From Dehalococcoidia bacterium (GTDB lineage: Bacteria > Chloroflexota > Dehalococcoidia > Tepidiformales > Tepidiformaceae), in contig SKSF01000118.1 of NCBI GenBank assembly GCA_007118095.1, forward strand, positions 1 through 54,275: a stretch of 54,275 nt of DNA, written 5' to 3'. The notes below the pieces were generated by a model. That model was given only the letters and a program-made list of their open reading frames with translations, did not search any database and was not told the origin of the DNA. Below are positions 1-54,275 of the stretch, piece after piece. The position numbers were made by a program, and so were the translations under genes. Numbering within the stretch: the first letter of the stretch is position 1; each line of letters begins with the position of its first letter.

Positions 1-1
1 C

Positions 2-100
2 GAAGACGTGCTCGACACCATCGCCACGGCGCCGACCGGGGCCAATGACCGTCCGAACGAGCCGGTCAGCATGAAAAGCGTCACGATCGAAGAGAAGTAG
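2..100 (+). CDS. C-terminal end of a cyclophilin-type peptidyl-prolyl isomerase (partial)
   Basis: Only the last 32 codons lie in the window, ending in TAG. The peptide has the arrangement typical of the cyclophilin C-terminus: a hydrophobic helix (LDTIATAPT), then a turn with DRPNEPV, then a final beta strand (MKSVTIEE). Cyclophilins catalyse cis-trans isomerisation of Xaa-Pro bonds during protein folding. The stop codon lies directly against the stop of the convergent transporter gene, with no bases between them. The assignment rests on this short tail only, so the presence of a secretion signal or further domains cannot be judged. Confidence 0.6.
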   Translation, partial: EDVLDTIATAPTGANDRPNEPVSMKSVTIEEK

Positions 101-1336
101 CTACGGGCGTTGCCGTTCCGCTGTGGTGCCGGGTTGTTGCCCGGTATCCACGGCCCGGCCATCGCCGTAGAGCTTCCAGTATACGAAGATGCCGAAGCCC
201 GTCGCCAGGCTCAGCGCGGCCGCGGTACGCAGCGTCATCACGGCGTCTTGCAGTTCGGTGACAACACCGCCAATGGCGGGCCCCACCGCAAGCCCCGCGC
301 CGCTCATCGCCACCGTCAGGCCGATAATCGAGCCGCGGTGACTCAGCGGGGCCAGGTCCATCACCGCGGAGCTCCACGCCGGGATGGACATCGTGAACCC
401 GCTGAAAACGAAGATCGCCAGCACTGCCCCTAGCTCCACCCGCGTCACCATGCTCAGTCCGATGAGTCCAGTCGCCACCAGCAGCTGCCCGGCGACGAAC
501 GGGTACGCGCGGCCATACCGGTCCGCCAGCTTCCCCGCCGGGACGTACGCTGCCGCTCCGATGATCAGTGCCGGGCCGAGCGCGAGCGTCACCGTCGCAA
601 AGCTCACGCCCAGCTGATCCTCACCAAAGGGACGGATCGCCGGGATGAGCATCGCCGAAGAGCTGCTTGCCCCGAGCACCAGGGCCGCCATGAGGCCAAT
701 CTTCACCGACATGATCGACCAGATGGATGGGCGCTGCTCGCCAGGCGCGGTACCACCGCGATACCCGGGGACCACGCGGACTACCAGGAAGAACGCCAGC
801 AGTAGCGCGATCGCGCAGATCACGAACTGCAGTGTCGGCAGCGATTCGACGACGAGCGCACCGGCCAGCCCGCCCGTCCCATAACCGAGGAGCTGGGCAA
901 CGTTGAGATAGCCCGAGGCCTGCCCGCGCTTCGACGGCGGGTACATGTCGGCGCTGATGGCATATGTTGCCGGCCAAAGGAATGCGTTGCCGATGCCCAG
1001 CAACGCCGAGAACGCGAGATAGGCGGCCGGCTCGCGGACAAACGCCATGAGCGCGACGGATGCGCCCATGATGATGAACCCGAGCAGCATTCCCCGCTTC
1101 CGCTCAATGCGGTCGGTGATCGCTCCGGAGGGCGTTTCGAACAGGAAGCGCGCTGCGCCGTAGACCGTCACCAGGATGCCCGGCAGTGCATCGCCGGTAT
1201 CCAGCGCATCCGGGACGAACTGCTGGAACGTCGCAAAGATGATGAGGCCGACGGCGACCTGGACGAGATAGACGGTGCCGGCGAGACCAAAGGGAATGTC
1301 GCCGGCGCGTGCGGCGCTGATCACAGGAAGGGCCAC
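101..1336 (-). CDS. MFS transporter
   Basis: A 411-residue protein with about twelve hydrophobic segments, the usual size and topology of a major facilitator superfamily permease of the inner membrane. The cytoplasmic loop after the second segment carries a motif-A-like stretch (GAITDRIERKRG, residues 71-82), and a related copy (GKLADRYGR) lies in the second half, near residue 270, as expected from the internal duplication of the family. The substrate cannot be read from sequence; drug/metabolite efflux is the commonest role of this type. The start is GTG. A TACAGT box lies six bases upstream and there is no Shine-Dalgarno sequence, so the mRNA may be leaderless. Confidence 0.85.
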   Translation of the reverse strand: MALPVISAARAGDIPFGLAGTVYLVQVAVGLIIFATFQQFVPDALDTGDALPGILVTVYGAARFLFETPSGAITDRIERKRGMLLGFIIMGASVALMAFVREPAAYLAFSALLGIGNAFLWPATYAISADMYPPSKRGQASGYLNVAQLLGYGTGGLAGALVVESLPTLQFVICAIALLLAFFLVVRVVPGYRGGTAPGEQRPSIWSIMSVKIGLMAALVLGASSSSAMLIPAIRPFGEDQLGVSFATVTLALGPALIIGAAAYVPAGKLADRYGRAYPFVAGQLLVATGLIGLSMVTRVELGAVLAIFVFSGFTMSIPAWSSAVMDLAPLSHRGSIIGLTVAMSGAGLAVGPAIGGVVTELQDAVMTLRTAAALSLATGFGIFVYWKLYGDGRAVDTGQQPGTTAERQRP

Positions 1337-1342
1337 AGGGTC

Positions 1343-1348
1343 ACTGTA
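1343..1348 (-). promoter_or_regulatory. -10 box of a probable leaderless promoter (MFS gene)
   Basis: TACAGT on the minus strand, separated by six bases (GACCCT) from the GTG start. That spacing would put the transcription start on the start codon. No clear -35 box and no ribosome binding site are visible. The same arrangement recurs upstream of several other genes in the window. Confidence 0.45.
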
Positions 1349-1388
1349 GCCCTTCCACGTGAAGGCGCCATCAGGGGAATTTGCGGAA

Positions 1389-2288
1389 TTAGCTCACAGG
1401 AGCGCCAAGCCGCTGCTTTAAGAACTCGCCGAGCCGGCTCGTTGCCTGGTCGGCTTCGGGGACTCGGAAGATTTGCCAGACGTGGACCATGTCTTCCCAG
1501 GGCTCCAGCGTCACATCCACGCCGGCCTGCTTCGCCCGGTCCGCGAGCCTGCGCGCATCGTCCAGCAGCGTCTCCGCCGTGCCCACCTGGATCAGCATAG
1601 GTGGCAGCCCCAAGAGGTCAGCGTGCAAGGGCGCAGCGAGCGGTGTTTTCGGGTCAGCGCCGCCCAGGTACGCCGCCGCCATCTCCAGCAGGCCCGCTTG
1701 CTGGACCATCGGGTCCACGCTGGCCTTTTCGGTCATGGAATTGCCGGTGCCTTCGAGGTCGACCCACGGCGACAGGCAAATCGCCGCTGCCGGGAGCGGA
1801 TCGCCTGCGTCGCGGAGCGCGACCAGGGTCGCGACCGTTAGGCCGCCACCCGCCGAGTCCCCGCCGATTGCGGCGCGTTCCGGTGTGATGCCCTGTTTCA
1901 GCATCCACCGGTATGCCGCGGTCGCGTCGTCGACCGCGGCAGGGAAGGGGTGCTCGGGTGCGAGCCGGTAATCCACGTTCAGGACGCGGGCGCCCGACTC
2001 GCGCGAAAGCCGGCCGGCAAACTCCCGGTGCGTGTTTATCGATCCCAGCACGTAGCCACCGCCGTGGACGTACAGGATGGCGGATGCCGGGTCGGCGCCG
2101 GGTGCGCTTACCCACTCGGCGCGGACACCGCCCGCATCCACCGGTTCCGTCTTGATGTCGTCCGGCAGCGGGTTGGCGGCCATCATGGCCTCCATCCCCT
2201 GCCGGCGCTCTTCGAGCGTTGGTGGCGACTCGGGCACGGGCTGTGCCCGCATTGCCTCGAGCAGCTTCTCCAATTCGGGGCTCACCAT
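1389..2288 (-). CDS. HSL-family (family IV) alpha/beta hydrolase, esterase-like
   Basis: A 299-residue serine hydrolase of the hormone-sensitive-lipase type. The oxyanion-hole motif HGGG is at residues 75-78, the nucleophile elbow GDSAGG at 143-148 (Ser145), and the catalytic His is in MVHVWQ (His269). The acidic residue lies in AETLLDD (about 238-244), where Glu239 or one of the following Asp residues would complete the triad. Such enzymes hydrolyse short-chain carboxyl esters in the cytoplasm; the natural substrate is unknown. The start ATG is preceded by a good ribosome site (GGAGGA) about nine bases away. Confidence 0.88.
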   Translation of the reverse strand: MVSPELEKLLEAMRAQPVPESPPTLEERRQGMEAMMAANPLPDDIKTEPVDAGGVRAEWVSAPGADPASAILYVHGGGYVLGSINTHREFAGRLSRESGARVLNVDYRLAPEHPFPAAVDDATAAYRWMLKQGITPERAAIGGDSAGGGLTVATLVALRDAGDPLPAAAICLSPWVDLEGTGNSMTEKASVDPMVQQAGLLEMAAAYLGGADPKTPLAAPLHADLLGLPPMLIQVGTAETLLDDARRLADRAKQAGVDVTLEPWEDMVHVWQIFRVPEADQATSRLGEFLKQRLGAPVS

Positions 2289-2369
2289 AGTTCAGGATCC
2301 TCCAATCGCCCGGACTCTAGCCGCAGCGAAGGGGACATTTCAACAACTGGCGCCCCGAAGTTCGGTCGC

Positions 2370-2840
2370 TCAGCTGTCGCCCTGGGCGTCTCGTTCCTTC
2401 TGTGCCTGCTTCTGCTGGGCTTTCCAGAGCGCGCGACCCTTGTCCGGTGTCGGGTCCTTTATCTCACCGTAAATCTCCCGCCCCTCGTGGTCCTCGGGCA
2501 GGTACTCGGTGATGGGCAGGCCCTCTTCGGTCACGAAGAGCAGGCAATGGCAGTACTTGTAGAGCTGCATCTCGTCGCACGCGCAGATCCACGTCCGCCG
2601 CTTAACTTCCTCGTCTTTGGGAAGGTACATGCCCTCGGGCCAGTTCCCGTTTTCGTCCTTTTCCGGGTAGAAGTTGCACGGGCACAGCGGCCGGCCGTGG
2701 CTGTCGATATTCGCAGCGAGGCCGAGCACCACACCTTCCGTGATGCTGCGGTCCGGGTGCAGGTGCGTGCCCGATTTCTCAGCGTATTTCTCGGCGTACT
2801 TCCACATCTTGTCGATGGATTCTTGCTTCGGTTGTTCCAT
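2370..2840 (-). CDS. ferredoxin:thioredoxin reductase catalytic-chain-like protein
   Basis: A 156-residue soluble protein with the six-cysteine signature of the FTR catalytic (beta) chain: CPC at residues 53-55, CAC at 86-88 and CHC at 97-99. In characterised FTRs four of these Cys bind a [4Fe-4S] cluster and two form the disulfide that takes electrons from ferredoxin and reduces thioredoxin. The CPC-CxC spacing here is 30 residues against 16 in plant/cyanobacterial enzymes, while the CxC-CHC spacing of eight is unchanged. No variable (alpha) subunit or thioredoxin gene is adjacent. The start follows an excellent ribosome site (AAAGGAGGT). The C-terminal 30 residues are charged and probably flexible. 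Confidence 0.8.
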   Translation of the reverse strand: MEQPKQESIDKMWKYAEKYAEKSGTHLHPDRSITEGVVLGLAANIDSHGRPLCPCNFYPEKDENGNWPEGMYLPKDEEVKRRTWICACDEMQLYKYCHCLLFVTEEGLPITEYLPEDHEGREIYGEIKDPTPDKGRALWKAQQKQAQKERDAQGDS

Positions 2841-2915
2841 GCGGACCTCCTTTGGCGCGCGTTACGCGGCCCTCTCTCCAGCCTAGAAGCGTGAAGGTTA
2901 TCGTGTCTCCCATCC

Positions 2916-3446
2916 CTAGATGGTCAGGCCGCCCAGCCCCTGCACGCCCCGGACGTACTCGATCTCGCCGACGTGACGATACCCGTGGCTCAGGCAGACG
3001 CCGTAGATCCCGTTCCACAGCGACATCTCGCCCAGAGGCTTGATGGTGATGGTGCGCGACTCAAACTCCTCGGGCGACATTGAGGCAAGGTAATCGTCTG
3101 TCGCCTGCCAGACCTTTTGCTGGTATTCCAGCCAGCCCGGGACATCGTGGATCACCACGGCCCGTGCCTCTTCGTCCGTCATGCCGGTTCCCTGGCTCGT
3201 CGGGTGCAGATTGAAACGCTCGTTATACCCGTTCTCGAGCCAGACAGTCTGCTGGCCGCGGGCAATGTAGTTGATGATGTTGTCTTCGGTCCGCACGTAG
3301 TGCCACAGGCTGAAGAAGGCCGAGACGCCCCCCTCCTGCGGCCTGAAGTTGAAATGCTCGGCGGACATATCGCCGACTGCCTTGTCGAGCAGGCTGTGCA
3401 TCGACTGCATGCTGTCGCGAAGGATGCCGTGCGGCGTCATGGTCAT
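2916..3446 (-). CDS. DinB superfamily protein
   Basis: A 176-residue helical protein with the layout of DinB/YfiT-like four-helix bundles: an N-terminal helix, a His in LWHYVRTED (about 48-50) and a C-terminal His pair in LSHGYRHVGEIEY, which would form the three-His metal site. Family members are metal-dependent, and several transfer low-molecular-weight thiols; the substrate here is unknown. It is a single-gene unit with a strong ribosome site (GGGAGGGGAG). Two further, divergent DinB-type genes lie elsewhere in the window. Confidence 0.75.
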   Translation of the reverse strand: MTMTPHGILRDSMQSMHSLLDKAVGDMSAEHFNFRPQEGGVSAFFSLWHYVRTEDNIINYIARGQQTVWLENGYNERFNLHPTSQGTGMTDEEARAVVIHDVPGWLEYQQKVWQATDDYLASMSPEEFESRTITIKPLGEMSLWNGIYGVCLSHGYRHVGEIEYVRGVQGLGGLTI

Positions 3447-3512
3447 ATTGGCGCTCCCCTCCCGTGTGGTGTGCCGGGATAATGGAGCCCGCTGCCCCTC
3501 ACGTCCAGCCCT

Positions 3513-4283
3513 CTACGCGGCGCGCACCGGCTCCTCGAGCGCATACCCGGCGCCCCAACGGTTCACGATGTATTGCGGCTCGCTCGGGTCGTCTTCGAGC
3601 TTCTGACGCAGGTACCGGACATAGAGCCTCAGGTAGTGTGTCTCGTTGGCGTATTGCTCACCCCACACGCGGGCGATCAACGCTTTCGACGGGACCACGC
3701 GACCCGCATTTTCGGCGAGCGTCACCAGCAGCCGGAATTCGGTCGGCGAAAGGGCCACGCTCTTCCCGGATTTGCGTACCAGTTTTCGTTCCGGGTCGAT
3801 CTCCAGTTCGCCAATGCGGAGGGCCCCGGGCACAAGGCGCGGCGCTTCCGCCGGTTCACGATGATAGAGACGCAGGAGCGCACGCAGGCGCAGGTCGAGC
3901 TCGTGCGTCGGGATGCCTGGCCGGCACACTTCATCCGCGCCAGCTTCCAGGCAGGTCACATTCTCGTGAAAGTCACCCGAGCCGCCGACCACTACGAGCG
4001 GCCCGCTGGTAAGCATCCGCATGAGCCGGACGAAGTCAGGCAGGCTTTCCAGCGCCTGGCCGAGGTCCACGACCAGCGCGCCGGGGCTGAATTCTTCGCA
4101 AATGCCCCTCGCATCGCCCGGCTCCCCGCACACCCCCACCCGGTACCCGATTTCCTCCAGCAAACGCGCGCGCAGATAGCCCTGCTCGAGGCCGTTCGAC
4201 ACGATGACCAGCCGTGTTCCGACCGGTGGTGATAGTGCGCCCGACGCACGATATCCGTTGTGTACAAGTGCCATCCGTGGCAT
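3513..4283 (-). CDS. OmpR/PhoB-type response regulator with atypical receiver domain
   Basis: A 256-residue protein with an N-terminal CheY-like domain (about 24-140) and a C-terminal winged-helix DNA-binding domain (about 155-250; the recognition region holds LRLYVRYLRQKLE and the wing RWGAGY). The likely phospho-acceptor is Asp73 (LVVDLG). However, the acidic pair that normally follows the first strand is replaced by Ser29-Asn30, and the conserved Lys near the end is Arg121 (CRPG). No histidine kinase gene is adjacent. It may therefore act without phosphorylation or sense another signal. The start could be residue 1 or Met4; the first has GGGGGG just upstream. Confidence 0.85.
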   Translation of the reverse strand: MPRMALVHNGYRASGALSPPVGTRLVIVSNGLEQGYLRARLLEEIGYRVGVCGEPGDARGICEEFSPGALVVDLGQALESLPDFVRLMRMLTSGPLVVVGGSGDFHENVTCLEAGADEVCRPGIPTHELDLRLRALLRLYHREPAEAPRLVPGALRIGELEIDPERKLVRKSGKSVALSPTEFRLLVTLAENAGRVVPSKALIARVWGEQYANETHYLRLYVRYLRQKLEDDPSEPQYIVNRWGAGYALEEPVRAA

Positions 4284-4564
4284 CCCCCCGGGGCGCCCGG
4301 TCCGCCCGCTCCCGGTAACACCGTGAGTGGCGACAGCGTATCTCGGACTCCCTTACCACAGCGCCTGGCCGCGCGAAGAGCCGAGTGTCCGTCCGCTACG
4401 CTCGTCCTTTGCCCCTGCTCGAGACTATCGGCACGCTAGTACGTCTGGCTGCGCACGTCTACGTACCTGTGACGGCCTGTCACTTATTCGAAACGCAGTG
4501 GACACCGGGTGCATTGTGGTCAGCTAATGCCGCGGCACGGAAGGTGCTGCCTGGGGATGTGGAG
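4284..4564. other. intergenic region with short inverted repeats
   Basis: This stretch between the regulator gene and tRNA-Val holds no convincing gene. It contains an inverted repeat GTGAC-N5-GTCAC at 4469-4483 and a longer-spaced pair GTACGT-N16-ACGTAC at 4439-4466. Either could be an operator for the divergent atypical regulator, or chance; no promoter boxes are clear. Confidence 0.3.
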
Positions 4565-4641
4565 TGGTGGGCGATGAGGGACTCGAACCCCCGGCCCCCT
4601 CGTTGTAAGCGAGGTGCTCTAACCAACTGAGCTAATCGCCC
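4565..4641 (-). tRNA. tRNA-Val (UAC anticodon)
   Basis: On the minus strand the sequence folds as a full cloverleaf. The acceptor GGGCGAT pairs with ATCGCCC, the D arm is GCTC/GAGC, the anticodon stem CCTCG/CGAGG encloses loop CTTACAA (anticodon TAC), and the T arm is GGGGG-TTCGAGT-CCCTC. ACC plus a terminal A are encoded at the 3' end. The first ten bases overlap the end of the upstream exonuclease gene, whose TAG stop is formed by tRNA positions 8-10. The tRNA is thus probably cut from the same transcript. Confidence 0.95.
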
Positions 4642-5675
4642 TTTCCCTGCAGTGTAACGTCCTCCGCGCTTGCGGATGAGGGGCCCACGCCTGCGAGCAG
4701 ATCGAACGCTGCAATGACTGTCTCCGTGTCCACCCGGGCGATCCGCTGTTCCTCGACCCAGTCACGGAATCGGGTGCGGTCCCATGTCCCCTCGGAGCGG
4801 TAGCCGGAGAGGTCCGGGAAGTACGAGGCCCCCAGCCGCAGGTCCATGAGCTCGCGGTTCCTCGTGACGATCTCCTGCGCGTCCGGGTCTCGCAGCTTTG
4901 CCTCGACGCGCGCGGCGCCGCGCTGCAAGGCCTGTCCGGCCAGCGACGGGTCCGCTAGGTACTCGTCGAGTGGTGCATGGGCCAGCAATCGCGCCGCCGT
5001 CACTTCGCCAATGCCGTCGATGCCGGGCAGGTCATCGCTGGTGTCTCCGCAGAGCGCACGGAAATCGACGAAGCGCTCGCGAGGGAACCGGTAGATTGTC
5101 CCGTCCTTCGCTTTTGGGAGGACTGCTGTGTCGAAGTCTTCGTTCTGGATGACGGTCTTCTTCACCGGCGAATAGATGGACACGCGCTCATCCACGAGCT
5201 GCAGGAAATCGCGGTCGGTCGATGCAATGCGAACGTGCTGTGGCGTCGACTGCAACGCGTATGCCGCGATCAGGTCATCGGCTTCGGTGTTTTCGCCGCG
5301 CAGGACGGTCACCGGCATGAACGCGGACGCCTCAATAAACGTCTCGATCGCTTCGGTGATGTACGGCTCATTGTCAGCGAAGCTGGTTTGCCCTTCACGA
5401 CCGGTCTGGTAGCCGGGGTAAATCGACCGCCGGCGCAATGGCCTCCCCTGGTCGAACGCAACGATCAGGGCGCTAATACGATCGGCGCGCAGCCGGTCCG
5501 CGCCCGACCGCGAATCCGGCGCTTCACCGCCGCGGACTACCAGCCCGAACAGCGTCTGTGCCAACCCCAGCAGTGTCGCCCGGGTCTTCCGCTCCGGTGT
5601 GTCCGCGCCCATGGCGCGGCCCAGCGCGTGATAGCCGGCCCAGGCGAGGTTGTTACCGTCGGCGAGCAGCAGCAT
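4632..5675 (-). CDS. 5'-3' exonuclease (FEN/PolI N-terminal-domain type)
   Basis: A 347-residue stand-alone flap-nuclease domain with no polymerase domain. The metal-binding acidic residues are all present: Asp6 (LLADGN), Asp75 (AFDQG), Glu131/Asp133/Asp134 (TEADD), Asp154/Asp156 (STDRD) and Asp211/Asp214/Asp215 (CGDTSDD), followed by the helix-hairpin-helix region (LPGIDGIGEVTA) that grips duplex DNA. Such proteins remove RNA primers or 5' flaps. I start at the ATG giving MLLLADGN, where homology begins; a TATCCT box sits six bases before it, pointing to a leaderless mRNA. The stop codon lies inside tRNA-Val. Confidence 0.88.
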   Translation of the reverse strand: MLLLADGNNLAWAGYHALGRAMGADTPERKTRATLLGLAQTLFGLVVRGGEAPDSRSGADRLRADRISALIVAFDQGRPLRRRSIYPGYQTGREGQTSFADNEPYITEAIETFIEASAFMPVTVLRGENTEADDLIAAYALQSTPQHVRIASTDRDFLQLVDERVSIYSPVKKTVIQNEDFDTAVLPKAKDGTIYRFPRERFVDFRALCGDTSDDLPGIDGIGEVTAARLLAHAPLDEYLADPSLAGQALQRGAARVEAKLRDPDAQEIVTRNRELMDLRLGASYFPDLSGYRSEGTWDRTRFRDWVEEQRIARVDTETVIAAFDLLAGVGPSSASAEDVTLQGKGD

Positions 5676-5681
5676 GAATGC

Positions 5682-5687
5682 AGGATA
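5682..5687 (-). promoter_or_regulatory. -10 box of a probable leaderless promoter (exonuclease)
   Basis: TATCCT on the minus strand with a six-base spacer (GCATTC) to the ATG of the exonuclease gene. No ribosome binding site is present. It faces away from the matching box of the divergent dxr gene. Confidence 0.5.
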
Positions 5688-5754
5688 GACCGCCCGGGTG
5701 TTCGTGCATCCCCGCTGTGTAGGCTGCGTCCTGTTTGCTGCGCCCGAGACCGGA

Positions 5755-5760
5755 TACCAT
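5755..5760 (+). promoter_or_regulatory. -10 box of a probable leaderless promoter (dxr)
   Basis: TACCAT followed by six bases (TCAGAT) and the GTG chosen as the dxr start. There is no Shine-Dalgarno sequence and no strong -35 box. The spacing is identical to that at the MFS, exonuclease and nadB genes. Confidence 0.45.
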
Positions 5761-5766
5761 TCAGAT

Positions 5767-6912
5767 GTGGACACGGGACCGCTGCGCATCGCGATTCTCG
5801 GGGCGACTGGCTCTATTGGCTGCCAGGCCCTCGATGTGATCACCCGCTACCCTGGCCGCTTCAAAGTGCAGGCGCTGACGGCCGGCCGTAACTGCGATTT
5901 GCTCGCTACCCAGGTCGCAGCGCATCAGCCGCGGTATGTGGCCTGCGACGAAGAGTCGCCCGCGTTGCGTGACGCTATCGGAGCAGCCGGGGCGCGCGTG
6001 GTGCCGCTCGACAACATTGCCGATGCAGACGACATCGACATCCTGCTTGTCGGCACAGCAGGCGCTGCCGGGCTCATTCCGACGATGCGCGCGCTCTCGC
6101 GCGGGCTCCCCGTCGCCATTGCGAACAAGGAAGTGCTTGTCATGGCCGGCCACCTCGTGCGGGAGGCCATGCTCGAAGGTGGCGGTGAGCTGCGGCCGGT
6201 CGATAGCGAGCACTCGGCCATCTGGCAGTGCCTCTGGGGCGAAGAAGCACATCCCATACGCCGCATCGTCCTCACGGCCAGCGGTGGCGCCTTCCGCGAC
6301 CTCGCCCCCGGGGAGCTTGACGCCGTCACGCCTGAACAAGCGCTTAACCACCCGACATGGAAGATGGGTGCCAAGATTACCGTCGATAGTGCCACGCTGA
6401 TGAACAAAGGCATGGAGACCATCGAGGCCATGTGGCTGTTCGATGTGCCCATGGAGGCGGTCGAGGTCGTCCTGCATCGCCAATCCATCGTCCACTCCCT
6501 CGTCGAATTCGCCGATGGCAGCGTGAAAGCACAGCTCGGCTACCCCGATATGCGCCTGCCAATCGAATGTGCGCTGTCGTACCCCGATCGAATGCCTGAG
6601 CCCACAACCCCGCCCCTGGACCTCGCCGCTATTGGTTCGCTCACCTTTGCACGACCGGATACCGGCCGCTTTCCATGCCTGTCGCTCGCGATGGAGGCTG
6701 GCGCCGCCGGTGGGACCATGCCCGCTGTAATGGCCGCCGCCGATGAGGTCGCGGTCCAGCGCTTCCTCGACGGGGAGCTGGTGTTCACGGCCATCCCCCG
6801 TGTCATCGAACAGGTGATGGGACGCCATGAGCCGGCGCCCGCGCCCGCGCTCGACGCCGTGCTTGATGCGGACCGGTGGGCGCGTCGTGCCGCCGCGGAG
6901 GTCGTCACCTAG
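5767..6912 (+). CDS. dxr: 1-deoxy-D-xylulose 5-phosphate reductoisomerase
   Basis: A 381-residue enzyme that converts DXP to 2-C-methyl-D-erythritol 4-phosphate with NADPH, the committed step of the MEP isoprenoid pathway. The nucleotide-binding motif GATGSIG is at residues 12-18. Further along come ANKEVLV, the metal/substrate segment DSEHSAIWQ and the C-terminal block NHPTWKMGAKITVDSATLMN, all hallmarks of the family. Length fits the usual 380-400. The GTG start is inferred from where homology begins; the frame is open upstream to 5698. The TAG stop overlaps the GTG start of rseP by one base, so the two are translationally coupled. Confidence 0.95.
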   Translation: MDTGPLRIAILGATGSIGCQALDVITRYPGRFKVQALTAGRNCDLLATQVAAHQPRYVACDEESPALRDAIGAAGARVVPLDNIADADDIDILLVGTAGAAGLIPTMRALSRGLPVAIANKEVLVMAGHLVREAMLEGGGELRPVDSEHSAIWQCLWGEEAHPIRRIVLTASGGAFRDLAPGELDAVTPEQALNHPTWKMGAKITVDSATLMNKGMETIEAMWLFDVPMEAVEVVLHRQSIVHSLVEFADGSVKAQLGYPDMRLPIECALSYPDRMPEPTTPPLDLAAIGSLTFARPDTGRFPCLSLAMEAGAAGGTMPAVMAAADEVAVQRFLDGELVFTAIPRVIEQVMGRHEPAPAPALDAVLDADRWARRAAAEVVT

Positions 6913-8132
6913 TGGAATCTACGCCGCTGCTCTTCATTAGCTGGGATGTCGGGTCCATCTTCCGGGCTGCCCTGCTCTTGCTGGGTATCCTCATCCCGCT
7001 CGTCGTCATCCACGAACTGGGCCATTTCGTCGCGGCGCGCATCTTCAACATCAAAGTGCTCGAATTCGGCATCGGCTTCCCGCCTCGCGTCCGCGGCGCC
7101 AGCTTCCAAAAGGGCGAGACCGAATACACGCTCAACTGGCTTCCCCTTGGTGGCTTCGTTCGCCTCCTCGGTGAAGAAGACCCCAGCGACCCGCGCTCCC
7201 TTGCCGCGGCGTCAGCAGGGAAGCGGCTTATCGTCCTCTATGCCGGCGTTGCGATGAATGTCGTGCTCGCCATCTTGCTGCTCGCTGTCGGCTTCATGAT
7301 TCCGCGCGACCGCGCTATGACCATGGTCGAGATCGTCGACGTCGTCCCCGATTCCCCCGCTGCTGAGGCCAGCGTCTCCGGGGAGATGCTCGATGGATCT
7401 GAGCCCGAACAGGGTCTCCAGCCCGGGGACCGGGTAGTCGAAGTCGAAGGCCGCGACATCGCGAACCCCAATGAGCTCGTCTACAACGCCCGTCTCAGCC
7501 TCGGTTCGACACAGGAATGGATCGTCAACCGCCAAGGGGCGCTCCTCGATGTCGAAGTCTATGCCCGCTTCCACCCGCCGCCCGGGGAAGGCTCCACGGG
7601 GATCCAGATCGCGCCGCCAATGACCTGCGCCGATGTGGACGCCCAGGGCAATCCCATTAACTGTGAGCTGCTCTATCCCTACACGGAGAGCCAGTGGTAT
7701 TGGCCGTGGGAAGCCGTGCCTCGTGGCGCCCAGTCCCTCTGGGAAACCGTGGTGCTCACCAAGAACGAGATCCAGGTGCGCGTTGGCGGCAGCTCGGCTG
7801 GCGGCGCCGCGGGTGGGAATGGCGAAGATGCACCCGTCCTGACCGGACCGGTCGGGATTGCCGACCTCACCAACCAGCTTGTTGACCAGGCAGGGTGGCG
7901 TTCGCTGATCGAAATCGCCGCACTTCTCAGTCTCAGCCTGGCGGTGTTCAACGCCCTGCCGATCCCCGCGCTCGACGGCGGACGCGCCTTGTTCGTCTTC
8001 ATCGAGATCTTCCGGGGCGGTAAACGCATATCGCCCGAACGCGAGGGCCTCGTCCACCTTATCGGCATGGCGCTACTCTTCTCTGCCATCATCGTAATTA
8101 CCTACCTCGATATCGCCCGCATCGTCACCTGA
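6912..8132 (+). CDS. rseP: site-2 (RseP/RIP) zinc metalloprotease with PDZ domain
   Basis: A 406-residue intramembrane protease. The zinc motif HELGH (34-38) lies in the first membrane segment, a PDZ domain follows (about 150-200; LQPGDRVVEVEG), and the second active-site motif PALDGGRALF is near residue 350 within the C-terminal membrane segments. RseP-type enzymes cut membrane-bound anti-sigma factors or signal-peptide remnants. The GTG start overlaps the dxr stop by one base (TAGTG). Between the PDZ domain and the last helices is a less conserved region rich in Gly/Ala. The dxr-rseP order is common in bacteria. The target substrate is not evident here. Confidence 0.92.
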   Translation: MESTPLLFISWDVGSIFRAALLLLGILIPLVVIHELGHFVAARIFNIKVLEFGIGFPPRVRGASFQKGETEYTLNWLPLGGFVRLLGEEDPSDPRSLAAASAGKRLIVLYAGVAMNVVLAILLLAVGFMIPRDRAMTMVEIVDVVPDSPAAEASVSGEMLDGSEPEQGLQPGDRVVEVEGRDIANPNELVYNARLSLGSTQEWIVNRQGALLDVEVYARFHPPPGEGSTGIQIAPPMTCADVDAQGNPINCELLYPYTESQWYWPWEAVPRGAQSLWETVVLTKNEIQVRVGGSSAGGAAGGNGEDAPVLTGPVGIADLTNQLVDQAGWRSLIEIAALLSLSLAVFNALPIPALDGGRALFVFIEIFRGGKRISPEREGLVHLIGMALLFSAIIVITYLDIARIVT

Positions 8133-8144
8133 GCGCCTGTTGCC

Positions 8145-8465
8145 ATGGCCCTTTTCAACCTCCTCTTCGTCTCATTGTTTCTGCTGCTCTGGATGAGTCT
8201 CGGCATGCTCCCGTGGCTGGTGACATCCGTCGCCACTCGTGGCAACGCAGGCATGATTTACCTGCCCCTCTGCATGCTGGCCGGCATCGCGGGCGGGCTC
8301 CTGGTCCCATTCATTGGATTCACCGGCACAGGCGGTATTTGGCTGAGCTTGGTCGCCGCGCTCGTGCTGTCCACGCTGCTGGTGGTCGCGCGCCGGTTCA
8401 GCATGGGCGCGCTCGAGGAAGAACGGCGCCGTGCTGGTGCCACCCCGCCGGTCGAGACCGAGTGA
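8145..8465 (+). CDS. small membrane protein of unknown function
   Basis: A 106-residue protein with three predicted membrane helices (about 4-27, 37-57 and 63-82) and a charged cytoplasmic tail (EEERRR, then Pro/Glu-rich end). I do not recognise a family. It starts 12 bases after rseP and ends with GTGA shared with the next gene, so it sits in the dxr-rseP transcription unit. Confidence 0.7.
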   Translation: MALFNLLFVSLFLLLWMSLGMLPWLVTSVATRGNAGMIYLPLCMLAGIAGGLLVPFIGFTGTGGIWLSLVAALVLSTLLVVARRFSMGALEEERRRAGATPPVETE

Positions 8466-9385
8466 CCCGCTTCGCCCTCTCCACCATGTATGCCCAGCAC
8501 GAGCGATTCACCGACGGGGCAGCCTTCGCGCGCTTCGCGGTCCAGGCTGGCTACGACGCGCTTGAGATTTCGCACTCAACCCCCGTGGACAAACTGCGGG
8601 GCATTGTTGAGGCGAACATCTTGCCGATCGTCGCAGTCCACCAGCCGGCGCCCTGGGAAGAGACACGCCCTGGCATTGCGAATGCCGACTTGAACCTTGC
8701 CTCGCTCGACCGTGAACATCGCGACGAAGCGCTCTACCACGCTCGCCGGAGCATCGAAACGGCCGCGCGGATCGGGGCCGGCGCCGTCGTACTCCACCTG
8801 GGGCATCTCGACGACCCGGAGCTCATCGACATGGACCGGCGGCTGCGCAGGCGACCATCGGGCGAGCGTCTCGAGCCGGGCGCGCTCCGCCGGAAGGTAG
8901 AAGAGCGCCGTTCCCCCCTGGCGGAACCACACCTGGCTGCGGCGCGGAGCTCCCTCTCCGAGCTTGTAGAGTTTGCCGGCCCGCATGGCATCGTCCTCGG
9001 GGTCGAAAACCGCATCCATTTCCACGAAATTCCGCTGCCTGCCGAACTGCCCGCGCTCTTCGACGGCGTCGATCCCGACCACGCCGGCTACTGGCACGAC
9101 ACCGGCCACGCCGATGTCCTTGACCGGCTGGGCTATGTCCCGCTCGGCGCCTGGATGCAGGCGGACGGCATCCGGTGTGTCGGCGCGCACGTTCACGATG
9201 TCGATGGGGTCGTCGACCACCGCGCGCCTGGCCGCGGAGACAGCGACCTGGCCGCCCACCTGCCCCTCATAGGCGGCCTCGACACGTGGACGCTCGAAAT
9301 CGACCAGCATGAGCCAGACGAGGCCGTGAGCGACGCGCCGGATCGGCTTCGAGAACTCGTCAGTCGAGCCGTAAGTCCAGGCTGA
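8462..9385 (+). CDS. sugar phosphate isomerase/epimerase-like TIM-barrel protein
   Basis: A 307-residue protein resembling the xylose isomerase/AP endonuclease 2 TIM-barrel superfamily: early strand FALSTMYA, EISHSTPV, metal-site-like AVVLHLGHLDD, VLGVENRIHFHEIP, YWHDTGHADV, GAHVHDVDG and WTLEID in the expected order. Acid and His residues in these segments could bind one or two divalent metals. The substrate is unknown. The GTG start overlaps the previous stop (GTGA), and I prefer it to longer upstream options. The 3' end overlaps the convergent nadC gene by 26 bases. Confidence 0.75.
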   Translation: MTRFALSTMYAQHERFTDGAAFARFAVQAGYDALEISHSTPVDKLRGIVEANILPIVAVHQPAPWEETRPGIANADLNLASLDREHRDEALYHARRSIETAARIGAGAVVLHLGHLDDPELIDMDRRLRRRPSGERLEPGALRRKVEERRSPLAEPHLAAARSSLSELVEFAGPHGIVLGVENRIHFHEIPLPAELPALFDGVDPDHAGYWHDTGHADVLDRLGYVPLGAWMQADGIRCVGAHVHDVDGVVDHRAPGRGDSDLAAHLPLIGGLDTWTLEIDQHEPDEAVSDAPDRLRELVSRAVSPG

Positions 9386-10220
9386 TATCGAGCGCCCCGG
9401 CGCTGTGCGTCACTGCCCCCACGGAGACTGCATCCACCCCCGATTTCGCCGCCGCCAGAACGGTCTCCAGGTTGATACCGCCGCTGGCCTCCAGTTTGGC
9501 GCGCCCGCCTGTCCGCCGTACTGCCTCCGCCATGTCGGCCGGGCTCATGTTGTCGAGCAGGATCCATTCCGGTTCGCCATCGAGCGCGGCCTCCAGCTCA
9601 CCGAGGCCGTCCACCTCTACCTCGACCGGCACGCCCGGCGTCCGTTCGCGGATCATCCGCACGCCATCGCCCAGGCTGTGCCCGGCGCGCGCCAGCGCCT
9701 CGCGATGGTTGTCCTTGATCATGGCCATCGTCCCCAGCGTCGCCCGGTGATTCACTCCACCGCCGCAACGGACCGCGTACTTCTCCAGCTCTCGCATACC
9801 CGGCGTGGTCTTTCGGGTATCGAGGATGACCGCGCCCGTCCCCGTAACTGCGTCGACAAACGCGCGGGTCATCGTTGCCGTGGCACACAGCCGCTGGACG
9901 AAGTTCAGGGCAATCCGCTCGGCCTGCAGCATCCCACGGGCCGGCCCCCGGACTTCCGCCAACACCGCACCGGCCGGGAACATGGCGCCCTCGGAGACGA
10001 GCTGCTCGAACTGGATCCGCGGGTCGATGAGCCGGAACGCCGCCGCCGCAACGGGGAACCCGGCGGCAACGCCGGGCTGCCGTGCCACGAACGCCCCGGT
10101 GCCGTGCAGCCCGGCGCCCACCACCGCGAGCGACGTTGCGTCGTCCCATGCCTCATCCTCGGCAAGCGCGTTACGCGCCGCCGCTTCGATCACGTCCATC
10201 GATGGGGGCTCAATCTCCAC
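9360..10220 (-). CDS. nadC: nicotinate-nucleotide pyrophosphorylase (carboxylating)
   Basis: A 286-residue quinolinate phosphoribosyltransferase, which makes nicotinate mononucleotide from quinolinate and PRPP. Signatures include LNFVQRLCATAT, the active-site stretch DTRKTTPGMRELEKYAV followed by GGGVNHR, the PRPP-binding end ILLDNMSP and EASGGIN near the C-terminus. Length is typical. It follows nadB, overlapping its stop by 11 bases, so the two form an operon for de novo NAD synthesis. No quinolinate synthase (nadA) is in the window. Confidence 0.95.
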   Translation of the reverse strand: MEIEPPSMDVIEAAARNALAEDEAWDDATSLAVVGAGLHGTGAFVARQPGVAAGFPVAAAAFRLIDPRIQFEQLVSEGAMFPAGAVLAEVRGPARGMLQAERIALNFVQRLCATATMTRAFVDAVTGTGAVILDTRKTTPGMRELEKYAVRCGGGVNHRATLGTMAMIKDNHREALARAGHSLGDGVRMIRERTPGVPVEVEVDGLGELEAALDGEPEWILLDNMSPADMAEAVRRTGGRAKLEASGGINLETVLAAAKSGVDAVSVGAVTHSAGALDISLDLRLD

Positions 10221-11754
10221 GCCGGAACACCTGCCGTTTCTTCCAGTGCTTGTCGTCCCGTGCCGGGAAATCGCTGCGAAAATGCGCCCCGCGGCTTTCC
10301 TCGCGGCGGAGCGCAGCCTCCATCATAAGTTCCCCGGCTGTCGCCAGGTTGCGCGACTCAAGCTCGTGGATCGTCGTGCCGGGTGCGCCTGCGGGCCACT
10401 TGCCGATGCTGCGCAGTGCTGTCTTCATTTGCTCCCCCGTGCGTTCAATGCCGCCCGCTTCCCACATCAGCGACTGGAGTACAGCGCGGTCTGGTGGGGT
10501 ACGCAGCCCGGCCGCCGTGGTCACGGCTTCCCGCGCCGGGTCCGCGGCGCCGCCTTCAGCAGAGAGGATGTGCGCCGCTGCCCGCTGTGCGAAGACCACC
10601 GTCTCAACCAGCGAATTGCTGGCGAGGCGGTTTGCCCCGTGGACCCCGGTGCACGCGACTTCGCCGCAGGCGTACAGGCCCGGGACGGTCGTGCGCGCCC
10701 GGGTGTCGGTCCGGACCCCGCCCATCAGGTAGTGGGCTGCCGGCGCAACCGGGATGCGGTCGCGCCTGATGTCGATGCCGGCCGCGTCACAAAACCGCGT
10801 GATGCCGGGAAACCGCTCTCGCACATCGACATGCGTGATGCCGGTGCAGTCGAGCCAGGCGTTCCGCGCTCCCGTCGCCTTCATTTCGCTCGCAATCGCC
10901 CGTGCGACGATGTCCCGCGGCGCAAGCTCACGGTCCTCCGTGTAGCGCGCCATGAACGCCTCGCCCGCCGCGTTTCGGAGCACGGCACCCTCTCCCCGGA
11001 CCGCTTCCGAGATGAGGAACGGCTCGCCACCTTCGCCGAAGAATGCGGTGGGATGGAACTGGAAGAACTCCAGGTCGGCGAGCTCGGCACCCGCTTCAAA
11101 CGCCAGCGCGATGCCGTCGCCCGTTGCAACCGGCGGGTTCGTCGTATGCGAATACACCTGCCCGGCGCCCCCCGTCGCGAGGATAACGGCATCGGCCCCG
11201 TAGCGCGTGTGCTCCCCGCCCGGCGTCAGCACGTCGATCCCTTCGACACGTTCCCGCGATCCCACAAGGCTGCGCACGAAGTGCTGCTCGAGCACGTCGA
11301 CCTCGCTCGCTTCGATCGCTGCGATCAACCCCCCGATGAGCCCCTGCCCGGTCCGGTCCCCGCCCGAGTGGATGATGCGGTCGTGGCTGTGCGCGGCTTC
11401 CCTGCCCAGCGCCACCTCGCCATCACGTTCGTCGAACCGGACGCCCATTTCTTGCAACGACGCAATCGATTGTGGCGCGGCCTCGCACAGCACACGCGCG
11501 GCGGCTTCGTCCACTAGCCCGGCGCCCGCAGCGATCGTGTCCCGCAGGTGTGCTTCGACCGAATCGCCGGGGGCGAGCGCCGCTGCCATCCCGCCCTGTG
11601 CGAACCAGGTGTTCGACGAGCGCAGACGGTCCTTCGTAACGAGCAGCACGGGCCCGGCCTTTCGCGCCTCCAGTGCCGCGAACATGCCGGCGCTGCCGCT
11701 CCCGGCCACGATGACGGCGTAGTGCCGCCGCGGCGTTTTCTCCTGGGCTGCCAC
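10210..11754 (-). CDS. nadB: L-aspartate oxidase
   Basis: A 514-residue flavoprotein that oxidises L-aspartate to iminoaspartate for NAD synthesis. The FAD-binding GSGSAG motif is near residue 16. Family blocks include NTWFAQGGMAAAL, DRIIHSGGDRTGQ, ATGGAGQVYSHTTNPPVATGDG, FHPTAF, HYLMGGVRTD and the C-terminal CGEVACTGVHGANRLASNSLVE. The GTG at 11754 is chosen because homology starts just after it and a TACACT box lies six bases upstream; the open frame continues to 11952 but that extension has no family resemblance. It overlaps nadC by 11 bases. Confidence 0.93.
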   Translation of the reverse strand: MAAQEKTPRRHYAVIVAGSGSAGMFAALEARKAGPVLLVTKDRLRSSNTWFAQGGMAAALAPGDSVEAHLRDTIAAGAGLVDEAAARVLCEAAPQSIASLQEMGVRFDERDGEVALGREAAHSHDRIIHSGGDRTGQGLIGGLIAAIEASEVDVLEQHFVRSLVGSRERVEGIDVLTPGGEHTRYGADAVILATGGAGQVYSHTTNPPVATGDGIALAFEAGAELADLEFFQFHPTAFFGEGGEPFLISEAVRGEGAVLRNAAGEAFMARYTEDRELAPRDIVARAIASEMKATGARNAWLDCTGITHVDVRERFPGITRFCDAAGIDIRRDRIPVAPAAHYLMGGVRTDTRARTTVPGLYACGEVACTGVHGANRLASNSLVETVVFAQRAAAHILSAEGGAADPAREAVTTAAGLRTPPDRAVLQSLMWEAGGIERTGEQMKTALRSIGKWPAGAPGTTIHELESRNLATAGELMMEAALRREESRGAHFRSDFPARDDKHWKKRQVFRRGD

Positions 11755-11760
11755 TGGCTT

Positions 11761-11766
11761 AGTGTA
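11761..11766 (-). promoter_or_regulatory. -10 box of a probable leaderless promoter (nadB)
   Basis: TACACT on the minus strand, six bases (AAGCCA) before the GTG of nadB, with no Shine-Dalgarno sequence. A second TACACT on the plus strand at 11821-11826 (17 bases after CGGACG) may drive the divergent def-eno unit. Confidence 0.45.
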
Positions 11767-11881
11767 CGTTCTACACGAAGCCCCCGGCCAATCCGGGCGG
11801 ACGTTATCGCCGTGGCGGCGTACACTGGCGGTCGGCCCTATCGTCTGGCCACGAGCATCTCGACACTCCGGAGCCCGCCCT

Positions 11882-13781
<1,900 letters not shown>

Positions 13782-13805
13782 CTTCACCTTCCATGGGAGG
13801 CGCCT

Positions 13806-14393
13806 ATGACGCCGGCCGAATTTCACCCCGATGTTGCGCCCGCCGTGCGAGAGCTCGATGGGCACCGCACGCGATTCATTGAACTGTGCCGCTCCCTCTC
13901 GGAGGAGGAGCTCAACCGGCCGGTGCCACACAGCACCTGGATCGTCCGCGACTTCATTGCACACCTGGCCACGATCGACCCTACCGTGCTCACCATCTTC
14001 CGGCGCATCACAGCCCGCGACGCTGAGGGACGCCAGTCCGACGGTAGCGGTCACCTCGATATCGACGAGTGGAACGATGCGCAGGTCGCGAAGCGGCGCG
14101 ACTGGCCGCTGGAAGACGTCCTGGCCGAGGCAGCGACGAACCGTGTCGAGATGCGCGACTTCCTCGCGACACTCACCGCCGAAGACCTCGCTCGCCCATT
14201 CCCGTTCGAAGGCGACGGCAAGCGGCCGCCAGCGGACATCACCCTGCTCCAGTACCTGCGCGGCTGGTGCAAACACGACGTCATGCACGCTGTCGACATG
14301 GCACGCGCCCTCCCGGAGCGGATGACACCGGACCTGGAGACATGGTTCGATGACCGTGTGGTCACCGGGTACCAGGAGGCAATGAACCGCTGA
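13806..14393 (+). CDS. DinB-like / maleylpyruvate isomerase N-terminal-domain protein
   Basis: A 195-residue helical protein similar in layout to the MDMPI_N/DinB_2 group: an N-terminal helix with FIELCRSLSEEELNRPVP, a first His in RDFIAHLATID, and the C-terminal pair in WCKHDVMHAVDMAR, which would supply the metal-binding His. Relatives are thiol-dependent isomerases or transferases; substrate not determinable. A GGGAGG ribosome site precedes the ATG. The next gene starts one base after its stop, so they are likely co-transcribed, 24 bases downstream of eno. Confidence 0.7.
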   Translation: MTPAEFHPDVAPAVRELDGHRTRFIELCRSLSEEELNRPVPHSTWIVRDFIAHLATIDPTVLTIFRRITARDAEGRQSDGSGHLDIDEWNDAQVAKRRDWPLEDVLAEAATNRVEMRDFLATLTAEDLARPFPFEGDGKRPPADITLLQYLRGWCKHDVMHAVDMARALPERMTPDLETWFDDRVVTGYQEAMNR

Positions 14394-14394
14394 T

Positions 14395-15255
14395 ATGGCA
14401 GGTCTGCGCGTCTCGCCGCCCCGTATCTTCCCGGAGGCAACGCGGTCGTCGCGGCCGCCCGCGGAAGCCCCCGGCTCGCCCGACGCGCACCGCCAGACCG
14501 GCTTCGTCCTGGGCGAGGACCTCGACGTGGTTCTCCGTGGCCTCAACCTCGAAGGCGCCATTGCGCAGGCATCGGCGGGCTCGAAGTACCGGAACCAGGT
14601 GGTGGCGTCCATCCTTGCCTTCTGGTCGCGCTCGTGGCTCTCGCGCCTCCAGGCGCTGCATGCGGTCGAGTGGGGGAACTACGCCTCGGCGTTTCCGCTC
14701 GTCCGTGCTGCCGTCGATTACCAGGCCGCGGCCGCGAACATGCTCGAGTCCGAAGCCGCCGAATGGGACGAATGGCTCGAGTCGGGCGGCATTACAGCAG
14801 CGCACGAACATCACGCGACCGAGTTTCGCTTCGCCCCGTTCCGCTCTGCCGAAACCCTCGTAGCCGATGACGAGCTTGGCGCCCTCTACCGGGCCGCCAG
14901 CGACTTCGCAATGCCCGCTTTCGCGACAACTCTCACCCTGGCGGGCAGCGAATCATCTCCCCAGCGCGTGCTCGTAACCTTCGGCGACCGCGACTTCCAC
15001 CTCGCCCTTGCGGAGGTGCTCCTCGGCTGGCTGGCGACCCTGTCGTCTCTGCAGCTTCGTACCATTGCCGGTTCCGGCCGGTTCAACATCGAAGAGCCGG
15101 ACAAGGTCGAAAAGTTTCAGCAAGGTGTCCGGCGCGCTGTGGATCGCCGCGACCGGGGCCGGGTCGAAGAATTCGAAGAAGACGGCGCACGTCGCTACCT
15201 CCTGCACAACTGGCGCCGCACACCTGGCTCCGCGGCCAAACGGATCCTTCTCTGA
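14395..15255 (+). CDS. hypothetical protein
   Basis: A 286-residue soluble protein I do not recognise. The first 40 residues are Pro/Arg-rich and probably disordered. The rest is mainly helical, with a Trp/Ser-rich segment (FWSRSWLSRLQALHAVEWGNY) followed by AAVDYQAAAANML, then HEHHATEFRFAPFR, and a basic C-terminus. The pattern of long helices recalls proteins that keep a person-record-like helical repeat such as DUF5677, but I cannot support that. It begins one base after the previous stop. Confidence 0.65.
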   Translation: MAGLRVSPPRIFPEATRSSRPPAEAPGSPDAHRQTGFVLGEDLDVVLRGLNLEGAIAQASAGSKYRNQVVASILAFWSRSWLSRLQALHAVEWGNYASAFPLVRAAVDYQAAAANMLESEAAEWDEWLESGGITAAHEHHATEFRFAPFRSAETLVADDELGALYRAASDFAMPAFATTLTLAGSESSPQRVLVTFGDRDFHLALAEVLLGWLATLSSLQLRTIAGSGRFNIEEPDKVEKFQQGVRRAVDRRDRGRVEEFEEDGARRYLLHNWRRTPGSAAKRILL

Positions 15256-15284
15256 CTTGTGCAGCGCGTGAAATTCTTGCGGTG

Positions 15285-15290
15285 TAGCAT
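15285..15290 (+). promoter_or_regulatory. -10 box of a probable leaderless promoter (lipoprotein gene)
   Basis: TAGCAT followed by seven bases (CCGGATT) and the ATG at 15298. This supports the inner ATG as the true start of the lipoprotein gene rather than the GTG/ATG-like codons upstream. Confidence 0.4.
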
Positions 15291-15297
15291 CCGGATT

Positions 15298-15747
15298 ATG
15301 CTGGCGCGTGCCGGGGCTCTGCTGCTTATTGCCGCCGTGTCGTTCGTGCTCTTCGCATGCGACCCGGGGGACGTGGTCGAGCCAACGCCCACACCTGCCG
15401 AGGCAACCAACGGAGTCTCGGACGCGCAATACCTGGCGATCATCTGCACAGGGCTCGACCGCTTTTCCAGCTCGCTCGTCCAGGCAGATACCGAGGACGA
15501 GATCGTGACGGTCATCCGCGATTACATCGGCAGCCTGGAAGAGGTTTCGCCGCCCGTGGATGCCGAGGAATTCCACCAGGAGTTCATCGAGTACCTGCGC
15601 GAGTCCATGGATGAACCCGGCGAACTCGCCACACGGCCCCGCCCGGTCCCCGAGGACGATGTGCGCGACCGCATGGCCCACGCCGAACGCAATGTGGACG
15701 AATGCCAGGACCTGGCCTTTTTCGACGAAGAAGGTTCGGGACCTTGA
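15298..15747 (+). CDS. putative lipoprotein
   Basis: A 149-residue protein starting MLARAGALLL, a short lipoprotein signal peptide that ends in the lipobox LFAC, so the mature protein would begin with the lipid-modified Cys. After a Pro/Thr linker (PTPTPAE) there is a helical acidic domain with two conserved-looking Cys (IICTGLD and DECQDL) that could form a disulfide outside the cell. The function is unknown. The frame is open upstream to 15259, but that extension would bury the signal peptide. Confidence 0.7.
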   Translation: MLARAGALLLIAAVSFVLFACDPGDVVEPTPTPAEATNGVSDAQYLAIICTGLDRFSSSLVQADTEDEIVTVIRDYIGSLEEVSPPVDAEEFHQEFIEYLRESMDEPGELATRPRPVPEDDVRDRMAHAERNVDECQDLAFFDEEGSGP

Positions 15748-15789
15748 TACCGCGGTTTCCGGGGACGCGACCGTGCCGGGATACGGCGT

Positions 15790-15795
15790 TATACT
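15790..15795 (+). promoter_or_regulatory. -10 box for the aminotransferase gene
   Basis: TATACT about 38 bases before the ATG of the aminotransferase, leaving a leader of about 30 bases that includes the ribosome site AAGGAG. No good -35 hexamer is visible at 16-18 bases upstream. Confidence 0.4.
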
Positions 15796-15832
15796 TTCCC
15801 AATTCAACTGACCGGTGAAGGAGACAGCTCAG

Positions 15833-16765
15833 ATGCCACAGCCGCACGCTTATTTCCAGGGTCAGGTTGTCCCCCTGGAAGACGCCAAAATTGGCGTGAT
15901 GACCCACGCATTCAACTATGGCACGGCGGTATTTGAGGGCATCCGGGGCAATTGGAACGCCGACGATCAGACCTTCTACCTGTTCCGCATGCGCGAGCAC
16001 TATGAGCGCCTCGTCCGAAGCTGCAAGATTCTCCAGCTCGACCTGCATGAAACCGTCGACCGACTGTGCGATCTTACCGTCGAACTCACGGAGATCAGCG
16101 GATACGAGGAGGACGTGTACCTCCGCCCGCTCGTTTACAAGAGCACCGAGCAGCTCGGCGTCCGCCTGCACAACCTCGAATCCGACATCGTCATCTTCAT
16201 CGCGCCCTTCGGCCCTTACCTGGACATCGAAAAGGGCGCTCGCTGCCACACCAGTAGCTGGCGCCGTGTCGACGACACGGGCATCCCGCCCCGCGCCAAG
16301 GTCACGGGCATCTACGTGAACAGTGCGCTCGCAAAGACCGAGGCCAACCTCAACGGCTTCGATGAAGCCATCATGCTCAACAACGATGGCCACGTCTCCG
16401 AGGGCAGTGGTGAGAACATCTTCATTATCCGTGACAACACGCTCATCACCCCGAGCCCCGCGGACAACATCCTCGAAGGCATCACCGCTTCCACGGTCGT
16501 CGAACTCGCACGCCGTGAGCTCGATATCCAGACCGTCGAGCGCCCCATCGACCGCACCGAGCTCTTCGTGGCGGACGAAGTCTTCATGACAGGGACGGCC
16601 GCCCACCTCACGCCCGTCGTTGAAGTCGATCGCCGACCTGTCGGCGATGGCACACCCGGCCCGGTCACACAGCAGCTTTCGAAGCTGTTCTATGACGTCA
16701 TCCTCGGCAAGAACGAGCGGTACAAGCATTGGTGCACGCCGGTCAGGCTTCGCGTTCCGCAGTAG
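15833..16765 (+). CDS. ilvE: branched-chain amino acid aminotransferase
   Basis: A 310-residue PLP-dependent fold-type IV aminotransferase that makes Leu, Ile and Val from their 2-oxo acids. Family features are HAFNYGTAVFEGIRG near the N-terminus, the PLP Lys in RAKVTGIYVNSALAK (Lys156), the motif EAIMLNNDGHVSEGSGENIF, and TGTAAHLTPVVEVD. I choose the ATG with AAGGAG ten bases upstream over the GTG at 15815. The 3' end overlaps the next gene by about 34-37 bases. Confidence 0.93.
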   Translation: MPQPHAYFQGQVVPLEDAKIGVMTHAFNYGTAVFEGIRGNWNADDQTFYLFRMREHYERLVRSCKILQLDLHETVDRLCDLTVELTEISGYEEDVYLRPLVYKSTEQLGVRLHNLESDIVIFIAPFGPYLDIEKGARCHTSSWRRVDDTGIPPRAKVTGIYVNSALAKTEANLNGFDEAIMLNNDGHVSEGSGENIFIIRDNTLITPSPADNILEGITASTVVELARRELDIQTVERPIDRTELFVADEVFMTGTAAHLTPVVEVDRRPVGDGTPGPVTQQLSKLFYDVILGKNERYKHWCTPVRLRVPQ

Positions 16766-17676
16766 CGGTAAACGCACTCATTTATCGTCCGCCGCGCGCC
16801 CTTGGCATCATCACTGGGGGCGCGCTTACTGCATGGGCCGCGGCCGCGGCGGCTATCTGCGTCTACCTCGCCGTTGGAGCCGACGCGGAGTTCCGGACCT
16901 TTCTTGCGTGGGCCGCCGCTGCTGCGCTGGGCGCCCTCGCCCTCGTGTTCGCACACTGGACGTACAGCGTCGCGACCCTTGCCTACGTCATCACCCGCGA
17001 CGCCCTCACCATCACCTGGGGCTTTCGCCAGGTCATCGTCCCGCTTGAAAACATCCAGCGCATGGTGCCGGGTTGGAGGATCGACGCTCCCCGCGTCGAA
17101 GGCGTCAACTGGTGGGGGTGCCATATCGGCGTTGCGGAGATGCCGCGCATTGGCTACACGCTGTTCTACGCGACACTCGATACCCCGGACCATCTCCTGT
17201 ACATCGTCACCGATGCCGAGGCCTATGCCTTAACGGTGTTGGAGCAGGCGAGCTTCGCCGAAGCTATCCAGGCCCGTGCCGCCCTTGAACCCACAGGCGA
17301 GCCGCTAGTGCACCGTTCGGTCGCCACGGGCCCCGCCGCGCTGCCGTTCTGGCGGGACCGGGCGGCCATGGTCACCACCGGCGTCGCAGCTGTTGCCTGT
17401 GGGGCGCTGGGCGGGTTTCTCTTTGGCAGCTATCCCGCGCTCCCGGACGTTGTTGAAATCCGCTATCCCGAACTCGGAGGTGTCGTCCGCGTCGGCGACA
17501 GGGCCGAGCTCCTGCGCATTGCCCAGGCAGGTTTTGGCATCCTGGTGGTGAACCTGGTCCTTGGGATCCTCGTACACGCGCGGGAGCGTGCAGCCGGCCT
17601 GTGGCTTTTCGGCGCCGCCGCGATCCTCCAGGTGGTGCTGCTCGGCGCCGCAGTCCTCGCTGTCCAGTTTGCGTAG
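16732..17676 (+). CDS. PH-domain-containing membrane protein
   Basis: A protein of about 314 residues with two N-terminal membrane helices (about 22-45 and 55-80), a bacterial PH-like domain (about 88-190; YVITRDALTITWGFRQVIVPLENI is typical of its first strands), and three C-terminal helices. The last part has a YPALPDVVEIRY segment like DUF1648 proteins. The start is GTG at 16732 or TTG at 16729; both lie inside the ilvE gene, so the genes are coupled. The cellular role is unknown. Confidence 0.75.
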   Translation: MHAGQASRSAVAVNALIYRPPRALGIITGGALTAWAAAAAAICVYLAVGADAEFRTFLAWAAAAALGALALVFAHWTYSVATLAYVITRDALTITWGFRQVIVPLENIQRMVPGWRIDAPRVEGVNWWGCHIGVAEMPRIGYTLFYATLDTPDHLLYIVTDAEAYALTVLEQASFAEAIQARAALEPTGEPLVHRSVATGPAALPFWRDRAAMVTTGVAAVACGALGGFLFGSYPALPDVVEIRYPELGGVVRVGDRAELLRIAQAGFGILVVNLVLGILVHARERAAGLWLFGAAAILQVVLLGAAVLAVQFA

Positions 17677-17688
17677 CCTTGCTGCCCG

Positions 17689-18975
17689 CTAAGGCTCCCC
17701 GATCCGCTCCTCGATCCACGGCACGACCAGGTCGATGAGCCGCTCACGTGGGTCCTCGAGCTGCGCACCGTGTTCGCCGACCGGGTTGAGGTAGTGGTCG
17801 GCCCAGGGCAACTCGACGAGCGTCTTGTCGTCCGCCCCGCTCTTGTGCAATAACTCTTCCTGCTCCGCCGGGAAGATATCGCAGTCCCCGTCCGCGTAAA
17901 CGATGAGCGTTGGCACCGTGACATGCTGGATCGAATCCGGCAGGTCAGCCTGGCTGCTCAGGCCACTCCACGTCGAAAGCCACGCGCGTGGGGTCATGAC
18001 ACGAGCCAGTCCGCCATACCCGTAGTTCCCGATAATCGGGTCCCCCGGCGAAAAGATGCTCCCGAGCGGCCGCTTGCTCGGGTCGATGGAAGGATCGAGA
18101 TATGCCGGGTTTGCCAGGGTCCGGTAGATGATCATGTAGCGCCCGAGCCGGGCACGCCGCGTCACATATGACCGCATGTCTGCGGGCAGCGTTTCGAACC
18201 CGGAGTCCTTCAGCTGCCCGCGGAAGTATGCGCGTTCCGCAAGGTATTCCCGCGCGATCATGTCGAGCCGGCGGCATCGCTCCCGCTGGCGGTGCCGGTA
18301 TGCGGAGACCCATGCCGCCTCGTAGCTGCTGGCCTCTGGATACGGTCGGTACCCGTTCTCCGGGTTGTACATATCCCATTCCGGGTCGTAGCTTGCCGGG
18401 TCCTGCTCATCGGTCACCGAAGGATCAAGCACATTCAACAGGAACCGCCCCTCGCCCAGGTGCGCGGCGACGGTGATATACACGTCGCCCGGGTACATAA
18501 CCTCGTCTCTCAGGTTCACCGGTTCGCCGCCCGGCGTGTGCGTGATCCGGTCGACTGGCGCCTGCTCCGCTTGCGATTGATAGAAGCCGAGCAGCGACCC
18601 GCCCCCGCTGTTCCCCAGCAAGACTACCCGTTCGAAGCCACGGTTCCGGAGATAGCGCATACCCGCGGCGACATCGAACAGCAAGCGCTCGTGCACCATG
18701 TCGGTGTCGTTGTTCAGGTAGCGGCTGTTGTGTCCGAACACGGCATAGCCGCGGGCCGTCAGCCCGGGCACGACATAATGGCGCGTAAATTCGCCGCGCG
18801 GGTGCATCAGGTAGACGGCCGTCCGCGGTTCGTGATGCTGCGGCAGGTAGAGGATGCCGAAGCTCTGCGCCGTGTCGCTTGCTTCGAGCCACGACACATC
18901 GCGGCGGATTGAATCGTCGAGCGTGCTAAACGCGAAAGGTAGCCGTCGTCCCCGGCCTGCCGATGGGTCTGTCAC
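17689..18975 (-). CDS. alpha/beta hydrolase family protein
   Basis: A 428-residue protein with an alpha/beta hydrolase core: AVYLMHPRGEF (oxyanion region), nucleophile elbow GNSGGGS, DGDCDIFP (acid) and the final WADHYLNP (His). Between the core halves lies a large insert of about 150 residues (MYNPENGYRP to RRARLGRYM), which is probably a lid. The gene stands alone and the substrate is unknown. GTG at 18975 is preferred because GGGAGGG lies upstream; the frame extends to 19011 without support. It is convergent with the PH-domain gene, 12 bases apart. Confidence 0.8.
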   Translation of the reverse strand: MTDPSAGRGRRLPFAFSTLDDSIRRDVSWLEASDTAQSFGILYLPQHHEPRTAVYLMHPRGEFTRHYVVPGLTARGYAVFGHNSRYLNNDTDMVHERLLFDVAAGMRYLRNRGFERVVLLGNSGGGSLLGFYQSQAEQAPVDRITHTPGGEPVNLRDEVMYPGDVYITVAAHLGEGRFLLNVLDPSVTDEQDPASYDPEWDMYNPENGYRPYPEASSYEAAWVSAYRHRQRERCRRLDMIAREYLAERAYFRGQLKDSGFETLPADMRSYVTRRARLGRYMIIYRTLANPAYLDPSIDPSKRPLGSIFSPGDPIIGNYGYGGLARVMTPRAWLSTWSGLSSQADLPDSIQHVTVPTLIVYADGDCDIFPAEQEELLHKSGADDKTLVELPWADHYLNPVGEHGAQLEDPRERLIDLVVPWIEERIGEP

Positions 18976-19043
18976 GCGATCCCTCCCGCGGCCAGGCTGA
19001 CCGCGGGCCAATCTTAGCCCCGGCGGCCTGTGCCGTGCACCAG

Positions 19044-19592
19044 CTAGGGAGTACCGTCCAGGATGCGCTCGGCGACGGTCTGCCGCAGGTCCGCCTGCTC
19101 ACCTTCGTCCGGGCCCAGGACCTGGGTCACGACCACGACCCGCTCAGTCCGGTACACATCCGTCCACACCCGGTTGTTGTGGTCGTCGGGCTCTGCGGTC
19201 ACATATGCCGTGTCCTCGGTGCCAAGGCTCAGCGACTCTGCATCGACCTGTTCGGCCTCGGCGCCAAAGAACAGTTCGGGTGGCGGGTTCGCGAGCTGTT
19301 CCACGAAGTTCGAGTAGAGCAGCTGTGCCTGGTCATCATCCTCCGCCACCTGGATCACCGACAGCACCTGCCGGGCGCCATCGCTGCTCGAGTACAGGGC
19401 GCGACGACTATCCAGCCCGCTATCGAGGACACCGCCCTCGTCTTCGCTCACCAGCGGAAGGTCCAGGTCATCGAATTCCGGCGTTAGTCCTTCCGCCGTG
19501 ACATCGTCCCACTGGTCTCCACTGCCGCACGCCACGAGGACGAAGGCAAGGGAAAGTGCACATAACGAGGGAAACAGGCGGTTGGTTCGCAT
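19044..19592 (-). CDS. putative lipoprotein
   Basis: A 182-residue protein beginning MRTNRLFPSLCALSL, a lipoprotein signal with lipobox LVAC. The mature part is acidic with alternating strands, ending in VVVVTQVLGPDEGEQADL. No family is recognised. The ATG at 19592 is chosen because it places a normal signal peptide at the N-terminus; the frame is open to 19628. A TACAAT box at 19631-19636 (minus strand) could be the promoter, giving a leader of about 32 bases. Confidence 0.7.
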   Translation of the reverse strand: MRTNRLFPSLCALSLAFVLVACGSGDQWDDVTAEGLTPEFDDLDLPLVSEDEGGVLDSGLDSRRALYSSSDGARQVLSVIQVAEDDDQAQLLYSNFVEQLANPPPELFFGAEAEQVDAESLSLGTEDTAYVTAEPDDHNNRVWTDVYRTERVVVVTQVLGPDEGEQADLRQTVAERILDGTP

Positions 19593-19688
19593 AGAGATTC
19601 GCGGACACGTGCCATCACACGTAACCATCGATTGTACGGCTCATCTCCTTGCATGCATTTACCGGTCGGCTCGCGCCCAATGCCGTAT

Positions 19689-21029
19689 TCAAACGAGGTC
19701 AAGCGACGCCAGTGCCATCTCAAAGCCTGGTAGCAGGCGGTGGTCGAATCGCGTGCTACCGAGTCCGCGGATGACTTCCATCGCATCTTCGGCGGTCATC
19801 GCCGGACGGTAGGATCGTTCCGACGTCAGCGCGATGAAGACCTCGGCCATCCCGATGATCTGTGCTTCGACCGGGACCTCCTCCTCCTCGAGCATCCCCG
19901 GGTAGCCTTTCCCATCGATCCGCTCGTGGTGGCAGCCAATCCACCAGGCGACTGCCCCAAATCCTGGCAGTTCGCTCACGATGTCGCGGGCATAGGTCGG
20001 GTGCATCTGCATCGCCGCCATCTCGTCGACGGTGAGGATGTCGGGTTTGCGCATGAGCGACACCGGCACACCCAGTGTGCCAAGGTCCTGCAGTAATGCC
20101 GCCGCCTCGACCAGTGCGGTGCGGCCCTCGGACATCCCGTGTTCCCGCGCGATGACCCTCGAAAGGTCGGCAACGCGCCGGCCGTGCCCCCGAGGCCGGT
20201 TGCCACGGTCATCCACCACATCGCTGACGACCCCGAGCATGTCGATCAGGTCCCCGGGCGGTAGCGCATCGCTCGAATCCACCATCATCAGCTGGACGTG
20301 CATCTCGTTGTCGTAGAGGCCGAGCCAGAACTCGTCCTGCCGGGCAGCACGATCCATCGCCTCGGCAATTCGCGGGTCGATCTCGATGCCTGACATTTCG
20401 CTGATGAGTTCTGGACCGCGCCGCCGGACAAGGAGCGGTGACACATCGTGGTCGATCATCGACTCGAGCCGGTCCGAGGCCGCGACGATGCGTGATACCC
20501 AGCCCCCGCGTTCGCGGCCCGTCTGTTGCACCAGGTGGAACCCCGACCAGCGGTCGTGGTGCTGTTCGATCGCCGCCGCAACCCCCTCTGAGAGCCCCAG
20601 CTTCCGGGCTGTCCGCGCCCCGGCGATACAATGCGTGGCGACGGCCTCCGCGATGTGGGTGTGGGTCGTGTTTCCGTCGCGTTCCGCATCGGCGCCGTAT
20701 GGCGACATCGGCCGGAGGCTGCTCACCTGGTCCGGGTCCGTAAAGATGGTGCTGGCCATCCCAACGTCATGCAGCAGCCCGCCGAAGAACGCTTCCTCCA
20801 CCTGCCGCGAAGGCAGGTGGAGTTCCTGCGCGACAGACAGCGCGATATGCGCGACCCGCTGCGCATGCCCCGGGCGACGGTTCTCGGCCAGGTCGAAAGC
20901 GCGGCTCAGCGCCGTGAGTACCGCACCCCGTGTGAGCGCTGGCAGCCCCGAGAGGTCGTCCTCAAGGTAGAGGGCCCCGTCCAGGGATCCCGCCCGCACG
21001 GTTTCCAGATACTGTGGGTCAGACGGCAT
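19689..21029 (-). CDS. tandem HD / HD-GYP domain protein
   Basis: A protein of about 446 residues with two HD-type domains in a row (numbering from a GTG two codons upstream of the ATG). Domain 1 keeps His57, His89-Asp90 (LLHDVG), His159-His160 and Asp188 but has no GYP motif. Domain 2 carries the HD-GYP hallmark HHERIDGKGYP (369-379) and the final RSYRP, but its HD is Gln316-Asp317 (LLQDLG) and the later Ala-Asp is Ala-Glu (GMAEVF). Canonical HD-GYP proteins hydrolyse cyclic di-GMP; activity here is doubtful for domain 2. No other c-di-GMP gene is nearby. Possible start also at the GTG 21035. Confidence 0.85.
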   Translation of the reverse strand: MPSDPQYLETVRAGSLDGALYLEDDLSGLPALTRGAVLTALSRAFDLAENRRPGHAQRVAHIALSVAQELHLPSRQVEEAFFGGLLHDVGMASTIFTDPDQVSSLRPMSPYGADAERDGNTTHTHIAEAVATHCIAGARTARKLGLSEGVAAAIEQHHDRWSGFHLVQQTGRERGGWVSRIVAASDRLESMIDHDVSPLLVRRRGPELISEMSGIEIDPRIAEAMDRAARQDEFWLGLYDNEMHVQLMMVDSSDALPPGDLIDMLGVVSDVVDDRGNRPRGHGRRVADLSRVIAREHGMSEGRTALVEAAALLQDLGTLGVPVSLMRKPDILTVDEMAAMQMHPTYARDIVSELPGFGAVAWWIGCHHERIDGKGYPGMLEEEEVPVEAQIIGMAEVFIALTSERSYRPAMTAEDAMEVIRGLGSTRFDHRLLPGFEMALASLDLV

Positions 21030-21035
21030 GCGCAC

Positions 21036-21572
21036 CCCCGCGCGGCATCACAAACCAGGACGCCTACCGTGGTTATCGGCGACCCCGCCGGGGGCGCGAA
21101 AGGGCGATTCGTGAATGTTCGTAGGCTTCGTCACGGATCTGCGGGGTCTCCCGGATGACAAAGGGTGGCAGACGGGTTTCCACCACACCAGCCTGCATAT
21201 GTGAAGACGGTGCACATACAGCGCGAGCCGCCTAAAATGCGGGGTAACGACAGGCGGCGGTGCGCGAAAGATGTGCAACCGGCAGCGCTGAGCGTTACCA
21301 TAGAGAAAAGCATGCATCTTGGTCGGCTCCAGCCATTGCAGCGAGCACGATTGGCCAGCGCGCCACTCGCGGAGCGACCCATACGTACAGACCGGCTCCC
21401 TTCATCGCCAGGGCATACAGCGCGCATCGTCAGGACGCTGCGCCCCATCCGCGCGCCCGTGATGATGCCTGGTACCGAGGAATCCCGGGGCAATGCGCCC
21501 CAGGCAACGACAACGTATCCTCTGCAACCACGGCTGCATGGGGAACAAAAAGAGGGTGAATAGCAGAGCGCA
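21036..21572. other. 537-base gene-free region upstream of korA
   Basis: I see no gene here. Open frames exist on both strands but look like GC-driven noise. Visible structure includes an inverted repeat TATGTG-N9-CACATA at 21198-21218 and a nested hairpin at 21467-21505 (outer GCCTG/CAGGC, inner GGGC/GCCC). It probably contains the promoters for korA and for the divergent HD-domain gene and may give korAB a long 5' leader. I recognise no known riboswitch class. A modest AGAGGG purine tract lies about 17 bases before the korA ATG. Confidence 0.4.
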
Positions 21573-23483
21573 ATGACTACAGAATCACCAGCCCGCCAAG
21601 ACCGTGAGGTGCAACGCCTCGAGCGCGTAACGGTCCGCTTCGCCGGGGACTCCGGCGATGGGATGCAGCTCACCGGGACGCAGTTCACCAAGACCACTGC
21701 CATCTTCGGCAACGACCTGGCGACACTGCCCGACTTCCCGGCCGAGATACGCGCTCCCACCGGTTCTCTCCCGGGTGTCTCCGGCTTCCAGATCTCCTTT
21801 TCGAGTTCGGACATCCGTACTCCGGGTGACCAGCCCGACGCACTCGTCGCAATGAACCCGGCGGCGCTGAAGACGAATATCGGCGACTTGCGGCCTGGCG
21901 GCCTCGTGATTGTCGACGAAGAGGAGTTCAGCCGTTCCAACCTCAAGAAGGCCGGATACGAGCAGAGCCCACTCGAAGACGGGACGCTTTCCGCGTTCCA
22001 GGTAGTGCCCATCAATATCACCCGCCAGAATGAGCTCGCGCTCGAAGAGGTCGACCTGCCTTCGAAGCAGAAGTTCCAGTCGCGGAACTTCTACGCGCTC
22101 GGCCTCGTGCTCTGGCTTTATGGCCGGTCCATCGAACCGACAGTGAAGTGGGCCGAAGCACGATTCGGGCGCAACCCGGCGGTCCTCGATGCCAACCTCC
22201 GGGCCCTCAAGGCCGGTTACAACTTCGGCGATACCACGGAACTTTTTCAGGTCCGCTACGAAGTTCCCCCGGCCACCGTCGAGCCCGGCCTGTACCGTCA
22301 CATCAGCGGAAACGAGGCGACGGCGCTCGGCTTTCTTGCAGCCTCCATCAAGGCAGACCTGCCGCTCTTCTATGCGAGCTACCCAATCACGCCCGCGTCC
22401 GATGTGCTCCACGAGCTCTCGAGGCACCGCAACTTCGGCGTGAAGACGTTCCAGGCGGAAGACGAAATCGCCGCCATGGGCGCTGCGATTGGCGCCGCCT
22501 ACGGTGGCTCACTCGCACTGACAGGCACCAGTGGCCCGGGCCTCGCGCTCAAGAGCGAAGCGCTCAACCTCGCCATCATGACCGAGCTCCCGCTCGTCGT
22601 CATCGATGTCCAGCGCGCCGGTCCCAGCACGGGGATGCCTACCAAGACCGAGCAGTCAGACCTCTTGCAGGCGATGTTTGGCCGCAACGGCGACTCCGCC
22701 ATCGCCATTGTCGCCCCTGCTACACCGGCCGACTGCTTCCACATGGCGATCGAGGCCTATCGCATCGCGCTCAAGTACATGGTCCCCGTCATCTATCTGA
22801 GCGACGGGTACCTGGGCAATGGTTCCGAGCCGTGGAAGATCCCGGATATGGGCGACATTCCGGAGATCGCGTCACATTTCGCCGATCCGTCCACGACGGA
22901 CTTCCAGCCCTACAAGCGCGACCCCGAAACCCTTGCCCGCCCCTGGGCCATCCCCGGGACGCCTGGCCTCGAACACCGCATCGGTGGTCTCGAGAAATCG
23001 TCCGAGACCGGTGACATCTCCTACGAGCCCGAGAACCACCACAAGATGACGCTCTACCGGAACAACCGGGTCGCGAACATCCAGCACGACATTCCGCCCC
23101 TCGAAGTCCAGGGCCCTGAAAGCGGCGACCTGCTCGTCCTGGGCTGGGGCGGGACCTACGGCGCCATCGTCTCGGCCGCCGAGAACGCGCGCGCCCAGGG
23201 CAAGAGCGTCGCCAGCGCCCAGGTGCGCTATCTCAACCCATTCCCCGCCAACCTTGGCGAAGTGTTGTCGCGTTACGACAAGGTGCTCATCCCCGAGCTC
23301 AACATGGGGCAGCTCTCCATGCTTGTGCGGGCGAAGTACCTGGTCGACGCCGTTCCCTTCAACAAGATTGCGGGGCAACCATTCAAAATTGCAGAGATCG
23401 AAGCCAAGATCGACGAAGTTCTCGGCCTCCGCGGGCCTTACGAACTCGACTTCGGTCCGACTTCGAACCTGGGAGGAGCCTAG
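21573..23483 (+). CDS. korA: 2-oxoacid:ferredoxin oxidoreductase, fused gamma-alpha subunit (KorA type)
   Basis: A 636-residue subunit with an N-terminal gamma domain (about 18-200, GDSGDGMQ at 25-32) fused to the alpha/pyrimidine-binding domains (ISGNEATALGF, FYASYPITPASDVLHEL, FQAEDEIAAMGAAIGAAY, GTSGPGLALKSEALNLA) and a C-terminal domain (LVLGWGGTYGAIVSA). With KorB it oxidatively decarboxylates a 2-oxo acid, most likely 2-oxoglutarate, to the acyl-CoA while reducing ferredoxin. This layout matches the KorAB class known from mycobacteria. Substrate is inferred. It lies three bases before korB. Confidence 0.9.
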   Translation: MTTESPARQDREVQRLERVTVRFAGDSGDGMQLTGTQFTKTTAIFGNDLATLPDFPAEIRAPTGSLPGVSGFQISFSSSDIRTPGDQPDALVAMNPAALKTNIGDLRPGGLVIVDEEEFSRSNLKKAGYEQSPLEDGTLSAFQVVPINITRQNELALEEVDLPSKQKFQSRNFYALGLVLWLYGRSIEPTVKWAEARFGRNPAVLDANLRALKAGYNFGDTTELFQVRYEVPPATVEPGLYRHISGNEATALGFLAASIKADLPLFYASYPITPASDVLHELSRHRNFGVKTFQAEDEIAAMGAAIGAAYGGSLALTGTSGPGLALKSEALNLAIMTELPLVVIDVQRAGPSTGMPTKTEQSDLLQAMFGRNGDSAIAIVAPATPADCFHMAIEAYRIALKYMVPVIYLSDGYLGNGSEPWKIPDMGDIPEIASHFADPSTTDFQPYKRDPETLARPWAIPGTPGLEHRIGGLEKSSETGDISYEPENHHKMTLYRNNRVANIQHDIPPLEVQGPESGDLLVLGWGGTYGAIVSAAENARAQGKSVASAQVRYLNPFPANLGEVLSRYDKVLIPELNMGQLSMLVRAKYLVDAVPFNKIAGQPFKIAEIEAKIDEVLGLRGPYELDFGPTSNLGGA

Positions 23484-23486
23484 TCT

Positions 23487-24530
23487 ATGACTGCGCCCGC
23501 AACGAACGGAAAAACCGGCGACGGTGAAGAGCTCCCCGTCCTCACGAAGAAGGACTTCACCTCAGACCAGGAAGTGCGCTGGTGCCCCGGGTGTGGCGAC
23601 TACGCCATCCTGGCCCAGATGCAGAAGATGCTCCCGGACCTCAAGATCCCCCGGGAGAACATCGCCTTCATCAGCGGCATCGGCTGCTCCAGCCGCTTCC
23701 CCTACTACGTCGAGACGTACGGGTTCCACAGCATCCACGGCCGTGCGCCAACGATCGCCACTGGACTCAAGCTCACCCGGCCTGAACTCACCGTATTCGT
23801 CGTTACCGGCGACGGCGATGGGCTCAGTATCGGCGGGAACCACCTGCTCCACGCCATGCGCCGGAACCTCGACATCACCATCATCCTCTTCAACAACCGC
23901 ATCTACGGGCTCACCAAGGGCCAGTTTTCACCCACGTCCGAGCTGGGCAAGGTCACGAAGTCCTCGCCCTACGGCACAACCGAGATGCCCTTGAACCCGA
24001 CCCGCATCGCTATCGCGGCCGGGGCAACCTTCGTCGCTCGCGCCGTCGACCGCGATACCAAACACCTGGAACAGGTCCTCTACGAAGCGGCCCAGCACAA
24101 GGGCACGTCCTTCGTCGAGGTCTACCAGAACTGCAACATCTTCAACGACGGCGCATTCGCTGCCTTCACGGATAAAGACGTGCGCGACGACCGCATGCTC
24201 TACCTCGAAGACGGCCAGCCGCTCCGTTTCGGCAAGGAGCGCCAGCACGGCATCAAGCTCAATGGCTTCCTCCCCGAAGTTGAGTGGGACGCGCCAGAAG
24301 ATGCGGAGCTGCTCGTGCACGACGCGGCCACGCCGCACACCAACCTCGCCAATATCCTCGCGCATATGGATTACCCGGACTTCCCCGTACCCGTCGGCAT
24401 CTTCCGGAGGGTCGAAGCCCCGCGGTATGAAGAAATGCTCGAAGAACAGGTACAGGACGCGCGGGAGCGCGCGGCGCCCGAGTTCGAGCCGCTCTTGCAT
24501 GGCAGCGAGACCTGGCGGGTCAACGACTAA
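23487..24530 (+). CDS. korB: 2-oxoacid:ferredoxin oxidoreductase, beta subunit (KorB type)
   Basis: A 347-residue TPP- and iron-sulfur-binding subunit. Cys33 and Cys36 (RWCPGCGDY), Cys67 (GIGCSSRF) and Cys216 (YQNCNIF) are placed to bind one [4Fe-4S] cluster. The TPP motif is GDGDGLSIGGNHL (109-121) with Asn-Asn at 136-137. It forms the catalytic core with KorA. The stop-to-start gap from korA is three bases. A strong terminator follows, so korAB is probably a two-gene operon. The reduced ferredoxin could also feed the FTR-like protein in this window, but that is speculation. Confidence 0.92.
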   Translation: MTAPATNGKTGDGEELPVLTKKDFTSDQEVRWCPGCGDYAILAQMQKMLPDLKIPRENIAFISGIGCSSRFPYYVETYGFHSIHGRAPTIATGLKLTRPELTVFVVTGDGDGLSIGGNHLLHAMRRNLDITIILFNNRIYGLTKGQFSPTSELGKVTKSSPYGTTEMPLNPTRIAIAAGATFVARAVDRDTKHLEQVLYEAAQHKGTSFVEVYQNCNIFNDGAFAAFTDKDVRDDRMLYLEDGQPLRFGKERQHGIKLNGFLPEVEWDAPEDAELLVHDAATPHTNLANILAHMDYPDFPVPVGIFRRVEAPRYEEMLEEQVQDARERAAPEFEPLLHGSETWRVND

Positions 24531-24553
24531 GCGTCGCGCTCAACGGCAACTGT

Positions 24554-24587
24554 AACGAAGCCGGGCCACGTGCCCGGCTTTCGTTTT
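24554..24587 (+). terminator. Rho-independent terminator after korAB
   Basis: A GC-rich hairpin (AAGCCGGGC paired with GCCCGGCTT around CACGT, extended by AACG/CGTT past one bulged T) followed by TTTT. It sits 24 bases after the korB stop. Confidence 0.85.
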
Positions 24588-24637
24588 GCTCCTCGCCCTG
24601 TGCATGCCCTAGGCAATGTGGATATGTGCATCCTGTT

Positions 24638-24689
24638 GGCCTATGGGAGCCAGAGCTCGTATCCTTGAGTCATAGGCCATAGCTATGGC
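24638..24689. promoter_or_regulatory. palindromic operator region upstream of the LysR gene
   Basis: It contains GGCCTATG (24638-24645) with its inverted copy CATAGGCC (24671-24678), and a perfect 14-base palindrome GCCATAGCTATGGC (24676-24689). This is the kind of CTAT/ATAG dyad that LysR regulators bind, so autoregulation is plausible. The palindrome covers the upstream ATG at 24685, which argues that translation starts at 24706. Confidence 0.5.
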
Positions 24690-24705
24690 TGCGAGGTTAG
24701 CCAAC

Positions 24706-25605
24706 ATGGAGCTGTCACAGCTCGACGCCTTTATCACAGCGGCCGAGTGCGGCAGCTTCAGTCGCGCAGCCGAAGTGTTGAACGTCGCGCAACCGTCGCT
24801 CAGCAACCGCATCCAGTCGCTGGAACGAGAGGTCGGCCAGACGCTCTTCGAACGTATGGGTCGCGGGGTGAAGCTCACCGACGCCGGCATCGCCTTCCTC
24901 CCGTACGCTCAGCGTGCAATCCGCACCCTCGGAGACGGCCTGTTCGTCCTGGAGGGCACCCGCGAAGGAACCATGGGGCGGCTCACGATTGGCACAGCCC
25001 CCGCTGTTGGCACCTATGTCCTCCCACGGCTGCTCAAGGCTTTCCACGATAACCACAACGGGGTCGATGTCTCCGTCCGGACCGGCCACTCCGAAGACAT
25101 CCTCCAAATGGTGCTCGAAGACGAGGTCCAGGTCGGCTTCGGACGCCCCATTTCTCACCCCGAGGTGCGCACCCTCACCCTCTACCGTGACGAGCTCGTC
25201 CTCGTGCTGTCGTCGAACCACCGCTTTGCCAAGCGCGGCGTCGTCAATATTCCCGACCTCGAAGGCGAATCCCTCATCGTCTTCGACCGCGAGTCCAGTT
25301 ACTACACGCTCATCCTCGGGTTGTTCCGTGACATGGGCCTGCTGCCGCATCAGCAGATGTTCCTGGACAGCATCGAGGCCACGAAGAAGATGGTGGAGCA
25401 GAACCTTGGCATCGCCCTCCTCCCCGCCGTGTCTGTCGACCGCGAAATCAAACTCGGGACGCTTCATAAAGTCCATCTCGATACCCCCGAGCCCGTCCAT
25501 CGCGACATCGCCATGATGTACCGGCGCAACAAGCCACAATCGGGGCCTATGGAATCGTTCCTCTCGCTCGTGGCCGAGATCTACGCGGTGCAGCTTCCCG
25601 CCTGA
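24706..25605 (+). CDS. LysR-family transcriptional regulator
   Basis: A 299-residue regulator with an N-terminal winged helix-turn-helix (about 1-60; FSRAAEVLNVAQPSLSNRIQ is the HTH) and a C-terminal effector-binding domain (about 87-290) resembling the CysB/Cbl-like fold. I choose ATG 24706 (SD GAGGT eight bases upstream) over ATG 24685, which lies within a palindrome. It overlaps the PHP gene by one base (TGATG). The effector is unknown; the neighbouring korAB operon is an obvious candidate target. Confidence 0.9.
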   Translation: MELSQLDAFITAAECGSFSRAAEVLNVAQPSLSNRIQSLEREVGQTLFERMGRGVKLTDAGIAFLPYAQRAIRTLGDGLFVLEGTREGTMGRLTIGTAPAVGTYVLPRLLKAFHDNHNGVDVSVRTGHSEDILQMVLEDEVQVGFGRPISHPEVRTLTLYRDELVLVLSSNHRFAKRGVVNIPDLEGESLIVFDRESSYYTLILGLFRDMGLLPHQQMFLDSIEATKKMVEQNLGIALLPAVSVDREIKLGTLHKVHLDTPEPVHRDIAMMYRRNKPQSGPMESFLSLVAEIYAVQLPA

Positions 25606-26195
25606 TGCTGATCGACCTCCACTGTCACACAGCGCCGTACTCAAGCTGCAGCTCACTCTCGCCGGCCGAGCTCCTTTCCCTGGCCGAGGAGCGCGGCTTG
25701 GGCGGCGTTTGCCTCACTGAGCACGACACCTGGTGGCCTGCCGAGGAGCTCGAGGCGCTACGGCAAACGACCAGCCTGCTCGTCGTCGCCGGCGTTGAAT
25801 TTACGACCGATGCAGGGCACGCGTTGGCGTTTGGTATCCCCGCCGGGGCGAAGGTCCTCGCGTCTGGAGACGCGGTATCCGCCAGTGCCGCGGAATCTGG
25901 CGGAGTGGTATTCCTCGCCCATCCCGCCCGCGATGGCCTCCTCCGCGTCACCGCCGAAACCGTGCGGTGTTTTGATTCTGTCGAAGCTGCCAATGGTTCC
26001 GACTCGCGACTGCAAAATATGGCCGCCGCGGGGCTGGCAAAGGGCTTCCGCCTTCCGGGCATCGGGGGCTCTGATGCACACACGCCAGCCGAAGTTGGCC
26101 GCTGCGCAACACGGTTCACTCTTCCCGTTGGGGACGAAACGGCATTAGTCGCTGCGCTCCGCGCTGGCGCCTACGAAGCGGTCCACTGTGAATAA
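25605..26195 (+). CDS. PHP-domain metal-dependent phosphoesterase-like protein
   Basis: A 196-residue PHP protein. The metal-site motifs appear in order: DLHCHT at the N-terminus, TEHDTW, GVEFT, FLAHPAR and the final GSDAHT, which should bind two or three divalent metals. Family members hydrolyse phosphoesters such as 3'-phosphoadenosine nucleotides or short nucleic-acid ends. Length is short but complete. Its ATG uses the last base of the LysR stop, so the two are translationally coupled and may function together. Confidence 0.82.
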   Translation: MLIDLHCHTAPYSSCSSLSPAELLSLAEERGLGGVCLTEHDTWWPAEELEALRQTTSLLVVAGVEFTTDAGHALAFGIPAGAKVLASGDAVSASAAESGGVVFLAHPARDGLLRVTAETVRCFDSVEAANGSDSRLQNMAAAGLAKGFRLPGIGGSDAHTPAEVGRCATRFTLPVGDETALVAALRAGAYEAVHCE

Positions 26196-26297
26196 ACTGC
26201 GGTTTTGCTCCCCCGCTTGACCCCGCCAAAACGAAAGGGGCGCGCCGACGCCAGTCACACTGATACCCTCTCAGTGGGAACGGCAGGCGCACACCTC

Positions 26298-27293
26298 ATG
26301 GAATACAGGCAGCTACAGAGTCGCTGGCGACGTTGGTCACATTGGCCTGCAGGTGTCGTCGCCGGGGTGGGCGTGTTTGTCCTTGTCAGCTGGTTCAGCC
26401 GTTCACTGCCCCTGGCCGTGGCCATAGGAGCACTGGCGGGCTTCCTGGCACATGGCGAAACGCGTCGCTATCTGCAGCGTCACATCCGCCGTCCGCGGCC
26501 CGGCCGGCCCTGGATAGCCCGGCCGGCCCTCCGCCGCCGCGCGATATTCGTCCTTGGCGTTGCCGCCGTGCTCACCTGGTACACCATAGGGAACACCACC
26601 GAGGGGCTCTCGCCCGAACAGGCCCGTAGCATTGTTCAAGGCTGGGGGGCGTGGGGGCCGGTGATGCTTATCGGGCTTTCAGGGTTGGCCATGCTCGTCG
26701 CGCCCGTCCCGAATGGCCCCTTCGCCATTGCGGCCGGCGTCCTGTGGGGACCATGGTTTGGCACCATCTATGCCCTCCTGGGGCAACTCCTCGGCGCGAC
26801 CCTTGCGTTCCTTGCTGCGCGTGTCCTTGGCCGGCGGTTCCTGCCCCGCCTCGTTGGCGAGCGTGGCGCCTACCACATCGACCAGGTCTCGGTGACGATG
26901 GGTCCGCACCTGGTGTTCTGGACGCGCATGGCTCCGTTCATCCCGATCGACTTCACTGCCTATGCTGCCGGCCTCACCGCGATGCGATACCGGGTTTACA
27001 TCCTGGCATTCATGGGCGGCGCCATCCTGCCAACGTGGATCATCGTGTGGGTCGGCGACACCCTGCACCAGTCGTGGTCTGTCCGGTTCCTGAGCTTCGG
27101 GGTGGTAATCCTGGTGCTCATCGTTATCACCATCTTCTATATCTATCGCCACCCGCAGGCCATCCCGCCGCGATCGCAGTGGCTCAACTGGAATTCCTGG
27201 TTCGAACGGCTCACGTCCAGCCCCGCAGAACTCCCCGCGCAGGAGGAGGAGTCGCTGCAGGAAGAACCAGTGAGCCCCGGCCAGCCGCGTTAG
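26298..27293 (+). CDS. VTT (DedA/TVP38-like) family membrane protein
   Basis: A 331-residue integral membrane protein. Two N-terminal helices are followed by a VTT (SNARE-associated) domain: VAPVPNGPFAIAAGVLWGPWFGT, GQLLGATLAFLAARVLG and RMAPFIPIDFTAYAAGLT are the two reentrant loops and adjacent helices of this family. Such proteins are implicated in lipid scrambling or proton-coupled transport. The ATG at 26298 is preferred over the open frame from 26205, which lacks hydrophobic sequence. The C-terminal 35 residues are acidic. The stop overlaps the convergent DinB-like gene by four bases. Confidence 0.8.
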   Translation: MEYRQLQSRWRRWSHWPAGVVAGVGVFVLVSWFSRSLPLAVAIGALAGFLAHGETRRYLQRHIRRPRPGRPWIARPALRRRAIFVLGVAAVLTWYTIGNTTEGLSPEQARSIVQGWGAWGPVMLIGLSGLAMLVAPVPNGPFAIAAGVLWGPWFGTIYALLGQLLGATLAFLAARVLGRRFLPRLVGERGAYHIDQVSVTMGPHLVFWTRMAPFIPIDFTAYAAGLTAMRYRVYILAFMGGAILPTWIIVWVGDTLHQSWSVRFLSFGVVILVLIVITIFYIYRHPQAIPPRSQWLNWNSWFERLTSSPAELPAQEEESLQEEPVSPGQPR

Positions 27294-27799
27294 CTATCGC
27301 CCCGCCAGGCCGGTGCCTGGAGCGCCTCCATATCGTTGTGGAGTTTCAGGAGCGCTGCAAAATGGTCCAGTGCATGCCAGAGCGCCCGCTCCGCGATCCA
27401 GGCGACGTCCACATCACGCCCGTCCGGCCATGTACCCGTTCGGAACCAGTCGTCTTCGCCCAGTTCCTTCAGGATTTCCACTGTCTTCCCGCGCTCGGCC
27501 ATGAAGGCGTCCGCGAGGTCCACGATGTCCTCGTCCGACGGGTAATGCGCCGCCAGGTGCGCTTCGCCGTCCCAGTCATCGAGCTGTGGGTGATCCTGGT
27601 CCAGCAACGCCCGCAAGCGGGGCTGGAATACGTTCTGCTCGGTCGCGATGAGGTGGGCGAGGTGCCGGTGCGGCGCCCACCCGCCGGCCGGCGCTTCGCG
27701 CTGGCGATGCTGTACCAGCGACGCGGCCCAGTCGACGCCTTTTACGCTCAGCTGGAGCCGTGCCATGAGCACGGGGTCCGGGATTCGTTCACTTGACAT
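27290..27799 (-). CDS. DinB superfamily protein
   Basis: A 169-residue four-helix-bundle protein: PAGGWAPHRHLAHLIATEQN supplies the first His and RALWHALDHFAALLKL the last pair, the metal-site pattern of DinB-like proteins. I start at the ATG with GGGGAGAGGAAG a few bases upstream; the open frame to 27892 has no resemblance to the family. Function unknown. This is the third DinB-type gene in the window, and it is divergent from the alpha/beta hydrolase pair. Confidence 0.75.
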   Translation of the reverse strand: MSSERIPDPVLMARLQLSVKGVDWAASLVQHRQREAPAGGWAPHRHLAHLIATEQNVFQPRLRALLDQDHPQLDDWDGEAHLAAHYPSDEDIVDLADAFMAERGKTVEILKELGEDDWFRTGTWPDGRDVDVAWIAERALWHALDHFAALLKLHNDMEALQAPAWRGDS

Positions 27800-27903
27800 A
27801 GGCTTCCTCTCCCCAGCTGCCTTCCCGCTGATGGCAGCGTGGATGCTATCATCGTGTTTACAACTTGACGCGGTTAAGTGCCGTTTGACCACGGGAGTGA
27901 CCT

Positions 27904-29328
27904 ATGACCACCGCAGCGTACACAGACCGCGATGTCGATGTTAACGGGCTGAAGCTTCATTATCAGGAATGGGGCGACCCCTCCAACCCCACCATCCTCA
28001 TGGTGCACGGCTTCGGGGTCTCCGGACACATGTTCGACGAGTTTGCCGCCCGCGTAAGCGAGCGTTTCCACCTCGTTGCCCTCGACCAGCGCGGTCACGG
28101 CGACAGTGACTGGTCCGCCGAAGGCGACTATTCGCGCGCGGCCTTCGTGGGTGACCTCGAAGGTTTCCGCCAGGCGCTCGAGCTTGACTCGTTCATTCTC
28201 ATGGGGCACAGCATGGGCGGACTGAATGCCGTCAACTACGCCACCGAATACCCTGCTCCCGTGAAGGCGCTTATTCTTGTCGACGTCGGGCCCGAAGCTG
28301 CGAAGGAGGGCGTCGACAATATCGTCCGCTTCACCCGTGGTCCTGACGAGCTCGACTTCGACGAATTTGTGGAGATGGCGCACCGGTTCAATCCCCGGCG
28401 CTCCATCGAAAACATCCGGGAGCGCATGCGCCACCGCCTGCGCCCTACCAACAACGGCAAGTGGACATGGAAGTTCGACCGCCGTTTCCGCGATGATCGC
28501 GACGCGCTGAAGGTGGGCTCCGAACTCTCGAATGACGAAACCTGGGCCCTCTTCCGCAGCGTCCGGGTCCCGACCCTCATTGTCCGTGGCGCTGAAAGTG
28601 ATGTTCTCACCCAGGAAGTTGCCGAGCGCACCGCCAACGAGATGCCACTCGCTGCGCTCGTCGTGGTCCCGGAAGCCGGGCACAGCGTGCCAGGCGACAA
28701 CCCCGACGACTTTGCCAGCGTCGTTACCCGCTTCCTCGACGACCTCGAACAGGCACGGTTCGAACCTGCCGTCAATGGCCAGGCCGGTGCCCCGATTTCC
28801 GAGCTCGTCCGCGAAAACGAAGAATCCCAGCAACGCCGCCCGGGCATTGGTACGCTCATCGCCGTCGGTGTTGGCGCGGCGCTCGCGGCCGGCGGCGTTG
28901 CCTACACCGTCAGCCGTGTCCGGAAGAAGCGGCGCCAGCGTATGGCCGAACGCCTCCGGGTCGAACAGCTTCATGTGCCGTCGCGTGATGAGCTGGATGC
29001 CGCGCAGGAGCGGATGACCGCGCTTGCGGGGGACCTGGCCGCTGCCGGCCGGGAGAATGCCCGGCGCGCTCGCCAGCTCGCCTCCGAAGTCGACATCGAT
29101 GACGCCCTGGGCCAGGCGCGCTCGACGGCCCGGTCCGCTGGCGCCCGTTCCCGGGACGTTGTCCAGTCGGTCGATCGCCGTAAGCTCCGGCGAGAAGGCA
29201 AGCAAGTCGCTCGCCGGTCTCGCAACATCGCTCTCGCGTCCGCGGTGGGCGTGCTTGGGCTCTTGAGCCGTCCGCTCAAGCGCAAGCGGCGCCGCCGGGG
29301 CAGGGGGTTGTTGGCGTGGCGGTCCTGA
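27904..29328 (+). CDS. alpha/beta hydrolase with C-terminal membrane anchor and basic tail
   Basis: A 474-residue protein. The hydrolase domain (about 10-285) has oxyanion HGFG (35-38), the nucleophile elbow GHSMGG (Ser103), Asp233 (AESDVL) and His260 (EAGHSVPG), a complete triad. After it comes a membrane helix (about 315-336), a helical Ala/Arg-rich region (350-425), a second hydrophobic stretch (441-454) and an Arg/Lys-rich end (KRKRRRRGRG). The tail suggests membrane attachment or nucleic-acid/anionic-lipid contact; such tails are unusual on this fold. The end overlaps the next gene by 13 bases. Substrate unknown. Confidence 0.85.
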   Translation: MTTAAYTDRDVDVNGLKLHYQEWGDPSNPTILMVHGFGVSGHMFDEFAARVSERFHLVALDQRGHGDSDWSAEGDYSRAAFVGDLEGFRQALELDSFILMGHSMGGLNAVNYATEYPAPVKALILVDVGPEAAKEGVDNIVRFTRGPDELDFDEFVEMAHRFNPRRSIENIRERMRHRLRPTNNGKWTWKFDRRFRDDRDALKVGSELSNDETWALFRSVRVPTLIVRGAESDVLTQEVAERTANEMPLAALVVVPEAGHSVPGDNPDDFASVVTRFLDDLEQARFEPAVNGQAGAPISELVRENEESQQRRPGIGTLIAVGVGAALAAGGVAYTVSRVRKKRRQRMAERLRVEQLHVPSRDELDAAQERMTALAGDLAAAGRENARRARQLASEVDIDDALGQARSTARSAGARSRDVVQSVDRRKLRREGKQVARRSRNIALASAVGVLGLLSRPLKRKRRRRGRGLLAWRS

Positions 29329-30116
29329 CCCAGGACGGGGTCGCCATCGGCTTTTCTGACAGCGGCGAAGGCGAGCCAGTTTTCGTCTTCATCCACGAGT
29401 GGCTTGCCGAGCGCTCCGTCTGGGCGCAGACGGTGGATGACCTCGAACGCTCCTATCGATGTATCGCGGTCGACCTTCGCGGGTGCGGCGACTCTTCCCG
29501 CCAGGGCCCCGGAGACCTCTCAACACTGGCCGACGATGTCGCGGACGTCGTGCTCCACCTCGAGCTGCCACCCGTCATCGTCGTGGGCCATGGCCTGGGT
29601 GGTCTCGTTGCCATGATGCTTGGCGAACGTCATCCGCAGCTCGTCGCGGGCACCGTGCTTGCCGATCCATGGCTCACTGTGATTTCCGATGGGTCACTGG
29701 CTGCGCTCGCCGCCTCGGTGCGGGAAGAAGGCTCCGTCATCCCGGTACGCCGCTTCGTTGAAAACCTCTTCAGCCCTGCAACACCGCGCGAGCATCTCGA
29801 CCGCACGCGGCAAACGCTCGAAGCACTGCCGCCCCAGCAGGCGGCCGAAACACTTGCCAGCGCCGCCGCACTGGAACCCGATCTTGACCGGCTGTTGCGC
29901 GATACCGACCGCAAGCCTTTTATGGCTCTCTGGCCAGGCAGCGCACCCATGGGCAACCCTGACGAGCTACGGAATACCACCGTGTTTCTGCGCCAGGAAC
30001 CTATCGCCGGCGGGTCTCACTACTTCCAGCTCGAAGACCCCGTGCTTACCACCGTCCTGTTGCGCGCATTTGTCGACGACGTCGAACGCGACCCGCGGCT
30101 CCAGCGACACGACTGA
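29316..30116 (+). CDS. alpha/beta hydrolase fold protein lacking the catalytic serine
   Basis: A 266-residue alpha/beta hydrolase fold protein. The elbow reads VVGHGLGGLV: Gly93 stands where the nucleophilic Ser should be, and no Asp is found where the acid is expected (ALWPGSAPMGNP). The oxyanion region is IHEWL rather than HG, though a C-terminal His (GSHYFQLE) remains. The GTG start lies 13 bases inside the upstream hydrolase gene. It may be a regulatory or partner protein for that enzyme, or a decaying copy; the reading frame is intact. Confidence 0.85.
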   Translation: MAVLTQDGVAIGFSDSGEGEPVFVFIHEWLAERSVWAQTVDDLERSYRCIAVDLRGCGDSSRQGPGDLSTLADDVADVVLHLELPPVIVVGHGLGGLVAMMLGERHPQLVAGTVLADPWLTVISDGSLAALAASVREEGSVIPVRRFVENLFSPATPREHLDRTRQTLEALPPQQAAETLASAAALEPDLDRLLRDTDRKPFMALWPGSAPMGNPDELRNTTVFLRQEPIAGGSHYFQLEDPVLTTVLLRAFVDDVERDPRLQRHD

Positions 30117-30166
30117 CCCTGCAAATTCCCTTTACCCCGTGAGTGGGCCCAACGCGGGCCACCCGC

Positions 30167-30172
30167 TACCGT
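30167..30172 (+). promoter_or_regulatory. -10 box of a probable leaderless promoter (VanY-like gene)
   Basis: TACCGT followed by seven bases (GAGGAAG) and the ATG at 30180. The spacer is also purine-rich, so it could instead act as a ribosome site for a transcript starting upstream. Confidence 0.35.
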
Positions 30173-30179
30173 GAGGAAG

Positions 30180-30998
30180 ATGCGACGGTACGCGCTGGCG
30201 TTCCCACTTATTGCCCTCTTGTTTCTGGTGGCCTGCGGCAACGATGACGATGGGCCCACCATATTCACGCCAACGGCGCCCCCGGATGAAACCGCCGCTG
30301 ACGAAGACAATCCGCCAGCCGACGACGGAAATCACCCCACCGCTGAACCGACGCTCACTCCCGAAGGCGGGGAAGACACCACGCCGGAGCCGGAGCGTGA
30401 CCTGCCGGTTGATGAAACCGGCGCCCCCATCCTCCCGTGCAATGACATCCTCGTGCCCGTCGATAAAGAACACCGGTTGCCCGCAGACTGCGTCCCCGAA
30501 GGATTGGTCGCGCTCCCCGATGCGTACAGCTACGGCGAAGAACAACTCCTTGTCCAGGAAGCCGCCGATGCCTTCATCGAAATGCGGGAATCCGCGGCTG
30601 ACGATGGAATGAATCTCTACGCGCGCAGTTCCTATCGCTCCTACGAGACCCAGGAGTTCACCTACAACCATCACGTGTCCAACCATGGCCAGGAATATGC
30701 CGACCGCATTAGCGCCCGTCCGGGCCACAGCGAGCACCAGCTCGGGACGACCACCGACGTGACCGCAGCCAGCGCCGGCTACGAACTGTCGCCCTTTGGC
30801 GACACCCCCGAATCCGAATGGGTTGAAGAGAACTCGTGGCGCTACGGGTTTATCGTGAGCTACCCGGAAGGCAAAGAGCACATCACCGGGTACGTCTGGG
30901 AACCCTGGCATATTCGTTACGTCGGCCGTGACGTCGCGCGGGAGGTCCACGAAAGCGGCCTCACACTCGGCGAGTACCTGCACGAGACCTGGTGGTAG
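30180..30998 (+). CDS. D-alanyl-D-alanine carboxypeptidase, VanY family, lipoprotein
   Basis: A 272-residue lipoprotein: signal peptide MRRYALAFPLIALLFLV ending in lipobox VAC, then an acidic Pro/Thr-rich linker of about 100 residues, then a VanY/peptidase M15B domain. The zinc motif SEHQLGTTTD (SxHxxGxxxD) and the second His motif EPWHIRYVG are intact. The enzyme trims the terminal D-Ala from peptidoglycan peptides outside the membrane. The ATG at 30180 is preferred to GTG 30171 because it lies just before the basic start of the signal peptide. Confidence 0.88.
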   Translation: MRRYALAFPLIALLFLVACGNDDDGPTIFTPTAPPDETAADEDNPPADDGNHPTAEPTLTPEGGEDTTPEPERDLPVDETGAPILPCNDILVPVDKEHRLPADCVPEGLVALPDAYSYGEEQLLVQEAADAFIEMRESAADDGMNLYARSSYRSYETQEFTYNHHVSNHGQEYADRISARPGHSEHQLGTTTDVTAASAGYELSPFGDTPESEWVEENSWRYGFIVSYPEGKEHITGYVWEPWHIRYVGRDVAREVHESGLTLGEYLHETWW

Positions 30999-31035
30999 CC
31001 CCGCAGGGGCGGGCGCTTGCGGGTTCCATTTCCTG

Positions 31036-31066
31036 CTGACAGACTCACTTCGCAACGAATTAGATT
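31036..31066 (+). promoter_or_regulatory. promoter for the crotonase gene
   Basis: A -35-like CTGACA (31036-31041) and a -10-like TAGATT (31061-31066) separated by 19 bases (18 if TTAGAT is used). A GGAG ribosome site follows at 31069-31072, twelve bases before the ATG. Confidence 0.45.
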
Positions 31067-31084
31067 CTGGAGACCCACAGAACC

Positions 31085-31876
31085 ATGTCCGCGAATGATG
31101 AACTGCTCGTCGAACGAGACGGCAACGTCCTCACTATCACCCTCAACCGCCCTGACCGCATGAACGCTATTAGCGGCCCCATGCTCAGCGCCCTCTCCTC
31201 GACGCTGCAGGAGGCGAATACCGACCCGGAAGTCCGCGCCGTTGTCCTCACTGGCGCCGGCCGCGGCTTTTGCAGCGGCCTCGACCTCAAGGACCAGATG
31301 TCCGGTGAAGGAAGTGGCGCCCGCCGCGGTTTCCAGCTCTTCGACCTCCACAACTCGCCGCCTGTCGTCATCAACCGCATGGACAAGCCGATGATCTGCG
31401 CCCTCAACGGTGCAGCGGCCGGCTATGGCATGGATATGGCGCTCGGCTGCGATATCCGCATTGCAAGCGAAAACGCGAAGCTCGGGGCCGTCTTTGCGAA
31501 GCGGGGCGTCCTCCCCGAATCGGGCGGGACCTGGTATCTTCCGCGCCTGCTCGGCTGGGCAAAGGCTGCTGAGGTTGCGTTCCTCGGCGACGTCCTGGAC
31601 GCGGAGAAGTCACTTGAGCTTGGCCTCGTCAACCGGGTCGTGAAGCACGACGACCTGATGACCGAGACCATGAAGATGGCGCACCAGATCGCCGCCAACG
31701 CGCCGCTGAGCGTGCAGTCCACCAAGCGCATGATGCGCCTCGCCATGGATGAAACCTTCGAAGCGGCGGTCGACCACGTCTATCTCCAGCTCCTCCCCCT
31801 CTTCCAGAGCGAAGACTTCAAAGAAGGCCTGTCCGCCTTCGCCGAAAAGCGGGACCCGGAGTTCAAGGGCCGCTAG
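31085..31876 (+). CDS. enoyl-CoA hydratase/isomerase family (crotonase) protein
   Basis: A 263-residue crotonase with the oxyanion segments GAGRGFCSGLDLK (about 58-70) and GAAAGYGMDMALGCDIRIAS, which bind the acyl-CoA carbonyl. Compared with classical enoyl-CoA hydratases the first catalytic Glu aligns with Asp and the second (in the PE motif) aligns with Phe (GAVFAKRG); a Glu occurs instead in LPESGG. This pattern suggests an isomerase or other crotonase reaction rather than simple hydration. It is a single gene with its own promoter. Confidence 0.85.
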   Translation: MSANDELLVERDGNVLTITLNRPDRMNAISGPMLSALSSTLQEANTDPEVRAVVLTGAGRGFCSGLDLKDQMSGEGSGARRGFQLFDLHNSPPVVINRMDKPMICALNGAAAGYGMDMALGCDIRIASENAKLGAVFAKRGVLPESGGTWYLPRLLGWAKAAEVAFLGDVLDAEKSLELGLVNRVVKHDDLMTETMKMAHQIAANAPLSVQSTKRMMRLAMDETFEAAVDHVYLQLLPLFQSEDFKEGLSAFAEKRDPEFKGR

Positions 31877-31891
31877 ACAGCGCTGATTGGA

Positions 31892-32206
31892 TTAGTTGCC
31901 GCCCAGCCGCTTTGCGATGTCGGGCGGCAACTCGTCGGGCATCTCGGTAACGGGCGGCGTCGCCAGCCCCACCGAGATGTCAAAGATGTCGCCCCAGGCT
32001 GCCTCGTAATAGTCTGCCGCCGCCTCGTCATCCGCTTCCCAGATGAGCACCACCTGGGGCAGATCGTCGCCGGCGCTCACCCAGTATTCGCCGATGACCT
32101 TTGCCTGTGGCGGGTGTTCGAACTGCTTGCGGCGTTCGAACGCTTCCAGCCCCTGCATGGGGTTCGTCCCCTCTCTAAACCGGAAAAACGCAACATAGAC
32201 TGACAT
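31892..32206 (-). CDS. small dimeric alpha/beta-barrel-like protein
   Basis: A 104-residue protein with a ferredoxin-like beta-alpha-beta pattern (MSVYVAFFRFREG, then VIGEYWVSAGDDLPQVVLIWEADD), similar to stress-responsive or DUF3303-type dimeric alpha/beta barrels. No catalytic residues can be named. A CATACT box seven bases before the ATG suggests another leaderless transcript. It is convergent with the crotonase gene. Confidence 0.6.
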   Translation of the reverse strand: MSVYVAFFRFREGTNPMQGLEAFERRKQFEHPPQAKVIGEYWVSAGDDLPQVVLIWEADDEAAADYYEAAWGDIFDISVGLATPPVTEMPDELPPDIAKRLGGN

Positions 32207-32291
32207 GCCGGGCAGTATGCCATGCGGCCTTTCACCGTGTGCTCTGCTAGACTGACGGCGGCCTCATACAACCCTGGCCGTGGGAGCGCTG

Positions 32292-32945
32292 ATGTACCGT
32301 CGACTCGTCACTGGCATCGTCGAACGTGGAAAGACTCGTGAGTTCCTCGATGCAATGCACGATTCTGTGCGCCACCAGGACGAGCGCGGCATCCGGGCGC
32401 GCACGACCGTCTGGAGCTCCGTGAGTGGCCAGACAAACGGCGTACTCATCGCCAGCGACTTCTCCTCCCTCGAAGAGCTCGAGAAGTTCATGGAACTCAC
32501 CACACAGGACGCCACCTTCGCCCAGATCCGCAAAGCTGTGCGCTCACAGATGGTCTTCGACGCGTCGCAGGTCTCGATTCACCGGCTCGCGTACCACTCC
32601 GAGGGGCTCATGACGAGCGAGGACGCGACCGCGCCCCGTCACTTTATGCGGGTCCTCTCGGGTGATGTGAGCCCCGGCAAGCATCGCGAGTTTGTCATGT
32701 CCATATCGCAGGCGCTCGAATACCAGTCCAGCCGCGGCATCGACGCCACCACCAGCGTCTGGTCTTCCGTCACCGGGACAACGAATGGCGTCAGCATCAT
32801 CGCTGAATTCGACAGCCTGTCCGAACTCGAAAAGTTCGATGAGATGGCCGTCCGGGACGCCGAATTCGCCCGCCTGCGCGCCGCATCACGCGAATCGATG
32901 GTGTTCCTCACCAGCCACGTACAGATCCTCCGCAACCTCCTTTAG
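32292..32945 (+). CDS. protein with two tandem dimeric alpha/beta-barrel-like repeats
   Basis: A 217-residue protein built of two similar halves. Each begins with a strand (RRLVTGIVERGKTREF / MRVLSGDVSPGKHREF), then a helix, then TTVWSSVSGQTNGV / TSVWSSVTGTTNGV, and ends LEELEKF / LSELEKF followed by an FA-QIRKA / FARLRAA helix. This is an internal duplication of a ferredoxin-like fold seen in NIPSNAP/ABM-type proteins. No catalytic site is recognised. ATG 32292 has GGGAG five bases upstream, so I use it rather than GTG 32280. A terminator follows 41 bases after the stop. Confidence 0.7.
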   Translation: MYRRLVTGIVERGKTREFLDAMHDSVRHQDERGIRARTTVWSSVSGQTNGVLIASDFSSLEELEKFMELTTQDATFAQIRKAVRSQMVFDASQVSIHRLAYHSEGLMTSEDATAPRHFMRVLSGDVSPGKHREFVMSISQALEYQSSRGIDATTSVWSSVTGTTNGVSIIAEFDSLSELEKFDEMAVRDAEFARLRAASRESMVFLTSHVQILRNLL

Positions 32946-32986
32946 CGGAGCGGCTCCACTGACTGCCTGCTGTCAGCGGGCACAGA

Positions 32987-33016
32987 AAAGGCGGTGACCC
33001 GGGGGCCACCGCCTTT
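32987..33016. terminator. bidirectional terminator
   Basis: A perfect 10-base stem (AAAGGCGGTG/CACCGCCTTT) around an ACCCGGGGGC loop, with A- and T-rich flanks on both sides. It lies between two convergent genes and can end transcripts from both. Confidence 0.75.
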
Positions 33017-33039
33017 GTCGTTGTTCAATGCCCGGTGTC

Positions 33040-33444
33040 TTAGCAGCAGGCCCGTGCCTGGCCACTGCCGTCGGATGCCTGGAAGCTCGATCCGCAGGCG
33101 CAGCTCTTCACGGCGTTCGGATTATAGATGCTGAAGCCGCTCTTCATGATGTCGTCGACGTAGTCGATTTCCGCGCCCTCGAGGTACTGCGCGCTTTCCG
33201 GGTCGACGACAATGCGGACGCCCTCCTGCTCGAGCACGACATCGTCGTCCTCGACGCTGCGGGCCAGGGCCATGCCGTACTGGTAGCCCGAGCAGCCGCC
33301 GCCGGCGACAAATACGCGGAGCGCGCCTTCTGGCAGCTCACGCGCTTCGAGCAGTGCTTTGGCCTTGCTGGCCGCCGCTTCCGTGATCGTAACGAGCTCT
33401 TGCCCGGTGGTTTCGGTAGAAGTGCTGGTCATTTCGGTGGTCAT
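33040..33444 (-). CDS. iron-sulfur cluster carrier, HesB/IscA/ErpA family
   Basis: A 134-residue A-type carrier. The three conserved Cys are present: Cys51 (GGGCSGYQY) and the CxC pair Cys115/Cys117 (KSCACGSSF). Such proteins accept and deliver Fe-S clusters to client enzymes. It has an N-terminal Thr/Ser extension of about 15 residues and ends in an extra Cys-Cys (ARACC). The gene is divergent from the cysteine desulfurase gene. The ATG is preceded by GGGAGG. Confidence 0.9.
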   Translation of the reverse strand: MTTEMTSTSTETTGQELVTITEAAASKAKALLEARELPEGALRVFVAGGGCSGYQYGMALARSVEDDDVVLEQEGVRIVVDPESAQYLEGAEIDYVDDIMKSGFSIYNPNAVKSCACGSSFQASDGSGQARACC

Positions 33445-33497
33445 AAAGCCTCCCTTGTCGGGATGGCGCGCGCTGGCGCCAACTCGCGTCTTGTTTA

Positions 33498-33527
33498 AGT
33501 ATACGGGCCTGTCGGAAATGCCGTCTA
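33498..33527 (-). promoter_or_regulatory. promoter for the IscA-like gene
   Basis: A -10 box TATACT (33498-33503, minus strand) lies 18 bases after a -35-like TAGACG (33522-33527, four of six consensus bases). The leader to the ATG would be about 47 bases and contains the ribosome site. Confidence 0.45.
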
Positions 33528-33571
33528 TGGGCCTCTCGCGTCTCGCGCCAACGCGTTACCCTAGATGGTAC

Positions 33572-34738
33572 ATGCAACGCGTATACCTCGACCACGCTGC
33601 CACTACGCCCGTCGACGAGCGCGTCATCGATGCGATGCTCGACGTGTACCGGAACCACTGGGGCAACCCATCGAGCATTTATCTCGAAGGACAGGACGCG
33701 TTCCGGGTGCTCGACGCCGCGCGGCAGCAATGCGCTTCGCTGCTCGGCGCATCCGAGCGCGAGATCGTCTTTACCAGTGGCGGCACAGAGTCCGATAACG
33801 CGGCTATCCGCGGCGCAGCCTTCGCCCAGCGCGACCGCGGCCGCGGCAACCACCTTGTGACCACAAAGGTCGAGCACCACGCCGTGCTCCATGCTGTTGA
33901 GCAGCTCGAGCGCGAGGGTTTCACCGCTTCCTACCTCTCGGTGGATAGCGAAGGCTTCGTGAACCTCGATGAGCTCGAAGCAGCCATCGGCCCCGAGACA
34001 ACCGTGGTGAGCGTCATGACGGCCAACAACGAGGTTGGCGCCATCCAGCCCATCCAGGACGTTGTGCGCATCGCGAAGGAGAAGAATCCAAAGGTCGTCG
34101 TCCACACCGATGCAGTCCAGGCCGCTGGCGTGCTCGACATCACGCCTTCCGTGACGGGCGTCGACATGCTCAGCATTGCCGCGCACAAGCTCTATGGCCC
34201 GAAGGGTGTCGGCCTGCTCTATATCCGCCGCAGGACGCCCTGGACGCCCATGATCGTGGGTGGCAGCCAGGAGCGCGAGCGCAGGGCCGGGACGGAAAAC
34301 CTGGCCGGCATCGTTGGCCTCGCGAAGGCCATGGAACTCGCCTGGGCCGAACGCGAGGAACGCAACGAACACGCGCGAAAGCTTCGCGACAGGCTCATGT
34401 TCGAGCTCCCCGAGCGTGTGCCCGATACGGTCGTTACCGGACCCGCCGACCCGGCTCAGCGCCTGCCGAACAACATGTCCTGCGCCTTCCGGAACGTCGA
34501 AGGGGAGAGCATCCTGCTCGCGCTTGATATGGGCGAGATTGCTGCCAGCTCCGGGAGCGCCTGCACAACGGGTTCGGTCGAGCCGTCGCACGTCCTCACG
34601 GCCATGGGAATCGAGCCGGACCTGGCCCACGCGGCACTCCGGCTCACCGTTGGCAAGGACAACACCGGCGAGCAGATCGACTACGTGCTCGAGACGCTTC
34701 CCTCGATCGTTTCGAAGCTGCGTTCCCTCGCCGGCTAG
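33572..34738 (+). CDS. cysteine desulfurase (NifS/IscS type)
   Basis: A 388-residue PLP enzyme that takes sulfur from L-Cys for Fe-S clusters and thio-modification. His103 (KVEHHAV) stacks on PLP, Lys206 (IAAHKLYGPKG) forms the Schiff base, and Cys331 (SSGSACTTG) is the persulfide carrier; the loop length fits group I (NifS/IscS) enzymes. The ATG is chosen at the start of homology (MQRVYLDHAATTP); a TACCCT box lies nine bases upstream. It is divergent from an IscA-like carrier gene. No IscU scaffold is adjacent. Its stop overlaps that of acpP in a CTAG palindrome. Confidence 0.93.
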   Translation: MQRVYLDHAATTPVDERVIDAMLDVYRNHWGNPSSIYLEGQDAFRVLDAARQQCASLLGASEREIVFTSGGTESDNAAIRGAAFAQRDRGRGNHLVTTKVEHHAVLHAVEQLEREGFTASYLSVDSEGFVNLDELEAAIGPETTVVSVMTANNEVGAIQPIQDVVRIAKEKNPKVVVHTDAVQAAGVLDITPSVTGVDMLSIAAHKLYGPKGVGLLYIRRRTPWTPMIVGGSQERERRAGTENLAGIVGLAKAMELAWAEREERNEHARKLRDRLMFELPERVPDTVVTGPADPAQRLPNNMSCAFRNVEGESILLALDMGEIAASSGSACTTGSVEPSHVLTAMGIEPDLAHAALRLTVGKDNTGEQIDYVLETLPSIVSKLRSLAG

Positions 34739-34986
34739 CTGATCCCGTGTTGTTCGAGAAAGTCGATGATGTCCTGGACGGTGCGGATGTTTTCCGCGTC
34801 TTCGTCGCGGATCTCGAACTCGGATTCGCTTGCGAATGCCTCTTCGATCGCGATGGTGAGGTCCACGATGTCGAGTGAATCCGCGCGCAGGTCGTCAATC
34901 AGGTGCGCCTCGGGCGTCACTTCCTCCGCAGGCACCTTGAGCTGCGAAACCACCACATCGCGCACCCGTTCGAACAGCGTTGCCAT
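34735..34986 (-). CDS. acpP: acyl carrier protein
   Basis: An 83-residue acidic helical protein. The phosphopantetheine attachment motif is RADSLDIVDL (Ser37), and the helices LFERVRDVVVSQLKV and TVQDIIDFLEQ are typical. It carries growing acyl chains in fatty-acid synthesis. The ATG giving MATLFERVRD is chosen; the frame extends upstream without homology. It is the last gene of the leftward fabD-fabF-fabF-acpP cluster, 79 bases after the second KAS gene. Confidence 0.93.
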   Translation of the reverse strand: MATLFERVRDVVVSQLKVPAEEVTPEAHLIDDLRADSLDIVDLTIAIEEAFASESEFEIRDEDAENIRTVQDIIDFLEQHGIS

Positions 34987-35065
34987 GCCTCTACTCCTCC
35001 AGGGGGATGCGGGTAGGCGCATCCGTTGACCGCGCCGCGCCATGCGGGCCGGGCGGGATACTACA

Positions 35066-36304
35066 TCAAACGTCGTACTTGCGGAAGATCACGCAACCGT
35101 TCTGCCCGCCGAAGCCAAAACCGTTCGCGGCCGCGCCACGGACCGGCATTTCCCGTGCCTTCAGCGGCACATAGTCCAGGTCGCAGTCGTCGTCCGGCGT
35201 CTCCAGGTTGATCGTCGGCGGGGCAATGTCGTGGTAGACCGCCAGCGCCGCTGCCATCCCGCCAACAGCGCCTGCTGCGCCCAGCAGATGGCCGACCATC
35301 GACTTCGGCGAACTCACCGCGAGTTTCCCGGCATGCTCACCAAACGCTTCCTTGATTGCCCGGGTTTCGGACACGTCGTTCATCGGCGTGCCCGTCCCGT
35401 GCGCGGCGATGTAGTCGATATCCGTGGGGGACATGCCCGCAGCCTGCAGTGCGCTTTCCATTGCCTGCGCTGCGCCGCTGCCATCTTCCAGCGGCGCAGT
35501 GATGTGGTAGGCGTCGCAGCTCAACCCGGCGCCGGCGAGCTCCGCATACACACGTGCGCCGCGCTCACGGGCCCGCTTCTCCGATTCCACAATCATCACG
35601 GCGGCCCCTTCGCCGAAGACAAACCCCTCGCGGTTAGCGTCGAAGGGCCGGCTGGCGCGTTCAGGTTCATCGTTTCGGCGGCTGAGCGCCTTCATGTTGG
35701 CCAGTGCCGCGATTGGCAGCGGGTGCAGCGCCGCTTCCGTGCCGCCAGCGACGACGACATCGGCCAGCCCGGAGTCGATCAAGTGTTTCGCTTCGAAGAA
35801 CGAGTACAGACCGCTGGCGCACGCCGCAACGCTTGCCATCGCGGGCCCGCGCAGCCCCAGGTGCATCGATACTTGGCAGGCGCCCATGTTCGGCGCCATG
35901 ATCGGCACGTAGAACGCGCTCACACGTTGTGGCCCGCGGTTCAGGAGTGTCTGGGACTCTTCCATCGTGTCGATGGCGCCACCGGAACCGGTTGCGATGG
36001 CCGATGCGGCTCGCGGCCGCTCCGCGTCCTCCAGCTCCAATCCCGCGTCCGCGGCCGCCTCCTTTGCGGCCGCGACCGCCAGGTGGGCGAAGCGGGACAT
36101 TCGCCGGGCGCCCTTCGTATCCATGAAGTCGCCGACATTGAAATCCTTCACCTCGCCAGCGATCTTCACCGGCAGGTCGCTCGCGTCGAACCGGGTGATC
36201 TTTGTGATCCCGGATTCGCCGGCGACCAGGTTTTTCCAGAAGTCATGCGCGCTCAGGCCGATGGGCGTGATCGCGCCCATCCCGGTAATTACTGCTCGAG
36301 TCAA
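35066..36304 (-). CDS. fabF: beta-ketoacyl-ACP synthase II
   Basis: A 412-residue condensing enzyme that elongates acyl-ACP with malonyl-ACP. The catalytic triad is Cys162 (VAACASGL), His302 (AAHGTGTP) and His339 (SMVGHLLGAAG), with Lys334 nearby. Length is that of FabF. It lies three bases after a second, different KAS II gene; both are complete. Which one carries out the bulk elongation cannot be told from sequence. Confidence 0.94.
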   Translation of the reverse strand: MTRAVITGMGAITPIGLSAHDFWKNLVAGESGITKITRFDASDLPVKIAGEVKDFNVGDFMDTKGARRMSRFAHLAVAAAKEAAADAGLELEDAERPRAASAIATGSGGAIDTMEESQTLLNRGPQRVSAFYVPIMAPNMGACQVSMHLGLRGPAMASVAACASGLYSFFEAKHLIDSGLADVVVAGGTEAALHPLPIAALANMKALSRRNDEPERASRPFDANREGFVFGEGAAVMIVESEKRARERGARVYAELAGAGLSCDAYHITAPLEDGSGAAQAMESALQAAGMSPTDIDYIAAHGTGTPMNDVSETRAIKEAFGEHAGKLAVSSPKSMVGHLLGAAGAVGGMAAALAVYHDIAPPTINLETPDDDCDLDYVPLKAREMPVRGAAANGFGFGGQNGCVIFRKYDV

Positions 36305-36307
36305 TGG

Positions 36308-37558
36308 TTACTCCGTGCTGCGTTCTACCTCGCGGAAGATGACGCAGGAATTGTGCCCCCCGAGACCCACCGACGTGGTCGCGGCAATCTTCACGGGCCG
36401 CGACTCCGCCTCGTTTGGGACATAATGCAGATCGCACTCCGGGTCGGGCGTGCTGTAGTTAATGGTCGGCGGCACACGCTGATCCCGGATGGACATCACG
36501 CATGCCAGCGCCTCGACGGAACCCGATGCACCCATGCAATGCCCGGTGATCGGCTTCACCGAGCTGATCGCGGCACCATAGGCAGCGTCGCCCATTAGCT
36601 CCTTGAACACCATCGTCTCGACGCGGTCGTTGAGCGGCGTGCCACTCCCATGAGGGTTGACGTAGTCGATTTCCGACGCGTCAATGCCAGCCTTGCGGAT
36701 GGCCATCTGCATTGCACGCTTCAGCCCGCGGCCGGTCTCGTGTAGCGCGATCATGTCGTAGCCATCGTTCGAACTGCCGTAACCGATTACTTCGCAGTAG
36801 ATCTTCGCGCCGCGTGCTTGCGCCTGCTCCAGGTCCTCCAGGATGTACCCGGCCGCCCCTTCGCCCGCCACGAACCCGTCGCGGTTCAGGTCGAACGGCT
36901 TCAGCGCCTTTTCGGGATTTTCGTTATCCCCCGCGAGCGCCCGCATCGAGCACCAGGTCGCGTGGAATATAGGCAGGAGAACCGCGTCACAGCTTCCCGT
37001 GATGATCGTGCTCGCGTCGCCACGCCGGATCGTCTCGAATGCCTCGCCAATTGTGCCGCCGCCGGTCGCGCAGGCGCTGACAACAGCCATGTTCGGCCCG
37101 CGCGCCCCGGTCGCGATGGCGATGTGCCCGCTCGTTGCGTCGTCGATGAAGTTCGCCACGAGGAACGGGGTGATCCGCCGCGGCCCCTTCGTTTCCAGGA
37201 TTTGCTGGCTTTCCAGGATCATCTCGACGCCACCGCCACCCGAGCTGTAGATGACGCCGACGTCGTCCGCGTTCTCTTCGGTCACTTCGAAGCCGCTATC
37301 CCCGAGCGCTTCGAGCGCTGCTGCCATGCCGAACTGCGTCGCTCGCGACATGTGCCGCTGCCGCTTCGGGTCCACCCGGTCACCAAGGTCGAAGTCCTTC
37401 ACCTCCGCCTGGATACGCACCGGGTATGGTTCGGGGTCGAAGTGCGTGATCGGGCCGATGCCACTGCGGCCGCTCAGCATCCCGTCCCAGGTCTCCCCTG
37501 CTGTGTTCCCCGCGGCGGTAACCGCGCCGACGCCAGTGACAACAACACGCCTGTTCAT
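36308..37558 (-). CDS. fabF: beta-ketoacyl-ACP synthase II paralogue
   Basis: A 416-residue KAS II with the full active site: Cys163 (VSACATGGG), His303 (NPHGSGTP), Lys335 and His340 (KPITGHCMGASG). It shares the fold with its downstream neighbour but differs widely in sequence (for example ACATGGGTIG against ACASGLYSFF), so this is an old duplication, not a recent one. It overlaps fabD by four bases and precedes the other KAS by three. It may have a different chain-length preference. Confidence 0.93.
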   Translation of the reverse strand: MNRRVVVTGVGAVTAAGNTAGETWDGMLSGRSGIGPITHFDPEPYPVRIQAEVKDFDLGDRVDPKRQRHMSRATQFGMAAALEALGDSGFEVTEENADDVGVIYSSGGGGVEMILESQQILETKGPRRITPFLVANFIDDATSGHIAIATGARGPNMAVVSACATGGGTIGEAFETIRRGDASTIITGSCDAVLLPIFHATWCSMRALAGDNENPEKALKPFDLNRDGFVAGEGAAGYILEDLEQAQARGAKIYCEVIGYGSSNDGYDMIALHETGRGLKRAMQMAIRKAGIDASEIDYVNPHGSGTPLNDRVETMVFKELMGDAAYGAAISSVKPITGHCMGASGSVEALACVMSIRDQRVPPTINYSTPDPECDLHYVPNEAESRPVKIAATTSVGLGGHNSCVIFREVERSTE

Positions 37559-38550
37559 TTCGCCGCCGCTTCCACGAGCTTGAACCGCTCACTCAAAAGT
37601 CCGTCGTACTCGTCGCTCACACTCAGACTGTTCACTTCGTAGTTAATACGCCGGACCAGACGGGTCAGGACGTTTCCGGGCCCGACCTCCATGAACATGT
37701 CCACCCCTTCTTTCATCATCCGGTCCACCGACTGGTGCCACTTCACGCCCATCAAAAGCTGATCGCGCAGCTCCTTGTAGACTTGCGAAGCAGTTGTCAT
37801 CAGCTCGGCCGTGGTGTTTGCGACAATCGGCGCCTGCGGGTCTGCCATCCGGATCCCCTGGAGGATACGGTCCATGCCCTCGGATGCCTTCGTCATCAGC
37901 GGCGAATGCGACCCGATGGAAATCGACAGCCGGACAACACGACGCGCCCCGGCCGCGTCCGCCATTTCCATGGCGCGCTCGAGGGGCTTCAGCGAGCCCG
38001 AGATCACGCTCTGGCCTTCGCAGTTAGCTGTCGCGAGCGCCACATACGCCCCCTCCGCTTCCGCTGCCTCGGCACAGATCGCTTCGACCTTCTCTTCCGG
38101 GAGGCCCAGCACCGATGCCATGCCGCCGGGGTTTTCAGTCCCGGCCTCTTCCATCAACAGGCCGCGCTCCTTTACGAGCTTCAGGCCCTCATCAAAGCTC
38201 AGCGAACCGGCGGCGACTGCCGCAGTGAACTCGCCCATCGAATGCCCCGCATACATCGCCGGTTTCAGCTCACGCCCGTTGTCCTGCCAGCGCTCTTCCA
38301 GCGCCTTCAGCCAGGCAATGCAGGTCACGAAGTTGGCGGGCTGCTGGTTGATCGTCTTGTCGAGCTCTTCCTGCGACCCTTCGAAACACAGGTGCGAAAG
38401 AGGTCCATCGAATACTTCGTCGGCCCGTTTGAAGAGCTCACGTGCAGCAGGCGACGCCTTCGCCAGTTCCGCCCCCATCCCAACGTACTGCGAGCCCTGC
38501 CCGGGGAAGATCAGCGCGGGGCGCTTCCACGGTTTGACTTCCTGGTCCAC
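37555..38550 (-). CDS. fabD: malonyl-CoA:ACP transacylase
   Basis: A 331-residue enzyme that loads malonyl groups onto ACP. The nucleophile is Ser104 in GHSMGEF, N-terminal FPGQGSQYVGMG is characteristic, and the His in GSHSPLM completes the dyad. The start is GTG with GAGGT about 12-15 bases upstream. It is the first gene of the leftward fab cluster. No fabG or fabH is in the cluster. Confidence 0.93.
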   Translation of the reverse strand: MDQEVKPWKRPALIFPGQGSQYVGMGAELAKASPAARELFKRADEVFDGPLSHLCFEGSQEELDKTINQQPANFVTCIAWLKALEERWQDNGRELKPAMYAGHSMGEFTAAVAAGSLSFDEGLKLVKERGLLMEEAGTENPGGMASVLGLPEEKVEAICAEAAEAEGAYVALATANCEGQSVISGSLKPLERAMEMADAAGARRVVRLSISIGSHSPLMTKASEGMDRILQGIRMADPQAPIVANTTAELMTTASQVYKELRDQLLMGVKWHQSVDRMMKEGVDMFMEVGPGNVLTRLVRRINYEVNSLSVSDEYDGLLSERFKLVEAAAK

Positions 38551-38654
38551 CTTTTTCTTTACCTCGAGGAGGGGTCACGCGCACAGCGCCTGTAACCGCC
38601 GCAGGATAACAAGTACCTGCCGTTCATCATAGCGTGAGCTTATCCGCCCGGCGC

Positions 38655-41105
38655 TCACAACAGGTTTGCCGGGTCGATATCGATGGTCCAGTGCTGTCCC
38701 AGCCGCACCTGCTCAACTAGCCGTGCTGGCGCCTGGCCGCGCAGCAGGATTTGCCACCGGTAGGCGCCGCGCAGACGCCGGATGTACGCCGGGCTCGGCC
38801 CCAGGATCTCCGGGTCGGCGCGGCCCGCCATATCGCGATGTGTGCGCAGCTCAGCTGCCACTCGCGAGGCTTCTTCGAGCCCGCGCTCCTCGTTCGTATC
38901 CCGGTACAGGAGCCGTGCCAGCCGCGTGAAGGGCGGGTACCCCGCGCGGCGGCGGTGGGCAATCTCTTCCTCGTAGAGCGCCTGGTAGTCCTCATACGCC
39001 GCCGCCTGGACGGCGCTCGACTCTGGCGCATACGTCTGGATGATCGCCAGGCCCTCCTTCGCCCGCCGGCCGGCGCGTCCGACGACCTGTGACAGCAACT
39101 GGTACGTCCGCTCGGGCGCCTGGTATGTCGGCAGGTGCAGCCCGACATCGGCATCCACCACGCCGACTACCGTGAGGTCGGCCAGGTCCAGTCCCTTTGC
39201 CAGTACCTGTGTCCCGACCACGATGTCGATGTCCCCGCCTTCGAGCGCTTCGACGAGGGATTGGTGCGCCCCCTTGTGGGCCGCCGACTGGCTGTCCCAC
39301 CGCGCCACGCGCGCGTTTGGAAACGCGCGCCGCGCTTCTTGTTCGATCCGTTGCGTCCCCACCCCGAACGGTCGGTACCGCGTGCTGCCGCACTTCGGAC
39401 ACTCGCTGTCGAGCCGGCGAGACCTCCCGCAGTGGTGGCATACCAGGCGTGGTAACGTCCCCTCGTCCGATTGCAGGCTCATCGCGACCCCGCAGGTCGG
39501 ACACTCGGCGGCCGCGCCGCAATCGCGGCAGAGGATCAGCCGCGCTCCGCCCCGACGGTTGAGGAACAGGATCGTTTGCTCCTTGTTTCGTATCGCCGTC
39601 GAAACGGCACGCAACAGTGGCCGGCTGAACACGCCGCGGTTGCCTTCCCGCAGCTCGTCGCGCATGTCCACGATTTCGATGCGCGGCAACACGGCCTCGG
39701 TAATCGTGCCGTCCGGGCCGGGCGCCAGCCGCCGCTCGAGCGTTGCCCGGCCAATGTCCCCCCGCTCGCTGCGGTGGTAGGTGACCAGGTCGGGCGTCGC
39801 GCTTCCGAGCACGAGGCGGGCGCCGGTCAGTTCACGCAGCCGTTCTGCTACGGCCCGCGCGTGGTACCTGGGTGACGGGTCGCTCTGCTTGTAGCTCGGC
39901 TCGTGCTCCTCGTCGAGCACGACAAGCCCGGGGTCGGCGACCGGGGCGAAGATAGCGCTGCGTGATCCCAGGACGAGCCGTGCCCGCCCCTCGTGGATCC
40001 GAAACCACTGGTCGAAGAGCTCCCCTTCGCCCAGTGCACTGTGGATGACGGCGATCTGCTCCCCGAACTGCTCGCCGTAACGGCGGATCGCCTGTGGCGT
40101 CAGCGAAATCTCCGGCACCAGCACGATCACCCCACGCCCCTCCGCCAGCGTTCGCCGCGCCAGCTCCATGTAGACTTCGGTCTTCCCCGACCCGGTAACT
40201 CCGTGCAGCAGATGAGTCCCGCCCGATTCCCAGATCTGTTCAACCGCGGCTGCCTGGTCATCCGAGAGCACCGCTGGCGTCTTCGGTTCGAAGTGGTAAC
40301 TGGCGATGGGGTCGCGCTCGATCCGCACCGCCACTTCTTCCAGCCAGCCATCCTCTTCGAGCCGGTCAACATGCCGCGGTGTCGCGCCCGCGTGGCGGGC
40401 GTCGCCCAGGGTGATTTCTTCCTTGCGCGCCAGGACTGCGAGCAAGCGTGCGTCCACGGATCGCGGCGACTTCTCGCGCAGTTTCTCGGCGTGCTCGCGC
40501 GCCTCCTCCGGCGGGCGAAGCAATCGCAGGCGCCGTTCGAACCGTGGACCCGCGCGCGGACGGGCCAGTCCCTGTGTCACGGTCAGCAGTCCCTGCTCCT
40601 GGAGCCGCTGCAACCGGGATGTGGTCACGGTCCCCACGGCTTCCCGCAGCACATCGAGCGGCGTCCGGCCGTGCTCGCCCAGGTGCCGGAGGATGCGCCG
40701 GTCAATCGGGTTCGTCGGGTACAGTGGCGGCACATCCACCGGCGATACCATCGTCACCGGCCGCTGCCCGAAGCCGCTTGGCAAACAGGTGGCGACGCAG
40801 TCCCACAAAGGCGCCAGGTATTCGTCGCTCATCCAGCGCGCGATAGCGGCACGTGGCTCGTCTAGCAGACGCCGCTCGTCGGCAAGCGCCTGGATGTCCC
40901 GCACCTCGGCCTCCGGCGGTGTCTCCGTGGCGCCCAGCACAACACCCTGCAGGATCCGCGAACCGAAGGGCACGAACACGGCATGGCCCGGCTCCACCGG
41001 TAGCTCCGCGGGCACACGGTAGGTGAACGCCTGGCGGGTCGGGTGCCCCGCGTTTACGGCGACGTCGACCAGCCCGCTGTCTTGCTGCGGATGCTTCGCA
41101 CTCAC
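38655..41105 (-). CDS. priA: primosomal protein N' (PriA helicase)
   Basis: An 816-residue superfamily 2 helicase that restarts stalled replication forks. After the N-terminal 3'-DNA-binding and winged-helix regions come Walker A GVTGSGKT (302-309), the DEEH box (VVLDEEHEPSYK, about 400), and the Cys-rich zinc insert (CRDCGAAAECPTCG and CHHCGRSRRLDSECPKCG), followed by helicase motifs V/VI (VGTQVLAKGLD, SQVVGRAGR). Length is at the upper end for the family. The start is GTG. It is 104 bases upstream of fabD on the same strand and probably separately transcribed. Confidence 0.94.
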   Translation of the reverse strand: MSAKHPQQDSGLVDVAVNAGHPTRQAFTYRVPAELPVEPGHAVFVPFGSRILQGVVLGATETPPEAEVRDIQALADERRLLDEPRAAIARWMSDEYLAPLWDCVATCLPSGFGQRPVTMVSPVDVPPLYPTNPIDRRILRHLGEHGRTPLDVLREAVGTVTTSRLQRLQEQGLLTVTQGLARPRAGPRFERRLRLLRPPEEAREHAEKLREKSPRSVDARLLAVLARKEEITLGDARHAGATPRHVDRLEEDGWLEEVAVRIERDPIASYHFEPKTPAVLSDDQAAAVEQIWESGGTHLLHGVTGSGKTEVYMELARRTLAEGRGVIVLVPEISLTPQAIRRYGEQFGEQIAVIHSALGEGELFDQWFRIHEGRARLVLGSRSAIFAPVADPGLVVLDEEHEPSYKQSDPSPRYHARAVAERLRELTGARLVLGSATPDLVTYHRSERGDIGRATLERRLAPGPDGTITEAVLPRIEIVDMRDELREGNRGVFSRPLLRAVSTAIRNKEQTILFLNRRGGARLILCRDCGAAAECPTCGVAMSLQSDEGTLPRLVCHHCGRSRRLDSECPKCGSTRYRPFGVGTQRIEQEARRAFPNARVARWDSQSAAHKGAHQSLVEALEGGDIDIVVGTQVLAKGLDLADLTVVGVVDADVGLHLPTYQAPERTYQLLSQVVGRAGRRAKEGLAIIQTYAPESSAVQAAAYEDYQALYEEEIAHRRRAGYPPFTRLARLLYRDTNEERGLEEASRVAAELRTHRDMAGRADPEILGPSPAYIRRLRGAYRWQILLRGQAPARLVEQVRLGQHWTIDIDPANLL

Positions 41106-41209
41106 GGCTGCATCCTTGCGCCCCGGTGCCGCCCCGGCAAGCGGTCCTTCCCGGGTACTGGCCGCTCCGAAGTCAGGTGATACACTCCCCCGCGAGGTGC
41201 GGCCAGCCT

Positions 41210-42094
41210 GTGCAAAAGATTTTTGACGTCCACATGCACTTTCCCCGCAACTGGGAAAATCCCGACGAAGATCCGGCCCCCATGGTCGATCGGCTCGTTG
41301 AAACGGCTGTCTCTGCCGGCATCACAAAGGCCTGCATGCTCACCGGCGGCCGGTTCGGGCCGTCCTATGAGCGCGGACTGGAGATCGTGCAGCAATACCC
41401 CGAAGTCCTCATTCCAGTCGCCGTCATCGATCCCGAAGACATCGGTCCGGACGACGTACAAGAGCTCTTCGACATGGGCTACCGTGGGCTCAAGCTGATC
41501 GGCGTTGCCCGTCCCTATGACACACCCGACTACATGCCCACGTACGCGAAGGCCCAGGACCTGGGCATGCCCATCCTGTTCCATCTTGGTGTCATCGGTG
41601 GCGGGCTCGACTACTCGATTACCCATCCCCGGCGCGATGCCCAGGCCGCGCAGGCTTACGAACGCATGATGGCCATGGCCGACCGCATGCCGGTGCGCGA
41701 TGTTTCGGCTGACCGTATGAGCCCGCTCCACCTCGATACCATCGCCAACCGCTTCCCGCGCCTCAAGATCATCGGCGCGCACCTGGGGAACCAGGGCAAC
41801 TTCGAATACACCGCTTCGGTCGCCCGCTGGCGTCATAACGTATCGTTCGATATGAGCGGCGGCGTCACCATCGAACGCCATGCTATGGATCGCGGCCTCA
41901 TTGGGCGCGAAATCGGCGTGGAAAAGCTCATCTGGGGAAGCGATTGCGCGATGGAGGAAATCGGCCGCCACATCGAGCGCTTCAACACCATGTATGACCA
42001 GCTCGAGCTCGACGACGACCAGCGCCACCGGCTCTGGTGGGCCAACGCCGCCGAGATCTATGGCCTCGAAACCCCCACTCTCGCCGCGGAGTAA
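41210..42094 (+). CDS. amidohydrolase-2 family TIM-barrel protein
   Basis: A 294-residue metal-dependent hydrolase/decarboxylase-like protein. The HxH-type motif DVHMHF is at residues 6-11, a mid-barrel His is in ILFHLGVIG, another in IIGAHLGNQGN, and the catalytic Asp is in WGSDC near the end. This is the arrangement of the ACMSD/amidohydrolase_2 group, which includes decarboxylases of aromatic acids. The substrate is unknown. The GTG start has GAGGT upstream. A downstream membrane gene starts within its last 35 bases. Confidence 0.78.
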   Translation: MQKIFDVHMHFPRNWENPDEDPAPMVDRLVETAVSAGITKACMLTGGRFGPSYERGLEIVQQYPEVLIPVAVIDPEDIGPDDVQELFDMGYRGLKLIGVARPYDTPDYMPTYAKAQDLGMPILFHLGVIGGGLDYSITHPRRDAQAAQAYERMMAMADRMPVRDVSADRMSPLHLDTIANRFPRLKIIGAHLGNQGNFEYTASVARWRHNVSFDMSGGVTIERHAMDRGLIGREIGVEKLIWGSDCAMEEIGRHIERFNTMYDQLELDDDQRHRLWWANAAEIYGLETPTLAAE

Positions 42095-42890
42095 GGGTCT
42101 GCTTGGACAAGCCACCCTGGGAGCATCGGACGGCGGGATTCGCGCCCGCATCTTCCTCGTAGCGGTCATCGCCATCGCGGGACTCATTGCGTACCTCGGC
42201 ATCCGGCCCCACCAGCCATGGATCCTCTGGTTCACCACGCTCATGATCGCCCTCTCAACCGACGGGGCCGTCCGGACACATCCCCGCTTCCATGGCGCCG
42301 GGGCCTTCGCGACGTTGCCCTTCCTGGTACTCCCCGCGATGGCAGTGGCCGGGGCTGGCTATTTCATCCACGAAGCGCTGGAAGGCTACTTTCGCCCCGG
42401 TGCGGGATTCTTCGCCGGCCTCTTCGTCGCGGCAATCGTCCTCGGCGAGTACTACACGGTGGATTTCGAGTCTCGCCTCTACGGCACAATGCGGCTCATC
42501 CTCGCCGTCGCCACCTACCTGGTGGCCTTCGCCATCTACACCATCATCTACACCGAAGATTTCAGCCTCCCTGTCGGCGCGACGCTGGTCGGTCTCGTAA
42601 GCATGGGACTCTCAATAGCGCTACTTCGCGAGACCCGCATCCTGCCCGGGAGCGCACTCCTGGTTGGCCTTGCCATCGGAGTCACGATGGCCGAACTTCG
42701 CATCGTCCTCTACTTCTTCCCGCTCGACGGCCTGCTCGCCGGCGCCCTGCTCATCATCGGGTTTTACATGGCGACCGGCATCGTTCACCACCTGCTCGAC
42801 CACGACCTCGAATTCGGCACGCTGATGGAATACGTCCTCGTCGGCGGGGTTGGCACGGCCGCTGTCGTCATCACCCGGATCGTCGTATGA
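42060..42890 (+). CDS. multi-pass membrane protein of unknown function
   Basis: A 276-residue protein with about eight hydrophobic helices after a short basic N-terminus (MASKPPLSPRSKG). I do not recognise a family. Acidic residues sit between helices (YYTVDFESRLYG, IIYTEDFSLP). It is not one of the common ABC or MFS types. The ATG lies within the upstream amidohydrolase gene, so the two are coupled and may act on related substrates. Confidence 0.6.
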   Translation: MASKPPLSPRSKGLLGQATLGASDGGIRARIFLVAVIAIAGLIAYLGIRPHQPWILWFTTLMIALSTDGAVRTHPRFHGAGAFATLPFLVLPAMAVAGAGYFIHEALEGYFRPGAGFFAGLFVAAIVLGEYYTVDFESRLYGTMRLILAVATYLVAFAIYTIIYTEDFSLPVGATLVGLVSMGLSIALLRETRILPGSALLVGLAIGVTMAELRIVLYFFPLDGLLAGALLIIGFYMATGIVHHLLDHDLEFGTLMEYVLVGGVGTAAVVITRIVV

Positions 42891-42949
42891 GTTGAGGCGA
42901 CCCCGCGGATCCGGTACAAAGCAGCCACCGCTTTCGGTCCGGAGGAGCG

Positions 42950-44623
42950 ATGACCGCCAAAGAACGCATCACCCTCAAGCAGCCCGCGACCGCGTCGCGC
43001 GGGATGGTCACCTCGAACCACCCGCTGGCATCGCTTGCCGGGACCGAGACGCTGGTCCGTGGCGGAAACGCAGTCGATGCGGCGATTGCGACCATGTTCG
43101 CGCTCACCGTTGTCGAACCCATGATGGTCACCATCTTCGGAGCAGGGTTCGTCAACGTCCGCTGGGCCAACGGCGAATGCGCCACCGTCGACAACTACGC
43201 CGTCATCCCCTCCGCGGCGGCTCCGGACATGTTCCGGCCGGTGCCCGGCACCCTCGAACACGAAGTTGAGGGCGGCGAGAACGAAGTCGGCCACCGGTCT
43301 GTTGCGGTGGGCGGCACGCTCAAGGGCTGGGCGCATGCAGTCGAACGCTTCGGAAAGATGCCGCTCTCGGAAGTTGTGGCGCCAGCGGTCCGGTATGCCC
43401 GTGACGGGTTCGCCGCGACGCCGTACCTGTGCAGCATCATCCAGCAGGAAGTGGAGCGCATCCGCCGCTTCCCGGAGACCGCAAAGGTCTTCCTCCCCGG
43501 GGGCGAAGTGCCCAAACCCGGTGATACCATCCGCCGCCCCGAGTACGCCGAAACGCTGGAAACCGTCGGGCGCGAAGGTCCGGGGTATCTCTACGACGGA
43601 CCGCTGGGCCGCGCAATTGCTGACGACATGGCGGCGAACGGTGGGCTCATCACCATGGACGACATCCAGGCCTACCGCATCCACGAGCGCCAGCCGGTGC
43701 GCGGCGCCTACCGCGGCCACGAAATCGTCTCCATGGGCCCGCCGTCATCGGGTGGTACGCACATCATCCAGATGCTCAAAATCTTCGAGGGCTTCGACAT
43801 CCCGGCGATGGGGTTCGGCACAGCCGACAGCGTCCACCTCACTGCCGAAGCACTGAAGATAGCCTTCGCCGACCGCTTCGAATACATGGCCGACCCCGCC
43901 ACGACCGATGTTCCGGTCGACTGGCTCATATCCGATGCCTATGCGGCCGAGCGGCGTGCGCAGATCGACATGCGCCGTGCACAGGACTACCACGCCGGTC
44001 TGCCGCCCGACCGCGAGCACGCATCCACTACCCACTGCTGCGCCATGGACGCCGATGGCAATGTCGTCTCAACGACAAACACGCTGCACCTCGGCTTCGG
44101 CTCGAAGGTGACCGTCCCCGGCACCGGCATGCTCCTCAACAACTGTATGCAGCTCATGGACCCCATCCCCGGCAGGACGAACTCCATCGCCCCGGGTAAG
44201 CGCATCCTCTCGTCCATGTCGCCCACCATCGTCCTCAAAGACGGCGCACCATTCCTCGCGCTGGGGACGCCCGGCGCCGTGCGTATCTTCGGGGCGGTCT
44301 TCCAGGCCATCGTCAACGTCATCGACCACGGCATGACGCTGCAGCAGGCGGTCGAGGCGCCGCGCGCATGGGCACGGGGCGAAACGCTCGAACTCGAGGA
44401 AGGCTTCGGCGACGTCGATGCCCTCGACGCTGAGATGCAGCGCCGCGGGCACAGGGTCGAACGCGTCTTCAAAGTCGCCGGTGGGATGAACGGGATCCAG
44501 TACGATGCCGCGACCGGGCTGATGACCGGCGCCGCGTGCTGGCGCGCCGACGGCGCCCCCGTCGGTGTCTCCGGCGGCGACGGGATTGTCGACCCCGATG
44601 TCACCCGGGCAATGTGGCGGTAG
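42950..44623 (+). CDS. gamma-glutamyltransferase family (Ntn-hydrolase) protein
   Basis: A 557-residue Ntn-hydrolase that would self-cleave before Thr360 (AS-TTHCC) to give a large subunit and a 198-residue small subunit, as in GGT. The small subunit carries STTNTLHLGFGSKV, ILSSMSPTIVLKDG and LGTPGAVRI. No signal peptide is seen (start MTAKERITLK), so it probably acts in the cytoplasm, unlike classical periplasmic GGT. The real substrate may be another gamma-glutamyl compound or amide. GGAGGAG precedes the ATG. Confidence 0.88.
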   Translation: MTAKERITLKQPATASRGMVTSNHPLASLAGTETLVRGGNAVDAAIATMFALTVVEPMMVTIFGAGFVNVRWANGECATVDNYAVIPSAAAPDMFRPVPGTLEHEVEGGENEVGHRSVAVGGTLKGWAHAVERFGKMPLSEVVAPAVRYARDGFAATPYLCSIIQQEVERIRRFPETAKVFLPGGEVPKPGDTIRRPEYAETLETVGREGPGYLYDGPLGRAIADDMAANGGLITMDDIQAYRIHERQPVRGAYRGHEIVSMGPPSSGGTHIIQMLKIFEGFDIPAMGFGTADSVHLTAEALKIAFADRFEYMADPATTDVPVDWLISDAYAAERRAQIDMRRAQDYHAGLPPDREHASTTHCCAMDADGNVVSTTNTLHLGFGSKVTVPGTGMLLNNCMQLMDPIPGRTNSIAPGKRILSSMSPTIVLKDGAPFLALGTPGAVRIFGAVFQAIVNVIDHGMTLQQAVEAPRAWARGETLELEEGFGDVDALDAEMQRRGHRVERVFKVAGGMNGIQYDAATGLMTGAACWRADGAPVGVSGGDGIVDPDVTRAMWR

Positions 44624-44624
44624 G

Positions 44625-45011
44625 ATGACGCTTCCCGGTGCCCATTTCGACGCGCAAGCCGCGCTCGATTTCCTGGATCGCATGCGCACTGAACTCGTCG
44701 CCGCCCGCGAGGCGGCGATCGAAGACCCGTCAACGTGGGCAGGCTGGTCCGTCCGGTTCAACCAGCGTCTTCGCGATGGCCGCGCGTACTATCACCTCCT
44801 TGTGGAGCCGGCCCTGGACGCTTCGCCCGCATTCATCGCCTGTTACGAAGCCGCCGCTGCCCTTCGTCATCTGTGGGACGTGATGAACCGCGCGCTCGCA
44901 GCGGACGATGCCCACGTGGCCCGTGCCCGTGTCGCATTCGAGTCCCGCCTGGCCGAGGCGCGCCACCTGCCCGGGGAGTCCGGGGATGCAGGGCCCGGGA
45001 CTGCGCCTTAG
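44625..45011 (+). CDS. small helical hypothetical protein
   Basis: A 128-residue, mostly helical protein that starts one base after the GGT-like gene stop. Sequence such as FDAQAALDFLDRMRTELVAAREA and EAAAALRHLWDVMNRAL suggests a helical bundle. No known family or catalytic residues are recognised. Because it is so tightly linked to the GGT-like gene it is probably co-expressed with it. Confidence 0.55.
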   Translation: MTLPGAHFDAQAALDFLDRMRTELVAAREAAIEDPSTWAGWSVRFNQRLRDGRAYYHLLVEPALDASPAFIACYEAAAALRHLWDVMNRALAADDAHVARARVAFESRLAEARHLPGESGDAGPGTAP

Positions 45012-45039
45012 CGCAGCATTTGCTAGGCTACAAACGGGC

Positions 45040-45116
45040 CGGAGCGTGGCGCAGTCTGGTAGCGCACTCGACTGGGGGTCGAGAGGTCCCGCGTTCGAAT
45101 CGCGGCGCTCCGACCA
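45040..45116 (+). tRNA. tRNA-Pro (GGG anticodon)
   Basis: Cloverleaf: acceptor CGGAGCG/CGCTCCG, D arm GCGC/GCGC, anticodon stem CTCGA/TCGAG around CTGGGGG (anticodon GGG), T arm CCGCG-TTCGAAT-CGCGG, and an encoded ACCA end. A TAGGCT box lies ten bases upstream and may be its promoter. A terminator follows closely, so it is its own transcription unit. Confidence 0.95.
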
Positions 45117-45128
45117 TCTCTGCCCAGC

Positions 45129-45158
45129 AAAGGGCTCCCACATGGGGAGCCCTTTTTC
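45129..45158 (+). terminator. Rho-independent terminator after tRNA-Pro
   Basis: Stem AAAGGGCTCCC paired with GGGAGCCCTTT around a short ACATG loop, followed by Ts. It separates the tRNA from the pob-pca operon. Confidence 0.88.
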
Positions 45159-45236
45159 GTGTCCGCCTCTCCCGGCGCTTGGCAGCCGCTTCGCCGACCA
45201 TCTACCCTCACGCGCAGGCACACTGGAGGTGTCGCG

Positions 45237-46442
45237 GTGCCGAAGACACAGGTGGGCATCATCGGCGCGGGCCCGGCCGGCCTCGTGCTCGCGCATCTCC
45301 TGGCGCAGCAGGGCATCGAATCGGTCGTCATCGAGAAGCACAGCCGTGACTACATCGAACACCGCGTCCGCGCCGGCCTGCTCGAACATCGCACCGTTGA
45401 GCTCCTCGACCGTCACGGCCTCGGCGAACGCATGCTCCGCGAAGGCGCCGTCCACCGTGGGACCGAGTTCCGCACCAACGGCGAACGGTACCGCCTTCCC
45501 TATAGCGACCTCTATGGCGGACGGCGCATGCTCGTCTACCCGCAGCAAGAGCTCGTTGCGGACCTGGTGCGCCTGCGCCTCGATGCCGGCGCCCCCATTG
45601 TCTTCGAAGCCGCGGATGTGATGCCGCTTGATATCGAGGGGCCGCAGCCCCGCATCCGGTACACGGTAGATGGCCAGGCCGAGGAGCTTGATTGCGATAT
45701 CATCGCTGGCTGCGACGGCTTCCACGGCGTCTCACGCGATGCGGTCCCACCGGGAGCGCTGAACTTCTATGACCAGCATCTCCCCTTCGGGTGGCTCGGC
45801 ATCCTTGCCGCTGTCGGACCGTCGACGAGCGAGATCATCTACGCGCTGCACGACCGGGGATTCGCCGGGCACATGCTGCGGACCGACACCGTGTCGCGCT
45901 TCTACCTGCAGTGCGCACCGGAGGACGATCCCAACGACTGGGCCGATGACGTCATCTGGGACGAGCTGCAGCGCCGGCTGGCCACGCCCGGCTGGACGCT
46001 TAGCGAGGGCCCGATCATCGAAAAGACCGTCGCCGAGCTGCGCAGCTTCGTTACCGAGCCCATGCAGTATGGCCGCCTGTTCCTCGCCGGTGACGCCGCG
46101 CACATCGCCCCGCCCACGGGCGCGAAGGGGATGAACCTGGCGATCGCCGATGTCGAGGTCCTGGCCGGTGCACTCGGCGACTGGTATCTCACGGGCGACG
46201 ACGTCGGGCTCCAATCGTATTCAGACACCTGTCTCCGGCGAGTCTGGCGCGTACAGGAGTTTTCCACCTGGATGTCGTGGATGCTCCATCGTCCCCCGGA
46301 CGACATGCCGGGCGCCGCGTTTCACCGCAAGATGCAGGAGGCGCGCCTCGAATATGTCTGTACGTCCACGGCCGCCGGCACAAGCTTTGCCGAAAACTAC
46401 GTCGGTATCGAATGGCCCGCGATCGAGGCCGGGAAGGAATGA
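45237..46442 (+). CDS. pobA: 4-hydroxybenzoate 3-monooxygenase
   Basis: A 401-residue FAD monooxygenase that hydroxylates 4-hydroxybenzoate to protocatechuate with NAD(P)H and oxygen. GAGPAG (10-15) binds FAD, HRVRAG (about 42-47) is the R44-type motif, CDGFHGVSR is the DG motif, and GDAAHIAPPTGAKGMNLAIADV the GD/pyrophosphate motif; all match the PHBH family. GTG start with GGAGGT six bases upstream. It heads an operon with the two dioxygenase subunits that use its product, which supports the substrate call. Confidence 0.92.
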   Translation: MPKTQVGIIGAGPAGLVLAHLLAQQGIESVVIEKHSRDYIEHRVRAGLLEHRTVELLDRHGLGERMLREGAVHRGTEFRTNGERYRLPYSDLYGGRRMLVYPQQELVADLVRLRLDAGAPIVFEAADVMPLDIEGPQPRIRYTVDGQAEELDCDIIAGCDGFHGVSRDAVPPGALNFYDQHLPFGWLGILAAVGPSTSEIIYALHDRGFAGHMLRTDTVSRFYLQCAPEDDPNDWADDVIWDELQRRLATPGWTLSEGPIIEKTVAELRSFVTEPMQYGRLFLAGDAAHIAPPTGAKGMNLAIADVEVLAGALGDWYLTGDDVGLQSYSDTCLRRVWRVQEFSTWMSWMLHRPPDDMPGAAFHRKMQEARLEYVCTSTAAGTSFAENYVGIEWPAIEAGKE

Positions 46443-46445
46443 GTC

Positions 46446-47138
46446 ATGTCCGGGTTCCGTCGTGACGACCTCGAAGACCACCCACCGCACCGCTACCCGG
46501 GCTACCGTTCGACGCAAACCCGCGCGCCGTCGCGCCCGCCAGTACCGCTGCCCCATACAGTCTCGGAGACGACCGGGACGCAGTTTTCACGGGCGAACCT
46601 CGGCCCGGTCGACCACGACCTCACCCGGCAGCACGAGGGCCGGCCCATCGGCCAGAAGATTATCGTTACCGGCCGTGTCCTCGACCAGGACGGTACACCA
46701 GTTCCCGGCACGATGGTGGAGACCTGGCAGGCGAACGCCGCCGGCCGCTATGCGCACGACGCAGACCAGCACGACGGCCCGCTCGACCCGAACTTCAGCG
46801 GCGGTGGCAGGTGCCTTACAGGGGATGACGGTACCTACCGGTTCGTGACCATCCAGCCCGGTGCCTATCCCTGGCAGAACCATCCCAACGCCTGGCGGCC
46901 GGCGCACATCCACTTTTCCGTCTTTGGCCCGGCTGTCGCCACGCGACTCATCACCCAGATGTACTTCCCCGGCGACCCCCTGCTCGACCACGACCCTATC
47001 TACCAGTCGGTGCCCCCACACGCCCGCGATCGCCTCGTCGCCACCTTCGACTTCGACGTCACAATCCCGGGCGAAGCGCTCGGCTATACCTTCGACATCG
47101 TCCTGCGCGGCCCCGAAGCCACGCCGCCCGAGGAGTAG
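46446..47138 (+). CDS. pcaH: protocatechuate 3,4-dioxygenase, beta subunit
   Basis: A 230-residue intradiol dioxygenase subunit carrying the non-heme Fe(III) ligands: Tyr102 (AAGRYAHD), Tyr141 (PGAYPWQN), His154 and His156 (RPAHIHF). The spacings (39, 13 and 2) equal those of the Pseudomonas beta subunit (Tyr408, Tyr447, His460, His462). With PcaG it cleaves protocatechuate to 3-carboxy-cis,cis-muconate. It starts three bases after pobA and ends three bases before pcaG. Confidence 0.94.
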   Translation: MSGFRRDDLEDHPPHRYPGYRSTQTRAPSRPPVPLPHTVSETTGTQFSRANLGPVDHDLTRQHEGRPIGQKIIVTGRVLDQDGTPVPGTMVETWQANAAGRYAHDADQHDGPLDPNFSGGGRCLTGDDGTYRFVTIQPGAYPWQNHPNAWRPAHIHFSVFGPAVATRLITQMYFPGDPLLDHDPIYQSVPPHARDRLVATFDFDVTIPGEALGYTFDIVLRGPEATPPEE

Positions 47139-47141
47139 CCC

Positions 47142-47690
47142 ATGGAGTTTGAGCCGACACCCGCGCAGACCATCGGCCCTTTCTTCGCGGTCATGCTGCC
47201 GCTTGGGAGCAACCGGCTTGTCGATGAGAGCACCCCTGGCGCAATCACCATCTCCGGGCGCGTTTTCGACGGTAGTGGCGAGCCCGTCGCCGATGCGCTG
47301 CTCGAAATGTGGCAGGCGGACGCCACGGGTGAATACCCGTCCGGCAGCTATGGCGAGACTGCATTCCCCGGCTTCGGCCGGTGCGCAACCGGCCCCGGTG
47401 GGGAGTTCTCGTTCGTCACCGTGAAGCCGGGACCGGTCCCCGGTCATGACGAGCGCAGGCAGGCACCGCACATGACCGTGACCATCTTCGCCCGTGGGCT
47501 GCTCAACCGCCTCGTCACGCGCATCTACTTCCCCGACGAGGTCCACGCCAACGAGCGCGATCCCCTCCTCCAATCCATCGACGACCCTGCCACCCGCGCG
47601 ACGCTCATCGCCGAACCCACGGGCCCGGCATCCTACCGCTTCGACATCCGCCTCCAGGGCGAAGGGGAGACCGCGTTCCTTGCCATCTGA
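47142..47690 (+). CDS. pcaG: protocatechuate 3,4-dioxygenase, alpha subunit
   Basis: A 182-residue partner of PcaH with the same beta-sandwich fold: PAQTIGPFFAVML at the N-terminus, DGSGEPVADALLEMWQAD and HMTVTIFARGLLNRLVTRIYF. As usual for the alpha subunit the iron ligands are absent. It completes the (alpha-beta)n enzyme. The next gene probably starts inside its last codons. Confidence 0.93.
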   Translation: MEFEPTPAQTIGPFFAVMLPLGSNRLVDESTPGAITISGRVFDGSGEPVADALLEMWQADATGEYPSGSYGETAFPGFGRCATGPGGEFSFVTVKPGPVPGHDERRQAPHMTVTIFARGLLNRLVTRIYFPDEVHANERDPLLQSIDDPATRATLIAEPTGPASYRFDIRLQGEGETAFLAI

Positions 47691-49023
47691 CCCGCCGTTC
47701 TCGTCCATGTTCTCCACAGCGGAGATGCGCCGTGTCGTCTCGGGCGACGCCTGGGTCGCTGCCATGCTCGAAGTCGAGGCTGCACTCGCGCGGGCTGAAG
47801 CGCGTGACGGGATCATCCCGTTCGAAGCGGCGGAGGCCGTTGTTGCTGCTTGTGCCAGTGTCCAACCCGACGTCGATGCGCTTGCCGATGCCACCCTCGC
47901 CGCGGCCAACCCGGCCGGGCCGCTTGTCACTGCACTACGCGCGCACTCCCCCGCCGCTGCCGAGCACGTGCACCACGGCGCCACCAGCCAGGACATCGTG
48001 GATTCCGCCATGATGCTCATCGCCCGGCGCGGTGTCGCGCTCGTGCTGCGGGACCTCGATGCGGCCGCTGCCGTGTGCGCGCACCTTGCCGATGCCCATC
48101 GCGAGACGCCCATGGCTGCCCGCACGCTCCTGCAACAGGCCGTCCCCATGTCCTTCGGGATGAAGGCAGCCACGTGGCTATCGCTTCTTTGCGACGCTCG
48201 TGACCGCCTCTCGGGGCTGCGCTTCCCTGTCCAACTCGGCGGCGCGGCCGGGACCATGTCCGTGCTCGGCTACAGTGGCCCCGCCGTCTCCGATGCCCTG
48301 GCCGACGAGCTCGGCCTCGACATGTCGCCCGTCCCGTGGCACGTGAACCGCACGCCCGTCGTCGATGTCGCCGCTGCAGTTGGGATCGCAGCGGGTGCAT
48401 TCGGCAAGATCGCGCTCGATGTCACCTTGCTTGCCCAACCGGAGGTCGGCGAAGTCCGGGCGGGAAACGGCACGTCCTCCGCGATGCCGCACAAGCAAAA
48501 CCCATCGTCCGCTGTCGCAGTCCAGGCGTGTGCGCGGCGTGCACACGCACTCGTCCCGGTCTTCTTCGGCGCGATGTTCTCTGAGCATGAGCGTGCCACG
48601 GGCGCGTGGCAGGCCGAATGGGAATCGCTCTCGCAACTCCTGGAGCTCACCAGCGCCGCTGCAGCTTCCACGCGCGAGCTTCTCGCCGGGCTCGAAATCG
48701 ATACAGACCGTATGCGCGCCAACCTGGAAGCGCCTCTCCCCGGCCTGGTCATGTCCGAAGCGGTCGTCACAGCCCTTGCGACACACGTCGGCCGCGTGGA
48801 TGCCCGGGCCATCATCGATGGCGCCGTTGCCCGCTCGGTGGAAGCGCATCGTCCCCTGCGCGACGTCCTGCTCGATACCGCCGAAGTATCCGCCGTGCTC
48901 TCACCCGCCGAACTCGATCGCGCACTCGACCCCGCTGCGAGCTTCGGCGCGAGCAGTACACTGATCGACCGGGCGCTCGGACGGTCCCGGCAGGCACGTC
49001 CCGGCGCAGAGGAGGAGCACTGA
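47680..49023 (+). CDS. pcaB: 3-carboxy-cis,cis-muconate cycloisomerase
   Basis: A protein of 447 residues from the fumarase/aspartase superfamily. The signature GTSSAMPHKQNPSS (superfamily GSSxMPxKxNP) and the HGATSQDIVDS block are intact. It lactonises 3-carboxymuconate from the PcaHG reaction. I propose TTG at 47680, which restores the family-like N-terminus (PPFSSMFSTAEM), has AAGGGGAG upstream and overlaps pcaG by 11 bases; ATG 47707 is the alternative. Its stop precedes the next ATG by one base. Confidence 0.9.
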   Translation: MPSDPPFSSMFSTAEMRRVVSGDAWVAAMLEVEAALARAEARDGIIPFEAAEAVVAACASVQPDVDALADATLAAANPAGPLVTALRAHSPAAAEHVHHGATSQDIVDSAMMLIARRGVALVLRDLDAAAAVCAHLADAHRETPMAARTLLQQAVPMSFGMKAATWLSLLCDARDRLSGLRFPVQLGGAAGTMSVLGYSGPAVSDALADELGLDMSPVPWHVNRTPVVDVAAAVGIAAGAFGKIALDVTLLAQPEVGEVRAGNGTSSAMPHKQNPSSAVAVQACARRAHALVPVFFGAMFSEHERATGAWQAEWESLSQLLELTSAAAASTRELLAGLEIDTDRMRANLEAPLPGLVMSEAVVTALATHVGRVDARAIIDGAVARSVEAHRPLRDVLLDTAEVSAVLSPAELDRALDPAASFGASSTLIDRALGRSRQARPGAEEEH

Positions 49024-49024
49024 G

Positions 49025-49573
49025 ATGGCGCGAGTTCCCTATGTCGCACCAGAGGACCTGCCGGCTGAATACCGGCACGTCTTCGACCGCCTGGCCGAGT
49101 CACGGGGCTACGTCCCGAACCTCTATCGCGCAATGGCGAACAGCCCGCACCTGGTCGAACCCTTCGTGCGCATGATGGAGACCACGCGTGCCGAGGCTGC
49201 CCTTCCAAACCAGCTCAAGGAGCTTGCTGTCCTTCGCGTCGCTCAGCTCACCGGCGCTGCGACCATGTGGGCGAGCCACGAAACACTGGCGCGGGATGCT
49301 GGCGTGCCGGGCGCGAAGTTGCGCGCGCTCGCGGTCTGGCGGAGCCATGCAATCTTCACCAGCGAAGAGAGTGCCGCCCTCTCCTATGCCGAGGCGGCGA
49401 CCCGTGACGTCCGCGTTGATGACGCTACCTGGGAAGACGTGCGGTCCCACTTCACCCATGAGCAGCAGACGGAACTCGTCATCGCGGTCGCCTTCTACAA
49501 CATGGTCGCCCGCATCTCTGAGCCGCTGGCGCTGGAACTCGATCTCCGGTACCTGGACACCGAAGCAGACTGA
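49025..49573 (+). CDS. carboxymuconolactone decarboxylase-family protein
   Basis: A 182-residue helical CMD/AhpD-family protein. The peroxidase-type CxxC is absent: the corresponding stretch reads ATMWASHETLARDAG, so a decarboxylase-like or other role is more likely than AhpD-type reduction. Position after pcaB suggests it does the next step (4-carboxymuconolactone to beta-ketoadipate enol-lactone, PcaC), but it is longer than typical PcaC (about 130) and closer to the general CMD group, so I leave the symbol blank. Confidence 0.75.
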   Translation: MARVPYVAPEDLPAEYRHVFDRLAESRGYVPNLYRAMANSPHLVEPFVRMMETTRAEAALPNQLKELAVLRVAQLTGAATMWASHETLARDAGVPGAKLRALAVWRSHAIFTSEESAALSYAEAATRDVRVDDATWEDVRSHFTHEQQTELVIAVAFYNMVARISEPLALELDLRYLDTEAD

Positions 49574-49608
49574 CCATGGTCCCGGGGCGTTCTTGGGATG
49601 AAACGAAA

Positions 49609-49634
49609 GAGGGGGCGCCATGTGGCGCCCCCTC
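49609..49634 (-). terminator. terminator of the acetyl-CoA synthetase gene
   Basis: A perfect inverted repeat (GAGGGGGCGCC/GGCGCCCCCTC around a short loop), followed on the minus strand by TTTCGTTTC. It lies 23 bases after the acs stop. On the plus strand it has no T tract, though it may still stabilise the pca transcript end. Confidence 0.7.
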
Positions 49635-49656
49635 GCACTATCGCGGGGTCGACACC

Positions 49657-51624
49657 TCAGTGGGCCTCTTTCGCGCCATCGATAATGCCGTCAACGACCG
49701 CTGGTTCGGCCAGCGTCGTCACGTCGCCGACGTTCTCCGGTTCACCCTCGGCAACTTTGCGAAGGATCCTCCGCATGATCTTCCCGGAACGGGTCTTCGG
49801 AAGGCCTTCGACGAATTGCAGCTTGTCGGGTGTCGCAATTGCGCTGATCTCCGTCCGGACGGCCTGCCGAAGCTCCTGCGCGAGCTGCGGCGACGCTTCA
49901 TACCCGGCAGCCAGCAGCACATACGCGTAGATGCCCTGGCCCTTCACGTCATGCGGGAATCCGACGACCGCCGCTTCGGCGCACGCCGGGTGTCCGACAA
50001 GCGCGCCTTCGATCTCGGCCGTGCCGAGGCGGTGGCCCGCGGTGTTCAGCACGTCATCGACCCGGCCGGTAATCCAGTAGTATCCGTCCTTGTCCCGGTG
50101 GCAGCCGTCGCCGGTGAAATACTTGCCCTTGAACGCGCTGAGGTAGGTATCGATGAAGCGCTGATGGTCCCCGTAGACCGTCCGCATCATCCCCGGCCAC
50201 GACGTCTTGATGCAGAGCGCTCCGCTCACGTCGTTGCCTTCGATCTCGTTGCCAGATTCGTCCACAACGGCTGGCTGCACGCCAAGGAACGGCACTGTAG
50301 CCGAGCCTGGCTTCATTTCGATGGCGCCCGGGATGGGCGTAATCATGTGGCCGCCCGTTTCAGTCTGCCAGTACGTATCGACGACCGCGCAGCGCTCGCT
50401 ACCGACCACCCTGTAGTACCAGCGCCACGCCTCCGGGTTGATGGGCTCACCGACCGTCCCGAGGATACGCAGTGAATCCCGCTTGTAGCGGGTCACATAC
50501 TCGTCGCCTTCGCGGGCAATCGCGCGGATGGCCGTCGGCGCCGTGTAGAAAATGGTGATACCCAGCCGGTCCACCATGTCCCAGTAGCGACCGGCGTCCG
50601 GGTAGGTCGGCACCGATTCGAACAGCACGGTCGTGCCGCCGGCGCCCAGCGGGCCATAGACGATGTAGCTGTGGCCGGTCACCCACCCGATGTCTGCGGC
50701 GCAGCAGTAAATGTCGTCGTCCTGCATGTCGAACACGAGCTTCTGCGACAGCGTTGTGTGCAGCAGATAGCCCGCCTGCGTGTGCAGCACGCCCTTTGGC
50801 TTCCCGGTCGAACCGGAGGTGTACAGGATGAAGAGCGGGTCTTCCGAATCCATCGGCTCTGGTTCGCACTCGGCTGGCTGAGTCGCGAGCTCCTCGTGCC
50901 ACCAGAAGTCCCGTCCCCTGGTCATCGGGACGTCGTTCGCGGTGCGCTGGTACACCAGCGTGAACTCGACGCTATCCGCGCCAGCGTTCAGTGCATCGTC
51001 CACGTTCTGCTTCAACGGGACGCCCCGGCCGCCGCGGCGGCCTTCGTCCTGGGTGATAATCGCGCGGCACGTCGAGTCCTCCACGCGGTCCTGGATCGAA
51101 CGGGGGCTGAACCCGCCGAAAATCACCGAGTGGATAGCGCCAACGCGGGCGCACGCGAGCATCGCCACGGGGAGCTCCGGCACCATCCCCATATAGATGG
51201 CGACCCGGTCGCCCTTCTTGATGCCCTTCGCACGCAGCCAGTTCGCGAGGCGGTTGGTCTCCTGCGACAGCTCGCGGTACGTCATCTCCCGGTACTCTCC
51301 GGGCTCATCCCCCTCCCAGAGGATGGCCTTCTTGTCCGGGTTCTTCCGGGCGTGCCGGTCGACGCAGTTCACCGAGGCGTTCAGCTTGCCGCCGAGGAAC
51401 CATGCGATCTTCCCGGCGGGCAGATCCTCCTCCTTCACCTTCTTGAACGGCTCCATCCACTCCAGGTGCTCGTTCGCCATCTCGGTCCAGAACGCGTCTA
51501 CGTCTTCGAGGCTCCGGCGGTAGAGCTCGTCCCACTGCTCCCGGCTCTGGATGCGCGCACGTTCGCTGACGTGGCCCGGCGGCGGATAGCGCTCGGCTAC
51601 GGGCATTCCGATCTCTTGCGTCAT
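49657..51624 (-). CDS. acs: acetyl-CoA synthetase
   Basis: A 655-residue AMP-forming ligase: acetate + ATP + CoA to acetyl-CoA. Family motifs are YTSGSTGKPKGVLHTQAGY (P-loop), VDTYWQTETGGHMITPIPG, TGDGCHRDKDGYYWITGRVDD, and the C-terminal TRSGKIMRRILRK with the acylated/adenylation Lys. Length is usual (about 650). The ribosome site AAGGAGG sits nine bases before the ATG. It lies downstream of the CoA-transferase pair on the same strand, 150 bases away. A terminator follows. Confidence 0.96.
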   Translation of the reverse strand: MTQEIGMPVAERYPPPGHVSERARIQSREQWDELYRRSLEDVDAFWTEMANEHLEWMEPFKKVKEEDLPAGKIAWFLGGKLNASVNCVDRHARKNPDKKAILWEGDEPGEYREMTYRELSQETNRLANWLRAKGIKKGDRVAIYMGMVPELPVAMLACARVGAIHSVIFGGFSPRSIQDRVEDSTCRAIITQDEGRRGGRGVPLKQNVDDALNAGADSVEFTLVYQRTANDVPMTRGRDFWWHEELATQPAECEPEPMDSEDPLFILYTSGSTGKPKGVLHTQAGYLLHTTLSQKLVFDMQDDDIYCCAADIGWVTGHSYIVYGPLGAGGTTVLFESVPTYPDAGRYWDMVDRLGITIFYTAPTAIRAIAREGDEYVTRYKRDSLRILGTVGEPINPEAWRWYYRVVGSERCAVVDTYWQTETGGHMITPIPGAIEMKPGSATVPFLGVQPAVVDESGNEIEGNDVSGALCIKTSWPGMMRTVYGDHQRFIDTYLSAFKGKYFTGDGCHRDKDGYYWITGRVDDVLNTAGHRLGTAEIEGALVGHPACAEAAVVGFPHDVKGQGIYAYVLLAAGYEASPQLAQELRQAVRTEISAIATPDKLQFVEGLPKTRSGKIMRRILRKVAEGEPENVGDVTTLAEPAVVDGIIDGAKEAH

Positions 51625-51679
51625 GCTCTGTCCTCCTTGGCCTGCATGTCTGCTGTGCGATCCGCAGGCGGCGTTTGCG

Positions 51680-51697
51680 TGCGGCCACGTTGCCGCA
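51680..51697. promoter_or_regulatory. inverted repeat upstream of acs
   Basis: TGCGGC-N6-GCCGCA, about 55 bases before the acs ATG. It could be an operator or a small RNA hairpin in the acs leader; nothing shows which, and GC-rich DNA often produces such repeats. Confidence 0.25.
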
Positions 51698-51774
51698 TCA
51701 CTGTGGCCCTCGATTCTACGCCTCTGTGGCGCAAATCGGCCTCATCCTGCGCGTTTGGATTCGCGAAGCAGCGC

Positions 51775-53103
51775 TTATGGGACGCTCTCGTCGTAGTCCA
51801 TCGTGATATGTCCCTCCGCGCGCATGTGCTCGATTTCCTCATCGGTCATCTGCAGCACTTCGCGGTACACATACTCGTTGTGCTCTCCGAACATAACCGG
51901 CGGCTGGCGGAACTCGACCGGCGTTTCGGGCAACTTCCACATCGGGCCGACGTATTCTTTCGTCCCCGCGCCCTCCACTGTCTGTGTCCTGAAGAAGTCG
52001 CGGTCCCGCAGATGCGGGTCGTCGAACATCCGGGACGCTTCCAGCACCGGCGCCGCCGCGATCCCGAAGGCCTGTAGCTGGTGCATCAGGTCGTAGTCCT
52101 CGTGCTCCGCCGTATAGGCCGCGATATTCGCGTCGATCTCGCGGAAGTGTTGCGCGCGCCCTTCGTTCGTCTTGAACCGCTCGTCACGTGCCCATTCCGG
52201 GCTCCCGATCGCCTCGACAAAGCGCTCCCACTGGTCATCGGTCTCGATGTGGATCGAGACCCAGTGGTCCTCCATCGTTTGTGCGGTCCCGGGGGACTTC
52301 GCCGGGTACACGCCGCAGGGGTAGCGACCAAACACGTCACGATTCCCGATCGCGCTCATCGTGCGGCCGTTCATGGTGTAGTCCATCACGGCCTGCGTGA
52401 ACATCGCCGTCGCGTTTTCGGCCTGGGCAATCTCGATCATCTGGCCTTCGCCCGTGCGTTCCCGGTGCCAGAGCGCGGTCATCACGGCGAACGCGCCCTG
52501 CGCCCCCGCAAGGTAGTCGCCGGAATAGATAACCGAGTTCGACGAAGGATCGGCGTCGTCGTAGCCGCGAAGGAGCGTGTGCCCCATCACGCCTTCCAGG
52601 TGCACGCCGAGCGCGCGGGCCGTCGCATAAGGTCCACTCGACCCGTATGCCGGGACGCGGACGAAGATGATCTGCGGGTTCACTTCCTTCAGCCAGTCGT
52701 AGGTGATGCCCAGCTTTTCCATCGTCCCGGTCGCGTTGTTCTCGTAGACAACGTCCGAATTCGCCACCAGCCGGCGCAGCACGTCCATGCCTTCGGCTCG
52801 CCGCAGGTCCACGGTGAAGCTCTTCTTGTTCCGGTAGACGCTCACGAACGTTGGGCAGTAGTTCCAGGGCCGCTCGCCAGGCTCGTTGTTCGGATAGCCG
52901 CCACCAAACGCGGGTGTCCCATGGAGCAGCTCGGCGGGCGGCCGCGCAAGCGCGCCACGTGTCATCGGCTGCCACACAAAGGGGTTCTCTGGCTTAATCA
53001 CCTCGGCGCCTAGGTCGCCGAGCTGCACGGTCGCGAAGGGCCCCGCCCAAACGACACAGAGGTCGACAATGCGGACACCGTCGAGCGGTTTCTTGCTGCT
53101 CAT
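51775..53103 (-). CDS. CaiB/BaiF (class III) CoA-transferase with catalytic Asp
   Basis: A 442-residue family III CoA-transferase. The N-terminal CoA-binding part (GVRIVDLCVVWAGPFATVQLGDLGAEVIKPE) is followed by the active-site Asp196 in SGDYLAGAQGAF, which in this family forms the acyl-aspartyl anhydride and CoA thioester. The acyl substrate is unknown. The ATG lies in a TGA/ATG overlap of four bases with the upstream homologue, so the two proteins are probably made together and may form a heterodimer. It follows, in transcription order, the copy that lacks the Asp. Confidence 0.88.
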   Translation of the reverse strand: MSSKKPLDGVRIVDLCVVWAGPFATVQLGDLGAEVIKPENPFVWQPMTRGALARPPAELLHGTPAFGGGYPNNEPGERPWNYCPTFVSVYRNKKSFTVDLRRAEGMDVLRRLVANSDVVYENNATGTMEKLGITYDWLKEVNPQIIFVRVPAYGSSGPYATARALGVHLEGVMGHTLLRGYDDADPSSNSVIYSGDYLAGAQGAFAVMTALWHRERTGEGQMIEIAQAENATAMFTQAVMDYTMNGRTMSAIGNRDVFGRYPCGVYPAKSPGTAQTMEDHWVSIHIETDDQWERFVEAIGSPEWARDERFKTNEGRAQHFREIDANIAAYTAEHEDYDLMHQLQAFGIAAAPVLEASRMFDDPHLRDRDFFRTQTVEGAGTKEYVGPMWKLPETPVEFRQPPVMFGEHNEYVYREVLQMTDEEIEHMRAEGHITMDYDESVP

Positions 53104-54275
53104 TGCACTCCCTCCGCCTGCATGATGCTTGCGATGGTTTCGGTTGGGACACCCGCTTCGGCGAGGACCTCTTCCGTGTGTTCGCCGAAGAGCGGCGCGG
53201 GCCGGCGAAGATCCCAGCCGCCCCGTTCCATGATGAACGGCCGGCCGGGGAACTTGACCTTGCCCATCACCGGGTGGTTCGTCTCGGTCCAGAATTCCCG
53301 GTCGCTGAAGTGGTCGTCGTGGAACAGGTCTTCCATCGTGAAGAGCGGCCCGCAAAGTACTTTCGCGCGCCTCGCTTCTTCCCAGATCTCCTTCTTCGTC
53401 CGCTCGAGGCACCAGACCAGGAAATGCGCGTTCCATTCCTCCACCAGGTCCGGGTTGAGCCGCGCCGTGCGGTCCTGGAACCGCTCATCTGTCGCCCAAT
53501 CCGCGTAGTTCACCATTTCCATGATCCGGTCATAGCGCAGCCCGGCGTTGTTGAAGTCCACGTACCCGTCGGCACAGGGGTAGATGCCGCCCGGCATGCC
53601 GCTGGCCGCGCTGGCCATCCGCATCATCTTGCGGCCGCTGAACTGGTATGCGATCGCAGTCGCGTGCCTGCGGTCGACGCCGCCGAACTGAGTCTCGGCA
53701 AGTGAGACATCCACGTGCTGTGCGACGCCATGTTGCTTCGCCGCCCAGAGCGCGCCCATCGTCGCGGTGGCTATAGAAGAGCCGGATTCGAACAGCGCCG
53801 CCGTCCCGAACATCTTCACTGGCTCCCGGTCGTTCTCCCCCATCGAGTACATCTCACCGGCGAACCCGTAGAGCACGAGCTCCGTGAGCCGGTAGTCGCG
53901 ATAAGGTCCCGTCTGCCCGAAGTTCGACGCGGACACCAGCGAGAGATTTGGGTTTACCTGCTGGAGCCAGTCCCAGCCAATTCCCAGCCTGTCGAGCGTC
54001 CCTGGCGCGAAGTTCTCCACCGCGATGTCCGCCCGCTTCGCCAGCGCCGCCAGTGCTTCCTTCCCCTCCGGGCGCTTCAGGTCGAGCGCCACCGAGCGCT
54101 TGTTGGTATTGAGGTAGAAGAACAGGCCGCTCTTCTCCGGGTGCTCGTCGTCGCCCATGAACGGGCCAAACCTCCGCGCGATATCCCCTTCCGGAGGCTC
54201 CACCTTCATAACGTTGGCCCCATAATCGGCGAAGAGTTTCGTCGCATAGGGGCCCGCGATGTGATGTGTGAGGTC
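53100..54275 (-). CDS. CaiB/BaiF CoA-transferase homologue lacking the catalytic Asp (5' partial)
   Basis: The gene runs off the window edge; 391 codons are visible. The conserved segment GPYATKLFADYGANVMKVEPPEGD and later VDVSLAET identify the family. At the active site the sequence is GTAALFESGSSIATATMGAL; aligned with the downstream copy (SGDYLAGAQGAFAVMTAL), the catalytic Asp is replaced by Leu. It overlaps the downstream gene by four bases. A non-catalytic partner in a heterodimer is the simplest explanation; an inactive paralogue is the alternative. Confidence 0.85.
   Translation of the reverse strand, partial: DLTHHIAGPYATKLFADYGANVMKVEPPEGDIARRFGPFMGDDEHPEKSGLFFYLNTNKRSVALDLKRPEGKEALAALAKRADIAVENFAPGTLDRLGIGWDWLQQVNPNLSLVSASNFGQTGPYRDYRLTELVLYGFAGEMYSMGENDREPVKMFGTAALFESGSSIATATMGALWAAKQHGVAQHVDVSLAETQFGGVDRRHATAIAYQFSGRKMMRMASAASGMPGGIYPCADGYVDFNNAGLRYDRIMEMVNYADWATDERFQDRTARLNPDLVEEWNAHFLVWCLERTKKEIWEEARRAKVLCGPLFTMEDLFHDDHFSDREFWTETNHPVMGKVKFPGRPFIMERGGWDLRRPAPLFGEHTEEVLAEAGVPTETIASIMQAEGVQ

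Follow-up and report, generated by a model that had tools for sequence, protein, structure and literature searches.

The window considered here, a stretch of 54,275 nucleotides comprising the whole of contig SKSF01000118.1 (C142) in a draft Dehalococcoidia genome of 3.23 Mb and 227 contigs, carries at one end two overlapping genes of the CaiB/BaiF family, and the question raised by this locus is whether their products are separate enzymes or parts of a single one. An earlier note on this DNA had described two CaiB/BaiF copies joined by a four-base overlap, stated that only one of them keeps the catalytic Asp, and regarded a heterodimer with one catalytic subunit as plausible. Both open reading frames were recovered, each matching PF02515 with E < 1e-80, and the overlap is ATGA. 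It is very probable that the products of the two genes are the alpha and beta subunits of a single heteromeric class III CoA-transferase built like benzylsuccinate CoA-transferase (PDB 9fn0), a reading in which co-assembly and activity are deduced from sequence comparison.

The overlapping gene pair and its catalytic Asp column

The upstream protein is termed alpha and the downstream protein beta. The alpha gene (53100..54275, reverse strand) is assigned to the non-catalytic subunit on the basis of its PF02515 match (E 1.7e-82, model positions 8-366 in a profile search), its similarity to 9fn0 chain A and its placement in the non-Asp lineage. Its 5' end is lost at the contig end, so that 391 codons remain and approximately 12 are missing; the closest named relative, a Dehalococcoidia MAG of the same genus (contig SLAK01000009.1, 80% identity), has an intact alpha gene, and the intact homologue of the same-genus relative (L075) begins at MQQALDDVVVLDLTQH, about 12 residues further upstream. 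The beta gene (51775..53103, reverse strand; 442 aa) is assigned to the catalytic subunit by its PF02515 match (E 1.4e-88, model positions 1-366), its similarity to 9fn0 chain B and its position in the Asp-bearing paired lineage. The ATGA at 53100..53103 on the same strand contains both the stop codon of alpha and the start codon of beta, and this arrangement is kept in the 29 orthologous loci, where beta starts directly at the alpha stop, mostly through ATGA or GTGA and otherwise through TGATG. Overlapping gene pairs often code for heteromeric complexes, according to a published study (PMC10666635), and the overlap observed here would keep the synthesis of the two subunits coupled.

Alignment places Leu161 of alpha (GTAALFES; codon at 53793..53795, reverse strand) at the position of the catalytic Asp169 of formyl-CoA transferase (FRC) and of Asp196 in beta (SGDYLAG; codon at 52516..52518, reverse strand), which confirms that a single member of the pair keeps the catalytic residue. 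Among the 29 orthologous loci, alpha has Leu at this column in 28 and Cys in one, while the beta partner has Asp in all of them; this consistency, together with the conserved gene junction, indicates that the Asp loss in alpha is no accident of sequencing or assembly. The residue that alpha would require as its own catalyst is thus absent, whereas beta possesses it. Glu163, the acid nearest Leu161, was considered as a stand-in nucleophile and ruled out, since it is replaced by Gln in six of the 29 orthologues and is therefore no conserved substitute for Asp.

The loss of the catalytic Asp, along with the frequent loss in alpha subunits of the residues equivalent to FRC Asn96 and Arg187, could suggest that alpha is a decaying, functionless duplicate of beta. 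The selection and conservation data refute this interpretation, to which practically no probability is attached. Comparison of this genome with the same-genus relative by the Nei-Gojobori method gives alpha a dN/dS ratio of 0.12 and beta one of 0.14, so that alpha is under purifying selection equal in strength to that on beta. Furthermore, alpha orthologues at the 29 loci are 55-80% identical with an undamaged reading frame, their mean identity being 66% compared with 69% for beta, and the trees described below indicate that the two lineages are old and not the result of recent duplication.

Pairing and lineages of Asp-bearing and Asp-lacking copies

The genome contains 67 PF02515 matches, and neighbouring copies were surveyed in it and in three other genomes of the same family (Tepidiformaceae), two of which are single-contig assemblies, with the residue at the Asp column read for each copy. 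Same-strand neighbours in the four genomes form 48 Asp/non-Asp pairs (adjacent or fused), seven Asp/Asp pairs and no non-Asp/non-Asp pair; the window pair is one of approximately 20 in its genome, several of which are single fused open reading frames of about 720-910 aa. When the labels were shuffled within genomes, a mean of 24 Asp/non-Asp pairs and a maximum of 38 in 10,000 shuffles were obtained, and a shuffle restricted to paired copies gave a mean of 28 and a maximum of 42, compared with the 48 observed. Shuffled labels always left at least three unpaired non-Asp copies, against one in the real data, and solitary copies in the four genomes have Asp, the exception being C225, which is truncated and lies where its contig ends. 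The gene order is likewise regular, with alpha first in 45 of 50 pairs. Several solitary copies (C39, C187 and two orthologues) seemed to carry Phe at the Asp column, which proved to be a one-column misalignment, as Asp is present there (NLIADFAGGG, NLVGDFGGGG).

The seven Asp/Asp neighbours consist of the C37 pair, C56-type pairs in three genomes, C140-type pairs in two and one pair in G035. The first of these (G000, C37:2094-4493) arose by recent tandem duplication of a CoA-transferase of the solitary type with Asp and lies outside the alpha and beta lineages. At G000 C56:5437-8233, as at the orthologous loci of G021 and G035, an Asp-bearing beta has beside it an alpha-lineage copy with Asp (QADYQGG), approximately 500-600 bp separating the two domains. 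The Asp of these alpha copies may have been either regained or retained. The presence of Asp on the alpha-lineage members of the C56-type, C140-type and remaining G035 pairs means that Asp loss is typical of alpha and not absolute.

The same arrangement extends beyond the family. In G043, from another family of the class, nearly all copies belong to Asp/non-Asp pairs, mostly fused, and G040 combines fused and split pairs with solitary Asp copies. On one contig of the latter, a beta-type gene with Asp (L200, C2:96089-97237, forward strand) and an alpha-type gene with Ser (L204, C2:108453-109565, reverse strand) lie about 11 kb apart and possibly constitute a split pair. A plasmid of Rhodococcus qingshengii carries a His/Asp pair with a 4-nt overlap that falls on the same branch as the window pair, and Variovorax SRS16 has, also on a plasmid, a fused Tyr/Asp protein adjoining an acyl-CoA dehydrogenase and near an HMG-CoA lyase.

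Two phylogenies place these copies in corresponding lineages. In a FastTree tree of 157 domains, the alpha lineage (support 98) consists of 51 rows, comprising 44 non-Asp copies, six Asp copies and 9fn0 chain A, and the beta lineage (support 100) consists of 54 rows, comprising 52 paired Asp copies, one solitary copy and 9fn0 chain B. The Asp column is invariant in the beta lineage (54/54), whereas the alpha lineage shows Tyr in 15 rows, Leu in nine, Asp in six, Ala, Gln and Glu in four each, Asn in two, and Ser, Gly, Thr, Met, His, Phe and Trp in one each, giving 13 kinds of non-Asp residue. Pairwise distances among alpha subunits correlate with those among their beta partners: r is 0.84 when 51 pairs are compared and 0.68 when only this genome's 20 paralogous pairs are, and none of 5000 permutations gave as high a value. 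An unrooted IQ-TREE tree under a mixture model, to which G043, Rhodococcus and Variovorax were added, requires only two changes to split Asp from non-Asp copies, with the C56 alpha as the sole exception. Around the window pair, alpha and beta branch alike in this tree with respect to the Rhodococcus pair, the grouping of C142 with C214, and that of C13 with G043 copies. The FastTree topology had suggested that Asp/non-Asp pairs arose independently a second time, but this was set aside, given that the mixture-model tree groups C225, the one member of that set included in it, with other non-Asp copies.

The closest solved relatives of the two proteins are the chains of one enzyme. The best match of alpha among PDB sequences is 9fn0 chain A (E 8e-48), that of beta is 9fn0 chain B (E 1e-46), and the cross matches (alpha with chain B, beta with chain A) are clearly weaker. 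The PDB entry is described as a 'subunit of benzylsuccinate CoA-transferase', and its subunits are referred to here by chain, not as BbsE or BbsF; a search of the open-access literature found no paper on the structure. At the Asp position, chain A has Tyr (NQAYRMAE) and chain B has Asp (NYTDHVM).

These results bear on the alternative that the two genes specify independent homodimers, with beta as a conventional class III CoA-transferase and alpha serving another reaction with the same fold, such as CoA-ester binding or a lyase reaction using a different residue. Solved single-gene members are indeed homodimers (PMC3720670, PMC9813914), and alpha retains an acid at the position of FRC Glu140 (Glu132; codon at 53880..53882, reverse strand), which is conserved as Asp or Glu in all 29 orthologues. 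However, the same acid occurs in solitary enzymes and is thus probably ancestral rather than a sign of new function. In addition, a full-length non-Asp copy hardly ever occurs by itself and in many cases shares one reading frame with an Asp copy, the branching of the alpha tree parallels that of the beta tree, and the nearest structures are partner chains, which together render two homodimers improbable. The heterodimer suggested in the earlier note accordingly gains support from the 9fn0 chains, the obligatory pairing, the fusions, the co-branching trees and the equal selection on both genes.

Probable site architecture and proposed roles of the subunits

In the family, the Asp and the substrate loop of an active site are supplied by different subunits, as described for YfdE (PMC3720670), and the catalytic Asp forms acyl-anhydride and aspartyl-CoA intermediates (PMC9813914). 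Applied to the window pair, this would imply that an alpha and a beta chain interlock as family dimers do and that beta supplies the Asp at which both intermediates arise. With alpha devoid of this residue, each alpha-beta pair would contain one working site, and, given a single Asp per pair, that site should lie where the large domain of beta faces the small domain of alpha. The reaction would convert an organic acid into its CoA thioester, probably in preparation for beta-oxidation, and would draw the CoA from acetyl-CoA or a different acyl-CoA.

The residues retained by the subunits differ in a complementary manner. Alpha subunits and solitary enzymes retain the acid at FRC position 140, where 92% of beta subunits have Gly instead, while beta preserves the residues on the Asp side (FRC Asn96, Asp169 and Arg187), which are frequently missing from alpha; the DG motif, conversely, is kept in alpha and lost in beta. 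Divergence is also unequal, since paralogues have a mean identity of 28% for alpha and 34% for beta, alpha having the lower value in 175 of the 190 comparisons; in addition, the loop that precedes the DG motif in alpha is hypervariable. The faster divergence of alpha and its hypervariable loop are consistent with a role of this subunit in substrate specificity. The earlier note had suggested for the upstream copy a structural or substrate-binding function; a solely structural description would understate its part, as the partner-facing small domain is intact and is also the variable part. An AlphaFold2 prediction of alpha, generated with one relative as input, reached a pLDDT of 31 and was set aside.

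A heterodimer could also be real with alpha acting mainly as a regulatory or stabilising partner that does not set substrate specificity, a possibility of some substance, though on the unlikely side. It draws on the small-domain loop of beta, GN...APHG (GN...P.G.Y; approximately 52355-52280 in the window), which is strongly conserved among beta paralogues, its Asn being present in 96%, while the alpha loop is not conserved. This beta loop would face the dead half-site of alpha, and a single-site model leaves its conservation unexplained. On the other hand, in solved homodimers it is the partner subunit that provides the loop facing the Asp (YfdE, PMC3720670), and the lower identity among alpha paralogues is what would be expected of a specificity subunit.

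Taking the heteromeric enzyme with a specificity-setting alpha as the preferred reading, a wider generalisation can be formulated, for which the chances appear evenly balanced. It holds that these proteins represent an asymmetric class III lineage in which an ancient, non-catalytic specificity alpha is paired with or fused to a catalytic beta, with roughly 8 to 20 pairs per genome in the family, so that a large share of the numerous genes counted as 'CoA-transferase' in these organisms would encode substrate-recognising halves and no catalyst. The two subunits would have undergone complementary remodelling, in which alpha has lost Asp169 but not the acid at FRC 140, while beta shows the reverse with Gly at position 140.

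Relation to known systems and gene context

Several characterised systems resemble the window pair in part. BbsEF (PDB 9fn0, 9fol, 9fun) is composed of two different CaiB/BaiF chains, one of which has the Asp, and the window alpha and beta fall in the corresponding chain lineages. In contrast to BbsEF, the window proteins are distant in sequence, beta contains a long insert after approximately residue 45 and SGDY instead of YTDH, and no bss or bbs genes lie in the window neighbourhood, nor were any bbs genes recognised in the contexts of relatives. The pair is thus best described, from its sequence features, as BbsEF-like, with nothing marking benzylsuccinate CoA-transferase proper. DddD, the DMSP CoA-transferase/lyase, contains two CaiB domains in one chain (residues 1-416 and 439-821 in the Endozoicomonas enzyme; PMC7174347), as do the fused alpha-beta reading frames of this genome, and uses acetyl-CoA as donor (PMC8163506); it differs in being fused and in catalysing a lyase step, whereas the window pair consists of two separate overlapping genes. 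SmtAB, the succinyl-CoA:malate CoA-transferase of Chloroflexus, resembles the pair in having two genes, smtA and smtB, for one activity (PMC3150298). The homodimeric class III enzymes FRC, YfdE, CaiB and Mct, as well as AMACR, share the fold and catalytic Asp of beta but have one gene and two equal active sites, and the solitary copies of this genome belong with them.

Expansion of CaiB/BaiF in related Chloroflexota and asymmetry of the BbsEF type are both already known. For SAR202, many paralogous copies have been reported, some closest to DddD (Landry et al. 2017, PMC5395668), and the available text of that paper gives copy numbers with no mention of pairs or Asp loss. What is added by the present analysis is that the asymmetric arrangement appears to be an old and widely used design. 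No statement that CaiB/BaiF copies form catalytic/non-catalytic pairs, no account of such a genome-wide rule and no paper on non-catalytic CaiB subunits was found among the open-access papers searched. Annotation treats each CaiB/BaiF gene as a CoA-transferase in its own right, and a high copy number is taken to indicate metabolic breadth, as for SAR202 (PMC5395668). If obligatory non-catalytic partners make up about a third of the copies, tests that express these genes singly will fail, there will be fewer enzymes than gene counts suggest, and substrate specificity should be sought in the alpha subunit.

With regard to the substrate, the gene context offers suggestions. The operon around the Rhodococcus qingshengii pair includes an ABC transporter, two acyl-CoA dehydrogenases, two MaoC proteins (hydratases), a thiolase and SDRs, which suggests, by analogy, a putative carboxylate substrate entering beta-oxidation. 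Directly downstream of the window pair is an acetyl-CoA synthetase gene, acs (49657..51624, reverse strand; PF00501/PF13193/PF16177). The earlier note had pointed to acs on the same strand, which is correct for the window, although the linkage is kept in only four of 11 relative contexts and missing in the other seven. Re-activation by acs of the acetate that would be released if acetyl-CoA were the donor is therefore a weak lead. In G021, an acetyl-CoA hydrolase/transferase-family gene (L076, 1747-3213, reverse strand) lies beside the orthologous pair as a second acetate/CoA gene in such a position.

On the strand opposite to the CoA-transferase pair, the window further contains a protocatechuate-type gene set (45159-49573, forward strand), which comprises a FAD monooxygenase similar to 4-hydroxybenzoate hydroxylase, two protocatechuate 3,4-dioxygenase-type subunits, a lyase of the muconate cycloisomerase/adenylosuccinate lyase family and a carboxymuconolactone decarboxylase-family protein. 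A gamma-glutamyltranspeptidase-family gene (PF01019, E 5e-143) is located at 42950-44623, also on the forward strand.
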